Assembly: GCF_000024265.1 (NCBI RefSeq)
Contig: NC_013204.1
Coordinates: 2,158,180 to 2,222,179 of the forward strand
Direction: 5' to 3'
DNA from: Eggerthella lenta DSM 2243
GTDB taxonomy: Bacteria; Actinomycetota; Coriobacteriia; Coriobacteriales; Eggerthellaceae
Length of the DNA: 64,000 bases
Shown here: one piece after another, positions 1 through 64,000 of the stretch
How the letters are laid out: each line of letters opens with the position of its first letter
Numbering within the stretch: position 1 is the stretch's first letter
Program-made: the position numbers and the translations under genes
Notes under the pieces: generated by a model
What the model was told of the DNA's origin: nothing
The model's input: the letters and a program-made list of their open reading frames with translations, nothing else
The model's database searches: none

Positions 1-1256
1 TTCTTGATGGAGCGGAGCAGCATGACCAGCGCGATGCAGCCGATGACGCCGAACATGATCTCGAAGCCGAAGATGCTGGAGAACGCTGCCGTACCCTGGG
101 CGTCGATCATGCCGCCGTACCAGGTGTGGATGAACACGTCAGGCAGGAAGCCGATGACGGACAGCAGGCCGGAGGCGGTGCCGAAGATGGCCATGGGGAT
201 CTTGACCTCGGACAGCGGCGAGGAGCCGATGGAGAAGGCGCCGTAGGTGGTGAAGCCGAACACGACCACGAGGATGGAGGCGACCATGGCGCCGGAGGGA
301 TCCTGCGGGAACAGGATGAAGCCGACGAGTACCGCGATGGACAGGATGAAGCCGCCCAGGATGGTCTTCGAGGGGCTCTTGATCTTCGTGGCGATGAAGC
401 CGACAATGGGGCCGGCGATGAGGCCGATGCCGTAGGTGCGGATGAGGCCGACGATGTTCACGAGGTTGCCGTCGGCGTTGAAGCACTGCGTGAGGTACGG
501 CGTGGTGTAGGTAGCGCCCTGGTACACGGCGTAGCAGGCGAAGTACGCGACGCAGGCCCAGATGACGCCGGGGTGCTTGATGGCCTGGATGGCCTCCTTG
601 ACGCTGAACAGCTTGGCGTCCTTATTGATCTCGCCCTTGAAGTCGGGGATGATGAAGAAGGAGACGACGCCCAGGACGGCGATGACGACGCCCAGGAAGA
701 TGAGCATGGCCTGCACGCCCGCGGAGCCGGAGATGGCCGCGATGATGCCGGCGTTGATGAGGCCGATGACGAGGCCGGTGACGCCGTAGATGGAGTAGCT
801 GATGCCGATCTTGGAGGCGTACTCGTTCTCCTCGCAGCACAGGCGGATGACCTTGAAGCGCGTGCCCCACCACACGAGGATGGAGGTGACGCCCATGAGC
901 ACGAACAGGATCAGGCAGATCTGCACGGAAGGCAGCATGGCGTACACGAACACGAGCACGGCGGTGGCGATGAAGCCGACCCATGCCAGCGTGCGCATGC
1001 GGAACTTGTCGGCCACGATGCCGGAGGGCAGGTAGCAGATCATGGCGGCGATGCCGTAGGCCGACACCATGAGGCCGAGGTCGGCGTTGGTGGCGCCGAG
1101 CGCTTGCATCAGCGGATCGTAGAAGACGTTCTTCAGATACATCGGCGCGTAGATGATCGACGAGCCCATGGAGATGAGCACGACGAGCGCCCACTTGTGC
1201 AGGGTGGAGAGCTCCTTGTAGGTAACCTCTCCCTTGCTCTTGGCAAGCAATGACAT
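1..1256 (-). CDS. MFS transporter (3' end beyond window)
   Basis: The frame is open from an ATG at 1256 to the left edge of the window, so the C-terminus is missing (about 418 residues present). The product is very hydrophobic with regularly spaced helices and a charged central loop (IPDFKGEINKDAKLF), the pattern of a 12-helix major facilitator. It probably moves a small organic acid or related substrate across the cytoplasmic membrane. It is divergent from the membrane-LuxR gene at 1546, a pairing that suggests the LuxR controls it. The substrate is unknown. Confidence 0.85.
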   Translation of the reverse strand, partial: MSLLAKSKGEVTYKELSTLHKWALVVLISMGSSIIYAPMYLKNVFYDPLMQALGATNADLGLMVSAYGIAAMICYLPSGIVADKFRMRTLAWVGFIATAVLVFVYAMLPSVQICLILFVLMGVTSILVWWGTRFKVIRLCCEENEYASKIGISYSIYGVTGLVIGLINAGIIAAISGSAGVQAMLIFLGVVIAVLGVVSFFIIPDFKGEINKDAKLFSVKEAIQAIKHPGVIWACVAYFACYAVYQGATYTTPYLTQCFNADGNLVNIVGLIRTYGIGLIAGPIVGFIATKIKSPSKTILGGFILSIAVLVGFILFPQDPSGAMVASILVVVFGFTTYGAFSIGSSPLSEVKIPMAIFGTASGLLSVIGFLPDVFIHTWYGGMIDAQGTAAFSSIFGFEIMFGVIGCIALVMLLRSIK

Positions 1257-1390
1257 CCTTACTTCCTTTCTCCTTGTCTGCGCCCAGTCTCTCAGTCGGT
1301 CGCCGGCACGTTCATGGCGGCGACCGGCGGTGAACCGAGCCGTTGGGTGCATTCTGTTCGCAGACTGTGGTTTTGCCATCGCAAAATCCC

Positions 1391-1443
1391 CACTAATTGG
1401 CCTAATACTTACTTTCTTGCGAGGCGTTACCGAAGAATTAGTG
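1391..1443. promoter_or_regulatory. Inverted repeat in divergent MFS/LuxR promoter
   Basis: CACTAATT (1391-1398) and AATTAGTG (1436-1443) are perfect inverted 8-mers in the 289-base gap between the divergent MFS and LuxR genes. They may be a regulator binding site; this is inference from position and symmetry only. Confidence 0.35.
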
Positions 1444-1545
1444 ATAGATTCTCGCCGTGATGAATAAGGCGGAGGCATTGGGAGCCACCCTGCGAAAGGG
1501 CAGCTCAACGGCATCATCATCCATCGCTAACGGGAGATAGGAAGG

Positions 1546-3021
1546 GTGGTCGGCTTTATGACGCTCCAATCGGCAGCACCGTCGGACCGGAAAACGGGAA
1601 AAGAGGGGTACTTGACGGATCTTGCGACTCGTCCTGCGCTGAAATACGTGGGATTCGCGTTGCTTTTAGCATGGCACTACGCTCTATGGTTCGTCCCGCA
1701 CATGTTCACGCAGACCGAACTGCTGGACGAGCGCGTCACCATCTCCTGGCTGGTGAACTTGGGCGCCACCGTGGTCTCGCTGCTGCTCATCGCGTTCATG
1801 CTGGGGCGCAAACGTCACCTTTCGGCCTACCGTTGGCTCTACGTGGCCGCGCCGGCGCTCACCTGCCTTGCAACGTTGGCGATATGCCTGATTCCTCAAG
1901 TGTTCACGGTGCCCGGCCTCGCCTACGCGCTGTCCTTCTTTCTCGGCATCACCGAATCGGTCATGTGGATCCTCTGGGGCGAGCGCTACGCCTGCGTGAA
2001 GGCGAACTTCACCCTCCGCCACATCGGCACGACGTTCGGGCTGACGCTGCTCGGAACCATCATCCTGGCGTGGGTGCTGCCCTCGTACGTGACGACGGCG
2101 TTCGTCTCACTGCTGCCCATCGCCTCCGGCATGCTGCTGGTGGCCGCTCGCCGCGACGGCTCGCGGGCGTTTCCGGTGCTGTTGCCGAAGAGCGCGGCTC
2201 AGGACGGTCTCAAGAACATGGTCGCGGTGAGCATCATCACCTTCCTGGCCAGCGTCGCGTGCTACTTCCTCGTGGCCATCATCCCCTGGGAGGTGCTGCC
2301 CACCGGAGACGTCAGCTTCACGTTGGGCATCCTCGGAGGGGCGGCCATCATGCTGGGCATCGCCGGCATCAGCATCGCGTCGAAGGACAAGGCCAGCATA
2401 TTCAAGATGTTCCCCTGGCTGCTGGTGCTGCTGATCGCGGCGTTCGCGCTGTTCCTGGCCGACGAGGTGGCGTTCTTCCCCGCCTTCATCATGGCGACCG
2501 GCATCTCGTCGCTGCTGGAAATCCTGCTCATCATGTACTTCGGCATCCTCACCTCGAAAGGCTACGTGACGCCGGCCGTAGCGTTCGCCTTCTCCGGCGC
2601 GTTCGTGCGCGCGGGCATCGCCGTAGGCAATACGTGGGCCGTAGGCTACGAGCACGCCCCCGAGCTGGCCTTCGCCATCACGCCCGAGACGTGCCTGGGG
2701 CTCATGTGCGTGCTGGCCGTGCTGCTGGTGCCGCTGGTGCGCCAGGAGTTCAACATCGTGGCGCTGACGGCCGCGCCGCCCACGAAGGCCGAGATCGACG
2801 AGATCTGCTCCGAGGTGGCCAAGGAGTTCAGCCTGTCGGGGCGCGAGGCCGAGATCCTCGTGCTCATCGCGCGCGGCTACACCACGAACAACATGGCCGA
2901 GAAGCTGGTGATATCGCCGTACACCGTGAACACCCACGTGCGGCACATCTACGAGAAGATGCAGATCCACAAGCGCAGCGAGCTGCTGAACTACCTCAAC
3001 ATGCAGCGCAGCGATTTCTAG
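1546..3021 (+). CDS. LuxR-family regulator with N-terminal 12-TM MFS-like domain
   Basis: This 491-residue protein has about 400 residues of membrane helices followed by a LuxR-type HTH at about 425-490 (LSGREAEILVLIARGYTTNN, then PYTVNTHVRHIYEKM). This membrane-sensor/HTH fusion is characteristic of Eggerthellaceae, where such genes usually sit beside catabolic or respiratory operons. A GTG at 1546 (GGGAG 9 nt upstream) or the ATG at 1558 could be the start; both follow purine-rich ribosome-binding sequence. It is divergent from an MFS carrier and ends in a strong terminator. It probably senses a ligand at the membrane and regulates the adjacent transporter. The ligand is unknown. Confidence 0.85.
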   Translation: MVGFMTLQSAAPSDRKTGKEGYLTDLATRPALKYVGFALLLAWHYALWFVPHMFTQTELLDERVTISWLVNLGATVVSLLLIAFMLGRKRHLSAYRWLYVAAPALTCLATLAICLIPQVFTVPGLAYALSFFLGITESVMWILWGERYACVKANFTLRHIGTTFGLTLLGTIILAWVLPSYVTTAFVSLLPIASGMLLVAARRDGSRAFPVLLPKSAAQDGLKNMVAVSIITFLASVACYFLVAIIPWEVLPTGDVSFTLGILGGAAIMLGIAGISIASKDKASIFKMFPWLLVLLIAAFALFLADEVAFFPAFIMATGISSLLEILLIMYFGILTSKGYVTPAVAFAFSGAFVRAGIAVGNTWAVGYEHAPELAFAITPETCLGLMCVLAVLLVPLVRQEFNIVALTAAPPTKAEIDEICSEVAKEFSLSGREAEILVLIARGYTTNNMAEKLVISPYTVNTHVRHIYEKMQIHKRSELLNYLNMQRSDF

Positions 3022-3036
3022 AAAGCTCTGCATGCA

Positions 3037-3060
3037 GAAGCGCCCCGATCGGGGCGCTTC
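3037..3060. terminator. Perfect palindromic terminator
   Basis: This is a 12+12 perfect palindrome (GAAGCGCCCCGA and its complement) between the convergent LuxR (+) and aldehyde dehydrogenase (-) genes. It lacks a long U-tract and probably acts in both directions. Confidence 0.65.
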
Positions 3061-3104
3061 GCGTTCGTCATGCTCCCCCGCCTGCTTCTAGATGCAGGGG
3101 ATCT

Positions 3105-4589
3105 TTACTCCGCAGGGTAGAAGCCGCTCGGCTCTTCGCCCAGGTTGATCATGATGTTCTTCGTCTGGGTGTAGTGCTCGAGCATAATCTTGTGCGTCTC
3201 GCGGCCGATGCCGGACTCCTTATAGCCTCCGAACGGCGCTCCGGACGGGATCTGGTTGTAGGTGTTCACCCACATGCGCCCGGTCTTGACGCCCTGCGCG
3301 ACGCGGAAGGCGCGGTTGATGTCGCGCGTCCAGACGGCGCCGCCCAGGCCGTACACGGAATCGTTGGCCAGGTCGATGACCTCTTGCTCGTCTTTGAACT
3401 TGATGACCACGGCCACCGGCCCGAAAATCTCTTCCTGGGCCACGCGGCAGGAGTTGTTCGGCACCTCGATGAGCGTCGGCTTCAAGAAGGCGCCCTTGGC
3501 AAGCTCGCCTTCGGTCGCGCGCTCCCCGCCGCAGAGGACGCGACCGCCCTCCTGCTTGGCGATCTCCACGTACTCGAGGATCTTGTTCATCTGATTCTGG
3601 TCGATCTGGCTGCCCATCTGGGTGTCGTCCTCCCAAGGCATGCCCACCTTCACCTTGCTGAACGCCTCGCACGCGTCCTCGACGAACTTGTCGTAGATAT
3701 CCTCGTGCACGAAGATGCGGCTGCCGGCGCAGCACACCTGACCCTGGTTGAACAGGATGCCCAGCTGGATGCCGTCGAGCATCATGTCCCACTTGGCATC
3801 GGGGAAGATGATGTTCGCCGACTTGCCGCCCAGCTCCAGCGTGGCCGGGATGAGGCGCTCGGCCGCCGCGCGAGCCACGTCGCGACCGACTTCGGTCGAC
3901 CCGGTGAAGGCAAGCTTGCTGATCTTGGGATTGTCGAGGATGTACTGACCCGACTTCGAGCCGCGGCCCGTGACCACGTTGAATACGCCGGCCGGAATGA
4001 CGCCTTCGGTGAGCTTGGCAAGCTCGAGCACCGTGAGCGAGGTCGTGGACGAGGGCTTGAACACCGTGCAGTCGCCGGCGGCCAGCACGGGAGCCAGCTT
4101 CCAAGCGGCCATGAGGAACGGGAAGTTCCACGGCACGATCTGGCCGACGACGCCGATAGGCTCGTGCAGCACGAGCGACATCATGTTGCCCGGAAGCAGG
4201 TCGGCCTCTCCCGTGTCGGCCAGCAGCACGCCGGCGAAGTAGCGGAAATGGTCGACCGAGTACGCCACGTCGATGGCGCGCGTCTCGCGGATAGGCTTGC
4301 CGTTGTCCAGCGATTCGAGCAGCGCGAACCTCTCGGCGTTCTCCTCGATGAGGTCGGCCACCTTGTTCAGGATGATGGCGCGCTCGGCCTTCGACGTCTT
4401 GCTCCAGGTTTCGAACGCCTTCCATGCGGCGTCGACCGCGCGGTCGACGTCTTCCTTCGTGGCGTCGGCGATGGTGGAAAGCTGCTCGCCGTTGGCCGGG
4501 CAGTACACGTCGAGCGTGCCGCCGTCGGACGCGTCGACCCACTTGCCGTCGATATAGAGCTGGTATGATTTCTGAGCAGGGTTGTTCAT
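3105..4589 (-). CDS. NAD(P)-dependent aldehyde dehydrogenase
   Basis: This 494-residue protein of the ALDH superfamily oxidises an aldehyde to its carboxylate. Visible motifs are the Rossmann segment FTGSTEVGRDV, the catalytic-Glu motif LELGGKSANIIF, and the catalytic Cys in FNQGQVCCAGSRIF. The length is normal. The ATG at 4589 is chosen because AAAGGAG lies 5 nt upstream; longer in-frame extensions lack such a site. It is a single-gene unit beside acyl-CoA genes, so it could supply a carboxylate for CoA activation. The best family match is betaine-aldehyde/indole-acetaldehyde-type ALDHs, but the substrate cannot be assigned. Confidence 0.9.
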   Translation of the reverse strand: MNNPAQKSYQLYIDGKWVDASDGGTLDVYCPANGEQLSTIADATKEDVDRAVDAAWKAFETWSKTSKAERAIILNKVADLIEENAERFALLESLDNGKPIRETRAIDVAYSVDHFRYFAGVLLADTGEADLLPGNMMSLVLHEPIGVVGQIVPWNFPFLMAAWKLAPVLAAGDCTVFKPSSTTSLTVLELAKLTEGVIPAGVFNVVTGRGSKSGQYILDNPKISKLAFTGSTEVGRDVARAAAERLIPATLELGGKSANIIFPDAKWDMMLDGIQLGILFNQGQVCCAGSRIFVHEDIYDKFVEDACEAFSKVKVGMPWEDDTQMGSQIDQNQMNKILEYVEIAKQEGGRVLCGGERATEGELAKGAFLKPTLIEVPNNSCRVAQEEIFGPVAVVIKFKDEQEVIDLANDSVYGLGGAVWTRDINRAFRVAQGVKTGRMWVNTYNQIPSGAPFGGYKESGIGRETHKIMLEHYTQTKNIMINLGEEPSGFYPAE

Positions 4590-4870
4590 GAGTGCTCCTT
4601 TCAGATAAGGTCGCATGCCGCTTCCCCGCCGCTGCGTCCGCACCGTCTCTCAACGCGCGATCCGCGGATCCGGCGGGCAGCCCGCATGCCCGCTGAGCGA
4701 CCTCAAGGCCGTTGCGGCCAAGATACACCCTCGCATGCGATGCGGCGGCCTCCGTTACCAACTGTTAACACGAGCGGTACTATTTCCTCGATTGATGCAC
4801 GATACGTAACAATTAGGGAACGGCGGGCGTTCGCGAACGGTTCTTTTCGGTCGCGAACGGCCGAGCACGA

Positions 4871-4901
4871 GAACGGCCTCGGCGCGATGCCGAGGCCGTT
4901 C
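4871..4901. terminator. Hairpin terminator downstream of ACAD1
   Basis: A 13-bp GC-rich stem (GAACGGCCTCGGC and its complement, 5-nt loop) lies just past the stop of the minus-strand ACAD at 4942. The rest of the 352-base gap 4590-4941 holds the ALDH upstream region and a repeated TCGCGAACGG (twice near 4830-4860). No gene is seen. Confidence 0.55.
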
Positions 4902-4941
4902 TTCGTCAAGGGGAAAGCGGGAAGCGATATCCGGAAGCGCC

Positions 4942-6150
4942 CTAGAGGGCCGTGCCGGCGATCCAATCGCCGTACTCCACGTGGCCGTCGTGCTTGTCCA
5001 CGCCGCGCGCGATGGTGATGCGCTGCACGGTGGGAGCGCCCTCTTCCAACCACATGGCGCGGCAGTCGCGGTACAGGCGCTCGGTCGGGCCGTACGGCGA
5101 ATCCTCGAAGTAGCCGTCGCCGCCGAAGATCTCCAGCATCTCGTCGGACACCATCTTCACCGTGTCGATGGAGAACAGCTTGCACATGGCGGCCTTCTCG
5201 TCGACGAACTCGTTGTGCGGATCCTTGTCGTAGTCGTCGGCGAAGTCCATGACCATGCAGCGCAGTGCGTGGATGTTCGTGGCCATGTTCGCCAGCTTCA
5301 TCTTGATGGCCTGGCGCTGGATGATCGGCTTGCCGAAGGTGACGCGGTCGCGAGCGCGGGCGATGGACATCTCCAGCATGCGCTGGGCCATGCCGAGGTT
5401 CGAGTCGGCGATGTGCACGCGGGAGATGGCGAGCGAGTGCATGGCCACTTCCATGCCCTGGCCCTCCTCGCCCAGCAGGTACTTCGGGTCGAGCACGACG
5501 TCGGTCATCTTGAAGCCGGCGTGGCCCGCGCCGCGGCAGCCCATCATGTGCGGCATGGGAACCAGTTCGAATCCCGGCGTGTCCATGGGCACGAAGAAGG
5601 CGGACAGGCGCTCGTCGCCCTGCTTCTCAGGGTCGGTCACCGCGATGACGTAGGCGTACTGCGAGCAGTCGGTGTGGGAGATGAGCCACTTCTCGCCGTT
5701 GAGCACGTAGTTGCCGTTCTCGTCCTTGAGCGCGGTGGTATGCAGATCGGCGCCGGTGCCGCCCGTCTGCTCGGTCAGCGCGAAGTTCGTGAAGATGGTC
5801 TTGTCCTGGAACTTGTCCATGAACTCGGCCTTGAGCTCCGGCTTGCCGTAGTCGTCGAGGATGCGCCAGTTCAGGTCGGCGGCGTAGTGCAGGTGCATGC
5901 GCATGCCGCCCGGTCCGCGGGAGAACTCCTCCTGCACCTGCAGGATCTCCTTCTCGGACAGGCCCCATCCACCGTACTCCTCGGGCAGCGCGTAGCGGTA
6001 CAGGTTGTTCTCGATGGCCAGGTCGTAGAATTCCTGCGGGAACTTGTTGGTGACCTCCACCTCCTTCTGCATCTCCTCGAACGGACCCTCGGCGAGCGCA
6101 CGCACCGTCTTGAGGTACTCGCGGAACTCCTCTGGGGTAAGCTTGCTCAT
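4942..6150 (-). CDS. Acyl-CoA dehydrogenase family flavoprotein (ACAD1)
   Basis: This 402-residue protein has ACAD family architecture (helical, beta, helical domains). It carries the FAD-contact motif FALTEQTGGTGADL and a C-terminal EEGAPTVQRI in which the Glu occupies the usual catalytic-base position. Such enzymes oxidise acyl-CoA, or run in reverse as enoyl-CoA reductases (CaiA type), with ETF as partner. AAGGAGG precedes the ATG at 6150. It is divergent from ACAD2-etfBA-fixCX, and the two promoters carry mirror-image motif arms, so both are likely co-regulated. The substrate is unknown. Confidence 0.9.
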   Translation of the reverse strand: MSKLTPEEFREYLKTVRALAEGPFEEMQKEVEVTNKFPQEFYDLAIENNLYRYALPEEYGGWGLSEKEILQVQEEFSRGPGGMRMHLHYAADLNWRILDDYGKPELKAEFMDKFQDKTIFTNFALTEQTGGTGADLHTTALKDENGNYVLNGEKWLISHTDCSQYAYVIAVTDPEKQGDERLSAFFVPMDTPGFELVPMPHMMGCRGAGHAGFKMTDVVLDPKYLLGEEGQGMEVAMHSLAISRVHIADSNLGMAQRMLEMSIARARDRVTFGKPIIQRQAIKMKLANMATNIHALRCMVMDFADDYDKDPHNEFVDEKAAMCKLFSIDTVKMVSDEMLEIFGGDGYFEDSPYGPTERLYRDCRAMWLEEGAPTVQRITIARGVDKHDGHVEYGDWIAGTAL

Positions 6151-6233
6151 ACATCCTCCTTCAACGTCTTGCCAGACTGTCGGTTTCGCGCTGCTTCCCC
6201 GTCGTGTCGGCGAGTGGCAACCGCGTTGGCCTC

Positions 6234-6525
6234 AGTTTGCACCCTAAACGAATATTTTGTCCAATAGGTAATCGATGATGATTCATTTGCCAAAGGATAG
6301 GTTTTGGCTATGGTTCCCCTTCTGCCGTCGATTCCCCCTGGATCAACTGTTTCTTCATCCTGCTGCAATATTGCATATTTTACCAGTTCATACACCCTCT
6401 ATGCCACCAGCATACCAACGGCTTTGTCCGGTTGCATGGCGCTATCGATAGGAGGAACCTATGAATCGGCCGTCGATTCACTGAAAAGAACCTATTGGAC
6501 ACCAACGCGAATATGGGTGCAAACT
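6234..6525. promoter_or_regulatory. Mirror-image bipartite operator arms in divergent ACAD1/ACAD2 promoter region
   Basis: AGTTTGCACCC (6234-6244), a 13-base gap, then TGTCCAATAGGT (6258-6269) form the left arm. The exact reverse complement of both blocks, with the same 13-base gap, forms the right arm: ACCTATTGGACA (6490-6501) and GGGTGCAAACT (6515-6525). The 13-base spacers themselves differ. The 504-base gap 6151-6654 contains no gene. One arm facing each divergent operon suggests one regulator recruited to both promoters. Confidence 0.65.
6442..6462. promoter_or_regulatory. Overlapping palindromes CTATCGATAG and ATAGG-N5-CCTAT
   Basis: CTATCGATAG (6442-6451) overlaps ATAGG-AGGAA-CCTAT (6448-6462), between the two bipartite arms. 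The same two palindromes occur together upstream of the acyl-CoA ligase (20285-20326), suggesting a second shared operator. Confidence 0.45.
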
Positions 6526-6654
6526 GTACGAAGCGACAGCTCGAACGAAACGGGCGCGGCACCCCCTCTCCCGTTTCGCGGGGACACGGACGGACGGGGT
6601 CGTGCGCGCAGGACGAGCGCTGCGGACGATCTGCACAGAGAAGGAGCGTTGACT

Positions 6655-7809
6655 ATGGATTTCAGCCTGACCGTCGATCAGGAACTGCTGATCGAGAGCA
6701 TCCAGGAATTCGCCGAGAGGTACTTCGACGAGGACACCGTGAACGCCATGTACGAGAACCACGGCATCCCCGACGAGATCGGCGAGGCGTACCGCGACGC
6801 CGGGTTCGCCTTCATGGGCCTGCCCGAGGAATGCGGCGGCATCCCGTGCGACAAGCTCACGCTGGGCCTCATGACCGAAACGCTGTACCACCGCACCGGC
6901 TGCATGACGCCGTTCATGACCGCCATGCTGGCCACGGCCGACGTCGCCGAGTTCGGCACGCCCGAGCAGGTGTCGCTGGTCGTCGACCAGTACAACAAGT
7001 CGGGCAAGCCCATCGCATCGCTCGCGCTTTCCGAGCCGGGCGCGGGCTCCGACAACAAGGCCATGAGCACCTACACGAAGCGCCAAGACGACGGCACCTA
7101 CATCATGAACGGCCAGAAGACCTGGGTCACGAACGGCGGCAACACGCCCTACATGCTGGTGGTGTCCAAGGACGAGCACCCGGCGCACGCCAACGAGAGC
7201 ATGTCGCTGTGGCTCATCCCCACCGACGCGCCCGGCCTGTCCACCGCCCCGCTCGACAAGATCGGCCAGCAGATCATCCCGTTCGTCGACGTGTTCTTCG
7301 ACGAGGTCAGGCTCACCGAGGACATGCGCCTGGGCAAGGAGGGCGAGGGCTTTCTGCTGCTCATGAAGAACTTCGAGATCGAGCGCTGCCTCGTGGCGGC
7401 CCAGTCCCTGGGCCTTGCGCAGGCCTGCATGGACGACGCGGCGGCCTACGCCAACGAGCGCTACGCCTTCGGCAAGCCCATCGGGTGGAACCCCATGATC
7501 CAGGACATGCTTGCCGAGATGGAAACCATCCTGGAGAACTCGCGCAACATGCTGTACAAGACGCTGTGGCAGCTGGATCAGGGAGAATCGGTGCGCACCG
7601 AGGCGGCCCTGCTCAAGCGCTACGCCACGGTGGGCTGCACGAAAGTGGCCGACATGGCGCTGGAGATATTCGCGGCGCTGGGCTACACCACGGCCTCCCG
7701 CGTCGGCCGCATCTGGACCGACCTGCGCGGCAACCAGCTGGCCGGCGGCACCGTGGAGATCATGAGCTACATCGCCGGACGACAGATCCTCAAGCGCTAC
7801 GCGAAGTGA
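6655..7809 (+). CDS. Acyl-CoA dehydrogenase family flavoprotein (ACAD2), first gene of etf/fix operon
   Basis: This 384-residue ACAD has the motif LALSEPGAGSDNKAM at the flavin site. The usual catalytic Glu of the C-terminal YEGT-type motif is absent: the segment reads LAGGTVEIM. An Asp/Glu-Arg pair (FEIERC) is present at the helix-G position where isovaleryl-CoA and long-chain enzymes carry their base. AAGGAG lies 7 nt before the ATG at 6655; longer in-frame extensions are not supported. It leads an operon with etfB, etfA, fixC and fixX, so these are its probable electron partners. It resembles ACAD5 (30339-31523). Confidence 0.9.
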   Translation: MDFSLTVDQELLIESIQEFAERYFDEDTVNAMYENHGIPDEIGEAYRDAGFAFMGLPEECGGIPCDKLTLGLMTETLYHRTGCMTPFMTAMLATADVAEFGTPEQVSLVVDQYNKSGKPIASLALSEPGAGSDNKAMSTYTKRQDDGTYIMNGQKTWVTNGGNTPYMLVVSKDEHPAHANESMSLWLIPTDAPGLSTAPLDKIGQQIIPFVDVFFDEVRLTEDMRLGKEGEGFLLLMKNFEIERCLVAAQSLGLAQACMDDAAAYANERYAFGKPIGWNPMIQDMLAEMETILENSRNMLYKTLWQLDQGESVRTEAALLKRYATVGCTKVADMALEIFAALGYTTASRVGRIWTDLRGNQLAGGTVEIMSYIAGRQILKRYAK

Positions 7810-7858
7810 CGCGCCGCGCAGACACGAAGCAAGCACCCATCGAACGAAAGGAATCCGC

Positions 7859-8629
7859 ATGAACATTGCCGTAGCAGTGAAAGTGGTGCCCGACGACCAG
7901 GACATCGCCGTCGCGGCCGACCGCACCCTCGACTACTCCAAGGCCCACCAGGTGGTGAGCGAGTACGACCTCAACGCCATCGAGGCGGCCGCCCTGCTGG
8001 CCGAGGATGCCGGCGCCACCCTGTACGCCGTCAGCGCCAGCAACGCGAAGGCCGACGACCTCAAGGTGAAGAAGAGCATCCTGTCGCGCGGCCCCGCCGA
8101 GCTGTGCATGATCGCCGACGACGCGTTCGCCTTCGCCGACGCCCGCGTGACGGCGCGCGCCCTGGCGACGCTCGTCCGGGGCATCGGCGAGGTCGATCTC
8201 GTGGTGTGCGGCGACGGCTCGGCCGACATGTACGCCGGCCAGGTGGACGTGCAGCTGGCCGCCGAGCTGGGCATGCCGGTGGTCAACGCCGTCACCTCCA
8301 TCAAGCTGGAAGACGGCGTCGCAGTGGTGGAGCGCACGCTTCCCGACGTCGTGGAGGAGATCGAGGTGCCGCTGCCCGCCGTGGTGGCCGTCACGCCCGA
8401 ATGCGCCTACCCGCGCATCGCCGGCATGCGCGAGATCCTCACGGCGGGCAAGAAGCCGGCGACGGTGACCTCGGCCGCCGACGCCGGCGTGGACGTGAGC
8501 GCTGCGGTGGAGATCGCCAGCGTCACGGCCCCCGAGCAGGCCGCGCGCAAGCGCCAGGTGTTCGACATGAAAAACGACGGCGACTTCGACGCGTTCGCGT
8601 CGGCGGTTGCCGCAGCCGTCCGCGCGTAG
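7859..8629 (+). CDS. fixA: Electron transfer flavoprotein beta subunit, FixA type
   Basis: This 256-residue EtfB/FixA protein starts MNIAVAVKVVPDDQDI, has the nucleotide-binding middle segment VVCGDGSADMYAGQVDVQLA and the C-terminal AYPRIAGMREILTA loop. With the next gene it forms the ETF heterodimer that carries electrons between ACADs and the FixCX quinone module. It lies 49 nt after ACAD2. FixAB proteins in the family are either simple ETFs or bifurcating; which applies cannot be decided here. Confidence 0.92.
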   Translation: MNIAVAVKVVPDDQDIAVAADRTLDYSKAHQVVSEYDLNAIEAAALLAEDAGATLYAVSASNAKADDLKVKKSILSRGPAELCMIADDAFAFADARVTARALATLVRGIGEVDLVVCGDGSADMYAGQVDVQLAAELGMPVVNAVTSIKLEDGVAVVERTLPDVVEEIEVPLPAVVAVTPECAYPRIAGMREILTAGKKPATVTSAADAGVDVSAAVEIASVTAPEQAARKRQVFDMKNDGDFDAFASAVAAAVRA

Positions 8630-8656
8630 CCGCAGTACGAAAGAGAGGCATGCATC

Positions 8657-9547
8657 ATGAAAGCATTCGTCATAGCTGAAACCGCCGACGCCCAGAAGGA
8701 GCTGTGCGCCGGGGCGCGCACGCTCGCCGATGAGGTCCTGCTCGTCTCCATCGGCAGCGCGCCCCGCACGGGCGTGGCCGACAAGGCCTACGCCGTGGAG
8801 CTGCCGCAAGGCGAGCTGGTGGAGAACGCCTACGACGCCGTGGCCGCCCTGTACGACGAGGTCGCTCCGAACACGGTGCTGTTCGAGCCCACCCCGCGCC
8901 TCAAGATCGTGGGCGGCCGCCTGGCCGCGCATGCGGACGCGAGTGTGATGTGCGACGTCACCGCGCTCGACGGAGCCGAGGCCGAGAGCCTCTACTTCGG
9001 CGGCCTCGCGACGAAGAGGCAGCGCGCCGTCGGGCCCGTGGCCTTCTACTCCTGCAGCGGCACCGCCTTCGACGGCATCGAGGCCTCGGGCACCGACGTC
9101 GTGGAAGAGCGCGCGTTCGTCGCCCCGCAAAAACCCCTCAAGCTACGCGGCACGCATGAAGTTCCGCACGCGGGCACCGACCTGAGCCGCGCGTCCGTCA
9201 TCGTGGGGGCCGGCCGCGGTTTCGCCCACGAGGAGGACTTGGAGCTGGCGCGCAGCCTGGCCTCGGCCGTCCACGGCGAGCTGGCCTGCTCGCGCCCGCT
9301 CGCGGAGAACGAGAAGTGGCTGCCCAAGAACACCTACCTGGGCGTTTCGGGCCGCATGGTGTCGCCGAAGGTGTACTTCGCCGTCGGCATCTCGGGCCAG
9401 ATGCAGCATATGATAGGCGTGCACAACGCCGATGTCGTCGTAGCCGTGAACAAGGATCAAAACGCGCCGGTGTTCGCCCAGGCAGACTACGGCCTCGTGG
9501 CCGATCTGCACGAAGCGCTGCCGGCCCTCGTCGAGAAGCTCTCCTAA
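8657..9547 (+). CDS. fixB: Electron transfer flavoprotein alpha subunit, FixB type
   Basis: This 296-residue EtfA/FixB protein has the C-terminal FAD domain VGAGRGFAHEEDLELARSLA, then VGISGQMQHMIGVHNADVVV and a NKDQNAPVFAQADYG motif. It pairs with the FixA-like subunit 27 nt upstream. It is clearly different from the second EtfA at 26130, so the window encodes two ETF systems. Confidence 0.93.
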   Translation: MKAFVIAETADAQKELCAGARTLADEVLLVSIGSAPRTGVADKAYAVELPQGELVENAYDAVAALYDEVAPNTVLFEPTPRLKIVGGRLAAHADASVMCDVTALDGAEAESLYFGGLATKRQRAVGPVAFYSCSGTAFDGIEASGTDVVEERAFVAPQKPLKLRGTHEVPHAGTDLSRASVIVGAGRGFAHEEDLELARSLASAVHGELACSRPLAENEKWLPKNTYLGVSGRMVSPKVYFAVGISGQMQHMIGVHNADVVVAVNKDQNAPVFAQADYGLVADLHEALPALVEKLS

Positions 9548-9576
9548 GCGACCCGACCGACTGAAAGGCTGATTCC

Positions 9577-10872
9577 ATGTCCGATGATCAGTTCGACGCG
9601 ATCGTCGTCGGCGCCGGGTGCGCCGGCGCGGTCGCAGCCTACCGGCTGGCCTCCGCGGGCCGTTCCGTTCTCGTAGTGGAACGCGGCAACTACGCCGGCG
9701 CCAAGAACATGACCGGCGGGCGCATCTACACGCATGCGCTCGCCCGCGTGTTCCCCGACTTCGAGGGAAGCGCTCCCCTGCAACGGCGCATCACGCACGA
9801 GAAGATATCGATGGCCGCCCCCGATGCCCTGTTCACCATGGACTTCACGGCCGACGAGCTGCGCGAGTCGGGCAAGGACTCCTACGCGGTGCTGCGCGGA
9901 CCCTTCGACCAGTGGCTGGCCGAGCGGGCCGAGGAGGCGGGAGCCGACTTCATCTACGGCATCGCCGTGGAGGACCTCATCGTGCGCGACGGGCGGGTAT
10001 GCGGCGTCGTCGCAGGCGGCGACGAGGTGGAAGCGCGCATCACCGTCTTGGCAGACGGAGCGAACTCCCTGCTCGCCCAGAAGGCGGGACTCGCCGACGA
10101 CGTCCCCCTTCCCTGCCAGATGGCCGTGGGCGCGAAGGAGACCATCGCGCTTCCGCCGTCGGTCATCGAAGACCGGTTCCTGTGCGCGCCGGGCGAAGGC
10201 GCAGCATGGATGTTCGCCGGCGACTGCACGAAAGGGCGCGTGGGAGGCGGGTTCCTGTACACGAACGACGACTCGATCTCGCTCGGCCTCGTGGCAACGC
10301 TGTCGGATCTGGCCGCGGGCGACGTGCCCATCTACCAGATGCTGGAGGACTTCAAGCAGCGCGCCGACATCGCCCCGCTGGTCAAGGGCGGCGAGCTGGT
10401 GGAGTACTCCGGGCACCTCGTGCCCGAAGGCGGCCTCGCCATGGTTCCGCGCCTGTACGGCGACGGCGTGCTGGTGTGCGGCGACGCGGCCATGCTGTGC
10501 ATGAACCTGGGGTACTCGGTGCGCGGCATGGACTTCGCCGTCAGCTCGGGCGACCTCGCGGCCGACGCCGTCATGCGCGCGCTCGAGGCCGACGACGTGT
10601 CGGCCGCGCAGCTGGCCGCCTACGAGCAGCTGCTCGACGGCTGCTACGTCCTGCAGGACCTCAAGCGCTTCCGCCGCTTCCCGCGCTATATGGAAGAGAC
10701 GACGCGCATCTTCAACGAGTACCCGGCCATGGCCCGCGACATCATGCTCAACCTGTTCAAGGTGGACGGGCATCCTCAGGCGCGCATCAAAGACAAACTT
10801 CTGGGCCCGCTCAAGCGCGTGGGGCTGTGGCGGGTGGCGCAGGACGGCAGGAAGGGGATGAAGGCCTTATGA
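9577..10872 (+). CDS. fixC: FAD-dependent ETF:quinone oxidoreductase-like protein, FixC
   Basis: This 431-residue protein has an N-terminal dinucleotide fold (DAIVVGAGCAGAVAAYRLAS), the family segment ERGNYAGAKNMTGGRIY, and a second FAD contact VCGDAAMLCMNLGYSVRG. FixC with FixX corresponds to the ETF-quinone oxidoreductase of mitochondria split into two genes. It moves electrons between FixAB and the menaquinone pool at the membrane. Its stop overlaps the fixX start (ATGA), so translation is coupled. Confidence 0.92.
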   Translation: MSDDQFDAIVVGAGCAGAVAAYRLASAGRSVLVVERGNYAGAKNMTGGRIYTHALARVFPDFEGSAPLQRRITHEKISMAAPDALFTMDFTADELRESGKDSYAVLRGPFDQWLAERAEEAGADFIYGIAVEDLIVRDGRVCGVVAGGDEVEARITVLADGANSLLAQKAGLADDVPLPCQMAVGAKETIALPPSVIEDRFLCAPGEGAAWMFAGDCTKGRVGGGFLYTNDDSISLGLVATLSDLAAGDVPIYQMLEDFKQRADIAPLVKGGELVEYSGHLVPEGGLAMVPRLYGDGVLVCGDAAMLCMNLGYSVRGMDFAVSSGDLAADAVMRALEADDVSAAQLAAYEQLLDGCYVLQDLKRFRRFPRYMEETTRIFNEYPAMARDIMLNLFKVDGHPQARIKDKLLGPLKRVGLWRVAQDGRKGMKAL

Positions 10873-11165
10873 ACGATCCGGTCATCAGCGTGAACGTGGA
10901 CGCCAAGCTGGCGCTCAACAAGTACAACGTGGACGAGGGGCACGCGCACATCGCGCTTTCGGACGATGCGGACCGCGCGGAGTTCCGCAAGCTCGTGCTG
11001 GCCTGCCCCGCCGCGCTGTACAAGATCGACGAGGACGGCGGCCTGTCGTTCGACTATGCCGGCTGCCTCGAGTGCGGCACCTGCCGCATCCTGTGCAGCA
11101 GAACCATCGTCGAGCGATGGGAGTACCCCCAGCCCACCATGGGCGTGGAATATCGGTACGGGTGA
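10869..11165 (+). CDS. fixX: Ferredoxin-like protein FixX
   Basis: This 98-residue protein carries one [4Fe-4S] site formed by a distal Cys in LACPAALYKI and three in CLECGTCRILC. The length is typical of FixX. It overlaps fixC by 4 nt (ATGA) and closes the ACAD2-fixABCX operon. It acts as the iron-sulfur partner of FixC. Confidence 0.92.
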   Translation: MNDPVISVNVDAKLALNKYNVDEGHAHIALSDDADRAEFRKLVLACPAALYKIDEDGGLSFDYAGCLECGTCRILCSRTIVERWEYPQPTMGVEYRYG

Positions 11166-11178
11166 AGACGCCCCCTGT

Positions 11179-11212
11179 CGCCATGCCGGCCAGCACGCGG
11201 GGCGGCATGGCG
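11179..11212. terminator. Hairpin after fixX
   Basis: CGCCATGCCG (11179-11188) pairs with CGGCATGGCG (11203-11212), directly downstream of fixX. There is no U-run, so it could be an attenuating or RNA-stabilising stem rather than a full terminator. Confidence 0.4.
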
Positions 11213-11267
11213 GGGCAATACCCTCACATCCTCCTTTTTGTGTAACGGCGCGCGCTTCATTCCCCCG

Positions 11268-11273
11268 TATAAT
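11268..11273 (+). promoter_or_regulatory. -10 element TATAAT for LysR gene
   Basis: A perfect TATAAT sits 44 nt before the LysR start. No good -35 hexamer is found at 16-18 nt, so the promoter may depend on an activator. Confidence 0.4.
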
Positions 11274-11316
11274 AGAAGCGGTGTTCGACGCGGCGCACGA
11301 TCCCAGGGGGCTACCG

Positions 11317-12243
11317 ATGAACCTTTCGCAGCTGTACTACTTCCGCAAGCTCGCAGAGCTGCAGCATTACGCCAAGGCAGCGAAAGAGCTCTACATCACG
11401 CAGCCTTCCCTGTCGAACGCCATCAGCTCGCTCGAACAGGAGCTGGGCGTGTCGCTGTTCCAGAAGACGGGACGCAACATCCATCTCACGAAGTACGGCG
11501 CCGAGTTCCTCGCCTACGTGAACAAGGGCCTCGAGCAGATAGACAAGGGCATCGCCATCATGAAGAACTACGCCGGCACGGGCGACGGCGGCAAGATCGA
11601 CCTCGGCTGCATCATCACCGTGCAGACCGACTTCATCCCCAAGCTGCTCAACGGCTACAAGGCCGCTGCCGGAGGCGTCGCGTTCAACGTGCGCGAGGAC
11701 ACCTCGATACCCCTCGTGAAGGATCTGCTGAGCGGCTGCTACGACGTGGTGTTCTGCGCCAAGGGCAACGAGGATCCCGACCTCGCCTACGTGCCCGTGC
11801 TCACGCAGAAGGTGGTCGTGGCCATGAGCTCCGATTGCCCGCTGGTGGAGAAAGAGTTCGTCACCCCGACCGACCTGCTGGAGCAGCACCTCATCACGTA
11901 CGTCGACACCATCCCGCTGGGACGCGCCGTCAGGCGTATGCTCGACGAGTGCGGCATCAAGAACGTGGAGTACAGCTACCTCGACGAGTCCATCCTGGCC
12001 GGATTCGCGGCCAACGGCGTGGAGGCGGCCGTCATGCTGGACACCTTCCTGCTGCGCAGCGTGGACGACGTGGTGGTGAGGCCCTTCTACCCGAGCGCCC
12101 TCGATCGGCGCAGCTGCCACCACCGCGTGTACATGGCCTACAGCACGAAGAACTACCACCCGTACCGCGTCGACCACTTCATCCAGCACGTCATCGAGAC
12201 GAAGGCGCTCAAGCCCGATCCGAACGCCTGCTACATCGACTGA
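11317..12243 (+). CDS. LysR-family transcriptional regulator (LysR1)
   Basis: This 308-residue protein has an N-terminal winged HTH (LSQLYYFRKLAELQHYAKAA, then QPSLSNAISSLEQELGVSLF) and a C-terminal effector-binding domain. The start at 11317 matches the family N-terminus. It is closely related to LysR2 (12845-13792), including the same opening MNLSQLYYF and the QP-LS--ISSLE-ELGV helix. It follows the etf/fix operon and precedes an unknown Cys-rich gene, so it may regulate either. The effector is unknown. Confidence 0.9.
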   Translation: MNLSQLYYFRKLAELQHYAKAAKELYITQPSLSNAISSLEQELGVSLFQKTGRNIHLTKYGAEFLAYVNKGLEQIDKGIAIMKNYAGTGDGGKIDLGCIITVQTDFIPKLLNGYKAAAGGVAFNVREDTSIPLVKDLLSGCYDVVFCAKGNEDPDLAYVPVLTQKVVVAMSSDCPLVEKEFVTPTDLLEQHLITYVDTIPLGRAVRRMLDECGIKNVEYSYLDESILAGFAANGVEAAVMLDTFLLRSVDDVVVRPFYPSALDRRSCHHRVYMAYSTKNYHPYRVDHFIQHVIETKALKPDPNACYID

Positions 12244-12267
12244 TCCCGACCCCTTTGGAGGATTGCC

Positions 12268-12855
12268 ATGGCAGCCGCAGACCCCGCCGCCTTAAGCCCC
12301 ACGCGCACGCGCGCCACCTGGAAGCCCGGCGTGTCAGACGAGCCGCTGCCCTTCTACGGCTGCGACGGATGCTCGGCGGCGTTCATCGGCATCGACGGCG
12401 GCGAGGGCCCGCGGCTCTCGGGCGGCGGGAGGCGGCCCACCATCGAGCTGCCCTACGCACCGGCGCCCGATCCTGCCGCTTGCGGCGGTTTCCTCGAGCG
12501 CCTCCCGGCGGCCAGCGCTGCGGACTGCGCCGATTCGATCGAACTTTCCTACGACGTGGTGGGAGGCTTCGACGCGAACGCGCTCAGGGTGTTCTGGAAG
12601 GTGCGCGAAGCCGGCTGCGAACCGCGCTGGTTCGCGCTCAAGGCGTTCACGGGAATGCAGCTGAAGTACGTGCTGCCAGGCAAGCGGGCGCCTATCGTGT
12701 TCGCGCTGGGCGACGAGGACGCTTACGCCTACTGCGACGAGGATCCCTGCGTCGGCTGCACGTTCCGCTGCAAGCGCGGCTTCGAGCTGTACGCCTACGT
12801 CGAAAAGATCGGGCTCGTCGCGCAGAGCGTGCACCGCGAGGCCGTCACGCGCTAA
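12268..12855 (+). CDS. Hypothetical Cys-rich protein between two LysR genes
   Basis: I do not recognise this 195-residue protein. It has an N-terminal CDGC motif (about residues 32-35) and a Cys cluster near the C-terminus (CDEDPCVGCTFRCKRG, about 155-170), which could bind metal or an Fe-S cluster. No signal peptide or membrane helix is seen. TTTGGAGG lies 6 nt before the ATG. It follows LysR1 by 24 nt, so it may be co-transcribed, and its last 11 bases overlap the end of LysR2 on the other strand. Composition and codon use match its neighbours. Confidence 0.75.
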   Translation: MAAADPAALSPTRTRATWKPGVSDEPLPFYGCDGCSAAFIGIDGGEGPRLSGGGRRPTIELPYAPAPDPAACGGFLERLPAASAADCADSIELSYDVVGGFDANALRVFWKVREAGCEPRWFALKAFTGMQLKYVLPGKRAPIVFALGDEDAYAYCDEDPCVGCTFRCKRGFELYAYVEKIGLVAQSVHREAVTR

Positions 12856-13792
12856 GCGACACCCCCTCCGCCCGATCAGGCCGGAAACCCAGGTCGATCC
12901 CAGCGCCTTCGGCGTCGAATCCCTTCACGAAGTCGATGAACGACTGCACGGCCGCGGTCTTGGCGTGCTTCGCGTTGACGGCCAGGTACACCCAGTAGAA
13001 GTCGGGGCGCACGCCCTCGAGCGGCACCGTCGTTATGTTCGAGAACACCTTGAGGCCGATGGAGTTCAGCATGAGCGCGGCCAAGCCGCCGTCCACCGAC
13101 AGGGCGGACGCCATGGTGATGTCGTCGTCGTAGAGCGCCTCGACGCCCTCGAGCGGGCTCTGCTCCAAGATGCGCTGCACCGCCTCCCCGATGGGAGTGC
13201 CCCGCCGGTACGTGATCAGGCGCTGGCCGCACAGCTCTTCCAGCGCGATCGAAGAGCGGCCCGCCAGCGGATGGTCCGCGCGCACGCCCAGCTCCAAACT
13301 GCGGTTCAGCACGGGGAAGTACTCGATGTCGGGCTCGCGGTCGCGCCGTCCGCAGAAGGCGACGTCGAGCGTCTCGTTGTGCAGGCTCTGCGTGAGGTAG
13401 TTCGTGAACGCCTGGTACGTCTCGATGCGAACCTCGTCGCCGACGTGCTCGCGATAGGCTTTGAGCAGCGTGGGCAGGTAGTCGTCCTGCACGGTGAACG
13501 TAGCGCCCAGGCTCACGGTGCCGCCCAGCTGCGTTTTTCGGCGGTTCATCGCGTCGATGCCGTCGTCGAGGGAGCGCAGGCTGTCGCTCACGTAGCGGTA
13601 GAACTCGCTGCCGTTCGACGTCAGCTTGACGCTGCGCCCATCGCGGCAGAACAGCGCGACGCCCAGCTCCTTCTCCAGCGAGCTGATCGCGTCGGAGAGC
13701 GTCGGCTGGGCGATGTAGAGCTCTTTCGCCGCGCGCGTGTAGTGCTGCAGCTCGGCGAGCTTCTTGAAGTAGTAGAGCTGGGACAGGTTCAT
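12845..13792 (-). CDS. LysR-family transcriptional regulator (LysR2)
   Basis: This 315-residue LysR has HTH segment QPTLSDAISSLEKELGVALF and an effector domain of normal length. It is a paralogue of LysR1 and converges on the Cys-rich gene with an 11-base overlap. The MFS gene on the same strand lies 107 nt upstream, behind a hairpin. The two paralogues facing each other around one small gene suggest duplication within this locus. Target and effector are unknown. Confidence 0.9.
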   Translation of the reverse strand: MNLSQLYYFKKLAELQHYTRAAKELYIAQPTLSDAISSLEKELGVALFCRDGRSVKLTSNGSEFYRYVSDSLRSLDDGIDAMNRRKTQLGGTVSLGATFTVQDDYLPTLLKAYREHVGDEVRIETYQAFTNYLTQSLHNETLDVAFCGRRDREPDIEYFPVLNRSLELGVRADHPLAGRSSIALEELCGQRLITYRRGTPIGEAVQRILEQSPLEGVEALYDDDITMASALSVDGGLAALMLNSIGLKVFSNITTVPLEGVRPDFYWVYLAVNAKHAKTAAVQSFIDFVKGFDAEGAGIDLGFRPDRAEGVSLSA

Positions 13793-13836
13793 AGCGATGC
13801 TCCCCCGCGATCCCGACCGGTTGAAGAAGACGCTCG

Positions 13837-13864
13837 TCGGGGGCTCGCCGCAGCGAGCCCCCGA
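13837..13864. terminator. Hairpin downstream of MFS gene
   Basis: TCGGGGGCTCGC (13837-13848) and its perfect complement (13853-13864) with a 4-nt loop separate the MFS gene from LysR2 on the minus strand. There is no T-run. Confidence 0.55.
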
Positions 13865-13899
13865 TCAAGCCGAAGAGCTGTTCTAGCAGAGTATAGAGC

Positions 13900-15165
13900 C
13901 TATTCGGTCCACTGGCTCTTGAACTTCTTGGCGTTCGCGAACGTGTAGAAGCCGAGCAGAAGGATGAGGACCAGCAGCACCAAGCCGACGATGAACACGG
14001 CGTTGAAGCCGAAGCTGGAACCGATCCAAGCCCAGATCATCGATGCGAAAGCGGCGATCAGGTTGAACACGGTGCTCACGCGGGAGTAGATCACGGAGTA
14101 GTCGCGCGAACCGAACGACTGGCGCACGATGACCGGCACCAGCACGACGGCCGTGGCGTAGAACGCGCCGAAGATGAATGCGCCGCTGTACAGGATGTAC
14201 TCGGAAGCAATGCCGAACCAGCAGAGCAGCACGCCGGCGACGCCGCAGACGAACGCGAACACCAAAGCGCCCTTGGCGTTGCGGTCGGCGACCACGCCCA
14301 GGATGAGCTTGAACAGCGCCTGGCCCACCATCATGACCGTGGTCATGACGCCGCCGACCACCAGCACGTCGAACGCGACGTCGGTGAGGGACTTCGTGTA
14401 GGTGGGGAACTGCATGGCGATGAGGACGGCGATGTTGATGAGGCCCGCGAACACGCACACGGAGTAGAACGCCGGGGTCTTCATGGCGGCCGCAGCGGAC
14501 AGGCCGGTGGGCTTGGCCGGAGCCTGGCCGGCAACCACGGAGGCGCCGTACGGGGCCAGACCACAGTCCTCGGGCTTGCTGCGCACGCAGAACAGCGTGA
14601 ACGGCAGCGAGGTGACCAAGGCGATGACGGCCCAGATCAGGTAGATGGTGTGGAAATCCATGCCGCCGGCGCGCAGGCCCGTGAACACGGCGGACCACAC
14701 GGCGCCGCCGATGCCGGTGAACGCCATGCACAGACCGATGAACGTGCCCGCCTTGTCGGCGAACCAGCGGTTGATCAGCGTGGGGATGGCCAGCCACAGG
14801 ATGGAGATCTCGCCCAGGCCCAGCAGCACGGCGGCCAGGTAGAACATCCAGATCTCGTTCGAAACGCTCATGAGCAGGAACGCGCCGCCCACCAAGCAGG
14901 CCGAAACGGACAGGATGATGCGGATGTCCACGGTCTGCAGCAGCTTGCCCATGAACGGCGAGGCGACGGTCATCGTCAGGTACATCACCGTGACGTACAT
15001 GGCGAACGCCGTGGTCTCGACGCCCAGGCCCTCGGCGACGACCGGCTGGAACAGGCCCCACGTGGAAAAGCACAGGGCCGAGCACCCGAAGGTGATCATG
15101 ATGCCCGTGAGAACGACGAGCATATGGCGCACGCTCATCTTCTCTTTCTTAGCTACGGTACTCAA
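13900..15165 (-). CDS. MFS transporter, oxalate/formate antiporter-like
   Basis: This 421-residue protein has 12 predicted helices and the short polar central loop usual for MFS. It starts with a TTG at 15165; AGGAGG lies 5 nt upstream and no ATG competes until residue 10. The N-terminal helix pattern resembles OFA-type carboxylate carriers, which is a tentative placement. It sits inside the acyl-CoA island and could import the carboxylate that is later CoA-activated, or act as an exchanger. Confidence 0.85.
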   Translation of the reverse strand: MSTVAKKEKMSVRHMLVVLTGIMITFGCSALCFSTWGLFQPVVAEGLGVETTAFAMYVTVMYLTMTVASPFMGKLLQTVDIRIILSVSACLVGGAFLLMSVSNEIWMFYLAAVLLGLGEISILWLAIPTLINRWFADKAGTFIGLCMAFTGIGGAVWSAVFTGLRAGGMDFHTIYLIWAVIALVTSLPFTLFCVRSKPEDCGLAPYGASVVAGQAPAKPTGLSAAAAMKTPAFYSVCVFAGLINIAVLIAMQFPTYTKSLTDVAFDVLVVGGVMTTVMMVGQALFKLILGVVADRNAKGALVFAFVCGVAGVLLCWFGIASEYILYSGAFIFGAFYATAVVLVPVIVRQSFGSRDYSVIYSRVSTVFNLIAAFASMIWAWIGSSFGFNAVFIVGLVLLVLILLLGFYTFANAKKFKSQWTE

Positions 15166-15493
15166 TTTGTCCTCCTAATTTTTCCGTCGTCCCCCTTCGT
15201 GGAATTGAGCGCGCACGAAAGGGAACGGCACCCCTGACACGGTCTGCTTAGAGCAGGCTCTCTAGCAGTCATTATTCCGCGCTGCTTGGCATGCGAGAAT
15301 GGTCATAAAACCGGAACTGACCCGTAAACAGGTGACGCAATGGATAATATCGGACAATTGAGTAATAGTTTTGAGCAGATGCGCAGGACTATCTGGCAGG
15401 CCTGTCACCCAAACCACGAAAAAAGAGGGATGCCTGCCGACGTATGCGGCAGGCATCCCTGCAAACCTCGCTTGCGCGTTCGGCGAGGCGGCG
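15166..15493. other. Intergenic region upstream of MFS gene
   Basis: These 328 bases contain no gene. They include the upstream region of the MFS gene (minus strand) with a TTGTCCGATATTATCC segment near 15335-15350 that resembles the TGTCC half of the bipartite motif, and the ACAD3 terminator at 15417-15459. Confidence 0.4.
15417..15459 (-). terminator. Rho-independent terminator of ACAD3
   Basis: GGGATGCCTGCCG (15427-15439) pairs with 15447-15459. On the minus strand the stem is followed by CTCTTTTTTC, a proper U-tract. It ends the ACAD3 transcript. Confidence 0.8.
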
Positions 15494-16642
15494 TCAGTAC
15501 TTCTCCATGATGAGCGGCGAGGCGATGTACACCATGATCTGGTCGGTGCCCTCCGCGATCTGGTTGCCGCGGCAATCCTGCCACAGCTGGCTCACCCGCG
15601 CGCCCTCCGTGTATCCCATGCCGCCGAGTATCTGCATGGCGCTCGATGCCACCTCGGTGGCGGCGTCGGGCACGTAGCGCTTCATGAGCGCCACCGACAG
15701 GCGCTCGTCGGGGCCGCCGTTGTCCACCGCCAACGCAGCCCGGTACAGCATGGAGCTCATATTGTAGATGCTCACTTCCATGTCGGTGAGCATCTGCTCG
15801 ATCTGCTGGAAGCGGCCGATCTGCACGCCGAACGCCTTGCGGCTGCGCGCGTGCGCCACGGCGTCCTCCATGGCTGCGCGCGCCATGCCCAGCGACGACG
15901 CGCAGGTGAACACGCGGCCGAATTCCAGCAGGCGGAACAGCTGGCGGAAGCCTTCCTGACGTCCGTTCAGGCGATAGGCCGGCGACAGCTCCACGTTGTC
16001 GAACACGAGCGTGGCGAACGGCAGCATCGACTGGCCGATCTTGTTGATGGGGTACGCGCTCACACCCTTGAGGTCGCGCGGCAGCAGCCAGAACGTCATG
16101 GGCGGGTACTTCCCCGGCGCCTCGCAGTCGCGGTCGATGGCCGCCACCATGATATAAGGGGCGTACTCGCCGTTGTTCACGTAGGTCTTGCGCCCGTTCA
16201 GGATGAGGTGCTCGTCCACCGTGCGCGTGTACGTCTGCATGTTCATGGCGTCCGAGCCCGCCTCCGGCTCCGAGATGGCCAGCGCGAACAGCAGCCGGCC
16301 CGTCTCGCGGTAGTCCTTCAGCACGTCGGCGAACTCGCCTTCGTCGGCGAACTGCCGCACGATGGAGAGGTTGAACAGGTCGTTCTGAAACGGCAGCGTG
16401 GCGCCGGCGCACCTCGACAGCTCCTCGATGATGAGCGCCTGCGAGCACAGGCTGAACGTGCCGTCACCGTCCTCCAGCTCTTCGAGCCCGAAGTACAGAT
16501 CCACGAACCCCTTCGCCACCTCGTCGGGAAGACCCTGGTCGCGACGCCATTGGTGCACGTGCTCGGGGGTGAACGTCTCCTCGCCGAAGGCGCGGAACGC
16601 TTGCACGAGCTTGCGCTGCTTGTCAGTCAATTCGAAATCCAC
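15494..16642 (-). CDS. Acyl-CoA dehydrogenase family flavoprotein (ACAD3)
   Basis: This 382-residue ACAD has LAISEPEAGSDAMNM at the flavin site and AEGTDQIMVYIA at the C-terminus with the catalytic-type Glu present. The start is GTG at 16642, because a GGAGGAAAGAAGG tract lies 6 nt upstream. It is monocistronic, with its own terminator, divergent from the CoA-transferase gene. It probably donates to or receives electrons from one of the two ETFs nearby. The substrate is unknown. Confidence 0.9.
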   Translation of the reverse strand: MDFELTDKQRKLVQAFRAFGEETFTPEHVHQWRRDQGLPDEVAKGFVDLYFGLEELEDGDGTFSLCSQALIIEELSRCAGATLPFQNDLFNLSIVRQFADEGEFADVLKDYRETGRLLFALAISEPEAGSDAMNMQTYTRTVDEHLILNGRKTYVNNGEYAPYIMVAAIDRDCEAPGKYPPMTFWLLPRDLKGVSAYPINKIGQSMLPFATLVFDNVELSPAYRLNGRQEGFRQLFRLLEFGRVFTCASSLGMARAAMEDAVAHARSRKAFGVQIGRFQQIEQMLTDMEVSIYNMSSMLYRAALAVDNGGPDERLSVALMKRYVPDAATEVASSAMQILGGMGYTEGARVSQLWQDCRGNQIAEGTDQIMVYIASPLIMEKY

Positions 16643-16802
16643 GTGGTGCCTTCTTTCCTCCGAAACGCCCCAGCGCCCGCGTGCGTTCCCGCAGACCCTG
16701 CAGCGCTGCAATCAGGGATTACTTGTTACCAGTATACTGAGACAGCCCTACCGCATCACCCCCAAATCGGCCGAATTAACCAAAAGCATGGACGGAACCG
16801 TC

Positions 16803-16840
16803 GATTTGCACCCACACTGCCCGGCATATGGCCAACAAAT
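16803..16840 (+). promoter_or_regulatory. Third, degenerate copy of the bipartite motif, upstream of CoA-transferase
   Basis: GATTTGCACCC (16803-16813), a 15-base gap, then TGGCCAACAAAT (16829-16840), matches the two arms at 6234-6525 in order and near-identical spacing (10/11 and 8/12 positions). The 348-base gap 16643-16990 has no gene. A TTGTCCATGG also lies at about 16907-16916. Confidence 0.5.
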
Positions 16841-16990
16841 CGGTGAACCTGTGAGTGAAACCCTCTGGGCATGACAAAAATAGTGAGCGACCATCAAGTA
16901 TAAATAATTGTCCATGGCAACAAATATTAGAGTATGTGAGTATAACGACAGGAGAAAACCACCCACCATAAAGGAAAGGAGAACCGTCGT

Positions 16991-18301
16991 ATGACCGTCA
17001 CTGAGAAACTCAATGGCTACGGCCCGCTTGCGGGCATCAAAGTGGTCGAGATGTGCACGTACGTCGCAGCTCCCGCAACCGTCAGAGTATTGTCCGAAAT
17101 GGGCGCCGAAGTTCTGAAGATCGAATCGTTCGACGGCGATATCCAGCGCACGCAAGGTCCGGGCTTCGGCTGCGATCTGACCGACACCGAGGATCCGACC
17201 ATCGACCTCAACAACACCAACAAGAACTGGATCTCCCTCAACTTGAAATCCGAGGAAGGTCTGGCCATCGCGAAGAAGATGATCGGCGAAGCAGACATCT
17301 TCATGAACAACATGCGCACGGCCGCCCTGGAGAAGCTGGGCCTCGACTACCCCACGCTGTCCGCCGAGTTCCCCGGTCTTATCTGGGCTCAGATGCGCGG
17401 CTACGGCGAGTTCGGCGAGTTCGCACACTCCCCCGGCTACGACGCTGTGTGCTGGGCTGCCCGCGGCGGCGTCGCGGGTACCTTCTGCGAGAAGGGCACG
17501 TCGCCGGCCATTCCTCCCCAAGCGTTCGGCGATTACAACACCGCGACCATGATGGCCGCCGGCATCTTGGGGGCGCTGGTGAACAAGCTGCGCACGGGCA
17601 GGGGCGACAAAGTCGTCGTCAACCTGTACCACTCCGCCATCTGGGGCGGCAGCATCGCCGTGTGCGCGCAGCAGTTCGGCGCCGACTACCCGAAGACGCG
17701 CAAGGACGTGCCGAACCCGTTCAACAACACGTACAAAACCGCGGACGACAAGTGGATCTACATCTGCCAGCCGCAGCATAACCGCTATTACAACGACATG
17801 ATGAAGATCATCGGCCGCGACGACCTGGTCGACGATCCGCGCTACGCCACGGTTGAGAACCTCAAGGAAAAGCACCTGCAGCCGGAGCTCATCGAGATCC
17901 TCGAAGGCGGATTCGTCCAGAAAACGCTCGACGAGTGGCTGCCCATCCTGGCCGAATGGCAGGTGCCCAGCCAGAAGGTCTTCCGTTACACCGACATCGT
18001 CAAGGACGAGGAGGCGTACGTCAACGACGCTATCCGCAAGGTGAACTACCAGGCCTTCGGCGAGCGCGCGCTGCCCACCACCCCGATCCGCTACGCGAAC
18101 TTCGGCGATCCCCCGGTGGTGCTGTCCAAGCCCATCGGCTACCACACCGCCGAGTACCTGCACAAGTACGGCTACACCGATGAGCAGATCGCCGAGATGG
18201 AAGCCGCCGGTGCCGTCAAGTGCTATCACGGCGAGGAAGTGCCGGACGTCATCTTCAAGTCCGAGCGCCAGCTCGCCGGCGAGGCTCCCTGCAACTGGTA
18301 G
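16991..18301 (+). CDS. Class III CoA-transferase (CaiB/BaiF family)
   Basis: This 436-residue protein matches the CaiB/BaiF/Frc family. It has an N-terminal Rossmann-like segment (VLSEMGAEVLKIE) and SPGYDAVCWAARGGVAG, whose Asp is at the position of the catalytic aspartate that forms the acyl anhydride. It exchanges CoA between a thioester and a free acid, recycling CoA after side-chain turnover. AAAGGAG lies upstream of the ATG at 16991. It is monocistronic with a strong terminator. Relatives act on carnitine, bile acids, oxalate and aryl acids, so the substrate is open. Confidence 0.9.
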   Translation: MTVTEKLNGYGPLAGIKVVEMCTYVAAPATVRVLSEMGAEVLKIESFDGDIQRTQGPGFGCDLTDTEDPTIDLNNTNKNWISLNLKSEEGLAIAKKMIGEADIFMNNMRTAALEKLGLDYPTLSAEFPGLIWAQMRGYGEFGEFAHSPGYDAVCWAARGGVAGTFCEKGTSPAIPPQAFGDYNTATMMAAGILGALVNKLRTGRGDKVVVNLYHSAIWGGSIAVCAQQFGADYPKTRKDVPNPFNNTYKTADDKWIYICQPQHNRYYNDMMKIIGRDDLVDDPRYATVENLKEKHLQPELIEILEGGFVQKTLDEWLPILAEWQVPSQKVFRYTDIVKDEEAYVNDAIRKVNYQAFGERALPTTPIRYANFGDPPVVLSKPIGYHTAEYLHKYGYTDEQIAEMEAAGAVKCYHGEEVPDVIFKSERQLAGEAPCNW

Positions 18302-18314
18302 ACCTCCGACCGCC

Positions 18315-18350
18315 AAAAGAACCGCAGCGGATTGCTGCGGTTCTTTTTTT
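18315..18350 (+). terminator. Rho-independent terminator of CoA-transferase
   Basis: An 11-bp stem AGAACCGCAGC with loop GGATT is followed by six further T residues (18345-18350), 14 nt after the stop codon. Confidence 0.85.
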
Positions 18351-18391
18351 GCGCCGGGCCCCGTCGCCCGCTTTGGCTGAAGCGCCTGCGG

Positions 18392-19006
18392 CTACCCCAG
18401 GCGCTTCAGCAGCTCGACCATGTCCTCGCCCAGCTGGCGGGCGTAGGCGAACGCCGTCGCGTCGTCCTGGACGCGGCGCCAGCGGATGCGGCCCTCCTCG
18501 TCCAAACCGGCGAACTGGGACGCAGCCGTGCCGTTTGCCTTCACGGGCCCCTTCGGACGCGGATGAACGACCAGCATCTCATGAGTGGCGAAGAAGCGGT
18601 CCAGCACGCCGAGCGTCTCCTCGGCACCGCAGTCGACGAGCCCCGACGTGGTCACTGCCCCGCCCGCCTTGCCCTTGAGCGCGTTGGCGACCATATGCAG
18701 CGGGCGCGTGCGGTCGATGAACGTCTTGGTGCGTGCCGACACGTTCGCAAAGTAGTCCGGCGAGCCCACGATAATGCCGTCGGCCGCCTTCATCTTCGCC
18801 ACGAGGCCGTCCATGTCGTCCGACAGCGTGCAGGCCGGCTTCGCCAAGCAGGCGTTGCACCCGATGCAGTAGCCGATGTCCAGCCGGGCGAGCTCCACGA
18901 GCTCGGTCTCGGCCCCCGCTCCCTGCGCCGCGTCGAGCGCCGCTTGCAGCAGGGCGGCCGTCCCCTTGCCCGGCCGGTGGCTTCCGTTGATGGCCAGAAT
19001 GCGCAT
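18392..19006 (-). CDS. Iron-sulfur flavoprotein (Isf-type NADPH-dependent FMN reductase fold)
   Basis: This 204-residue flavodoxin-fold protein starts MRILAINGSHRPGKGT (phosphate-binding loop for FMN) and carries a compact CX2CX2CX5C motif (CIGCNACLAKPAC) typical of Isf proteins with a [4Fe-4S] cluster beside FMN. VGSPDYFANVSARTKTFIDR is the second FMN contact. It is a cytosolic electron carrier or reductase. It lies 91 nt downstream of the enoyl-CoA hydratase on the same strand, with an intervening hairpin. Confidence 0.85.
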   Translation of the reverse strand: MRILAINGSHRPGKGTAALLQAALDAAQGAGAETELVELARLDIGYCIGCNACLAKPACTLSDDMDGLVAKMKAADGIIVGSPDYFANVSARTKTFIDRTRPLHMVANALKGKAGGAVTTSGLVDCGAEETLGVLDRFFATHEMLVVHPRPKGPVKANGTAASQFAGLDEEGRIRWRRVQDDATAFAYARQLGEDMVELLKRLG

Positions 19007-19032
19007 GTTCTCGTCCTCTCTCTAAATGCGAA

Positions 19033-19065
19033 GCGCCCCCGACCCGCAGAGCGGTCCGGGAGCGC
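19033..19065 (-). terminator. Imperfect hairpin after enoyl-CoA hydratase
   Basis: GCGCCCCCGACC (19033-19044) pairs imperfectly with GGTCCGGGAGCGC (19053-19065), between the hydratase and the downstream Isf gene. It may only partly separate them. Confidence 0.4.
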
Positions 19066-19097
19066 CAAAACGCGGGCGCGTGCGCGCGCCGTGCGCC

Positions 19098-19976
19098 TTA
19101 CAGGTTGTGGAACTGGTACTTCTCCGGGTTGTCCTTCACGTCCTGCTTGTTCTTCGGGTTCATCTTGCCGACGCCCATCTGACCGTCGTTCGTGTTGGAG
19201 GCCAGAACCTGGTTGCGGTTCTCCATCTTGACGACGTTCTCGAAGCTGGTGCCGTCGAGGGAGGCCTGCAGGCACTCCTTCGTGAGGCGCAGACCGAACG
19301 GGGCGGTGGCGTCGCACATCTGCTGAGCGAATGCCACGGCCTCTTCGACCACGTCGTCGTCGGCGACAACCTTGTTGGCGAAGCCCCACTCCAGCAGCTT
19401 CTCGGCACCGAAGCGGTTGGGGTTCATGAGGATCTCGCAGGCGCGGGCGTAGCCGACGATCTTCGGCAGGAAGAACGCGCCGCCCATGTCGGTGCCGGTG
19501 TAGCCGATGGACAGGTAGCCGGCGTTCATCTTGAACGACTCGCCCAGCACGCGCATGTCGCACGCGCAGGAGATGGACAGGCCGCCGCCCACGGCGTAGC
19601 CCTTGAGGGCGCCGATGATGGGCTGCTCGCAACGGCGCATGTTGATGATCTGGTCGGAGCACATGCGCTGCATGATGTAGAAGTCGCGCTGGATGCGGCC
19701 CATGTCCTCGGGCGGATCGAGCGCCAGGTCGTTCAGGTTGAAGCCGGCGCAGAAGGACTTGCCCTCGCCCGTCAGCACGATGACGCGGCAATCCTTGTCC
19801 ATGCGCACCTTGATGAGGAAGTCGTTGAACTCGGCCATCTGGGCGTACGACATGGCGTTGAGGTTCGCGGCATCGTTGAAGCTGCACACGTACACCGGGC
19901 CGCGACGGTCGATGATGAGCTTCTCATAGTCGTACTCGAACTCCGGCAGATGGTAATCCTCTTGATACACGCTCAT
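19098..19976 (-). CDS. Enoyl-CoA hydratase/isomerase family protein
   Basis: This 292-residue crotonase-fold protein has the oxyanion-hole segments KSFCAGFNLNDLA and KGYAVGGGLSISCACDMRV and the signature TDMGGAFFLPKIVG. It hydrates or isomerises an enoyl-CoA (the family includes CaiD-like dehydratases). The ATG at 19976 is preferred over the GTG at 19982 because AAGGGG sits 8 nt before it. It is divergent from the acyl-CoA ligase across a 580-base regulatory gap. The substrate is unknown. Confidence 0.9.
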   Translation of the reverse strand: MSVYQEDYHLPEFEYDYEKLIIDRRGPVYVCSFNDAANLNAMSYAQMAEFNDFLIKVRMDKDCRVIVLTGEGKSFCAGFNLNDLALDPPEDMGRIQRDFYIMQRMCSDQIINMRRCEQPIIGALKGYAVGGGLSISCACDMRVLGESFKMNAGYLSIGYTGTDMGGAFFLPKIVGYARACEILMNPNRFGAEKLLEWGFANKVVADDDVVEEAVAFAQQMCDATAPFGLRLTKECLQASLDGTSFENVVKMENRNQVLASNTNDGQMGVGKMNPKNKQDVKDNPEKYQFHNL

Positions 19977-20556
19977 TGGCACTACCCCTTTCCCTGTGGT
20001 TTCATATCATTCGCTTCTTAGGCGCCGCGTCGGGGACGAGCGCTCGGCGAGGCCGTGTTCACGACCCTTCTTTATGATCGCCCCAACAACGCGATTAATC
20101 TACGGACAATAGACTGATACTGTCTAAGATATGAAATGCTCAGCCAACATATCCTTAATTTTGTCCTATTAATTGCAGAAAACGGGAACGAGAACCTTTG
20201 AGACTCATGTTCCGATCAAAAAGATAACCTCATCCAGTCCTGCGCTGTCCATAATGAAATATATTCTATGATCAGGCTTTTTTTCTATCGATAGACTTTG
20301 GCTATCGACGCATAGGAAGTTCCTATCGGTATACCCACAAATACCGATCATCGACCATCATCTTCGGGTTTACAATAAATGGCACGAACCACGACGTGCG
20401 AGCATAGAGCATGTCGCCCGGCGCATCGCGTCAACGCGCTGAGCCGGACACGAGGGGGCCCGTCGAAGCGGGCAGCAGATCGAGTTCATGCGGAACATCC
20501 GGCGGGGGACGTCGGGTGAGAGAAGCGAGCTGTCATCAAGAGAGGACTCAGGGGCG
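19977..20556. promoter_or_regulatory. AT-rich divergent control region (hydratase/ligase) with paired palindromes
   Basis: This 580-base gap has no gene. It carries CTATCGATAG (20285-20294) and ATAGG-AAGTT-CCTAT (20312-20326), the same palindrome pair as at 6442-6462. TTGTCC hexamers occur on both strands (20104-20109 minus, 20161-20166 plus). It is markedly more AT-rich than its surroundings, as expected for control regions of this genome. Confidence 0.5.
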
Positions 20557-22188
20557 ATGATTACCGATCTCAAAATCAATGCGGAGAGAAAGCAATTCTA
20601 CTACGAGAAAGGATACTGGACCGAGAAGACCCTCGGCGACGTATGGGCCGACCGCGTCGCCTCCCATCCGGAGCGCACGTACGTCAGCGACGACCAGGGA
20701 TCGTCCTACACGTACGGCGAGATAGACGACAAGGCGGCGCGCCTGGCAGCATGGCTCGTCGAGCAAGGGGTGGCCCCCGGGGACGTGGTCACGTTCCAAA
20801 TGCCTACGTGGGCGGAGTTCTGCATCGTCTATGTGGCAGCCCTCAAGGCCGGCGCGGTCATGCACCCTCTTCCGCGCAACTTCAACGACGCCGACCTCGT
20901 CTACGGCATGAACCTCGTGGGCTCGAGGGCGTTCATCTGCCCCACCAAAGTGGCGAAGGTCGACTTCGAGAGCCAGATTTTGAGCATCGTCGACCAGATA
21001 CCGACGCTGGGACCTGTGGCGCTCGTGGACAAGGCGGCGCCGAAGCACTCCGAGCTGCCCACGGTCGCGGAGATATGCGCGCGCTATGAGCCAATTGAAT
21101 ACCCCCCCCCCATCACGTCTGACGACGTAGCCTGCATCCTGTCCACGTCCGGCACCACGGGCAAGCCCAAAGCGGTGCTGTTCACGCATAACAACCTCAT
21201 CTTCTCCGAGCGGTCGTTCGTAAAGGGTACCGAGCGAACGGCGGACGACGTCATGTTCATGGCATCCCCGCTCAACCACGCCACCGGGTTCTTCCACGGC
21301 CTCATCTCCCCCATGATCCTGGGCGGGCGCACGGTGCTGCAGCAGGACTTCCGTCCCGCGCAAGCCATCGAGCAGATGAACCGCGAGGGCTGCACCTGGT
21401 CGATGGGTGCGACGCCGTTCATCTACGACATGCTCAAGTGCATCGAGTTCGAGGACGGCCCGCGGTTCGAAACACTGCAGCTGTTCCTCTGCGGCGGCGC
21501 ACCGGTGCCCGGCAACCTCGTGCAGTGCGCGCACGGCCACGGGGTCATGCTCGCCGAGATATACGGGTCGACGGAAAGCTGCCCCCACATCTTCGTGCCC
21601 CCCGCGAAATGCCTCGAATGGAACGGAGCCTGGTCGGGCATCCCCTTCCCCGGCATCGAGGTGCGCATCGTGGACGGCGACCGCAACGACGTGCCGCGCG
21701 GCGAGCAGGGCGAGGAGATCTCGCGCGGGCCGCACCAGTTCGTGGGCTACCTCAACGCCAAGGAGCGCACCGATCGCGCGCTCGACGACGACGGCTGGTT
21801 CTACAGCGGCGACCTCGGCTACATGGACGAAGAGGGGCGCATCCGCATCAACGGGCGCAAGAAGGAGATCATCATCCGCGGCGGCGAGAACATCTGCGCG
21901 CGCGAGATCGACGACGATCTGATGGGGTGCCCCGGCGTGGGCGAGACGGCCACCATCGGCATGCCCGACGAGCGCCTGGGCGAGCGCATCTGCACCTTCG
22001 CGGTGCCCGTCGACGAGCGTCGCCCCACCGTGGAGGACGTGACGGCCTACCTGGCCGAGAAGCACGTGGCCAAGCGCCTGTGGCCCGAGCGCATGGAGTA
22101 CATCGACGAGATCCCGAAGACGGCCACCGGCAAGGTGAAGCGCTTCGAGCTGGCCAAGGAGCTGGCGAAGCGCATGGAGAACGAGTAG
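20557..22188 (+). CDS. AMP-forming acyl-CoA synthetase (FadD/CaiC-like)
   Basis: This 543-residue ANL-family ligase activates a carboxylate as acyl-AMP and then acyl-CoA. Motifs are the P-loop STSGTTGKPKAVLFTH, the adenylate-binding YGSTES, the hinge YSGDLGYMDEEGRIRINGRK, and the C-terminal catalytic Lys in PKTATGKVKR. The ATG at 20557 is chosen because the family N-terminus starts there and GGGG precedes it. A C10 tract (21102-21111) lies inside the gene and encodes three Pro codons; a one-base slip would frameshift the protein at about residue 185. It is probably the entry enzyme of the island. The substrate is unknown. Confidence 0.92.
   Translation: MITDLKINAERKQFYYEKGYWTEKTLGDVWADRVASHPERTYVSDDQGSSYTYGEIDDKAARLAAWLVEQGVAPGDVVTFQMPTWAEFCIVYVAALKAGAVMHPLPRNFNDADLVYGMNLVGSRAFICPTKVAKVDFESQILSIVDQIPTLGPVALVDKAAPKHSELPTVAEICARYEPIEYPPPITSDDVACILSTSGTTGKPKAVLFTHNNLIFSERSFVKGTERTADDVMFMASPLNHATGFFHGLISPMILGGRTVLQQDFRPAQAIEQMNREGCTWSMGATPFIYDMLKCIEFEDGPRFETLQLFLCGGAPVPGNLVQCAHGHGVMLAEIYGSTESCPHIFVPPAKCLEWNGAWSGIPFPGIEVRIVDGDRNDVPRGEQGEEISRGPHQFVGYLNAKERTDRALDDDGWFYSGDLGYMDEEGRIRINGRKKEIIIRGGENICAREIDDDLMGCPGVGETATIGMPDERLGERICTFAVPVDERRPTVEDVTAYLAEKHVAKRLWPERMEYIDEIPKTATGKVKRFELAKELAKRMENE
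21102..21111 (+). repeat. In-frame C10 homopolymer inside acyl-CoA ligase gene
   Basis: Ten consecutive C residues occur within the coding sequence. Proline could be encoded without such a run, and tracts of this length are prone to slipped-strand mispairing. Confidence 0.8.
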
Positions 22189-22217
22189 GGAAACAGAGAA
22201 ACCGCAGACGATCCGAA

Positions 22218-22245
22218 GAAGGCCGGGGCAAGCGCCCCGGCCTTC
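22218..22245 (+). terminator. Terminator of acyl-CoA ligase
   Basis: A perfect 12-bp stem GAAGGCCGGGGC with loop AAGC lies 30 nt after the ligase stop. There is no long U-run. Confidence 0.65.
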
Positions 22246-22261
22246 TCGCATGCAGAGGCAT

Positions 22262-22317
22262 CGACAGGGTGTCATCCTGAGCGGAGCGCGAGCGAATCGA
22301 AGGATGACACCCTGTCG
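22262..22317. repeat. Dispersed hairpin repeat, copy A
   Basis: CGACAGGGTGTCATCC (22262-22277) and its perfect complement (22302-22317) enclose TGAGCGGAGCGCGAGCG. The TCATCCTGAGCGGAGCG core recurs at 34783, 53331 and 58499. It lies between convergent genes, so it may also end both transcripts. Confidence 0.75.
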
Positions 22318-22329
22318 CGCCTCCTGCGC

Positions 22330-23163
22330 TCAGGACGGCAGCTTGCCGGACTGCGCGAGGTATTCCAGCTGGGCTTGGATGTTGATGCGCGCGGCCGGAT
22401 CGAGGCGCGCGTCCACGTCCTGGTACACGGCCTCGATGATGCGGTCGACGTCGAGCCCGGCGCCCGCCTCCGAGGCGGCGCGCACGCGCTCCAAGCGATC
22501 GAGGCGATGACGGTAGACCCGGTCGATGGCTTCGAGCGGATGATCGATAAGCGGCCCATGGGCCGTCAGCAGGCGCGCGACGTTGCGCTCGACGACCGTG
22601 GCGCGCAGACGCTCGAGGCTTTCCAGGTACGCCGCCAGGCTGCCATCGGGCCAGCAGATGAGCGTGGAGCTTTGCTTGAACAGCATATCCCCCGTCATGA
22701 CGGACGCGTCGGAGGGCATGAGGAAGCCCACGAGATCGCTCGCATGCCCCGGCAACGGAACCGCTTCGAGGCGCGGCGCGCCGGCACCGAGATCGAGCGG
22801 CCCGTCGGGCAGCGTGCCGCTCCGGCGCGACAGCACCGGCGCTCCCGTCATCGCCGCGAAGCGCTCGGCGCCTTCCGCATGGTCGGCATGGTCGTGCGTC
22901 AGCAGGACGGCGGCCACCTCGTGCCCGTCCTCGGCGCAGGCGCGCTGCACGGCGCGCAGATGCGGCGCGCTGTCAGGGCCGGGATCCACCACGACGCACG
23001 CGGGCGAGCCCGGATCGGCCAGGATCCAGGTGTTCGTGCCGAGGTACGTGAGAGGCGACGGGTTGTCGGCGAGGATCACGCGCGCATGAGCCGACACGCG
23101 CCGGCTTCCCCACGAAGCCCGACCCGTCGCGACGACGGGGCGCTGCATCACGGCAGCCTGCAT
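22330..23163 (-). CDS. MBL-fold hydrolase, LACTB2-like
   Basis: This 277-residue metallo-beta-lactamase-fold protein has the metal motif LLTHDHADHAEG, a PGHASD His and MTGDMLF for the bridging Asp. The C-terminal helical region is as in LACTB2-type proteins. It is translationally linked to the Nudix gene: an ATG at 23163 overlaps it by 16 nt, or an ATG at 23148 forms TGATG with its stop. LACTB2-like proteins beside Nudix proteins are a known arrangement. It could be a thioesterase or phosphodiesterase-type hydrolase. Confidence 0.82.
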   Translation of the reverse strand: MQAAVMQRPVVATGRASWGSRRVSAHARVILADNPSPLTYLGTNTWILADPGSPACVVVDPGPDSAPHLRAVQRACAEDGHEVAAVLLTHDHADHAEGAERFAAMTGAPVLSRRSGTLPDGPLDLGAGAPRLEAVPLPGHASDLVGFLMPSDASVMTGDMLFKQSSTLICWPDGSLAAYLESLERLRATVVERNVARLLTAHGPLIDHPLEAIDRVYRHRLDRLERVRAASEAGAGLDVDRIIEAVYQDVDARLDPAARINIQAQLEYLAQSGKLPS

Positions 23164-23984
23164 GTCAGCACCGCCCTTCCCCCTTCGCGCACGGCGGGTT
23201 CCAGCATCACGCGGCCCGTCTCCTCCACGCCTGCCGCGAACGACTCCACGCCGGGCGCATGCAGGAGGTGCGCCAGGTTGTAGGCCGTCGGCGGCACGAG
23301 GCGCACTAAACCCTGCGCGGCGCGGTCGAACATGGCCTGCGGATCCACCCATCCGGCACGATCGGCCTCGCTGGTGCGGCTGTCGGGCTCCTGCCCTGTG
23401 GGCGCGAGCGCGGCGAAAAAGTAGGTGTCGTAGCGGCGCGGCTCGAACTCCGGCGTCAGCCAATGCGAACGCAAGCCCAGCAGATCGGCGCGCAAGGCGA
23501 GGCCGTGGCGCTTCAGCACGTCGGCGAGCGAGGTCTCGTGGGATACGAGCCGGCGGCGCTCCTCGGCCCATGCGGGCTCGGAGGCGTCCAGCGAGCAGAC
23601 GCCGCGCTCGTCGCCGGCCAGCAGCACGCCGCACTCCTCGAACAGCTCGCGGGCGGCCGCCGTCACCACGCGGCGCGCCACGTCGGCGCTGGTGCCCATG
23701 CGACGCGCCCAAACCTCCTCGTCGGGGCCGATCCACGAGCACCGCGCGCCGTCGTCGGCGGGATCCACGCCCCCGCCCGGGAACACCACGGCCTCCGGCA
23801 CGAACGCCATCGTCGCCGCCCGGCGCAGCATGAACACCTCGCGCGGGCTGCGCACCAGCATTACCGTGGCCGCCAGCCGCGGCACGGCCGGAGCCGTCCC
23901 TGCGGCGCAGAACCCCTCGTAGGCGCGGGCCAGCTGCTCGCTCATCGGCACTTCGAGCATCTCGCCCGACCTCCACGCGTTCAT
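23148..23984 (-). CDS. Nudix hydrolase, NUDT19-like with split Nudix box
   Basis: This 278-residue protein has a Nudix box with a large insertion: the proximal part is VFPGGGVDPADD and the distal part is RELFEECGVLL, about 35 residues later. This insertion is typical of NUDT19-type CoA diphosphatases. AAGGAGG lies 7 nt before the ATG at 23984, supporting this start over the upstream ATG at 24008. It overlaps the MBL gene and follows the ETF/Fe-S operon by 83 nt. A role in trimming CoA or acyl-CoA fits the context but is inferred. Confidence 0.8.
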   Translation of the reverse strand: MNAWRSGEMLEVPMSEQLARAYEGFCAAGTAPAVPRLAATVMLVRSPREVFMLRRAATMAFVPEAVVFPGGGVDPADDGARCSWIGPDEEVWARRMGTSADVARRVVTAAARELFEECGVLLAGDERGVCSLDASEPAWAEERRRLVSHETSLADVLKRHGLALRADLLGLRSHWLTPEFEPRRYDTYFFAALAPTGQEPDSRTSEADRAGWVDPQAMFDRAAQGLVRLVPPTAYNLAHLLHAPGVESFAAGVEETGRVMLEPAVREGGRAVLTCRLP

Positions 23985-24067
23985 AGCCCCGCCTCCTTGC
24001 GCATGCATACCATCCAGCTCGGTTCGCCCCTTCCGCGCGACGCGCGGAAGGAGTTTTCCTCATGGTA

Positions 24068-26128
24068 TCACCGCGACAGAGCCAGCGCGTCGGACAACAG
24101 CTCGGCGATGTCCCGTACCGGCAGGGCATCGTCCTGGGACGCCAGGCCGTCTTCCAGCATGGACAGGCAGAACGGGCAGGCGGTGGCCACGGCGTCCGCA
24201 CCGGTGTCGCGCGCCTGCTCGGCGCGCAGGACGTTCATGCGCCGCCCCTCGCGCTCCTCGAGCCACATGCGCCCGCCGCCCGCGCCGCAGCAGAAGCTCT
24301 TCTCGCGCGTCCGCTCCATCTCCACCACCTGGGCGCCGCACGCCTTCACCACCGCACGCGGCTCGTCGTACACGTCGGCGTAGCGTCCCAGGTAGCACGA
24401 GTCGTGGTACGTGACGCGCTCGAACGCCGCCTGCGCGCCCGCCCGCTCCGCGCCCGGCAGCCTCCCTTCGGCCACGAGCCTCTCGAGCAGCTGCGCGTGC
24501 CGCACCACTTCGAACCGGCCGCCAAGCTGCGGGTAATCGCGCTCCAGCGCCTGGGCGCAGTGCGGGCACTGCACGATGATCTTCTTCGCGCCGTAGGCGT
24601 TCAGCGTCTCGATGTTCTCGGTGGCAAGCTGGTAGTACAGAAACTCGTTGCCCATGCGCCGCGCCGCGTCGCCGCAGCACTTCTCCTCCGGGCCGATGAC
24701 GGCGAAGTCCACGCCCGCATGCCTCAGCAGCGCCACGAGGGCGCGCGACACCTTGCGGTTGCGCGCGTCGTACGCTCCCGAGCAGCCAGGCCAGTACACG
24801 TACTCCGCCTGCGGACGGTCGGCCAGCGTGGGCACGTCGAGCCCCTCCGCCCATGCCATGCGGCTCTGCCACCCCAAGCCCCACGGGTTGCCGTTCGTCT
24901 CGAGGTTGCGGAAGGCCGCCTTAGCCTCCGACGGGAACGCGCTTTCCATCGACACCTGGTAGGTGCGCATGCCCACCACCTTCGGCACGTGCTCCAGCAG
25001 CGCCGGGCACGCCTCCATGCACGCGCCGCACGTAGTGCACGACCACAGCGCCTCGGGCGCGACCACGTCGCCCACGAGCGCCTTGTCCAGCACGGCCCGC
25101 TGCTCCTCGGTCGGCTCGAACGCTTCGCCCGCCGCTTCGGCCCGACGCTCGGCGCGCACGAGCGGCCCGCGCTCCCCCAGATGGGCGTCGAGCGCCTGCA
25201 TCAGGTCCTTCGGCGACAGCGGCTTGCCGCTTCCGTGCGCAGGGCACACCGTTTCGCAGCGGCCGCAGCGCACGCACGCCTCGGCGTCCAGCAGGTCCTT
25301 CCATGTGAAGTCCTCCAGCTTTCCCACGCCGAACTCTTCCAGCTCCTCGTCCTCGAGGTCGACGTAGGACAGCGTCCCCTTCGGCTCAAGCGGACGGCAG
25401 TACACGGTGGCCGGGACCAGCAGCACGTGCACGAGCTTCGAGTACATCCAGTACGCCAGGATCCCGAAGGCGATGGCCATATGGAACCACCATAGAACCT
25501 GGTGCGCCGTCGACACCTGGGCGGCGCTCAAGCCTGCGAACAGCGGCGCGAACAGATTGCCGATGGGCGACCACGCGGCCCACGGATCGTTCGTACCCAC
25601 GATGCGCAGCCCCTCCACGACGAAGCCCGTGACGCCGATGACCAGCAGCCATGCCAGCACAACGATGTCGGCCGGCTTCGTCTCGAGCGACGGGTTCCTG
25701 CCGGCCGCCCGCCGCACGATGCAGGCGACCATCGCGATGCAGAACGCCAACCCCGCGATATCGGTGCCGAGCGCCAGCACGTACAGGTAGTAGTCGCCCT
25801 TGGCGATGTCGAGCCCCAGGTCCACCTGCACCGCATAGCTCGCCGTGGCCACCACCATGACGGCCATGCCCACGTACATCCCGAGGTGCGCGATGCCGAC
25901 GCCCCGCTCCTTCACGACGGTGACCTGCAAGAGCGCGTCCACGAACGCGCCCTTCAAGCGCTCGAGCGGGCGATCGCCGCGCTCAAGCGGTCGGCCGATC
26001 TTCCACAGGCGGTAGCGCCGCCAGAAGAAGTACGCGGCGACGACCAGCACCAACAGGAAGCAGGGGTACACGAGCCACGACCCCTCGATGTTCCACAGCG
26101 CCTCGCGCGAAGGCGTCGCCGCATCCAT
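24068..26128 (-). CDS. Membrane Fe-S oxidoreductase, ETF:menaquinone oxidoreductase-like (Hdr/CCG family)
   Basis: This 686-residue protein has an N-terminal membrane part of about 270 residues (NarI-like, several helices). Two [4Fe-4S] motifs follow (CVRCGRCETVCPAHG and CTTCGACMEACPALL), then two CCG domains (ending GPEEKCCGD and KSFCCGAGGGRMW). This is the architecture of FadF/YwjF-like proteins that link ETF to menaquinone. Its ATG is 1 nt past the etfA2 stop, so it is co-translated with ETF2. It probably passes electrons between ETF2 and the quinone pool, independently of FixCX. Confidence 0.88.
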   Translation of the reverse strand: MDAATPSREALWNIEGSWLVYPCFLLVLVVAAYFFWRRYRLWKIGRPLERGDRPLERLKGAFVDALLQVTVVKERGVGIAHLGMYVGMAVMVVATASYAVQVDLGLDIAKGDYYLYVLALGTDIAGLAFCIAMVACIVRRAAGRNPSLETKPADIVVLAWLLVIGVTGFVVEGLRIVGTNDPWAAWSPIGNLFAPLFAGLSAAQVSTAHQVLWWFHMAIAFGILAYWMYSKLVHVLLVPATVYCRPLEPKGTLSYVDLEDEELEEFGVGKLEDFTWKDLLDAEACVRCGRCETVCPAHGSGKPLSPKDLMQALDAHLGERGPLVRAERRAEAAGEAFEPTEEQRAVLDKALVGDVVAPEALWSCTTCGACMEACPALLEHVPKVVGMRTYQVSMESAFPSEAKAAFRNLETNGNPWGLGWQSRMAWAEGLDVPTLADRPQAEYVYWPGCSGAYDARNRKVSRALVALLRHAGVDFAVIGPEEKCCGDAARRMGNEFLYYQLATENIETLNAYGAKKIIVQCPHCAQALERDYPQLGGRFEVVRHAQLLERLVAEGRLPGAERAGAQAAFERVTYHDSCYLGRYADVYDEPRAVVKACGAQVVEMERTREKSFCCGAGGGRMWLEEREGRRMNVLRAEQARDTGADAVATACPFCLSMLEDGLASQDDALPVRDIAELLSDALALSR

Positions 26129-26129
26129 G

Positions 26130-27122
26130 CTAGGACGCCTTGCCCGCGCGGAAGGCCTCGGTCAGAAGAGGCACCGCCTCGAACAGGTCGGCCACGATGC
26201 CGTAGTCGGCCACCTTGAAGATGTCGGCCTGCGGGTCGTTGTTCACGGCCACGATGCACTTCGACGCCGCCGCGCCCGCCATATGCTGGATGGAGCCCGA
26301 GATGCCGCAGGCTATGTAGAGCGAAGGCGCGACGGTCTTGCCCGTCTGTCCCACTTGGAACTGGATATCGGTCCAGCCCTCGTCCACCGCGGGGCGCGAA
26401 GCGCCTACGGCGGCGCCCAGCACGTCGGCCAGCTCCTCCACGAGCGCGAATCCCTCCGCGCCCTTCGTGCCGCGCCCGCCCGACACCACGATGTCGGCCT
26501 CGGTCAGCTCCACGCGGCCCGACGCCCGGCGCACCACGTCGGCCACCGTCTGGCGCACGTCGCCGAACCCGTCGACGTGCTGCATGAGCACCGGAGCCGT
26601 GCGACCCTCGACGGGCGCGTCCGGTTCGAACGCCTTCGGGCGCACGGTGACCACCATTGGCCGCGCATCGGCGGCGAACGCCACGTCCGCGAGCACCTTG
26701 CCCGAGTACGGCTCGCGCGTGAACACGAAGCCTTCCTGCGCGTCGGCCTCGATGCCCACCACGTCGGCGACGAAGCCGGTGCCCAGGCGCTGCGCGAGCA
26801 CGGGAGCCACGTCGAGCCCGGTGGCTCCGTCGGCGAGCAGCAGCGCCTCGGGCTGCCGTTGCGTGATCAGCGTCTCCAGCGCTGCGGCGTAGGCGTCGGT
26901 GGTGTAGGGATCCAGCGCCGGATCGTCCAGCACGAGCACGGCGTCGGCTCCCGCCGCGCCGAGCGGGTCGAGATCGACCTCGCCCAGCCCGCTGCCCAGC
27001 ACGACGGCCGACACGTCCCCTCCGGCCTCTTCCGCCATTCGGCGGGCGGCAGCCAACATCTCGAACGTCACGCGCGGAAACGTCCCGTGCTTCGGCTCCG
27101 CGTATACCCATACTTCTGCCAT
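26130..27122 (-). CDS. etfA: Electron transfer flavoprotein alpha subunit (ETF2)
   Basis: This 330-residue EtfA has the C-terminal FAD domain VSGGRGTKGAEGFALVEELA, then QVGQTGKTVAPSLYIACGIS and NNDPQADIFKVADYG. The start at 27122 follows GGGAGAG and matches the family N-terminus. The gene lies 20 nt after etfB2 and 1 nt before the Fe-S oxidoreductase. It matches canonical ETF alpha subunits more closely than the FixB-like copy at 8657. Confidence 0.94.
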   Translation of the reverse strand: MAEVWVYAEPKHGTFPRVTFEMLAAARRMAEEAGGDVSAVVLGSGLGEVDLDPLGAAGADAVLVLDDPALDPYTTDAYAAALETLITQRQPEALLLADGATGLDVAPVLAQRLGTGFVADVVGIEADAQEGFVFTREPYSGKVLADVAFAADARPMVVTVRPKAFEPDAPVEGRTAPVLMQHVDGFGDVRQTVADVVRRASGRVELTEADIVVSGGRGTKGAEGFALVEELADVLGAAVGASRPAVDEGWTDIQFQVGQTGKTVAPSLYIACGISGSIQHMAGAAASKCIVAVNNDPQADIFKVADYGIVADLFEAVPLLTEAFRAGKAS

Positions 27123-27142
27123 GGATGCTCTCCCTTCCCGTC

Positions 27143-27934
27143 CTACCAGACCTTGGCTTCGGTTTCCAGCAGCTCCACCGTGGCGGCCACCGCTTCGGCG
27201 ACCGTCTCGCCTTCCACGATGCGACCGCCCTGGCGCGCGGGCTTGGGGCGGTAGCGCACCACGCGCGTGCGGCGCGCCCGAGGATCGACGAGCGCGTCCT
27301 CTATGCCGAGGTCGGCCAACGTCCATACGGTGACGGGCTTCTTCTTCGACTGCATGATGGCGCGCACATTGGGATAGCGAGGCTCGGCCAGCCCCTGCTG
27401 CGCCGTGATCACGGCCGGCAATGCAACGTCCACCACGGCCACCCCGTCGTCGATCTCGCGGGTGGCGTGCGCGACGCCCGCCGCAGGGTCGACGTCGAGC
27501 GCCGTGACCACCTGCACGCACGGCAGGCCGCGCAGTTCCGACAAGCGCGGCATCGTCTGCGCGCCCGCCGTGTCGGCCGACTTGCAGCCGCCCAGCACGA
27601 GATCGGCCGGCACGCGTTCCAGCGCGGCGGCCAGCACGCGCGCCTTGACGGCAGCGTCCGCCTCGGCGAGCGCCGCGTCGTCGACCAGGTAACCCGCCGA
27701 CGCCCCCATCGACAGCGCATGGCGCACCGCCGGCACGGCCTCGTCGCCGCCGACGCACACGACGGACACGTCGCCGCCGTGCTCCTCCGCCAGCTGCACG
27801 GCCCGCTCCACGGCGAACTCGCTGTACGGGTCGATGACGAGCGTCTGCCCCTCCGTGAGCGCCCGCCCTTCGGCGTCGACGCCCACCTCCGCTTCGGTGT
27901 CGACGGTTTGCTTGATGCAGACTGCGATGTCCAT
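27143..27934 (-). CDS. etfB: Electron transfer flavoprotein beta subunit (ETF2)
   Basis: This 263-residue EtfB starts MDIAVCIKQTVDTEAEV, has the AMP/nucleotide segment GGCKSADTAGAQTMPRL, and the recognition loop GLAEPRYPNVRAIMQSKKKP that docks on dehydrogenases. GAGGAGG precedes the ATG at 27934; the upstream in-frame extension lacks support. It lies between ACAD4 and etfA2 in one operon. Confidence 0.94.
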   Translation of the reverse strand: MDIAVCIKQTVDTEAEVGVDAEGRALTEGQTLVIDPYSEFAVERAVQLAEEHGGDVSVVCVGGDEAVPAVRHALSMGASAGYLVDDAALAEADAAVKARVLAAALERVPADLVLGGCKSADTAGAQTMPRLSELRGLPCVQVVTALDVDPAAGVAHATREIDDGVAVVDVALPAVITAQQGLAEPRYPNVRAIMQSKKKPVTVWTLADLGIEDALVDPRARRTRVVRYRPKPARQGGRIVEGETVAEAVAATVELLETEAKVW

Positions 27935-27987
27935 AGCCGCTGCCCTCCTCGCTTTCGCGTGCGCCGCCCTGCGACGCCGCACTCCTC

Positions 27988-29127
27988 CTAGTATTCCTTC
28001 AGCACCGATTTCGCGATAAGCGAGCGCTGCACCTGGCTCGTGCCCTCGACGATGGTGAACGACTTCGCGTCGCGGTAGTAGCGCTCCACCGGATAATCCT
28101 TGCACAGGCCGTAGCCGCCGAATATCTGCACGGCCGTCTCAGCCGCTTTCACCGCCGCCTCCGAGCAGTACACCTTCGCCACCGACGCCGTCTTCATCAT
28201 CGTCTGGATGTCGCCGCCGAACGCCGATGCCGCCTGGTCCAACAGCAAGCGGGACGCTTCCAGCGTGATCTCCATATCGGCCAGCATGAAGCGGATGGCC
28301 TGCAAGTCCGCGATATGCTTTCCGAACTGGATGCGCTCCTTCGCATAGGCGGCCGCGGCCGCGAGCGAGGCGGCCGTCACGCCGGTGGCCAGCGCCGCCA
28401 CGGCCAAGCGGCCGCGGTTCAGCGTGTGGTGCGCGATGGCGAACCCGTCGCCCACCTCGCCCACCACGGCTTCGGGTCCCACGTGCATGTTCTCGAAGTA
28501 CAGCTGGGAGGTCACTGAGCCGCGCAAGCCCATCTTGTCCTCCTTGCGGCCGATCACGAGGCCGGGCGTGTAGCGGTGCACGATGAAGCACGACGGCTTC
28601 GACTGCCCGTCCTCCACCACGCGCGCGAACACGGTGAACCAGTCGCCCACCGCTCCGTTCGTGATGAATATCTTGCCGCCGTTGATGGTGTAGCCATCGC
28701 CGTCGGGCAACGCCGTCGTGGAGATGGCGGAGATGTCCGAGCCGGCGTTCGGCTCGGTCAGCGCGAAGCAGATCTTCGCCTCGCCAGCCGCCAGCGCGGG
28801 AAGGATGGCACGTTGCTGCTCGGCGGATCCCGAGAACACGAGCGCGTCGGACCCGATGGCCGATATGAGGATCATGAGCGCCACGGCCGGCGATTCGCGC
28901 GCGATGCGCTCGATCACCTGCACCCAGCAGTGCATGCTCACTTCCACGCCGCCGTGCTCCTCGCCGTAGGCGAGCGCGAACAGCCCCTGCTCCACGAACA
29001 GCTCGTAGATGTCCTGGGGAAACTCGTCCTCTTCGTCGATGGCAGCCGCACGCTCGGCCACCACGTCGACGCACAGGTCGTCCACCATAGAAAGGATCAT
29101 GCGTTCCTCTTGCGTCAGCTCGTACAT
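27988..29127 (-). CDS. Acyl-CoA dehydrogenase (ACAD4), first gene of ETF2 operon
   Basis: This 379-residue ACAD is the most canonical of the five. It has FALTEPNAGSDISAIST at the flavin site, the C-terminal IVEGTSQVQRSLIAKSVL with catalytic-type Glu, and the family signature QIFGGYGLCKDYPVER. The order ACAD4-etfB2-etfA2-Fe-S protein suggests a short-chain acyl-CoA dehydrogenase directly coupled to menaquinone. AAGGGG precedes the ATG at 29127. The exact chain length preference cannot be read. Confidence 0.92.
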   Translation of the reverse strand: MYELTQEERMILSMVDDLCVDVVAERAAAIDEEDEFPQDIYELFVEQGLFALAYGEEHGGVEVSMHCWVQVIERIARESPAVALMILISAIGSDALVFSGSAEQQRAILPALAAGEAKICFALTEPNAGSDISAISTTALPDGDGYTINGGKIFITNGAVGDWFTVFARVVEDGQSKPSCFIVHRYTPGLVIGRKEDKMGLRGSVTSQLYFENMHVGPEAVVGEVGDGFAIAHHTLNRGRLAVAALATGVTAASLAAAAAYAKERIQFGKHIADLQAIRFMLADMEITLEASRLLLDQAASAFGGDIQTMMKTASVAKVYCSEAAVKAAETAVQIFGGYGLCKDYPVERYYRDAKSFTIVEGTSQVQRSLIAKSVLKEY

Positions 29128-29450
29128 GCAGCCCCTTCCCCGCGCGAAACGGCCGCCGCACCCGGAAGGGGCGGCGATCCATTCCTATTTCCTATTGATT
29201 CCCCTTTAAATAATAGGTTCCGTCTATCGCTTGCCTACGGTCAAAACGACCTCCCTGGGCATATAGACTGGTCAAACGAGTTTGTTTGTTGGCCTTCATG
29301 TCATCCAACTCGTCGATTTCGCAAGAACTCGACGGTTCATCACACCTGCGGAATTCAAAACCGCACACTCGCGGCAAAATAGCCGGTCAATCCGCGCCGA
29401 CGCTGCTCTATGATCTTTACAGCAAGAAACCCCGCGCGAAGGAGCATCCC
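29128..29450. other. Divergent intergenic region ACAD4/MetH-activation-like gene
   Basis: These 323 bases contain no gene. CCTATT (29182-29187 region) and AATAGG (about 29209) form a spaced inverted pair around an AT-rich stretch. No clear copy of the TTTGCACCC half-site is seen. Confidence 0.4.
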
Positions 29451-30230
29451 ATGGCCGGATCGGTACGGCAGATCATAGAAGTCCCCTGCACCGTCGAGGC
29501 GCTCGAGCGCTCGGAGGCGCTTTCGCAGCTCGCACCCGAAGCGTTGACCGCGCTCGGCGCGGAATCGATCGACGGCGACGCCCTCGGCGTCGAGGCGGCG
29601 GCCCGCGTGGACGCCGCAATCGAGGCGTGCCTGGCGGCCTACGACCCTCGGGGCGTGTACAAGCTGTTCAACCCCGCCATCTGCACGCTGCCGCCCGAGT
29701 ACTCGGAGCCGGCCATCAAGCTGGTGGGCACCATGATGATGTTCCACGGCCAAAGCGTCTACGAGCGCCTGCGCCGCGCTGCGCACTGCGCGCTCATGGC
29801 CGTGACCATCGGCCCCGACAACCCCGCCGCGCTGCCCGCCGACGCCGACGAGCTCGACCGCGCGCTGGCCGACGCCTGCGCCCGAGCGCTCGTGGAAAGC
29901 GCGGCCGACCACGTGAACGCCGCCATCGTGGCCGCGGCTATGGAAGAGGGCCTCTACACCGACGATCGCCTGAGCCCCGGCATGGGCGACTTCCCGCTGG
30001 ACACGCGCTCGCAGTTCGTGTTCTACACGCAATCCGAGAAGCGCCTGGGTCTGAAGCTGGGCAAGGACGGCGTCTTCGAGCCGCGCTACAGCACGGTGGG
30101 CGTCATCGGGCTCTACGACCCGTCGCACAAGGGCCGCAAGCGCGCCTGCGGGCGCTGCAAGTACCGCTCGTACTGCTCCATCCGCGCCATCGGCATGACT
30201 TGCCACGGCGGCAAGGGCTCGTTCAAGTAG
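29451..30230 (+). CDS. Methionine-synthase-activation-domain-like protein
   Basis: This 259-residue soluble protein resembles the stand-alone vitamin B12-dependent methionine synthase activation family. The support is the core segment RLSPGMGDFPLDTRSQ, an upstream MAVTIG motif, and a C-terminal Cys cluster CGRCKYRSYC. Such proteins help reactivate oxidised corrinoid enzymes. GAAGGAG lies 6 nt before the ATG at 29451. No methionine synthase or corrinoid protein is present in the window, so its partner is elsewhere or its role differs. I rate the family match as moderate. Confidence 0.6.
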   Translation: MAGSVRQIIEVPCTVEALERSEALSQLAPEALTALGAESIDGDALGVEAAARVDAAIEACLAAYDPRGVYKLFNPAICTLPPEYSEPAIKLVGTMMMFHGQSVYERLRRAAHCALMAVTIGPDNPAALPADADELDRALADACARALVESAADHVNAAIVAAAMEEGLYTDDRLSPGMGDFPLDTRSQFVFYTQSEKRLGLKLGKDGVFEPRYSTVGVIGLYDPSHKGRKRACGRCKYRSYCSIRAIGMTCHGGKGSFK

Positions 30231-30252
30231 AACCTGCCGGCCCAGCCCGATA

Positions 30253-30277
30253 TCCCGAGCGGGCGCTCCGCTCGGGA
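30253..30277. repeat. Short hairpin related to the dispersed repeat
   Basis: TCCCGAGCG (30253-30261) and CGCTCGGGA (30269-30277) form a 9-bp stem. The core is similar to TCCTGAGCGGAGCGC, so it may be a degenerate member of the repeat family. Confidence 0.4.
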
Positions 30278-30287
30278 CGACACGCAA

Positions 30288-30320
30288 AACGCCCCGGCCG
30301 AAGCCGGGGCGTTCTTTCTT
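30288..30320. terminator. Bidirectional terminator
   Basis: An 11-bp stem AACGCCCCGGC with a CGAA tetraloop is followed by TCTTTCTT on the plus strand and preceded by AAAA. It separates the convergent activation-like gene and ACAD5. Confidence 0.8.
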
Positions 30321-30338
30321 GCTTGTTGCAGCGTCGGG

Positions 30339-31523
30339 TTAGATCGTGTACAGGTAATCGGGATCCTCGACGACCTTCGCGTACTCCTTGAGGATGCCGC
30401 GACCGGAGATGTGCACCATGATCTCCACCGTGCCGCCGCCGATCTGGAAGCCGCGGCAGTCCAGCATGAGGCGGGACACGCGGGTCTCGTCGGTGAAGCC
30501 GAGGCCGCCCATGAGCTGCAGCGCGCGCGAGCAGCAGTCGGTGAGCGCCGGAGCGCCGTAGCGCTTGAGCATGGCGGCGTCGTTGTTCACCGGGATGCCG
30601 TTGTCCATCTTCCAGCAGGTGCGATACAGGAAGTTACGCGTGTTCGAGAGCTCGATCTGCATCTCGACGATGTGCTCCTGCACGAGCTGGTAGGTCTTGA
30701 TGCCCTTGCCGAACTGCATGCGCTCGTTGGTCCAGGCGCACGCGTCCTCCATGGCGGCCTGCGCCTCGCCGAGCAGCTCGGCCAGAAGCACGCAGCGCTC
30801 CCACTCGAAGTTCTTCATGAGCTGGTAGAAGCCCTTGCCCTGGATGCCCAGGAGGTCGGTCTCGTCGATGACCACGTCGTCGAAGTGGATCATCGCGAAG
30901 GGCATGATCTGCATGCCGATCTTGTTGAGCGGCTCGATGGTGACGCCCGGCGCGTTCGCCGGCACCAGGTACATGGACATGTTCTTGTTCTCGCGAGACG
31001 GATCCTCGTCCTTGCACACCACGATGAAGCCGTCAACGTGCTCGCCCTGGGTCACCCAGGTCTTCACGCCGTTGATGTGCACCTTGCCGTCGCCCGTGCG
31101 GGTGGCCAAGCACTCCATGCCCTGGTTGTCAGAGCCCGCTTCGGGCTCGGAGATGGCCAGGCAGTACGGCGGGTAGCCGTTCTCCTTGTAGTAGTCCATC
31201 GCGAACTTGATCTGCTCCGGCGTGCCGAATTCGCACACGTCGAACATGATGAGCAGGTTGGGAGCCATGGGGATGTTGCCGCCGGCATGGTTGAGCTCTT
31301 CGATGATCATGGCCATCGTCTGATGGTCGACGGGCTTTCCACCGTGTTCCTCGGGCAGGCCGTACATGCCCCAACCCGAATCGACCCACGCCTTCGCCAC
31401 TTCGGGAGCGATGCCGCGGTTCTTGTAGCCGGCCGCGATGACCTCCTCCGTCAGGTTCTCCTTGGCCCACTCGCGGATGCCCTTCTTGATGCGGAGCTGT
31501 TCCTCGGTGTATGCGAAATCCAT
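30339..31523 (-). CDS. Acyl-CoA dehydrogenase family flavoprotein (ACAD5)
   Basis: This 394-residue ACAD has LAISEPEAGSDNQGME at the flavin site. Like ACAD2 it lacks the canonical C-terminal catalytic Glu (GGGTVEIMVHIS in place of YEGT) but has an Arg-paired Glu in NFEWERCVLL, the helix-G location used by isovaleryl- and long-chain-type enzymes. AAGGAGG precedes the ATG at 31523. It lies 151 nt downstream of the dienoyl-CoA-reductase-like gene, in the same direction. Confidence 0.9.
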   Translation of the reverse strand: MDFAYTEEQLRIKKGIREWAKENLTEEVIAAGYKNRGIAPEVAKAWVDSGWGMYGLPEEHGGKPVDHQTMAMIIEELNHAGGNIPMAPNLLIMFDVCEFGTPEQIKFAMDYYKENGYPPYCLAISEPEAGSDNQGMECLATRTGDGKVHINGVKTWVTQGEHVDGFIVVCKDEDPSRENKNMSMYLVPANAPGVTIEPLNKIGMQIMPFAMIHFDDVVIDETDLLGIQGKGFYQLMKNFEWERCVLLAELLGEAQAAMEDACAWTNERMQFGKGIKTYQLVQEHIVEMQIELSNTRNFLYRTCWKMDNGIPVNNDAAMLKRYGAPALTDCCSRALQLMGGLGFTDETRVSRLMLDCRGFQIGGGTVEIMVHISGRGILKEYAKVVEDPDYLYTI

Positions 31524-31674
31524 GCTTCCTCCTTAACGTTTTCCCTATATTCGAAACACGCAAGCGTGTTTGAACCCTTATGCGGGATGCCGACCTTGCA
31601 GCGATGCGGCATCTCCGCTTCGATCCGGGAGCACGCGGTCAAGCGCGCTCCCGGCAGTGCCCGATCGTTCGCGC

Positions 31675-33756
31675 CTACAGCGCCATCGAAGCCTGGTAGC
31701 CGCCCTTGACGGCCTCAAGAGTGCGGTAGACCTTGCCGGCCGGCGTGGTCGCGTCGCCGATGAGCTTGGCGTTCGGGAACGCCTTCGCGATCTCGTCGTA
31801 GAGCTTGGTGTTCTGCTCGACGCCCAGCGACGTGAGCACGGTGTCGCACTCGATGAGCTGCTCTTCGCCGGTCTCCACGTTCTGAACCTTCGCGCCCTTC
31901 TTCGTGACCTCGACGAGCTTGGTCAGCGGCATGAGTTTCACGCCCTTGGACTTCACCAGGTTGATGGTGGGGTTCTTGTCGATGATGCCGATGCCGTTGC
32001 CCATCTTCTTGGCCTCTTCGATGACCGTGATCTCACGGTTCTCGCACATGGCCTCGGCAACTTCCAAGCCGGCGAAGCCGCCGCCCACGACCACGACGCG
32101 CTTGCCCACGATGGCGGTGGGGCCGGATGCCATGTTCAGGCCCATGCGCATGAAGCCGACGGTGCCGCCCTGCGCCTTGATGGCCGCCACGGCCGCCTTC
32201 CACAGCATGCCCTTGCCCTCGGGCACCTTGCCCGCGCACATCTCCTTGATGTCCTCGGACTTCACCACGTTCTTGCCGTCGATGCCGGGCACGTCCAGCG
32301 AGATGATGCCGCCGCCGGGCGAGACGATGACCTCGTCGGGGTTGAGCGCCTTCACCGTGTCGACGTCGACGTAGGTGTTCAGCTTCAGCTCGATGTTCGG
32401 GTGCAGCTTCATCTCCTCGTTCCAGTAGGACACGAGCGGCTCGATCTTGGCGTTCAGCACCTGCGCCATGCCCAGCAGGCCGGCGACGCGGTCGGACTTG
32501 TCGAGCACGGTCACCTTGTGGCCGCGCACGGCTGCGACGCGAGCGGCTTCCAGGCCGCCGGGGCCGGCGCCCACCACCACGACGTGCTTTTTCGCCTCGG
32601 CCGGCTTGTCCTCGGGCAGACCCACCTCGACGCCTTCCCACACGTTGGCGTTGACGGAGCACTGGCAGGGCTTGCCGATGAAGATGTTGTCCAGGCAGCG
32701 GCTGCACACGATGCAGGGGCGAACCTGCTCGGGATGGCCCGCGGCCACCTTGGCGGCCGTGTCGGGATCGGCGATGAACTGGCGAGCCATGCCCACCGCG
32801 TCGCCGTAACCCTGGGTGACCACCTTGTCGCACATGTCGAGCGTGTTGATGCGGGTTCCGGGGAACACCGGTTTGTCGGTGACGGTCTTCACCTGCTTGG
32901 CGAGGTCGATGAACTCGCCTTCGGGAACGATCTGGTTCGCCACGGGACGCGGAGCCTCGTGGAAGCCGGCCTGCACGCTCCAAGCGTCCACGCCGTGCTT
33001 CTCGACGATCGGGATGATCTCGAGGGTGTCCTCGATGCGGTTGCCGTTCGGCATGAGGTCGTCGGCGGAGATGCGCACCAGGATGGGCATGTCGTCGCCG
33101 CAGGTCTTGTGGATCTCGTCGACGATCTCGCACAGGAAGCGGGCGCGGTTCTCGGCGCTTCCGCCGTACTCGTCGGTGCGATGGTTGGAGTACTTGGACA
33201 GGAAGCGCATCACCATGTAGCCGATGCCGGCATGGATCTCGATGATGTCGATGCCGCTGTCCTTGGCGCGCTTGGCCGCTTCGCCGTACTGCTTCACCAC
33301 GACGGCGATCTCTTCTTTGGTGTATTCGCGCTCGGGCATGCCCACGAACGGGCCGCTGGGAACGTCTTTGGACGGAGCGTAGGACAGCAGCGGGTCGGAG
33401 CCGCTCGCACGCCACTCGTAGCACAGCTGCAGCTGCGCGGCCACCTTCGCGCCATGCTTATGGCACGCCTCGGCGACGCGCTGCCAACCCGGGTTGAACT
33501 CGTCGGACCAAATGCCGCAGGCTCCGGTGGTGGTGTGATACTTCGGCTCGGTATCGAAGCAATCGCAGATGTACGCGCTGCCGACCTCGATCAGGCCCAC
33601 GCCGCCCTTGGCGCGCTGCTCGTAGAAGTCCACCAAGTCGTCCGAAATATGATAGTTGTCGACCTTCTCGATCGTCATGGGCAGCATGACGAACCGGTTC
33701 CTGATCTCCACCCCGCCGATGCTGAACGGTTCCAGCAGCTTCTGATACTTTGCCAC
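31675..33756 (-). CDS. NADH:flavin oxidoreductase / 2,4-dienoyl-CoA reductase-like (BaiCD/BaiH type)
   Basis: This 693-residue protein has an N-terminal OYE-type TIM barrel binding FMN (about 1-370), a [4Fe-4S] motif (CIVCSRCLDNIFIGKPCQC, about 345-365), and C-terminal FAD/NAD(P) domains (VVVGAGPGGLEAARVAAVRG and VVVVGGGFAGLEVAE). Such enzymes reduce conjugated enoyl or dienoyl systems, including steroid and bile-acid enones. The start is GTG at 33756, with AAAGGGG 8 nt upstream and no in-frame ATG nearby. It is divergent from a TetR gene, its probable regulator. The substrate is unknown. Confidence 0.88.
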   Translation of the reverse strand: MAKYQKLLEPFSIGGVEIRNRFVMLPMTIEKVDNYHISDDLVDFYEQRAKGGVGLIEVGSAYICDCFDTEPKYHTTTGACGIWSDEFNPGWQRVAEACHKHGAKVAAQLQLCYEWRASGSDPLLSYAPSKDVPSGPFVGMPEREYTKEEIAVVVKQYGEAAKRAKDSGIDIIEIHAGIGYMVMRFLSKYSNHRTDEYGGSAENRARFLCEIVDEIHKTCGDDMPILVRISADDLMPNGNRIEDTLEIIPIVEKHGVDAWSVQAGFHEAPRPVANQIVPEGEFIDLAKQVKTVTDKPVFPGTRINTLDMCDKVVTQGYGDAVGMARQFIADPDTAAKVAAGHPEQVRPCIVCSRCLDNIFIGKPCQCSVNANVWEGVEVGLPEDKPAEAKKHVVVVGAGPGGLEAARVAAVRGHKVTVLDKSDRVAGLLGMAQVLNAKIEPLVSYWNEEMKLHPNIELKLNTYVDVDTVKALNPDEVIVSPGGGIISLDVPGIDGKNVVKSEDIKEMCAGKVPEGKGMLWKAAVAAIKAQGGTVGFMRMGLNMASGPTAIVGKRVVVVGGGFAGLEVAEAMCENREITVIEEAKKMGNGIGIIDKNPTINLVKSKGVKLMPLTKLVEVTKKGAKVQNVETGEEQLIECDTVLTSLGVEQNTKLYDEIAKAFPNAKLIGDATTPAGKVYRTLEAVKGGYQASMAL

Positions 33757-33913
33757 GATGCAAACCCCTTTCCGCTTTTGAACAGTGCCAAGCGTCTCTC
33801 TGCGCGATTGGCGCGAGGTCGATCCGTGCGAACTATCCCTCTCGAAGAGCACGGTTTCCTCGTTGCCATCATTGTAGGCTCCGCAAAAGGACGATACGAT
33901 GGACAGAATTTCC

Positions 33914-33950
33914 ATATTGGTAAGTCATCGTGAAAAAAGTCTCCCAATAT
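33914..33950. promoter_or_regulatory. Inverted repeat ATATTGG/CCAATAT in divergent reductase/TetR region
   Basis: ATATTGG (33914-33920) and CCAATAT (33944-33950) are perfect inverted 7-mers in the 366-base gap 33757-34122, a plausible TetR operator. A TGCAC-N13-TGTCC segment (about 34028-34050) resembles the bipartite motif. TATAAT lies at about 34075-34080. Confidence 0.4.
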
Positions 33951-34122
33951 TGCTTAGGATGAGTCTCTTTTTACCAGGAATATCCCCAAATCGCCCCTTC
34001 TCGACCGGAAGAGTCGAAGTTTATCACTGCACATATTTTGAAGTTTGTCCTAGAAATGTACGAAAACGCGACGTATAATAGCCGTGGCACAATCATCATT
34101 ACCGAGAGCGAGGCCCGACTCC

Positions 34123-34776
34123 ATGAACGCGCTCAGCACGATGCTCCTCATCGCCGACACCTTCGTCGCGCTATGCGACGAGATGCCGCTCAAGAAGGTG
34201 TCCATCAGCGACATCATCGAGCGAACGGGAAAGAACCGCAAGACGTTCTACTACCACTTCGAGAACAAGGACTGCCTTATCACGTGGATCTTCCGCTACG
34301 ACCTCGGTCAGGAGCTCAAACGCCGCTTCCCCGAAAGCACGCTCGTGTACGAGACCGGTGCGACCGACTCCTCCGCGCAGTTCCCCTTCTACATCCTGCA
34401 GAAGTCGGGCGTGCGCTCGCTCGATCACGCCGAGTTCTTCGACTGCTTCGCCCATGTGCTGGAAGCGAAGCGCAACTTCTACACCCAGGCTCTCGCCGAC
34501 ACGAACCCCTACTCGCTGCGCAACTACCTGTACCACCTGTACCTGCCCGCGCTGCGCAACGACATCGACCTCATCTTGGCGAACCGCTACCTGCCCCAGG
34601 AGAACATCCAGTTCTTGGCCGAGTTCTACACCTGCGCGTTTCTGTACTACTTCATCCGCAAGTGCGACCAGCCCGGCGCCGATCGGCTGACCGGGCAGGC
34701 CGGCCCCTTCGCCAACATCATCCACAGCTCCCTCGAGGCGCAGATCAAGGAAGCCCAGCTTCGCCGCAACCTGTAA
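34123..34776 (+). CDS. TetR/AcrR-family regulator
   Basis: This 217-residue protein has an N-terminal HTH (PLKKVSISDIIERTGKNRKT, then FYYHFENKDCLITWIF), the classic TetR recognition helix and FYYHF/NK motif, followed by a helical ligand domain. The ATG at 34123 is chosen over the upstream GTG at 34084, which would add 13 poorly conserved residues. It is divergent from the dienoyl-CoA-reductase-like gene and probably represses it. The effector is unknown; an acyl-CoA would fit the context. Confidence 0.88.
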   Translation: MNALSTMLLIADTFVALCDEMPLKKVSISDIIERTGKNRKTFYYHFENKDCLITWIFRYDLGQELKRRFPESTLVYETGATDSSAQFPFYILQKSGVRSLDHAEFFDCFAHVLEAKRNFYTQALADTNPYSLRNYLYHLYLPALRNDIDLILANRYLPQENIQFLAEFYTCAFLYYFIRKCDQPGADRLTGQAGPFANIIHSSLEAQIKEAQLRRNL

Positions 34777-34782
34777 TTCATT

Positions 34783-34889
34783 CGCACCCTGCCATCCTGA
34801 GCGGCGCTAGCGGGAAGACTCGCGGCTAGCGCCGCACGAGCTCCTTCGGCTCCGCACCTTCGGTGCTGCGCTCAGGATGGCAGGGTGCG
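34783..34889. repeat. Dispersed hairpin repeat, copy B (three-way structure)
   Basis: A 21-bp perfect outer stem (34783-34803 with 34869-34889) carries the TCCTGAGCG core at its inner end. Inside it GCGGCGCTAGC and GCTAGCGCCGC form a second stem. It lies between convergent TetR and thioesterase genes and could terminate both. Confidence 0.75.
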
Positions 34890-34897
34890 GCGCGCAT

Positions 34898-35383
34898 TCA
34901 GGCGAGGAACTTCGGCGGCAGCGCGCCCGCTCCCAGCTCGCGCACGGCAGCGCTCATCGGCTGCAGGTGCGCCCCCACGAGCATCTTCGACGTCGCGTGC
35001 GCCAAGAGCCTGCCTTCGGCGTCGCGCAGCTCCGCTTCACATAGGCACATGGTGCGCCCGCGCTTGACGACCCGACCCTCCACGACGACCAGTCCCGGCC
35101 CCGACGCACGCAGGTTGGACGCGTTCAAATCGACTGTGGTAAAGCCTTCGTCCTCGTCGAGCGAGCAGTACAGCGCCCAGTACGCAGCGCAATCGAGAAG
35201 CGACGCGTACGCGCCGCCGTGCGCGCCGCCGAACGCGTTGAGGTGCTTGCGCTCCAACACGGCCTCGACCGTGCACGCCCCCTCCGAGAGCGCCGTCAAC
35301 CTGATGCCCAGCAGCTCGAAGTACGGCGAACGGTTGATCAGCTCCATCACCGCATCCACGTGCCTCGGATTCACCTGCGCCAT
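34898..35383 (-). CDS. PaaI-family hotdog thioesterase
   Basis: This 161-residue hotdog-fold protein has NAFGGAHGGAYASLLDCAA, the HGG/Asp region of PaaI thioesterases, and a KRGRTMCLCEAELRDAEGRL strand. It would hydrolyse an acyl- or aryl-CoA thioester and release CoA. GGAAGG lies 7 nt before the ATG at 35383; the longer in-frame extension is not supported. It is the last CoA-related gene of the island before core metabolism begins. Confidence 0.85.
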   Translation of the reverse strand: MAQVNPRHVDAVMELINRSPYFELLGIRLTALSEGACTVEAVLERKHLNAFGGAHGGAYASLLDCAAYWALYCSLDEDEGFTTVDLNASNLRASGPGLVVVEGRVVKRGRTMCLCEAELRDAEGRLLAHATSKMLVGAHLQPMSAAVRELGAGALPPKFLA

Positions 35384-35553
35384 ATCACGTCCTTCCCTCG
35401 ACGCCCTGCGTCGCTGCGCTTGCGCGGACTTTCTTTCATGGTAGCAAGCGAGAAGATGCAGCGACATGGGCAAACCCCGCCGTTCGAGTCGTTGTCGAAC
35501 GCCCGCGGATCGCAGCACCTCGGGCGCGCCGGCCTGCCCCCTCCCGAAAACGA

Positions 35554-35581
35554 CGGCGGCCCGTCCGAAGACGGGCCGCCG
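35554..35581. terminator. Terminator of leuA
   Basis: A 12-bp stem CGGCGGCCCGTC with a CGAA tetraloop lies 21 nt beyond the leuA stop, with TCGTTTTCG following on the minus strand. Confidence 0.75.
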
Positions 35582-35601
35582 CTGCCGGTTCGCTTCGCGC
35601 G

Positions 35602-37134
35602 CTAGCGACGATGCTCCTGCTTATCGTTGAGCAGGCGGTTCAGCGCGTTGAGGTAGGCCTTCGTGGACGAGACGATGATGTCGTTGTCCGCGCCGCGGCC
35701 CGTGTACACGCCGCCGTCGGGCGCGGTCACGCGGATGGTCACCTCGCCCAGCGCGTCGATGCCGCGCGTGACGGACTGCACCGAGAACTCGGTCAGCTCG
35801 TTGTCCACCTGCACGATCTTGTTCACGGCCTTGTACACCGCGTCGATCGGACCCGTGCCGTACTCGCAGGCAGTGACCACCTGGTCGGCCGCGTTGCGCA
35901 GCGTGACCGTGGCCGTCGGGGTCAGCGGGAAGCCCGTGCTCACCTGCACGCCCTCAAGCGCGTAGAGGGCGCTCTCGTTGCGGTCGCGCTCGTTCACGAG
36001 GCTCTCGAGGTCCTCGTCGTACACTTCCTTCTTCTTGTCGGCCAGGTTGAGGAACGCCTCGTACACCTGGTCGAGCGCCTCGCCCTCCAGCTCGTAGCCC
36101 AGCTCCTCCAGACGGTGCTTCAAGGCCGCATGCCCCGAGCGCGCCGTGAGCACGATCTGGCTCGTGCCCGCGCCCACGTCGGCCGGGTCGATGATCTCGT
36201 AGGTGTCGCGCTTCTTCAGCACGCCGTCCTGATGGATGCCGGAGGAGTGCGCGAAGGCGTTCGCGCCCACGATGGCCTTGTTGGCCTGCACGTTCATGCC
36301 GGTGATGGACGACACGAGGCGGCTCGCCTTAATGAACTCGCGCGTGTTGATCTCGGTGCAGGCGTCCAGCTCGTCGCCGTGCATCTTGATGCCCATGACC
36401 ACTTCTTCCATGGCCGTATTGCCCGCGCGCTCGCCCAAGCCGTTGATAGTGCATTCCACTTGGGTTGCACCGTTCTTCACGCCAGCCAGCGACAGCGCGG
36501 TGGCCATGCCGAGGTCGTTGTGGCAGTGCACCGACACCGTGGCCTTCTCGATGCCGTCCACGTGGTCCATGAGGTACTTGATGCGCGCGCCGAACTCCTC
36601 GGGCAGCGAGTAGCCCGTGGTGTCGGGGATGTTCACCACCGTGGCGCCGGCCTTGATGACGGCTTCGATGACGCGCACGAGGAAGTCGTAGTCGGAGCGG
36701 CCCGCGTCCTCGGCGTAGAACTGCACGTCCTCGACGAAGTTGCGGGCGTACTTCACGCACTTGACCGCACGCTCGACGCACTCGTCCTCGGTAATGCGCA
36801 GCTTGTCGCGCAGGTGGCTCGGGCTCACGCCGATGCCGGTATGGATGCGCGGACGCTTGGCGTACTTGAGCGCGTCGGCCGCGGCGTCGATGTCCTTCTC
36901 CACCGCGCGCGTGAGGCCGCACACCGTTGCCTGGTCGCCTGCGAGCTCCGCGATGCGGCGGACGGACTCGAAGTCGCCGGGGCTCGAGATGGGGAAGCCC
37001 GCCTCGATGACGTCCACGTTGAGCCGGAGAAGTTGACGCGCCACGACCAGCTTCTCCTCGGTGTTCATGGAGGCGCCCGGCGACTGCTCGCCGTCGCGAA
37101 GCGTCGTATCGAAGATGTTGATCTTGCGCGTCAT
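35602..37134 (-). CDS. leuA: 2-isopropylmalate synthase
   Basis: This 510-residue LeuA condenses acetyl-CoA with 2-ketoisovalerate, the committed step of leucine synthesis. It has [16 protein letters not shown] at the catalytic HMGL-like barrel, [10 protein letters not shown] and the [11 protein letters not shown] metal motif. The C-terminal allosteric domain (leucine feedback) is present, as the length shows. The ATG at 37134 follows GAAGGAAGG. It is a single-gene unit, separate from ilvDBNC in this window. Confidence 0.95.
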
Positions 37135-37261
37135 ATGCGTGTTCCTTCCTTCTCGGCTCGATATAGTTTGACTATCATAGCAAATATCCCAAGCGCTCTT
37201 CTCGGAATTCGCCCCGAACGCACCAACAAAAGCGGGAAAACGACGGGAAGACGCCTGACCC

Positions 37262-37300
37262 GAAAAAGGCTCGGCAAGCGCGGGGATCGCTTGCCGAGCC
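37262..37300 (-). terminator. Terminator of molybdoenzyme operon
   Basis: A 13-bp stem GGCTCGGCAAGCG (37268-37280) pairs with 37288-37300 and is followed by TTTTT on the minus strand. It closes the three-gene molybdoenzyme operon upstream of leuA. Confidence 0.85.
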
Positions 37301-37338
37301 GTGATGCCGCAGCGTGCTCGGAGAGGAGGTCGCGCACG

Positions 37339-38574
37339 CTAGCAGGAGGGTGAGCTCGCTTTCGCGTCGGCCACGCCGTGGGCAGCCGCGTCGGCGTCGA
37401 TGAGGTCGGTCGGCTTCGCCTTCATGATGAAGCGCTCGACGAGGATGAGGAAGGCCAGCGCGCCCAGCGCGATGACGCCGAGAAGCACCGCATACTCCAC
37501 CCAGGAGGGCGCGTACCAGCTGGTCGCCGCCCACACGTCCATGCCGGAGGTAGCGGCCGACGTGCCGTCGATGAGACCCGGGCCGCCGAAGGTGTTCGGC
37601 GTGATGAACGAGCTGAACAGCAGCCACACGCGCTTGCAGAACACGCCCACCACCACGCACGCCGAGGAGAACACGATGAGGCCGGTCTTCTGGCGGTTCT
37701 TCGCGAACACGAGGATGGTGAACGGGATGAGCACGCCCACGATGATCTCGATCCAGAAGTACGGGGCCGTGGCGCCGAAGAACATCTGGGACAGCACGTG
37801 CCAGCCGCCCTCGGAACCGGGATAGCCCGTGGTCAGAAGCTCGCAACCCACCATGTAGCCGTCGACGGCGATGCAGGTGGCCAGAAGGCCCGCCAGCATG
37901 CCCATGAGCTTCTTCGACGTCTCCCAGATGCCGCGGCGGTTCATCCACGCCAGCGCGATGAGCAGAAGCGCCAGGCCGGAATCCATGGTCGAGGCCACGA
38001 ACAAGGGGCCCATGATGGCCGAATGCCAGCCCTCGCGGGCGATCTGCAGGCCGAATATCCACGCCGTCACCGTGTGCACGAGGATGGCGATGGGCAGGGC
38101 GAAACGCGACACGATGGCGATCTTGGACTTGTCGGCTCTCTTCGAGGTCATGAAGTACAGGTAGACCAGGTTGATGACCAGGTAGCACGAGATGACGCAG
38201 ATGTCCCAGAACAGAGGCGAGATGAAGTTCGGGGAAATGATCAGGTTGAAGATGCGCGCCACGCCGCCGAGGTCGAGGATGACCAGCAGGCCCGCGCAGC
38301 AGATGCACACCGTGGACACGCACACGGCCGGCAGCGCCACCTTCTTGAACTCGGTGACGTGGAAGATCGATGCCGATGAGGCCACGATCAAACCGCCGGC
38401 GGACAAGCCGACGAAGAACATGAACGCGGCGATGTACAGGCCCCAGGAGGTGCCGTTGTTCATGCCGGTCACGCCCAAACCGAACATGGTCTGGTAGATC
38501 CAGGCGGCCGCCCCCGCGGCGGCGATCACGGCCAGAACCACCATGACCGGACGGGAGATTCGCTTCGTTTCCAT
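37339..38574 (-). CDS. NrfD/PsrC-type quinone-interacting membrane subunit
   Basis: This 411-residue polytopic protein has about 10 helices, in the NrfD/PsrC family that exchanges electrons with menaquinone in the membrane. It is the last gene of an operon: catalytic Mo subunit (39216-41618), Fe-S subunit (38585-39205), then this subunit 10 nt later. AAGGGGG precedes the ATG. Together they form a DMSO-reductase-type complex. Confidence 0.88.
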   Translation of the reverse strand: METKRISRPVMVVLAVIAAAGAAAWIYQTMFGLGVTGMNNGTSWGLYIAAFMFFVGLSAGGLIVASSASIFHVTEFKKVALPAVCVSTVCICCAGLLVILDLGGVARIFNLIISPNFISPLFWDICVISCYLVINLVYLYFMTSKRADKSKIAIVSRFALPIAILVHTVTAWIFGLQIAREGWHSAIMGPLFVASTMDSGLALLLIALAWMNRRGIWETSKKLMGMLAGLLATCIAVDGYMVGCELLTTGYPGSEGGWHVLSQMFFGATAPYFWIEIIVGVLIPFTILVFAKNRQKTGLIVFSSACVVVGVFCKRVWLLFSSFITPNTFGGPGLIDGTSAATSGMDVWAATSWYAPSWVEYAVLLGVIALGALAFLILVERFIMKAKPTDLIDADAAAHGVADAKASSPSC

Positions 38575-38584
38575 CTGGGCCCCC

Positions 38585-39205
38585 TTACGCGTTGTAGTAG
38601 CGGAGCTGCGGGCGGGTACCGAACTCCTCGAGAAGCTGATAGGCCTTGTTCTCGCGCACGACCTTCGAGATCTCGGACTCGGGATCGTCCAGGTCGCCGT
38701 AGACGCGGGCGCGGCCCGGGCACACGCGCACGCACATCGGGATGTCGCCGCGATCGGTGCGCTCCTTGCACAGCGTGCACTTCTCGGCCACGCCCTTCGG
38801 GCGCACCGGCACGTCCTTGTCGCCGTAGTTCCAGTTGGGGTCGCGCTCGGGCTCGTTCCAGTTGAACACGCGGGCGTTGTAGGGGCAAGCGGCCATGCAG
38901 ATGCGGCAGCCGATGCACTTGTCGTAGTGGATTTCCACGCGACCCATATCGTCTTTGTACGTGGCGCCCACGGGGCACACCTTCAGACAGGCGGGGTTTT
39001 CGCAGTGCTGGCACGCCACGGGGATGTAGGTGCGGCTGAGGTCGGGGTACGTCCCCTGCGCGCCGTCGGCGGTATCCACGCCGTCGGTCTCCACGCGGAT
39101 GTACAGCATGTTCATGGGTATGTTGTTCTGCATCTTGCAGGCGTTCGCGCAGGTGTTGCACCCGACGCAACGCTCAAGGTTGATGGCGATGCCAAGCTTG
39201 GTCAT
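38585..39205 (-). CDS. 4Fe-4S ferredoxin subunit of molybdoenzyme
   Basis: This 206-residue electron-transfer subunit carries four Cys clusters: CVGCNTCANAC, CQHCENPACLKVCPVG, CIGCRICMAACPYNA and CTLCKERTDRGDIPMC. This is the DmsB/NrfC-type pattern of four [4Fe-4S] centres. It transfers electrons between the NrfD-like subunit and the molybdenum subunit. It lies 10 nt from each neighbour in the operon. Confidence 0.92.
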   Translation of the reverse strand: MTKLGIAINLERCVGCNTCANACKMQNNIPMNMLYIRVETDGVDTADGAQGTYPDLSRTYIPVACQHCENPACLKVCPVGATYKDDMGRVEIHYDKCIGCRICMAACPYNARVFNWNEPERDPNWNYGDKDVPVRPKGVAEKCTLCKERTDRGDIPMCVRVCPGRARVYGDLDDPESEISKVVRENKAYQLLEEFGTRPQLRYYNA

Positions 39206-39215
39206 GATCGCTCAC

Positions 39216-41618
39216 CTACGCTTTCTTGATTTCGACGAGGGTATCGGAGAACGGGATGACCGGGCCGCACATGAGCTCGGCGCCTCGCTCGACGTAGCCG
39301 TCGTTCGTGACGTTCTGGACGTTGCCTTCGATGAGGAAGTCGGCCGTCTGCCCCTCGAACATGCGCGCGCTGCCGGGGCGGATGGACTCGTTGGCCTTCA
39401 CGCGGCACTTGAAGGAGCCGCGGTCGTTGAACACTTCCACCGCATCTCCCGTGGCCAGGCCGCGCTTCTCCATTTCAGAGGGGTTCAGCTCGATGCGCGG
39501 CTCGGCGAACTGCTGGATCCACTTGGCATCGTTGAACTGGTTGTGGATGCGGTAGCGCGTGCGCACGTTCGCCAGCTGCAGCGGGTAGGTTTCGGCCAGC
39601 TTGTTGCCGGCGTGCGCCTCAAGCGGCGGCTCGTAGGCGGGAAGCGCCTGACCGTATTCCACAAGAGCGTCGTAGTAGACGTCCATGCGCGTGGAGGGGG
39701 TGGCGAACACGCGGTCCATGAACTCTCGGCGCGGCTCCTCGATGCCCTCGAGGGGATACACGCCGTTCGCAGCGTTGATCTTGTCGATGGTGAGCGCGGA
39801 GACGTACGGGTCCTCGGAGGAGGACAGCACCTTCGCCACCCATTCCTCGGACGTGGCGGGCAGGTACTGGTCTTTGCCGAAACGCTTGGCGATTTCCTTG
39901 CCGATCCAGAAGTCGGTGCGAGCCTCGAACAACGGCTCGATGATCTTGTTCTGCAGCACGATGTTGCTGTAGCCGATCTTCACGCTCCCCACCTCCGCGT
40001 CGTTCTCGAAGCGCGTGGTGGCGGGCAGGATGACGTCGGCCCACTTCGCGCCCTCGGTGAAGTACGGGTCGATGGTGACGATGAAGTCGAGGCCGCGCGC
40101 GAACTCGGTGGTCTTGTTCATGTTGCCGATGTGCTGCTGGAGCACATCGCCGCAGAAGATGCAGGCGCGCACCTTGGCGTTACCCTCGCGGGCATCGTAC
40201 AGCGGCATCTCCAGCGTGCCGGCCGTCATGTCCTCGGGAAGCTCCCAGGCGCCCAGCGTGCCCGCATGGCCGTTGTAGCTGCCGCCCACGAACACGCCCA
40301 CGCCGGCGCCCACCTTGCCCACGTTGCCCGTGAGGGCCACGAGCGTTGCGGCAGCGTGGCCGGCGATGTCGGCGTTGCCCATCTTGTCGTTGCCGCCCCA
40401 GCCCAGCGCCAGGCAGGCAGGACCCTCGGCGTACTCGCGGGCAAGTTGGCGGATGGTGGCGGCGGGCACGCCGCTTACGCTTTCAGCCCACTCGGGAGTG
40501 TACTCGACCTGCTTCTGCTTGAGGAGCGAGAACACCGTGGTGCAGGATGCGCCGTCCACGTCGAAGGTGCCCTCGAGAGCGGGCTTCACGGCCGCGACGT
40601 CGTAGGCCGCCTTCGCGTTCGTCGCCGTGTCCCACACGAAGAAGGGGTTCTGCTCGCCGGTCTCGGGCTCTTCGGCGTCAGGATCCTCCGCGTGGTCGCG
40701 CACGAGCTTGCCCGTCGCGACGTCCACGAGGAACGGAAGCGAGGTGTGGTTCAGCACGAAGTCCTCGTCGTAGAGCTGCTCGTCGAGGATGACGCTGGCC
40801 ATGCCGAGGAAGAATGCGGCATCGGTGCCCGGCGTGATGGGCACCCACTGATCCGATTTGCCGGCCGTCGTGGAGAAGTGGGGATCCACCGTCACCATGC
40901 GGGTGCCAGCTTCCTTCGCCTCGAAGAACAGGCGCACGTTGGGCAGGCTGGACTCCAGGAAGTTGCTGCCCACGTTGAGCACGAGCTTGGAATTCACCCA
41001 GTCGCGAGCCTCGCAGGTGGCCATCGCGTAGCCGCCGCCGAAACCGATGGCAGGATCCAAACCGTTGCCGATGCCCACGTCGATGCCGGAGCTGGCATCC
41101 ACCTGCGCGCCCAGCACGGCGGCCAGCCACGGGAAGTTCGCTTCGGCGCCCGTCGAGATGACCACGCAGTCGTTTCCGTACTTGCCCTGGAGCTCCTTGA
41201 GCTTGTCGCACACCTCGTCGAGCGCTTCGTCCCACGAGATAGGCTCGAACTCGCCCGCGCCGCGCTCTCCGGTGCGTCGAAGCGGGGTCTGCACGCGATG
41301 GTCGCCGTAGATGTGCTGGACCTCGGAAATGCCCTTCACGCAGATGGTTTCGTACCGGTCGTCGCAGCAGTGGTTCGGCTGAACCGACACCATGCGCCCG
41401 TCGCGCACCGTGCACGCCAGCGGGCACATGCCGCCGCAGTGGGACTGGTGGTAGGTGAACGCCGTGTACTCCTCGGCGGTCTCGGCATGCGCCGGAACCA
41501 GCCATCCGTCAGCGGAGGTCATCGCCCCCGCCGCGCCCAACATCGCCAGGCCGGCGCCCGCGACGGCGGTTCCCTTGACGAAACCCCGACGCGTCACGCT
41601 CATCTCGTCTGTGGTCAT
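39216..41618 (-). CDS. Tat-exported molybdopterin oxidoreductase, catalytic subunit
   Basis: This 800-residue DMSO-reductase-superfamily protein has a twin-arginine signal (SVTRRGFVKGTAVAGAGLAM) with an AHA-type cleavage region near residue 45. The N-terminal Fe-S motif CGGMCPLACTV is followed by a later Cys in YETICVKG. Further segments include the PISWDEALDEVCDKL domain and a C-terminal molybdopterin-binding domain. The acceptor is unknown: close relatives in this group reduce sulfoxides, N-oxides or catechols. It acts outside the membrane in an anaerobic respiratory complex. Confidence 0.88.
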   Translation of the reverse strand: MTTDEMSVTRRGFVKGTAVAGAGLAMLGAAGAMTSADGWLVPAHAETAEEYTAFTYHQSHCGGMCPLACTVRDGRMVSVQPNHCCDDRYETICVKGISEVQHIYGDHRVQTPLRRTGERGAGEFEPISWDEALDEVCDKLKELQGKYGNDCVVISTGAEANFPWLAAVLGAQVDASSGIDVGIGNGLDPAIGFGGGYAMATCEARDWVNSKLVLNVGSNFLESSLPNVRLFFEAKEAGTRMVTVDPHFSTTAGKSDQWVPITPGTDAAFFLGMASVILDEQLYDEDFVLNHTSLPFLVDVATGKLVRDHAEDPDAEEPETGEQNPFFVWDTATNAKAAYDVAAVKPALEGTFDVDGASCTTVFSLLKQKQVEYTPEWAESVSGVPAATIRQLAREYAEGPACLALGWGGNDKMGNADIAGHAAATLVALTGNVGKVGAGVGVFVGGSYNGHAGTLGAWELPEDMTAGTLEMPLYDAREGNAKVRACIFCGDVLQQHIGNMNKTTEFARGLDFIVTIDPYFTEGAKWADVILPATTRFENDAEVGSVKIGYSNIVLQNKIIEPLFEARTDFWIGKEIAKRFGKDQYLPATSEEWVAKVLSSSEDPYVSALTIDKINAANGVYPLEGIEEPRREFMDRVFATPSTRMDVYYDALVEYGQALPAYEPPLEAHAGNKLAETYPLQLANVRTRYRIHNQFNDAKWIQQFAEPRIELNPSEMEKRGLATGDAVEVFNDRGSFKCRVKANESIRPGSARMFEGQTADFLIEGNVQNVTNDGYVERGAELMCGPVIPFSDTLVEIKKA

Positions 41619-41756
41619 TGCATCCCCTTTCTCAGTGACTCATGACCGTTTCCTCGACCTCTAATTAACTGTTTTCATAGTAATATAGTTAAATAGGAAA
41701 TTGAATATGTTCATTTCAAGAATAATTTAGACGTCTGCGAACGGTGCGGAAAACGC

Positions 41757-41797
41757 GGCGAAGGTCGCGAGAGCGGGATGCCCTTGCGACCTTCGCC
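41757..41797. terminator. Stem-loop in intergenic region
   Basis: GGCGAAGGTCGC (41757-41768) pairs with GCGACCTTCGCC (41786-41797), with a 17-nt loop. It is about 400 nt from the end of the SPFH gene, so it may end that transcript late or belong to an unannotated small RNA. Confidence 0.4.
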
Positions 41798-42118
41798 TTG
41801 CGGGAGCAACGCCTTGTCGACATCGTATGCCCATGTCAGTTATCATATATTACCTTTTGGAAAATGTTTTACCGAGCGCAGCCGCGCCGTCATTGGAAGC
41901 GTCCGCTCCCCTATCGCACCATAGCAGAATCCGCCGTCGCGTAGTTGGCCTTTCCGATCCCGCAACCAACCGTTCGCGAACGAGCGGCCGACGGTGTCGG
42001 ACAGGCGAAGACGCTCGATCGGGCTATCGGCGAGATACGGATTCAGGAGAGCGGCGGCGCCTGCGGCGGGCAGAGCCGGACCGTCAGCAAGCCGGCGACC
42101 CGCATCCGACGGCCCTGA

Positions 42119-42134
42119 TGTTTCACGTGAAACA
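42119..42134. other. parS centromere site
   Basis: TGTTTCACGTGAAACA is an exact match to the canonical bacterial parS palindrome bound by ParB. It lies in non-coding DNA. ParB-parS clusters organise the origin region, so the window is probably within the origin-proximal part of the chromosome; no parA or parB gene is in view. Confidence 0.88.
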
Positions 42135-42191
42135 TTTGTACGTTTACGGGCACTGCCGAGAGGATGGCGCCCTTGCTTGCCGCAGAAGGGG

Positions 42192-43124
42192 CTACTTCTT
42201 CCCCTTGAGGGCGGAGGCTATGTCGCCTGTGAAGCCCTGGGCGTAGGGGCTCGGCACCACCACCATGTTGCCGCCCTCCTTCACGCTCTCGTTCACGAGG
42301 CTCATCATGCGCAGCTGCAGCGCCAGGTCGTCCTCGCGGTAGGCATGCGCGGCCTCGATGAACATGTCGGAGATGTCCTTCTCAACCTCGGCCAGCACGA
42401 CGCGGGCGTTGCGCTCCTGCTGCGCCTGGGCCTCGGCGCTCATGGCGTTCTGCAGCTCCTGGGGCATGCGGATGTCGCGGATCTCCACGTCGTTGATGGT
42501 GACGCCCCACTGCTCAGTCTTCTCCTCGATGCTCTTCTTCAGTTGGTGGTCGATATGCGCGCGCTGCATGGACAGCTCGGCGATCTCCACCTGGCCGATG
42601 GCGTCGCGCAGCGCCGTCTGCGCCACGAGCGACGCCGAGTGCTCGTAGTCTTCCACAGCCAGGCACGCCTTCTTCGGATCCCACACCATCCAGAACACGA
42701 CGGCGTCGAGATCCACCGGCACGAGATCGGCCGTGAGCACCTGCTCGGCCGAACACGAGATGGACGAGATGCGCTGGTCGATGACGATGGTCACCGAATC
42801 CACCACGGGGACGGTGACGTACAGACCCGGCCCGGCGAGGCGGTGGAACCGGCCGAAGCGCAGCACCACAGCACGCTCCCATTCGTAGGCGATGTGCACG
42901 CTGCCTGCCAGCGCCAGGCCGGCGACCACGGCGAGCGCCACGGTGAACGCCGAGCGGAAGGGGAACGTCGCAGCCAGGACAAGGGCGAACGCAACGAGGA
43001 ACAGCGTCACGGCCAGCACCACCGCACCGCGGCGCGATGCCTTGCGCCTGCCGGAGACGCTCTCCTCCCCGCCTGACAGCACGTCGTTCGCACGCTCGTT
43101 GCCGCGTTTGCCGAACTTGACCAT
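42192..43124 (-). CDS. SPFH/Band 7 family membrane protein (slipin-like)
   Basis: This 310-residue protein has two N-terminal hydrophobic segments (about 32-80) followed by an SPFH domain (YEWERAVVLRFGRFHRLAGP, and TINDVEIRDIRMPQELQNAM) and a short coiled segment. Such proteins scaffold membrane microdomains. AGGAGC precedes the ATG at 43124. It lies 9 nt after a GntR-type regulator, with which it forms an operon. Confidence 0.88.
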   Translation of the reverse strand: MVKFGKRGNERANDVLSGGEESVSGRRKASRRGAVVLAVTLFLVAFALVLAATFPFRSAFTVALAVVAGLALAGSVHIAYEWERAVVLRFGRFHRLAGPGLYVTVPVVDSVTIVIDQRISSISCSAEQVLTADLVPVDLDAVVFWMVWDPKKACLAVEDYEHSASLVAQTALRDAIGQVEIAELSMQRAHIDHQLKKSIEEKTEQWGVTINDVEIRDIRMPQELQNAMSAEAQAQQERNARVVLAEVEKDISDMFIEAAHAYREDDLALQLRMMSLVNESVKEGGNMVVVPSPYAQGFTGDIASALKGKK

Positions 43125-43133
43125 AGCTCGCTC

Positions 43134-43514
43134 CTATCCCATCCGGGAAATCTTGTCCTGAAGGCGACCCGCTATCTCTTCGCGCGTCATGCCCAGCTCC
43201 TCGCACTGGCGGATGAAATCGCCCATCATCGCATCGATGGTTGACTCCAGGGAATCCTCGTCGTCGAACGCGGGATTCTCGGCGACGAAGGTTCCGCGCC
43301 CGCGCTTCGACATGATGAGACCCGACGTCTCCATGCTGCGGTACACCTTGTTCACGGTGTTGTAGTTGATGTTGAGGTTGACGGCCATCTCGTGCACGGT
43401 GGGAAGCTGGTCGCCGGGCTGGTAGCGCCCGGTCTGGATAAGGTAGACGAGGCGGTTGCGAAGCTGCACCCAGATGGGCACGCCGCTGCGTTCGTCTATG
43501 CTGAAATTCTCCAT
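43134..43514 (-). CDS. GntR-family regulator, YtrA-like short type
   Basis: This 126-residue protein is essentially a GntR winged HTH (YLIQTGRYQPGDQLPTVHEM, then NINYNTVNKVYRSMETSGLI) with a short tail, as in the YtrA subfamily that controls membrane-protein operons. The SPFH gene follows by 9 nt. An ATACA-N4-TGTAT dyad lies 60 nt upstream, probably its own operator. Confidence 0.88.
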   Translation of the reverse strand: MENFSIDERSGVPIWVQLRNRLVYLIQTGRYQPGDQLPTVHEMAVNLNINYNTVNKVYRSMETSGLIMSKRGRGTFVAENPAFDDEDSLESTIDAMMGDFIRQCEELGMTREEIAGRLQDKISRMG

Positions 43515-43573
43515 GCCCCGAGCTTCCTCGCGCCGTCGTCGGCTGGCGCGGATTTTCCTACATCTCTAGCCAA

Positions 43574-43587
43574 ATACAACCGTGTAT
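43574..43587. promoter_or_regulatory. Dyad ATACA-N4-TGTAT upstream of GntR gene
   Basis: This perfect inverted repeat is 60 nt before the GntR start, in the size and AT pattern expected for a YtrA-type autoregulatory operator. Confidence 0.4.
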
Positions 43588-43640
43588 ATTCTAGCGCGCT
43601 TCGTCGGCATCGCCGGCGAGAATCGCGCATTCGCAAGCAC

Positions 43641-43695
43641 GAAACGACGACAGGGCGAGACGACGAGACGAGGGAGCGAGACGAGGGGACGAGGT
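43641..43695. repeat. Degenerate GACGAG purine-rich tract
   Basis: Multiple imperfect copies of CGAGACGA/GACGAGG occur over about 55 bases in the gap between the GntR gene and the NrfD-like gene. It is low-complexity DNA with no clear function. Confidence 0.45.
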
Positions 43696-43745
43696 TGTTG
43701 CCTCATTCTGCGATCGAAGCGGGACACCGACCCCGCCCCTTCGTC

Positions 43746-44609
43746 TCACAGGTACGACGCGATGTCCATGAAGGGAGCCGTGCACAGGCAGTACCGCAGG
43801 AAGAAGCCGCCTATCAGCACCAGCACGCCGATGCAGGCGCAGGCGCGCGCGTCGGGACGCCGCAGCGCCGCCTCCAGCGCGAAGGGGGCCGCGATGCCCA
43901 CCGCCGCGAGCGCGCCCCAGAACGCGGGCGCCATATCGCCCGTCAGCAGGCGCTGCGCGGCCGCGCTCGACAGCACGTCACCGGCCGCCGCAACCATGAA
44001 GGCCGTCAGCACGACGGCCTCGAGCGCCAGCAGCGCGCCGTCGATGCGGGAGAGCCGCGCGAACAACGGCTGCGGATCGGCGTCGCACAGAAGCGGCAGC
44101 ACGAGCATCACCGCCGCGCCGCACGACAGCGACGAGCAGGTGAACAGCACCGGCACGAGCGGCGACGCCAGAAGCGGCAGCGTCCAGATGGTGGAGAGGA
44201 ACAGCCCCGAGTACACCATCACCACGAGCGCGCTCGCGCAGCCGAGAGCCTGCACGGCCAGCACGGCGCCGCGGCCGAGCCCGAGCACGCGCAGGTTGCA
44301 CGCGAGGAGCGCCGCCACGGCGGCCATGAACGCCACGAGCGCCCACGCCCCGACCGACAGCACGCTGCCAGCCGGGTTCGCCAACACGTCGAGCGCGAGC
44401 TCGGGCCGCCCCAGGTCCAGCATGAGGCACGCGGCGCCCACTGCGACCATGCCGCACGAGATGACGAGCGACGGCAAGGCCACCCGCCCGAGCGAGCGCC
44501 TCAGCGCAGCGGACGAGCGCGCCCGCTGCGACAGGTACACGGCCGCGACGAACGTGCCGCAGCCCGCGCCCGCCAAGAACAGGTAGATGACGATGAGCGG
44601 GCCGAACAT
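43746..44609 (-). CDS. NrfD/DmsC-like membrane protein without partner subunits
   Basis: This 287-residue protein has about 8 helices, beginning MFGPLIVIYLFLAGAGCGTF, typical of the NrfD/DmsC quinone-interacting family. Unlike the copy at 37339 it has no Fe-S or molybdenum subunit beside it. It starts 10 nt after serA ends, so it is probably co-transcribed with serA. Its electron partner is not in view. Confidence 0.75.
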   Translation of the reverse strand: MFGPLIVIYLFLAGAGCGTFVAAVYLSQRARSSAALRRSLGRVALPSLVISCGMVAVGAACLMLDLGRPELALDVLANPAGSVLSVGAWALVAFMAAVAALLACNLRVLGLGRGAVLAVQALGCASALVVMVYSGLFLSTIWTLPLLASPLVPVLFTCSSLSCGAAVMLVLPLLCDADPQPLFARLSRIDGALLALEAVVLTAFMVAAAGDVLSSAAAQRLLTGDMAPAFWGALAAVGIAAPFALEAALRRPDARACACIGVLVLIGGFFLRYCLCTAPFMDIASYL

Positions 44610-44619
44610 CGCGCCGCCG

Positions 44620-46200
44620 CTACAGCTTCACGTACCAGAGGTTTTTGAGGTCGCCCAGCCCCGCGCGCAGCTTGGACAGCACGTCGTCGTCGACGTCGCC
44701 CTCCACGTTCATGTACACGAGCGCGCATTGCTCGCCGGGCAACGTGGCGATCTGCATCGTGGTGATGTTGATGCCCGCCTCCCCCAGGATGGTGCCGATG
44801 GTGCCCACGCGCCCCGGCGCGTCCACGTACTCGAACACGAGCGACTGACCGGCCGGAGCGATGTCCAGCTGGTAGCCGAACAGCGACACGAGGCGCGCAG
44901 CCTGCGCTTCGCCCGCCAGCGTGCAGGCCACTTCGGTGCCGTCGGCCACCACCGACACGGTGGAAGCGTAGCCCCCGGCGTCGGGCGACGAAAGCGTCTC
45001 CACCTTGATGCCGTGGCGCTTCGCCACCGCGTCGGCGTTCACCGGCGTCACCGTGGCCGTGCTCTGGTAGGACAGGATGCCCTTGAGCGTGCCGGCAACG
45101 AGGATGGACGCGTCGGCGTGCGCCAGCGCACCGGCCGTCGTCAGCTTCAGGAACTGGGGGATCTCGCCGTCGATCTGCGCGAGCATGCTGCCCATCATCT
45201 GGCAAGCGGGCACGTACGGTCCCACCGCGTCCATCACCTCGGGCGGCACGGGCGCCATGTTCAAGGCCGTGGGCACGATGGATCCCTCGAGACCCGCCGC
45301 CACGTACTCGGCCGTCTGCACGCCGGCTCGCAGCTGCGCCTCCTGCGTGGACGCCGCGATATGCGGCGTGAGGATGGCGTTGTCGAACTCGCGCAGGGGG
45401 CTGTCCGTGCAGGGCTCGCTTTCGTGCACGTCGATGCCGACCGCGCCGATCTTGCCGGCGGCCAGGAAGTCGGCGAGCGACTTCTCGTCGAAGATGCCGC
45501 CGCGCGCGGCGTTCACCAGGATCACGCCGTCCTTCATTCGCGCGTACTGGTCGGGCCCGAACATCCCGATGGTCTCCTTCGTCTTGGGAAGGTGGACGGT
45601 GATGAAGTCGGCCAACGGCACAAGGGCGTCCACGTCGTCGTACAGCGTCACGCCCAGCTGCTCGGCGCGCTCGGGGCTGCAGTACGGGTCGTAGCCGATC
45701 AGTTTCATGCCGAAGGCGCGTGCCCGCTCGGCCACGAGGCCGCCGATGCGGCCGAGGCCGAAGATGGCGAGCGTCTTCTCGTACAGCTCCACGCCGGTGT
45801 ACTTCCCGCGCTCCCAGACGCCCTCGTGCATGGACGCGTTCGCCTGCGGAACCTTGCGCGCGCAGGCAAGCATGAGGCCGATGGCGTGCTCGGCGGCGGA
45901 CACGATGTTGGACGTGGGCGCGTTGCACACGATGATGCCGTGCTCGGTGGCCGCTTCGACGTCCACGTTGTCCACGCCCACGCCGGCGCGCCCGATGATG
46001 CGCAGGCGATCGGCGGCTTCGACGACCTCGGCCGTGACCTTCGTGGCCGAGCGCACGATGAGCGCATCGTAGCCGGGAACGGTCTCGATCAGCTCCTCGG
46101 GCGTCATCTTCAGCTTGACGTCGACCTCGCAACCCTTGTCGCGGAGCACTGCGAGACCCGCCTCGGCCAGCCTCTCGGTAACCAGCACCTTCTTCGTCAT
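44620..46200 (-). CDS. serA: D-3-phosphoglycerate dehydrogenase
   Basis: This 526-residue SerA catalyses the first step of serine synthesis. It has the NAD fold FGLGRIGGLVAERARAFGM, the catalytic NAARGGIFDEKSLADFL and His motif ILTPHIAAST, an intervening domain, and a C-terminal ACT domain (VGTIGTILGEAGINITTMQI) for serine feedback. The start at 46200 follows AAGAGGTGG. The NrfD-like gene is 10 nt downstream. Confidence 0.95.
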   Translation of the reverse strand: MTKKVLVTERLAEAGLAVLRDKGCEVDVKLKMTPEELIETVPGYDALIVRSATKVTAEVVEAADRLRIIGRAGVGVDNVDVEAATEHGIIVCNAPTSNIVSAAEHAIGLMLACARKVPQANASMHEGVWERGKYTGVELYEKTLAIFGLGRIGGLVAERARAFGMKLIGYDPYCSPERAEQLGVTLYDDVDALVPLADFITVHLPKTKETIGMFGPDQYARMKDGVILVNAARGGIFDEKSLADFLAAGKIGAVGIDVHESEPCTDSPLREFDNAILTPHIAASTQEAQLRAGVQTAEYVAAGLEGSIVPTALNMAPVPPEVMDAVGPYVPACQMMGSMLAQIDGEIPQFLKLTTAGALAHADASILVAGTLKGILSYQSTATVTPVNADAVAKRHGIKVETLSSPDAGGYASTVSVVADGTEVACTLAGEAQAARLVSLFGYQLDIAPAGQSLVFEYVDAPGRVGTIGTILGEAGINITTMQIATLPGEQCALVYMNVEGDVDDDVLSKLRAGLGDLKNLWYVKL

Positions 46201-46481
46201 AACGAAAACCACCTCTTGCCTTATGGATGTCAGGGAAACAGTCCCGCCCGGCGCCGGCCGCACGCGTTCACGCCGATCGAGCAAACGTCCTTATGATACG
46301 GAAAAACCCCATGGATAGATGCACGGGCTGCGAAATTCCCGATGAATTGCGAAAACGCGCGTCCGACTCGGCAAGCACGGCGAAAAGCGACCGCGCGGCT
46401 GCTTTGGTGCGGTATTGTAGACGTTCTCGCACCTCCCGTCGGGTATCCTATTCCGACGTACCGAAAAGAGAAGGGAACGCC

Positions 46482-46925
46482 ATGCAGAAGACCACCTCGC
46501 AGAAAGCCCTCAAGGTCATCTCCATCATCATGATCGTGTTCGCGGCGCTCACGCTGCTCCTCGGCATCGGCGGCATCGTCACCGGCGGAGCCCTCGGCAT
46601 CCTGGGCGCGGGCAGCGGCGACGCCGGAAGCGCCGCCCTCGTCGGAGGCGTGGCAGCCGTCGCCGGCTTCGTCATCCTCCTCGGAGGCGCCATCAACCTG
46701 GCCATCGGCATCTTCGGCCTGCGCGGCGCCAACGACCCGCGCAAGATCGGCGCGTTCTACGTGCTGGCCATCATCGGGCTCGCGTTCGCCGTGCTGAGCG
46801 CGCTCGGCACCTTCTTCGGCGGCAGCGCGGACGGCGGCGACATCGCCAGCGCCCTCTTCGGCCTCGTCCTGCCCCTCGTCTGCGTGCTTTTGGCCTACAA
46901 CATCAAGAAGGAGAACCACCTGTAG
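46482..46925 (+). CDS. Hypothetical four-helix membrane protein
   Basis: This 147-residue protein has about four hydrophobic segments with glycine-rich loops (GIGGIVTGGALGILGAGSGD) and a Lys-rich end NIKKENHL. AAGGGAA lies upstream of the ATG at 46482, and the product begins MQKTTSQKALKV. No family function is recognised. It is divergent from serA and followed by a strong bidirectional terminator. Confidence 0.75.
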   Translation: MQKTTSQKALKVISIIMIVFAALTLLLGIGGIVTGGALGILGAGSGDAGSAALVGGVAAVAGFVILLGGAINLAIGIFGLRGANDPRKIGAFYVLAIIGLAFAVLSALGTFFGGSADGGDIASALFGLVLPLVCVLLAYNIKKENHL

Positions 46926-46952
46926 CGGCCCGCAGGTTCGTTCCCGCACGTG

Positions 46953-46984
46953 AAAGAAGGGGCCCGACGTCGGGCCCCTTCTTT
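46953..46984. terminator. Bidirectional terminator
   Basis: A perfect palindrome of AAAGAAGGGGCCCGAC and its complement, ending CTTCTTT, lies between the convergent membrane-protein gene and ilvC. Confidence 0.85.
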
Positions 46985-47058
46985 GTGCGAAGCCGTCTCC
47001 GGCGAATCGAACCCGTCTGCCCGCGCTTCTCCGTCTGCGCGGGCGACGGACCGCAGTC

Positions 47059-50499
<3,441 letters not shown>

Positions 50500-50503
<4 letters not shown>

Positions 50504-52173
50504 GACACATACGCCCCCTTGTCTGCGGATGAGACGAGCTTCGCGTACTTCGCGAGCACGCCGTGGTCGTGCTTCGGCGCCGGCGGCGTCCATGCCGCGC
50601 GGCGGCGTTCGAGCTCGGCATCGTCCACGCCCAGCGTGAGCGCGCCGCCCTCGATGTCCACCGTCACCGTGTCACCTTCCTCGATGAGCGCGATGGGGCC
50701 GCCCGCGGCCGCCTCGGGGCTCACGTGCCCCACGGCCGGGCCCTTCGTGGCGCCCGAGAAGCGCCCGTCGGTGATGAGCGCGACGCTCGTGGACAGGCCC
50801 ATCCCCACGATGGACGACGTGGGCGTGAGCATCTCGCGCATGCCCGGGCCGCCCTTGGGGCCCTCGTAGCGGATGACCACCACGTCGCCCGCCTCGACCC
50901 GCCCGCCGTTGATGGCGGCGCAGGCCTCCTCCTCGCTGTCGAAGCAGCGCGCGGGGCCCGTGTGGGTGAGCATCGAGGGGTCGACGGCCGACTTCTTCAC
51001 GATGGCGCCGTCGGGCGCGATGTTGCCGTGCAGCACCTTGAGCGCGCCCACCGGGGAGAACGGGTTGTCGTGCGTGCGGCATACCTCGCCGTCGGCCGGC
51101 TTCGTGCACGTCCGCAGGTACTCGTCGAGCGGGCCCATGCAGGTGATCGCGCGCCGGTCGAGCAGGTCGAGCTCGGCCAGCTCGTGCATGACCACGGGCA
51201 CGCCGCCCACCTCGTACAGGTCGGACAGCGGGCGCGGGCCCGAGGGCTGCAGCTTCACGAGGTGCGGCGTGCGCGCGCTCGCGGCGTCCCAGTCGTCCAT
51301 CGTGATGGGATGGCCCGCCTCGCGGGCGACGGCCGTGAGGTGCAGCACCGTGTTCGTGGAGCCGCCGAAGGCCATGTCGCATTCCATGGCGTTGTGGATG
51401 GCGGCCTCGCTCACGATGTCGCGCGCGCAGATCCCCTGCTCCAGCAGCTCCATCACCTTCATGCCCGCGTGCTTCGCCAGGCGGATGCGCTCGGAGTACA
51501 CCGCGGGGACGGTGCCGTTGCCGGGAAGCGCGATGCCGAGGGCCTCGCACAGGCAGTTCATCGAGTTCGCCGTGAACATGCCCGAGCAGCTGCCGCAGGT
51601 GGGGCACGCGGTGTCCTCGTAGTACTTGAGCTCGGCCTCGGACATGTCGCCGTTCATCACCTGCGCCGCGCCGTCGAACAGCGTGTTGAGGTCGGTGGTG
51701 GGCCCGCACCCGCCCGGCTGCTTGCCGGGAAGCATGGGGCCGCCCGACACGAACACCGTGGGGATGTTCACGCGCAGCGCGCCCAGCAGCATGCCCGGCA
51801 CGATCTTGTCGCAGTTCGGGATGCACACGAGCGCGTCGAAGGCATGGCCCTGCACCGCGCATTCCAGCGAGTCGGCGATGGCTTCGCGCGACACGAGCGA
51901 GTAGTGCATGCCGTCGTGGTTCATGGCGATGCCGTCGCACACGCCGATGGTGGATATCTCGAACGGCACGCCGCCGGCCATGTAGATGCCCGCCTTCACG
52001 GCTTCGGCGATCTTGTCGAGGTTGTTGTGGCCGGGGATGATGTCGTTGCGGGAGTTGAAGACGGCGACGAGCGGCCGCTCCATCTCCTCGTCGGTGATGC
52101 CGTCGGCCTTGAGCAGGCTGCGGTGCGGGGCGCGCGCCGTGCCGCACCGCACGGCATCGCTGCGTAGCTGCAT
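50500..52173 (-). CDS. ilvD: Dihydroxy-acid dehydratase
   Basis: This 557-residue Fe-S dehydratase has cluster Cys residues in [11 protein letters not shown] and [18 protein letters not shown]. It catalyses the dehydration step for valine, isoleucine and leucine precursors. The ATG at 52173 follows GGAAGGAAGG; the longer in-frame start at 52281 falls in the leader. It is the first gene of ilvDBNC and is preceded by a candidate T-box leader. Confidence 0.95.
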
Positions 52174-52199
52174 GTCCGATCCCTTCCTTCCTGGCGTTG

Positions 52200-52500
52200 C
52201 CGGTTTCGTGGCATAAAAAAATCCCGTTGCAAGCAAGCTGCACCAGGACCTCAGAAGGAAGGGAGATGCGCCCGGCTGCACGCATCCCTGCGCGCCGCGG
52301 TCGCTCTCGATCGGACTGATAACGGAGTCGCCGGTTCAGCCTACTTGCCCCGGCTGCACGCGGAGGTCGTCCGCTGCGTGCCGTCGCGTTCGAGCCGAAC
52401 TGCTCGGAGGTGGCGTTCAGGCCGCCCACCGCCGGCTCGCAGCATCCGCCGGCTCTCTGAAGATGGGTTCGTCCCTACTGTCCTCGTCAACGCATTTCGT
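52200..52500 (-). promoter_or_regulatory. Candidate T-box leader of ilvDBNC
   Basis: On the minus strand the leader shows a stem-I entry GACGAGGACAGTAG (around 52475-52488), an AGAGAGCCGGCGG...GCGAGCCGGC apical helix (52430-52460), and a T-box-like GAGAGCGACCGCGG (52295-52308). Near the gene a GGGATGCG/CGCATC hairpin and a run of seven Ts (52215-52221) follow. The order of elements fits a tRNA-sensing T-box. A hand fold puts GCC (52412-52414) at the specifier position, which is unexpected for an ilv operon, so the specifier is unresolved. Confidence 0.6.
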
Positions 52501-52520
52501 CTATGAACTTGTTGCGGGTA

Positions 52521-52548
52521 AGTATACTCCAGCTTCACGACGTCGCAA
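52521..52548 (-). promoter_or_regulatory. Sigma-A-type promoter of ilvDBNC
   Basis: TTGCGA (52543-52548) and TATACT (52521-52526) on the minus strand are 16 nt apart. Transcription would start near 52514 and produce a leader of about 340 nt, which includes the T-box. It overlaps the end of the upstream sugar-transferase ORF. Confidence 0.65.
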
Positions 52549-53515
52549 GTAAAACTTTGACGATCGAAGCGATTGCGCGGTAAATCCACATGGAGGCGGT
52601 GGGGATTGAGGAGACGGGGGTTCGGGGCGCCGGAGGAGCTGCGAGGCGCCGCGAGGTGCCGGAGGCTCCCGCTAGGCGAGGTGCTGGTAGCCCCTCCCCG
52701 CGGAGCGGTTGGGCGAAACGTCGCGGAGCGCCGGAAACCCCTCCTCGCGACAGCTCCAGCTCCTGGCGGCTGCCGTCCCCGTAGGTCGCGTCGTTTCGGG
52801 CCTGCACCTGCCACCAGCCGGTGATGCCGGGCTTCGCGGAGAGGAGCTCGCCCGCATCGTCGCCGTAGGCCGCGAGCTCCTCCTCGACGACAGGGCGCGG
52901 GCCGATCACGCTCATCTGGCCGGCGAGTACGTTCAGAAACTGAGGGAGCTCGTCGAGGGAGGTCTTGCGCAGAAAGCGCCCGACACGCGTGACGCGGGGG
53001 TCGTCGTCCACCTTGCGCTCGCGCTCCCATTGCGTTAGCTGCTCGGGACTCAGGTGCTTCTCCACGTCGTCGGAGTCGGCCACCATGGTGCGCAGCTTGA
53101 GGATGCGAAGCGGCTTGCCGCGATAGCCGACGCGCTCTTGGAGGTATATTGGGGAGCCGGGGGATTCCAGGCGGATAACCAGGCAAAGAAGAGCGACCGG
53201 AATCAACCCTACGATCGTCGCGCACGCCGAGAACACGATATCGAACGCCCGCTTCACGAAGTGGTACCCCAGCCGCCCCTCGACAGCCAGCGGTTCGTAC
53301 TCGCGTACGCTTTCGGCCGGCGCCGCTCGGGATCCTTCGACTTCGCTCCCTACGGTCGCTTCGCTCAGGATGACAGCCTGGCGGACCCCTCCGGTCGCTT
53401 TTTTAGGATGACCGGGGGCGGCAGCTCCACGCTCAGGGCAGCAGCCGTCGTCCAGGGCAACCGCTCCCCCGGCGTCCACTGCCGTTATTCCGTTTTCAAG
53501 TTCGTTTTCTGACAA
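52535..53515 (-). pseudogene. Undecaprenyl-phosphate sugar transferase, C-terminally truncated with repeat insertion
   Basis: The ORF encodes 326 residues. The conserved WcaJ/RfbP-type domain (KRAFDIVFSACATIVGLIPV, LKLRTMVADSD, RKTSLDELPQFLNVLAG, SVIGPRPVV, KPGITGWWQVQARND) ends abruptly after RQELEL near 52750. The remaining 70 or so residues are Ala/Pro/Arg-rich low-complexity sequence, and the usual terminal helix (of the YY-V----SL-LD-------T type) is missing in all three frames. Near the N-terminus AVILSEATVGSEVEGSR is the translated dispersed repeat. The best start is a TTG at 53515, overlapping the NusG-like gene by 20 nt. It is probably non-functional. Confidence 0.7.
53331..53376. 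repeat. Dispersed repeat, copy C, inside sugar-transferase ORF
   Basis: GATCCTTCGACTTCGCTCCC...CTCAGGATGACAG is the inverted form of the TCATCCTGAGCGGAGCG...CGAAGGAT repeat seen at 22262, 34783 and 58499. Here it lies within coding sequence and is kept in frame. Confidence 0.65.
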
Positions 53516-54008
53516 TTCCCAATCCGATTTTCGTTTGGATGGTTCGCCCGAACATATCGATCTCCAGATACGCGGTGCGCTTGCGACGGTTGATCTTCCT
53601 GATCCAGCCCTCGCGGCCCACCAGCGGGCCCTTCAGCACGATGATCCGGTCGCCCTCGATCACACCCTCGGACACGCCCACCGTCCGATGCCCCTTCTCG
53701 GTGAACGCGTCGATCCACGCCACCTCGTCGCGCTCCAAAGGAACGAAACCCCCGTCGTTGCTCAGCACCCAGGCGAACGCCGGCACGCGCCGAAGCTGCG
53801 ATTCCAGCTCGTCCACGCGGTCGGTCACCACGATCAGGTAGCCGGGGAACAGCGTGGCCGTACAGGTGCGCCACTGGCCGCGGAACTGCTTTTGCACCTC
53901 GTAGCGCGGCACGAAGCACTCCTGCAGCACATCGTCCTCGACCAAGCTCTCTATCAGGCGGCATACGGCGAACTCGCGCCCTGCCACCGTCTGCACCACG
54001 TACCACAT
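53496..54008 (-). CDS. NusG-like antiterminator, LoaP/UpxY type (NusG-a)
   Basis: This 170-residue protein has an NGN domain (MWYVVQTVAGREFAVCRLIE, then RTCTATLFPGYLIVVT) and a KOW domain (VIEGDRIIVLKGPLVGREGW). Specialised NusG paralogues of this type allow transcription through long polysaccharide operons. The ATG at 54008 is chosen because GAGGAG lies 6 nt upstream; a longer start exists. It overlaps the damaged sugar-transferase gene and follows a second paralogue. Confidence 0.85.
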   Translation of the reverse strand: MWYVVQTVAGREFAVCRLIESLVEDDVLQECFVPRYEVQKQFRGQWRTCTATLFPGYLIVVTDRVDELESQLRRVPAFAWVLSNDGGFVPLERDEVAWIDAFTEKGHRTVGVSEGVIEGDRIIVLKGPLVGREGWIRKINRRKRTAYLEIDMFGRTIQTKIGLGIVRKRT

Positions 54009-54265
54009 GCACGGCTCCTCAACGCGCGACGGCATGGCTTCGCCCTTCGGCTGCGCCGCCGACGCGCACGTATGACGGGGGTATTCATCCCTTCGAAGCT
54101 GGCGAAACGCACACGCGGCATCGTTTTCGCGCATCGAAGTATGTTCGGTCGCGCCCGTAAAGGCGCATGCAGTTTCCTGCGGGGAGATCGAAGGAGGGGT
54201 TTCGCCGTCGGCGCCTATCCGTCGAGCTCCTCGCAGCAAGCTGGTTCAAGCTGCGAAGGGCGAGG

Positions 54266-54787
54266 TCAGGTTTTGCGCACGATCTCAAGTCCCACCCTCA
54301 CCTGCTTCTGATCGAGCAGGCCGATGTCCAGGTAGGCGATGCGCTTGTGACGGTCGATCTTCTTGATGCGGTCGACGTGACCGCGTAGCGGCCCTTCGTC
54401 GATGATGGTGCGGCCGTTGTCTATCGTGCCGCGGGAAAAGCCCACCACGTGGCTCGGCCCGCCGAAATCATGCACGAACGAGGCCTCCTCGGGCCGCAGC
54501 GCGAAAGCGCGCCGCTCGGCGCCCAGAAGGCGCGCGAACGCAGTGGAACGTTTGATGGTTTTCTCGAAAGCCTCGATGTCGTCGGAAGCTACGAACAGGT
54601 AACCCGGGAACATGGTCTCCGTGAGCAGACGCCAAACGCCCTGGTTCTTCTTGAGGATGCAGTAGCTCAGCGCGAAGCAGTCGCGCACCAGCTCCGGACC
54701 GGCAAGCGCCTTGACGCGCTCGGCCACGGCGCGCTCCCTGCCCGGCACCACCTGCAGCACATAGCGAGCCCGACCGCGCGAAGGCAC
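54266..54787 (-). CDS. NusG-like antiterminator, LoaP/UpxY type (NusG-b)
   Basis: This 173-residue paralogue of NusG-a has an NGN domain (RARYVLQVVPGRERAVAERV, then LLTETMFPGYLFVAS) and a C-terminal KOW domain (TIIDEGPLRGHVDRIKKIDR). It comes first on the minus strand; the 257-base gap to NusG-a holds no gene. Two such paralogues in tandem before a sugar-transferase gene mark the head of a polysaccharide locus. Confidence 0.85.
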   Translation of the reverse strand: MPSRGRARYVLQVVPGRERAVAERVKALAGPELVRDCFALSYCILKKNQGVWRLLTETMFPGYLFVASDDIEAFEKTIKRSTAFARLLGAERRAFALRPEEASFVHDFGGPSHVVGFSRGTIDNGRTIIDEGPLRGHVDRIKKIDRHKRIAYLDIGLLDQKQVRVGLEIVRKT

Positions 54788-54913
54788 GGGCGGCTCGATC
54801 GATTCAGTTGGAGAGATCCTGATGACGCGGGGTTCTCGAACGACGCATCCGACGGACGCGGCGCGAGCGACGCCGCCTATTCGATGCGGCTCGCGACAGT
54901 CTTTCTCAGACTG

Positions 54914-54923
54914 CCCCCCCCCC
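54914..54923 (+). repeat. C10 homopolymer upstream of NusG-b
   Basis: Ten consecutive C residues occur about 130 nt upstream of the NusG-b start, where tract length could change promoter or leader geometry. Confidence 0.8.
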
Positions 54924-55224
54924 GGACGGTTTTTGGGTCAGCATGTCATCGCAGATTGCAGAAGCAGGGCGAGCCAGGGCGCACTGCTCCGTCGACGAGC
55001 TTGCATGCTCATCGATGAAGCGATATGTTGAAGCCGGAAAGCCCATAAACTTGTACCCTAACCGTTACTCGTTTGTAAAGCGCGCTCTATTTAACCATAG
55101 GCTCACGTCATTGCAAGACGCCTCGACACAAAAGACCGGTAACATGTAACAAAAACCCGTTCGGCGCGCAGCGTTGTTTTACAAGATGATAACGGCAGAG
55201 CGCCGGAAGTGCAACAGTGAACAG

Positions 55225-55238
55225 CCCCCCCCCCCCCC
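55225..55238 (+). repeat. C14 homopolymer upstream of NusG-b
   Basis: Fourteen consecutive C residues form the longest homopolymer in the window. It lies in non-coding DNA between the NusG-like pair and the EEP gene. Confidence 0.8.
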
Positions 55239-55301
55239 GAGTTCTCCATAATTTATAAGCTTCTCCATCATCTCAATCTTGACGGACGCCGCGAGGTCTC
55301 G

Positions 55302-55406
55302 ATGTCGCTTTGCAAGGCATGCGGCCAGCCGCTCGTCTTTCCGACGCATCTCGCTCAGACGGAAAAGGCGTTCGTGCGCCCGAAACGAGCGTTCATGGCC
55401 ATTTGA
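55302..55406 (+). CDS. Possible 34-residue small ORF with CxxC
   Basis: The ORF starts MSLCKACGQPLVF after GAGG and ends TGA at 55406. The single CxxC could be a zinc-knuckle fragment. It has no partner Cys pair, so it may be a remnant or chance ORF. Confidence 0.2.
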   Translation: MSLCKACGQPLVFPTHLAQTEKAFVRPKRAFMAI

Positions 55407-55494
55407 AAGATGAGCGGCGATTTTCCGTCACACGATGACGATTCGGATGATAAATTGGTATCTGCAAATATCCGAAAACAAAGCAGGAGCGATT

Positions 55495-56568
55495 ATGAAC
55501 CCGGCACCGGCGCATAGCAAAACGACCTCGACGCAGCGGCCCCGACGCTCCCCCGTCCGCATAGCGATATCGACGCTGCTATGGGCGGTCACGGCATGCG
55601 TTGTCGTCATCATGGCCGCACGCTTCGCACCTTCAGCCCTGAGCAACGGCAGGCTCATCCCGGAGGCGGCAGCATTCATCCCGTGGCTGGCCCTTCTCAG
55701 CGTCCTCGTTCTCATAATCGCAGCGTTGACCAGGCGGAAAGTACTTTCCGCCGTCACCGTTCTCTGCCTTGTCTGCCAGATCGTGTGGCATGTCGGCTTC
55801 TTCTTGCCCGCGCCCCGCATCGCCGAGGAGGCGGTCGAAGCCGTCCCGGAGCAGACCACCCCGCGAGACACCGTCATGCGCGTGATGACGCTCAACACGA
55901 AGAACGGAAACGCCGATGCCGAGCAGATCGTCTCGATCGTCCGCGACCAGCACGTGGAAGTACTCGCCATGCAAGAGGTCAGCGGCTCGCTGATCGAACG
56001 GCTTTCCGCCGCCGGACTGGACGAGCTTTTGCCCTCGCGCGTCATCGGCTTGGCAGGAGCGGGCGACAACGGCGGCGTCAACGTCATCTACACGCTCGCG
56101 CCCATGCGCAACGCTTCGGAAAGCATCTTGCCCCTCACCGGATCTGCCGTGCCGGCCTGCACGATAACCGCCGGATCCCACGAGGTGCGCCTCGTCAGCG
56201 CGCATCCCACATCGCCCAAGACGGGCACGCTCGGCTTCTGGAACGAGAGCCTCACCAACTTGGGAACCTTGCGCCGATACAGCGATGAATACCTGATCAT
56301 GGGAGACTTCAACTCCACCTGGGATCACTCCCGCTACCGCAAGATGCTGGGAGACACGCTGGTGGACGCCTCCGAGCAAGCGGGCGAAGGCTTCCACATG
56401 ACGTATCCGTCGGAACCCCACTATGCCATGGTTCCCGTGCCGCCCATGATCGAGATCGACCACATCGTGTACTCGAAGAACAGCGGTATGTCCGTCGGCG
56501 ATCTCGAGACCGTCAACGTGCAGGGCTCGGACCACTTCGCCCTCCTCGGAACCTGGGTGATCGAGTAA
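55495..56568 (+). CDS. Membrane-anchored endonuclease/exonuclease/phosphatase-family protein
   Basis: This 357-residue protein has three N-terminal hydrophobic segments (about 22-115) followed by an EEP catalytic domain at about 140-355. Metal and catalytic motifs are RVMTLNTKNG, MQEVSG, MGDFNSTWDHSRY and the terminal GSDHFALLGTW. AGGAG lies 5 nt before the ATG at 55495. It may be an extracytoplasmic phosphodiesterase or nuclease; the substrate is unknown. Confidence 0.85.
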   Translation: MNPAPAHSKTTSTQRPRRSPVRIAISTLLWAVTACVVVIMAARFAPSALSNGRLIPEAAAFIPWLALLSVLVLIIAALTRRKVLSAVTVLCLVCQIVWHVGFFLPAPRIAEEAVEAVPEQTTPRDTVMRVMTLNTKNGNADAEQIVSIVRDQHVEVLAMQEVSGSLIERLSAAGLDELLPSRVIGLAGAGDNGGVNVIYTLAPMRNASESILPLTGSAVPACTITAGSHEVRLVSAHPTSPKTGTLGFWNESLTNLGTLRRYSDEYLIMGDFNSTWDHSRYRKMLGDTLVDASEQAGEGFHMTYPSEPHYAMVPVPPMIEIDHIVYSKNSGMSVGDLETVNVQGSDHFALLGTWVIE

Positions 56569-56813
56569 CCGAAGCCGGAAACTCGTCCTCCCCGGCGCAC
56601 CTCCATCATTTCGAATACCTTTGCATCCCAGCCGATAACTTGTCGGATTGCTGACCGATCGCCCATAGAGGGGAAACGATCGTCCCAGCTCGCACGAGAA
56701 ACCCCATACGGCGACTAGACTCGCCTCACGCGAACGAACCCGAGAACCGCTTCCCGCCGAGCGCGAGGAGCGGTTCGACCTATCTTCACCCCTCTATCCG
56801 AAAGGAGGCGTTC

Positions 56814-57719
56814 ATGCCGTATCGAGGCTTACTCTATTTCGTTTCCCAAAGCGCCAGCTCCGATTACCGCTCCGACCCGTACGCGACGGAACGCCGCAGC
56901 CTCCCGAACCGCACGCACGGCATCCGCTACGCATCCGCGCCGAAACGTTCCACCTGCATCAGGACCTACGCTCCCTCCGAGACGGTGCGCCCCGTATGCG
57001 CAAGCTCAACCACCGCCGCCAGCCAAGCAAGCCGAAGCGTCGAGCCGCAGCGCATGCTCAAAGCGGTGTTCGCCATGGTGCTCGTCGCCGTCCTGTCTGC
57101 GTTTCTCGGAATCTTCGCCGCGCACGCCCTGTCCGCCGCGATCGACGACGGAGCCTTTCCCCTCATAGGATCGGCCGACGCCGCCACCGCCGAAGACGGC
57201 TTCAGCACCCCTCGATCGTCATGGGAACAAGGCGTCGTGCCCACCCTGTATCAGGACGACCCGCAATGGGCCGATCGCCCCTACGGATCGAGGACCGTCG
57301 GCGATGCGGGCGCCGCCCCGCTGTGCCTGGCCATGGTGCGCATCGAAGCCACCGGGGACGCCAGCATGGGGCCCGTCGAAGTGGCCTCCCTCTCGCAGAG
57401 CAGCGGCTATGCCGACACCGTTGAAGCCACCGGGCTCCTGACCGACGGCGCAGCCCAACTAGGGCTCGCATCGCGAGAGATCGATGCGAACGAGTTGGCC
57501 ATGCGACGCGAGCTCGTGGGAGACCGTCCCATCATCGCCTCCATGAAAGCAGGCTCGTTCGGATCGTCGGACACCTACATCGTGGTCACCGGCATCGACG
57601 AGCACGGCGAACTGGCGGTGGTCGATCCGCTCAGCCGCGATCGGACAAGCCGCCATTGGACGTTCGACGAGATCATCTCGCAAGCCACCGGCCTCTGGTC
57701 CTACACGGCGGCCGCGTAA
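56814..57719 (+). CDS. Membrane-anchored C39-like protein lacking catalytic residues
   Basis: This 301-residue protein has a long basic N-terminal cytoplasmic region, one membrane helix at about 82-105 (KAVFAMVLVAVLSAFLGIFA), and an external C39-like domain. The family motif with catalytic Cys (SGCGPT-LAMV) here reads DAGAAPLCLAMV, and the His motif (GHFIVLTGID) reads SDTYIVVTGIDEHGELA, so both catalytic residues are replaced. AAAGGAGG lies 5 nt before the ATG. It may be a binding rather than a cleaving protein. Confidence 0.75.
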   Translation: MPYRGLLYFVSQSASSDYRSDPYATERRSLPNRTHGIRYASAPKRSTCIRTYAPSETVRPVCASSTTAASQASRSVEPQRMLKAVFAMVLVAVLSAFLGIFAAHALSAAIDDGAFPLIGSADAATAEDGFSTPRSSWEQGVVPTLYQDDPQWADRPYGSRTVGDAGAAPLCLAMVRIEATGDASMGPVEVASLSQSSGYADTVEATGLLTDGAAQLGLASREIDANELAMRRELVGDRPIIASMKAGSFGSSDTYIVVTGIDEHGELAVVDPLSRDRTSRHWTFDEIISQATGLWSYTAAA

Positions 57720-57744
57720 AGTCCGCCGCTCTCCCCGCCATTCA

Positions 57745-57772
57745 GCGCGCCCGATGGGCGCGCTTTTCTTTT
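57745..57772 (+). terminator. Terminator of C39-like gene
   Basis: An 8-bp stem GCGCGCCC with loop GAT is followed by TTTTCTTTT, 25 nt after the stop codon. Confidence 0.85.
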
Positions 57773-57774
57773 AT

Positions 57775-57836
57775 GGAAAGCATGCTTTACATTGCTGGCG
57801 CAGGGGTCTATACTTGATGGAAAGCTAGCTTTACAT
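57775..57836 (+). promoter_or_regulatory. XRE promoter flanked by twin palindromic operators
   Basis: GGAAAGCATGCTTTACAT (57775-57792) and GGAAAGCTAGCTTTACAT (57819-57836) are near-identical palindromic sites. TTTACA (57786-57791) within the first is the -35, TATACT (57809-57814) is the -10, and the spacing is 17 nt. Binding of the encoded XRE protein to either site would cover the promoter, implying autorepression. Confidence 0.75.
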
Positions 57837-57858
57837 ATTCGCATCGGAGAGGAGCGCC

Positions 57859-58065
57859 ATGGAGAACCGGTTGGAGGAGATCCGCAAGGCGCGCGGCATC
57901 AAGCAAGAGGATCTCGCGTTGGAGCTGGGCGTGTCGCGCCAGACCATCAGCTCGCTCGAGAAGGGGCGCTACAACCCTTCCATCCTGCTCGCGTTCAAAA
58001 TAGCCCGCCGCTTCGGCTTGCAGATCGAAGACGTGTTCATCTACCAGGAGGAAGACCATGAATAG
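57859..58065 (+). CDS. Small XRE-family (Cro/CI) regulator
   Basis: This 68-residue protein is almost only an HTH: RLEEIRKARGIKQEDLALEL, then GVSRQTISSLEKGRYNPSIL. It is typical of small repressors paired with a membrane protein. It overlaps the next gene by 8 nt. The twin operators upstream are the probable binding sites. Confidence 0.92.
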   Translation: MENRLEEIRKARGIKQEDLALELGVSRQTISSLEKGRYNPSILLAFKIARRFGLQIEDVFIYQEEDHE

Positions 58066-58474
58066 GAAGTCCGCTGTCCTCACGCTGTCCATCGGAATCG
58101 CCTGCGCGATCGTCGCCGTCGCGCTGGCTCTCGACCTCGGCGGGATCTCCTCGGTCCTGCCCATCGCCGCGAAGGGCGTGTGGGGCTTCGCCGGATGCGC
58201 GGCCGCGCTGCTCGTTTGCGGCGCCTTCGCGCTGGCCCACAAGCCCACGCCGCAGCAGATCATCGAGCAGGGCGACGAGCGCAATGCGGCCATCAACGGG
58301 AAAGCGGGACTGTGCGCCTTCGAGGCGTTCTCCATGCTTGCGCCTTTGGCGGCGCTCGCGCTGTACGCCTTCGAGCAGATCAGCACGGCCGGCGTGCTCA
58401 CGATCATCGCCGTCGAGGTCGTAGCCTCGATCGTCTATTTCGCGCAGATCGCCCGCATGCAGCGGATCATGTAG
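58058..58474 (+). CDS. Small membrane protein partner of XRE regulator
   Basis: This 138-residue protein has four hydrophobic segments and a polar middle IIEQGDERNAAINGKAG, the pattern of small membrane proteins encoded after XRE genes in Actinobacteria and Firmicutes (DUF2178-like; tentative). The start overlaps the XRE stop by 8 nt and GGAGGAAG precedes it. Function is unknown. Confidence 0.8.
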   Translation: MNRKSAVLTLSIGIACAIVAVALALDLGGISSVLPIAAKGVWGFAGCAAALLVCGAFALAHKPTPQQIIEQGDERNAAINGKAGLCAFEAFSMLAPLAALALYAFEQISTAGVLTIIAVEVVASIVYFAQIARMQRIM

Positions 58475-58498
58475 CGCTGGCTCAGGATCCGGCCCTCC

Positions 58499-58519
58499 TG
58501 TCATCCTGAGCGGAGCGCG
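58499..58519. repeat. Dispersed repeat, partial copy D
   Basis: TGTCATCCTGAGCGGAGCGC matches the core of copy A at 22262. It lies immediately past the stop of the minus-strand MBL gene. Confidence 0.6.
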
Positions 58520-58521
58520 CC

Positions 58522-59325
58522 TCAGCGCGCGCTCACCAGCATGGTCTGATACGCGACCTGCACCGTTGCCGGATGCCCGGCGCGCCGAACCACGGCGGTC
58601 AGCGCCTCGCCTGGCAGACGGTACGTGTTGTTGTTCTGCGAGATATGCATGGCCACCACCTGCTCGAGCGCGTCGCTCAACAGCGCCTCCAGCTCGTCTG
58701 CGGCCTGCACGTTCGACAAGTGGCCCGTATCCGAGCCCACGCGCCGCTTCACCGGATACGGGTAGGGCCCGTCTTTGAGCATCTGCACATCGTGGTTGCT
58801 CTCCAGTGCGAGGATGCGCACATCGCGCAACGCCTCGTCGGCCTCGCCGGTGACGATACCCGTGTCGGTCATGAACCCTACCGCGTCTCCGTCGGCCTCG
58901 ACCCGGAACCCGCACGACGATGCCGCGTCGTGAGACGTGCGGAAGGCGTGCACCTGCATGCCCGCCAGCGACAGCGCGTCGCCCGAGGAGAACGCCCGTA
59001 GGTCGCATGCGCCCTCCAGCACGATGATCTCCTTGCTGGCCGCGCGCACGGCGTCGTCGGCGAACACCGCGGGCTCGATGCCCAGCTTCGCCAGGCCGCG
59101 CAGCACCACGCCGAGGCCCTTCGTATGGTCGGTATGGTCGTGCGTGATGAGGACGGCCTCGAGGTTCGCCGGATCGAACCCGGCCTCGTCGCAACGCGCG
59201 AAGAAATCGCGCTTGCAGATGCCGCAATCCACGAGCACGCCCTTGCCCGTGGCGGTATCCTCGACTACGGCCGCGTTGCCGCGGCTTCCGCTGGCCAGCA
59301 CGTGCAATGCAAGTCGTTGGTTCAT
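58522..59325 (-). CDS. MBL-fold hydrolase, YycJ/WalJ-like
   Basis: This 267-residue MBL-fold protein has VLASGSRGNAAVVEDT at the N-terminus, the metal motif LITHDHTDHTKGLG, a FRTSHDAASSCGFRV His segment and ALESNHDVQMLKDGPYP, a pattern of the YycJ/WalJ group of putative nucleic-acid-processing enzymes. The ATG at 59325 is chosen by family N-terminus. There is no walRK gene nearby. The exact substrate is unknown. Confidence 0.85.
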   Translation of the reverse strand: MNQRLALHVLASGSRGNAAVVEDTATGKGVLVDCGICKRDFFARCDEAGFDPANLEAVLITHDHTDHTKGLGVVLRGLAKLGIEPAVFADDAVRAASKEIIVLEGACDLRAFSSGDALSLAGMQVHAFRTSHDAASSCGFRVEADGDAVGFMTDTGIVTGEADEALRDVRILALESNHDVQMLKDGPYPYPVKRRVGSDTGHLSNVQAADELEALLSDALEQVVAMHISQNNNTYRLPGEALTAVVRRAGHPATVQVAYQTMLVSAR

Positions 59326-59589
59326 AGGGTTCGCTTCCCGCATCTCTTCTCGGTGTCTCAGTCGGCCTCCGATTGTACCCGAATGCGCGCCCCTCGCGCC
59401 CCGCATCCCCAAACGCTCAAAAGGGCGTCCCGAATGGCACGGTTCCTGCCCGGGTTTTTCCTTTCAAAACGCGCCGCGCGCGGGCGGAATTGCCGCCGAT
59501 CGGGAATCAACGGTTCCCCGCGCCGCCCGTTTCGCCTACTATGGTTCCTCATACGAACATGCAGGTCGAACCAAGGGGGACGGGGTATC

Positions 59590-60651
59590 ATGGCATCAAC
59601 TGTCGCAGCGTTTCTAGAGCGCAAGGATATCGAGGTCACTTTCCAACGCTACGCCATCGACGCGTTGTCGGCCATGGCGCAGGGTCTGTTCGCTTCGCTT
59701 CTCATCGGCACCATCCTGAGCACCGTGGGCGATCTTTCGGGCTTGGCGTTCTTCAACCAAATCGGCACGTTCGCCAAAAGCGTGGCGGGGCCGGCCATGG
59801 CCATCGCCATCGGATACGCGCTGCACACCCCGCCGCTCGTGCTGTTCTCGCTGGCCGCTGTGGGCTTCGCCGCCAACGACGCAGGCGGCGCGGGCGGCCC
59901 CTTGGCCGTGCTGGTCGTCGCCGTGGTCGCCTCCGAGCTGGGCAAGGCCGTGTCCAAGGAGACGAAAGTGGACATCATCGTCACGCCCGCCGTCACCATC
60001 CTAGGAGGCTGCGGGCTGGCTCTGATGGCTGCACCGTGGATCGGCGCGCTGGCCTCGTCGGTGGGCGGGTTCATCATGTGGGCCACCGAGCTGCAGCCCT
60101 TCTTCATGGGCGTCATCGTGTCGGTTGTCATCGGCATCGCGCTGACGCTGCCCATCTCGTCGGCGGCCATCTGCGCCGCTCTCGGGCTGACGGGGCTCGC
60201 GGGCGGCGCGGCGCTGGCAGGGTGCTGTGCCCAGATGGTGGGCTTCGCCGTGCTGAGCTTCCGCGAGAATCGCTGGGGCGGCCTGCTGTCGCAGGGTCTG
60301 GGAACCTCCATGCTGCAGATGGGAAACATCGTGAAGAAGCCGCTGATCTGGGTGCCGGCCATCGTCGCCTCGGCCGTCACCGGGCCGGTGGCCACGTGCG
60401 TGTTCCAGCTGAGCCAGAACGGACCCGCCGTGGCATCGGGCATGGGAACGTGCGGGCTCGTAGGCCCCATCGGCGTGTACACCGGCTGGATATCGGGCAT
60501 GGAGGCCGGGGCGGCCGCGCCCGGCGCGTTCGACTGGATCGGCCTCGCGCTGGTCTGCTTCGTTCTGCCGGCGCTTATCGCCTGGGCCGTGGGCGCGCTC
60601 ATGCGCAAGGCCGGCCTCATCGCCGAAGGGGATCTACTGCTGGAGGCGTAA
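59590..60651 (+). CDS. PTS EIIC-like membrane carrier (PF13303 type)
   Basis: This 353-residue protein has about 9-10 helices and begins with the family signature AIDALSAMAQGLFASLLIGT. Gly-rich loops (LPISSAAICAALGLTGLAGG and VASGMGTCGLVGPIG) are consistent with the EIIC_2 family. No EIIA, EIIB or kinase gene is adjacent, so it may not use PTS phosphorylation. AAGGGGG precedes the ATG. The substrate is unknown. Confidence 0.82.
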   Translation: MASTVAAFLERKDIEVTFQRYAIDALSAMAQGLFASLLIGTILSTVGDLSGLAFFNQIGTFAKSVAGPAMAIAIGYALHTPPLVLFSLAAVGFAANDAGGAGGPLAVLVVAVVASELGKAVSKETKVDIIVTPAVTILGGCGLALMAAPWIGALASSVGGFIMWATELQPFFMGVIVSVVIGIALTLPISSAAICAALGLTGLAGGAALAGCCAQMVGFAVLSFRENRWGGLLSQGLGTSMLQMGNIVKKPLIWVPAIVASAVTGPVATCVFQLSQNGPAVASGMGTCGLVGPIGVYTGWISGMEAGAAAPGAFDWIGLALVCFVLPALIAWAVGALMRKAGLIAEGDLLLEA

Positions 60652-60742
60652 GGCGCCAGCACGGAGCGCCGGCGCATGCGCAGCCGCTCGCGCCGGCGCT
60701 CCCTTCACAGCCGCTTCCTTCGCAGCGGCTCCCCCTCTCCTA

Positions 60743-61576
60743 CTACAGCTGCTCGACGATGCCCGTGATCAGGCGCGAGAAATCGCCCTCGCGCGTCTTC
60801 GCCACGTCCAGCACCTCGAGTCCCGTGGGGCTTGCGCCCTCGATGCCGCAGCCCATGTTCGACACCAGCGAGATGCCCAGCACGCGCATCCCCACGTGCC
60901 GCGCGGCGATGACTTCCTCGCACACGCTCATCGCCACCGTATCGGCGCCCCACGAACGGAACATGCGGATCTCGGCCGGCGTCTCGAAGCTGGGTCCGAG
61001 CGCGCCCAGGTACACGCCCTCTCGCACCCGCACGCCGCGCTCGGCCGCCACGTCGTGGGCGATGGCGCGCAGCTCGGGGTCGAACGCGTCCAGCATGGAG
61101 AAGAAGCGGTCCGACAAGTTCGCCGGGTCGGGCGCGGCGATGGGATTGCGCCCCGTGAAATTGATCTGATCGGCCATGATACAGAAATCGCCCACCTCGT
61201 AGTTCGGGTTGAGCGCACCGGCCGCGTTCGTGGTGATAAGCGTGCGCACGCCCAGGCGCTCCATGAGCCACACCGGGTAGGCCACCTCCTGGGCGCTGTT
61301 CCCCTCGTAGGCGTGCAGACGACCCTGCATGGCCAGCACGCACTTGCCGCCCAGCGTGCCGCAGACGAAGCGGCCCACATGGCTTTCGGCCGTACTCGTC
61401 TTCATGCGCGGCACCTCCGCGTAGGGGATGCTCGCCGCATCGGCGATCTCGTTCGCCAGCGGATTCAGGCCCGAGCCCAGCACGAGGCCGATCGTCGGTT
61501 CGCGGCCCTCCAGCCGCTGGCGCAGCACGTAGGCCGAAAGCGTCAGGTTGTCGTCGAGGATGTTGCGTTCAAGCAT
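60743..61576 (-). CDS. Purine nucleoside phosphorylase
   Basis: This 277-residue trimeric-type PNP has phosphate-site GLVLGSGLNPLANEI, the MQGRLHAYEGNS segment, TTNAAGALNPNYEVGDF and the base-binding GPSFETPAEIRMFRSWGAD. It cleaves inosine or guanosine with phosphate for purine salvage. GGAGGG lies 6 nt before the ATG at 61576. It is not in an operon. Confidence 0.93.
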   Translation of the reverse strand: MLERNILDDNLTLSAYVLRQRLEGREPTIGLVLGSGLNPLANEIADAASIPYAEVPRMKTSTAESHVGRFVCGTLGGKCVLAMQGRLHAYEGNSAQEVAYPVWLMERLGVRTLITTNAAGALNPNYEVGDFCIMADQINFTGRNPIAAPDPANLSDRFFSMLDAFDPELRAIAHDVAAERGVRVREGVYLGALGPSFETPAEIRMFRSWGADTVAMSVCEEVIAARHVGMRVLGISLVSNMGCGIEGASPTGLEVLDVAKTREGDFSRLITGIVEQL

Positions 61577-61750
61577 GGAAGCCCTCCGTTCGTAGGTTCC
61601 GTCCTATTATAGCCGTCCACGCGCGAGCGTCCGGGACGGACGGACGCTCGCAGCAGCGATCTCGGCGGGTTCGGCGCGGGTTCGGCAGGCTCGGCGGGTT
61701 CCACGAGCGCCGATCTTGCGCGGAGGCGGCGCTGACGGGCCTCGCGCACC

Positions 61751-61934
61751 GTTTCGCTGGGGTCACGTGCGGCAAAATCGAGGTTTTGGCACCGACGACC
61801 CGCTCGGGCACCGCGTTTTGCAGGGATCGCGAACCGCGACCTGGGGTTTCGCTTCGGCATCCTTCGAAGAAGGAGCTGGGAACCGGCCGATGACTGCCAA
61901 AACCTCGTTTTTGCCGCACATCCGAGAGCGAAAC
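61751..61934. repeat. Long imperfect inverted repeat, candidate MITE or structured RNA
   Basis: The left arm (61751-61791) and right arm (61895-61934) are imperfect inverse copies about 40 nt long. The best-conserved cores are GTGCGGCAAAATCGAGG and its complement-like partner with AAAAC. They enclose about 103 nt. The region lies in the 462-base gap 61577-62038 between PNP and prmC, which holds no gene. Confidence 0.7.
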
Positions 61935-62038
61935 CGTGCAACCGGCAGCGCATAAGCCTGTCCCGCCCGCGCGGGATGCCGCGTCCTGCCGGAAGCGCCG
62001 GGGCTCGCACGGAAACCGCGCCGCCCCGAAGATCCGTC

Positions 62039-63076
62039 CTACACGGCGCGCTTTCGGGCGGTGAGAACGCGGGGGCGCCCGGCGAGATCGGCCGTGACGC
62101 GAACATCGGAGAAGCCGGCCTCTTCGGCAAGGCGGGCGGCCTCGTCCAGGCAGGTCTCGTGCAGCTCGAAGGCGAAGCCGCCGCCCTCCTTGAGGGCTCG
62201 GCGGCACCAGGGAAGCAGGCGGCGCAGCACGTCAAGCCCGTCGGCGCCGCCGTCGAGCGCGAGCGCGGGCTCGAATTCGGCCACCTCGCGGGGGATATCG
62301 TCCATGACGGCCGTGGGCACGTACGGCGGGTTGGACACCACGAGGTCGAACGCGCCCATGAGCGTAGGATCGACGCCCTCGCCCAGATCGCACGACAGCA
62401 CCTCGACGCGGTCGCCCAGCTCGAGGGCAGCCACGTTGTCGCGAGCGAGCGCGACGGCCTCGGGCACGATGTCGGTCGCCACCACGCGCGCGAGCGGATG
62501 CTCGTAGGCGACGGAGCAGGCGATGCAGCCGGAACCGGTGCAGAGGTCGGCCACGAGCAGCTCGGGGGGCTCGGGAGCGGGTTCACCCGAGGCGACGGCC
62601 GGCGTCGATTCATCCTCGGCGACGCCCTGGTCGGCCGTTCGCTCGGGGCGTTGCTCCCCGGCTTCGCCTTCCGGCCAAGGGACAGGGGGAAGGTCGTCTT
62701 CCGGCCATGCATGCTGCGCCACCCGCTTCGGCGCCGCCGGCAGCAGCGCCAAGGCTTCACTGACCAGCACCTCGGTCTCGGGGCGCGGGATCAGCACGCC
62801 GGGGCGAACCTTCACCGTGATATGGCGAAATCCGACCTCGCCCGTGATGTACTGCAGAGGCTCGCCCTTGCCGCGGCGCGTGACGTAGGCGCGCAGCACA
62901 TCGCGCTCCTCCATCGACAGCGGCTGCTCGAAATTCGCGTACAGCTCGATGCGGGAAAGGCCGGTCGCTTCGGACAGCAGCCACTGCGCGGACAGCCGCG
63001 GGTTCTCGTCGCCCTTGCGCTCGAGGTAGCCCACCGTCCAATCAAGGGCGGCCTGAATGGTCCAGATGTCGTTCAA
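62039..63076 (-). CDS. prmC: Release factor glutamine methyltransferase
   Basis: This 345-residue PrmC/HemK methylates the GGQ glutamine of release factors. It has the PrmC N-terminal helical domain (AQWLLSEATGLSRIELY), PGVLIPRPETEVLV, the SAM motif VADLCTGSGCIA and the catalytic NPPYV. Between the RPETE region and the SAM motif lies a Pro/Glu-rich insert of about 50 residues (about 128-180), absent from usual PrmC. The start is TTG at 63076, 1 nt after the prfA stop, so translation is coupled. Confidence 0.93.
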   Translation of the reverse strand: MNDIWTIQAALDWTVGYLERKGDENPRLSAQWLLSEATGLSRIELYANFEQPLSMEERDVLRAYVTRRGKGEPLQYITGEVGFRHITVKVRPGVLIPRPETEVLVSEALALLPAAPKRVAQHAWPEDDLPPVPWPEGEAGEQRPERTADQGVAEDESTPAVASGEPAPEPPELLVADLCTGSGCIACSVAYEHPLARVVATDIVPEAVALARDNVAALELGDRVEVLSCDLGEGVDPTLMGAFDLVVSNPPYVPTAVMDDIPREVAEFEPALALDGGADGLDVLRRLLPWCRRALKEGGGFAFELHETCLDEAARLAEEAGFSDVRVTADLAGRPRVLTARKRAV

Positions 63077-63077
63077 T

Positions 63078-64000
63078 CTAGACCGCGGCTTCCAGCTTCT
63101 GCGCGCGGTCGGCGGCCTGCAGAGCGGTGATCACGTCTCCCAGGCCGTCGCCCAGAAGCACGCCGTTGTACGTGCCGTTGAAGCCGATGCGGTGGTCGGT
63201 CACGCGGTCCTGCGGGCCGTTGTACGTGCGGATCTTCTCGGAGCGGTCGCCCGATCCGATCTGCGCGAGGCGCTTCGCGCCCTCGGCGGCCTGCTGCTCG
63301 GCCAACATCTTCTCGTACAGACGGGCGCGCAGCACGGCCATGGCCGCGATCTTGTTCTGCAGCTGCGACTTCTGATCCTGCGACTGCACCACGAGGCCCG
63401 AAGGCAGGTGCGTGATGCGCACGGCCGAGTCGGTGGTGTTCACGCACTGGCCGCCCGGGCCGCCGGCGCGGTACACGTCGATGCGCAGATCGTTCTCGTT
63501 GATCTCGACCTCCACCTCGTCGGCCTCGGGCAGCACGGCCACGGTGGCCGTGGAGGTGTGGATGCGGCCCTGGCTCTCGGTCTTCGGAACGCGTTGCACG
63601 CGGTGCACGCCGCTCTCGAACTTCATGACCGAGTACACGTGGTCGCCTTTGACCTTGAACTGGATCTCCTTGAAGCCGCCGGCTTCGGAGGCCGACATGT
63701 CCATCGTCTCGGTCTTCCAGCCTTGCGCGCTCGCGAACCGCTCGTACATCTTGTACAGCTCGCCCGCGAAGATGGCCGCCTCGTCGCCGCCGGCAGCTGC
63801 GCGGATCTCTACGATGATGTCCTTGTCGTCGGCCGGGTCGGCCGGGATCAGCATGAACTTGATATCCTCTTCGAGCGCCGGCAGCTTCGCCTCGATGCCG
63901 GCGATTTCCTCCAACGCGAATTCCTTCATGTCCGGATCGGCCAGCATCTCCCTGGCTTCGGCCAGATCGTCGGCCGCCTGCACGTACTCGCGCGCCTTCT
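63078..64000 (-). CDS. prfA: Peptide chain release factor 1 (N-terminus beyond window)
   Basis: The frame is open to the right edge, so the N-terminal part is missing. The visible region of about 307 residues has the GGQ motif in [18 protein letters not shown], with [16 protein letters not shown] downstream, and the RF1-type anticodon-recognition domain. It releases peptides at UAA/UAG stop codons. It is followed by prmC with 1 nt spacing, a standard arrangement. Confidence 0.95.

Follow-up and report, generated by a model that had tools for sequence, protein, structure and literature searches.

What is the function of two mirror-image sequence blocks that lie between a pair of divergent acyl-CoA dehydrogenase (ACAD) genes in Eggerthella lenta DSM 2243? 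The blocks fall within a 64,000-nucleotide stretch of the genome, analysed here as a whole (the window), and an earlier reading of the sequence alone (the sequence-only reading) took them for a bipartite operator shared by three promoters, possibly bound by a membrane LuxR or by one of the LysR proteins encoded in the window. Comparison with related genomes leads us to a different division of the same bases. With a probability of roughly 0.7, region 6234–6525 would be a back-to-back promoter pair under LysR-type control, the most likely regulator being LysR1, encoded downstream in the rightward gene cluster (Table 1).

Table 1. Positions in the window of the genes, predicted promoter parts and candidate regulatory sites discussed in the text
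Feature	Position	Strand	Remark
ACAD_L, acyl-CoA dehydrogenase	4942..6150	−	Proposed target; Pfam PF00441, PF02770, PF02771
Predicted −10, CAAACT	6234..6239	−	Leftward promoter, of ACAD_L
Predicted −35, TGGACA	6258..6263	−	Leftward promoter; spacer 18
CTAT half-site	6264..6267	−	Leftward; abuts the −35; possible activation half-site
LTTR-type dyad ATAG-N7-CTAT (T-N11-A)	6297..6311		Leftward; centre ~−77 from predicted start
Central conserved element ATATTTTACCAGTTCAT (~TATATWWTACCWGWTCA)	6375..6391		About midway between the two dyads
LTTR-type dyad ATAG-N7-CTAT	6448..6462		Rightward promoter; centre ~−77 from predicted start
CTAT half-site	6492..6495	+	Rightward; abuts the −35
Predicted −35, TGGACA	6496..6501	+	Rightward promoter, of ACAD_R and the genes after it
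Predicted −10, CAAACT	6520..6525	+	Rightward promoter; spacer 18
ACAD_R, acyl-CoA dehydrogenase	6655..7809	+	Proposed target
FixA, FixB, FixC	7859..10872	+	Homologs adjoin ACAD_R in relatives
LysR1, LysR-type regulator	11317..12243	+	Proposed dyad binder; Pfam HTH_1, LysR_substrate
LysR2, sister LTTR	12845..13792	−	Alternative or additional binder; Pfam HTH_1, LysR_substrate
Crotonase	19098..19982	−	
First tandem dyad ATAG-N7-CTAT	20291..20305		Crotonase/CoA-ligase intergenic region; centre ~−85
Second tandem dyad ATAG-N7-CTAT	20312..20326		21 bp after the first; centre ~−64
Predicted −10, TACAAT	20371..20376	+	CoA-ligase promoter; kept in 4/4 Eggerthella
CoA ligase	20557..22188	+	

The mirrored blocks are rare and conserved

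The sequence AGTTTGCACCC-N13-TGTCCAATAGGT lies at 6234–6269 (+) and again at 6490–6525 (−), with 13 bases between its halves in both copies and spacer sequences that differ, in agreement with the sequence-only reading. A relaxed form of the pattern, TTTGCACCC-N10-18-TGKCCAAYA, had three matches in the window against none in 100 dinucleotide shuffles, and in the whole 3,632,260-bp genome there were again three, all of them sites picked out by that reading, with none for the backwards control. The conservation that it had anticipated in relatives was also found, as six of the 138 family genomes, from 2 of 48 genera, have the inverted pair, in each case at a start-to-start distance of 256–260 bp. 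The mirrored sites are real and conserved, and are no product of chance. Both blocks are directed outward, towards ACAD_L and ACAD_R, and in that direction each reads CCTATTGGACA-N13-GGGTGCAAACT, i.e. CTAT-TGGACA-N18-CAAACT.

Probable core promoters within the blocks

Divided in this way, each block is probably a −35/−10 core promoter with a CTAT half-site set against the −35, and the position of CTAT directly against TGGACA is conserved. In the ACAD_L/ACAD_R divergons of g4 (genera and genomes carry our own labels, g and G, respectively), CCTATTGGAC is kept and GGGTGCAAA is lost, with TAAACT, CAAACT or TAGAAT standing 17–19 bp from TGGAC[AT]. The ACAD_L promoter of g2 (G003, G005) has CTATTGGAC followed by CAAACT at a spacer of 18, with GGGTG absent, and the corresponding place is occupied by CACACT in g31 and CAGAAT in g26. 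A pattern allowing substitutions placed CATACT and CATAAT at the matching position after AATTGGA in upstream regions of g37/g41. Across genera, the −10-like hexamers comprise CAAACT, CAAAAT, TAAACT, TAGAAT, CACACT and CAGAAT; the listed half-promoters give a consensus of TGGAC[ATG] for the −35 and [CT]A[AGC]A[AC]T for the −10, and the observed spacing of 17–19 bp, which is 18 in 16 of the 20 listed half-promoters, fits the 16–19 bp of housekeeping-type promoters. Part of the agreement with the −10 consensus follows from the script that listed these hexamers, which took only those with A in the second and T in the sixth position, and CAAACT itself agrees with that consensus at three of six positions.

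All 12 half-promoters of Eggerthella and g24 have GGGTG unchanged; it is lost in g4, g2, g26 and g31, where a −10-like hexamer is retained 17–19 bp from TGGAC. Because the hexamers stay in these four genera when GGGTG goes, we reject, as the main reading, an operator formed by the bipartite block on its own. What stands of the claimed shared regulatory site is thus the promoter pair, which would answer to a shared regulator; the bipartite block itself would be a core promoter plus a half-site. Alternatively, GGGTGCAAA could be a separate operator over the promoter, used by a repressor or a second activator, beside an upstream LysR-type (LTTR) site. The invariance of GGGTG in all 12 Eggerthella/g24 half-promoters exceeds the needs of a spacer, as such an operator would predict, but GGGTG is missing from promoters of g4, g2, g26 and g31 in which both the −35 and the upstream dyad are kept, an absence qualified by a GGGGTG near the leftward promoter of G014. 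On balance, we regard a second operator at this position as distinctly improbable.

A LysR-type dyad upstream of each promoter

Upstream of the blocks lies a motif that the sequence-only reading had missed and that is, from its form and conservation, the likelier operator. ATAG-N7-CTAT, a perfect dyad of the T-N11-A form, is present in all 12 half-promoters of six genomes (Eggerthella, g24), where its position relative to CTATTGGACA is −44 or −43. T-N11-A dyads are a signature of LTTR sites, and this form is present in every one of the 12. The classic primary site of an LTTR is centred near −65. Measured from predicted start sites, the dyads are centred at ~−77 in the divergon, about one helical turn further upstream, and at ~−85 and ~−64 before the CoA-ligase gene.

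Joined to the promoter as ATAG-N7-CTAT-N27-31-TATTGGAC (hereafter the element), the dyad was found at 19 places in 12 of 396 genomes of the class (5 of 153 genera), with none for the backwards control. All 19 places are directed at a homolog of ACAD_L or ACAD_R, the matched start of which lies 73–154 bp downstream, and they include two g2 genomes and one genome of another family (G357) that were outside the set used to define the pattern. Among 30 regions upstream of ACAD_L, 14 carry the element at no more than two changes in CTATTGGAC, two more (g31) carry ATCG-N7-CTAT and 14 are without the element. The exact element thus stands upstream of an ACAD gene in five genera, and a form with small changes in two more (g26, g31). 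A loose scan of the family for CTAT-N-CTATTGG gave largely noise, with hits no more frequent than in the backwards control, but it led to the g4 pairs.

The two dyads of the divergon are 151 bp apart in all four Eggerthella genomes, where the intervening DNA is 54–78% identical, and 155 and 153 bp apart in g24 and 209 and 186 bp apart in two g4 genomes (G015 was left out). As this distance varies between genera, DNA looping with a fixed helical phase is unsupported. The central conserved element could be aligned in the six Eggerthella/g24 genomes (the window and L004–L008), and no alignment was obtained for G014 and G016; it may be an additional promoter or site. Coriobacteriia MAGs with ACAD_R-FixABC (L019–L022) had neither the element nor a LysR1 match in the stretches fetched. 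By eye, these MAGs have a TATAAT-type promoter instead, which agrees with the model and is no proof of it. About 60–90 bp upstream of ACAD_R, also by eye, they share a promoter-like block, TGAACCTGYTATAAT, resembling the reverse complement of the central element.

Further dyads and the claimed third copy

ATAG-N7-CTAT alone occurs nine times in the 3.63-Mb genome, against 16 times for the backwards control, and six of the nine fall within the 64-kb window (binomial P ~2e-9, rising to 3e-6 when the two sites that defined the pattern are left out and to 1e-4 when the tandem is treated as a single site). Given a count below that of the control, it is the clustering of the dyads that is unusual and not their number. 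On visual inspection, four of the nine (genome positions 322861, 392279 and 2077895, and window position 43123) seem to fall inside coding sequence or at its edge.

Two of the clustered dyads stand in tandem between the crotonase and CoA-ligase genes in all four Eggerthella genomes, and by its motifs this region (20291–20326) would be a better third target than 16803–16840, which had been proposed as a third copy of the bipartite block upstream of the CoA-transferase gene. The string is indeed present there with a 15-base spacer, but among the four aligned Eggerthella genomes TTTGCACCC occurs in two (G000, G054) and TGGCCAACAAA in four, and the intergenic region that holds the copy has no ATAG-N7-CTAT. 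With one half confined to two of four genomes and the dyad absent, we do not count this copy as the same element. The ACAD3/CoA-transferase intergenic region contains two other blocks, at 16715–16743 (GGGATTACTTGTTACCAGTATACTGAGAC) and 16891–16915 (CCATCAAGTATAAATAATTGTCCAT), that show no or almost no differences among the four Eggerthella genomes, and these offer a better start than the 16803 copy for understanding the control of that promoter. Elsewhere in the window, a dyad at 29213–29227 lies ~86 bp upstream of another ACAD ORF (27988–29127, −). Slightly to the right of this dyad is TTTGTTGGCC, a string also present at 16830–16839 on the reverse strand.

Target genes and candidate regulators

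The proposed targets are acyl-CoA dehydrogenases of no closer assignment by NCBIfam: ACAD_L has no model above its cut-off, the models nearest to ACAD_R (PRK12341 and crotonobetainyl-CoA dehydrogenase) both fall below theirs, and for ten window proteins none of the NCBIfam matches listed (the best 25 for four proteins) reaches its cut-off. The three translations that follow ACAD_R we take to be FixA, FixB and FixC, an electron-transfer flavoprotein and its oxidoreductase. The LysR1 gene follows the Fix genes and shares their strand, and gene order and strand suggest that it is co-transcribed with them. Most LTTR genes are divergent from and adjacent to their target, an arrangement that is not required and that the LysR1 gene does not show.

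A LysR protein was the better of the two binders suggested by the sequence-only reading, as LysR1 is linked to the divergon. Matches to LysR1 at E<=1e-80 were found in 10 of 138 family genomes, nine of which have the element at the divergon. In eight of these genomes (G000, G052, G053, G054, G061, G062, G015, G016) the gene and the divergon share one fetched region, and the two are probably linked in the ninth (G014), where the gene lies on a contig that fits that of the divergon (two contigs). In G108, LysR1 and ACAD_L are on different contigs, and the element is absent upstream of ACAD_L. The 32–33 kb around the divergon in G061 and G062 contain, as the only homologs of window genes, ACAD_L, ACAD_R, FixA, FixB and LysR1, together with a weak second LysR match in G061; the same set plus FixC is found in G015 and G016, and in G014 on two contigs. 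Among 20 hand-picked genomes, 15 have an LTTR that matches LysR1 at E<=1e-40. The element or a near variant is present in 10 of these 15 and absent from the other five (G083, G088, G101, G102, G108), and none of the five genomes that lack such an LTTR has either form.

Genus g2 shows a different association. The element is present in all four of its genomes with ACAD_L (G002, G003, G005, G006), in two of them with two changes, and a match to LysR1 at E<=1e-80 is missing from all four; the binder there may therefore be LysR2 or some other regulator. The binder could more generally be LysR2, or LysR1 and LysR2 could share the dyads and so cross-regulate, a variant of the main reading whose probability is not exclusive of it. 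The two regulators have DNA-binding domains that are 73% identical over the first 62 residues, and the element carriers of g2 and g31 (in g31 with one dyad base changed), which have no LysR1 at E<=1e-80, match LysR2 at 53–68% identity (53–56% in g2, 68% in g31) elsewhere in the genome; in G065, a LysR2-like gene (44%) is in the same cluster as ACAD_L. However, the best LysR2 matches besides LysR1 are only 42–43% identical in G061, G062 and G015, the sole LysR2 match at E<=1e-60 in G014 and G016 is LysR1 itself, and the neighbourhood of LysR2 in the window (MFS, ACAD3, CoA-transferase) has no ATAG-N7-CTAT, whereas LysR1 is linked to the divergon. We consider this variant unlikely. Each of the 16 element-bearing genomes compared has a LysR1- or LysR2-type match, a count of limited value because such paralogs are frequent in the family.

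The membrane LuxR of the window (1546–3021), which has a GerE domain, was the other suggested binder, and would act through the mirrored element. Its orthologs lie 2–13 kb from ACAD_L in all four Eggerthella genomes and ~15 kb from it in G002, G003 and G006; a LuxR homolog (71–73%) is directly upstream of ACAD_L in G065 (L152: 7863–9323, 9758–10942); and the available part of a study of E. lenta describes membrane LuxRs in control of neighbouring catechol dehydroxylase genes (PMC9734109). Yet of the 16 genomes in which the element or a near variant occurs, four gave no match at E<=1e-70: G014 and G015 (80–81% complete) and G005 and G016 (99% complete). Furthermore, the LuxR gene is unlinked in G061 (on another contig) and in G062 (~685 kb away), it is missing from the fetched divergon regions of G061, G062, G014, G015 and G016, and the dyad has the T-N11-A form of LTTR sites, which argues against LuxR binding. 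Absent or unlinked in several element-bearing genomes, though linked in others, the membrane LuxR is very unlikely to be the binder. Orthologs of LuxR and LysR2 adjoin each other in two genomes (G075:C12, G076:C3).

The regulator gene linked to the element is thus LysR1 in some genomes, a membrane LuxR in another, and TetR-type in others, with LysR2 located elsewhere in the genome; the TetR-type gene lies directly upstream of ACAD_L in G003 and G005, with the element between both genes, and was assigned by Pfam in G005 and by its similar sequence in G003. We tentatively raise the possibility that the promoter outlasted its regulator, read either by an LTTR subfamily with a common DNA code or by different regulator classes acting on a fixed promoter.

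A proposed model of LysR1 control

Our preferred reading, control by LysR1, suggests the following mechanism. From the centre outward, each half of the region would consist of the dyad (centre ~−77), 28 bp, a C-CTAT that abuts the −35 TGGACA and, after a spacer of 18 bp, the −10 CAAACT. A LysR1 tetramer would anchor on the dyad. Once an inducer is bound, perhaps a substrate or CoA intermediate of the pathway, the second dimer of the tetramer would contact the CTAT half-site beside the −35, a contact that would recruit RNA polymerase to weak core promoters. The outcome would be expression of both acyl-CoA dehydrogenases and of the electron-transfer flavoprotein genes, perhaps of LysR1 itself, with the crotonase/CoA-ligase region as a second LysR1 target. 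Within this scheme, the sequence elements with their conservation, their spacing and their linkage to LysR1 are observed, and we infer binding, activation, transcription starts, LysR1 co-transcription and the inducer.

Such a model puts in place of a matching string a concrete regulon that can be tested, one that serves a CoA-dependent pathway of a gut bacterium and is specified by regulator, operator bases and promoters, and the inducer of LysR1, if found, would indicate the substrate of the gene cluster. It also warns that −35/−10 hexamers, and not an operator, can lie behind blocks that are conserved while their spacers vary freely, and illustrates that comparison across genera separates the two.

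Comparison with known systems

A search of titles and the beginnings of abstracts, with most subscription-journal papers and all bioRxiv preprints outside its scope, found no publication on this locus. Related regulators in the same organism group are the 12-TM LuxR proteins DadR, CadR and HcdR of E. lenta, as described in PMC9734109, where the role of one LysR, DadS, is left open. A GerE-domain LuxR occurs in the window and in the wider clusters of several relatives, but, as noted above, four of the 16 genomes that carry the element or a near variant have no match to this LuxR at E<=1e-70.

The dyad itself has a close parallel in OxyR at oxyR-oxyS of E. coli, for which the accessible text of PMC5002191 gives predicted 15-bp dyads of ATAG-n7-CTAT, as here, with centres at −66, −44 and −35, unlike those of the dyads described here. 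With 77.5 bits under the OxyR model PRK11151.1 (cut-off 329), LysR1 is not filed as OxyR. Against the NCBIfam model of BenM it scores 66 bits (cut-off 600), and the 41 solved-structure matches to LysR1 include BenM entries, the best match being 3fzv, a probable regulator. The BenM/CatM site, ATAC-N7-GTAT, is also an N7 dyad with T-N11-A, and differs in its arms (ATAC/GTAT against ATAG/CTAT here) and in the spacing of its boxes, which is 21 bp at ben compared with 32–33 bp from CTAT to CTAT here.

Activation by LTTRs is described in the available part of PMC4834489 as a tetramer on a primary site, a second contact near the −35 and an inducer-dependent change. The closest precedent in that text is ThnR, at the promoters PB and PC of tetralin degradation, two close divergent promoters as in our locus, each with a primary site of its own and, at the promoter, a secondary one; sequences aside, this is the layout predicted here. 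Primary site C of ThnR is centred at −75, against ~−77 from predicted starts here, and ThnR is also made from one of the operons that it activates, much as LysR1 is encoded within the rightward cluster. ThnR controls several promoters, as proposed here for LysR1; its need for the co-activator ThnY and its looping between sites are, in the same source, features of ThnR. The divergent ACAD promoter of E. lenta would thus be another case of a known, LTTR-controlled kind.
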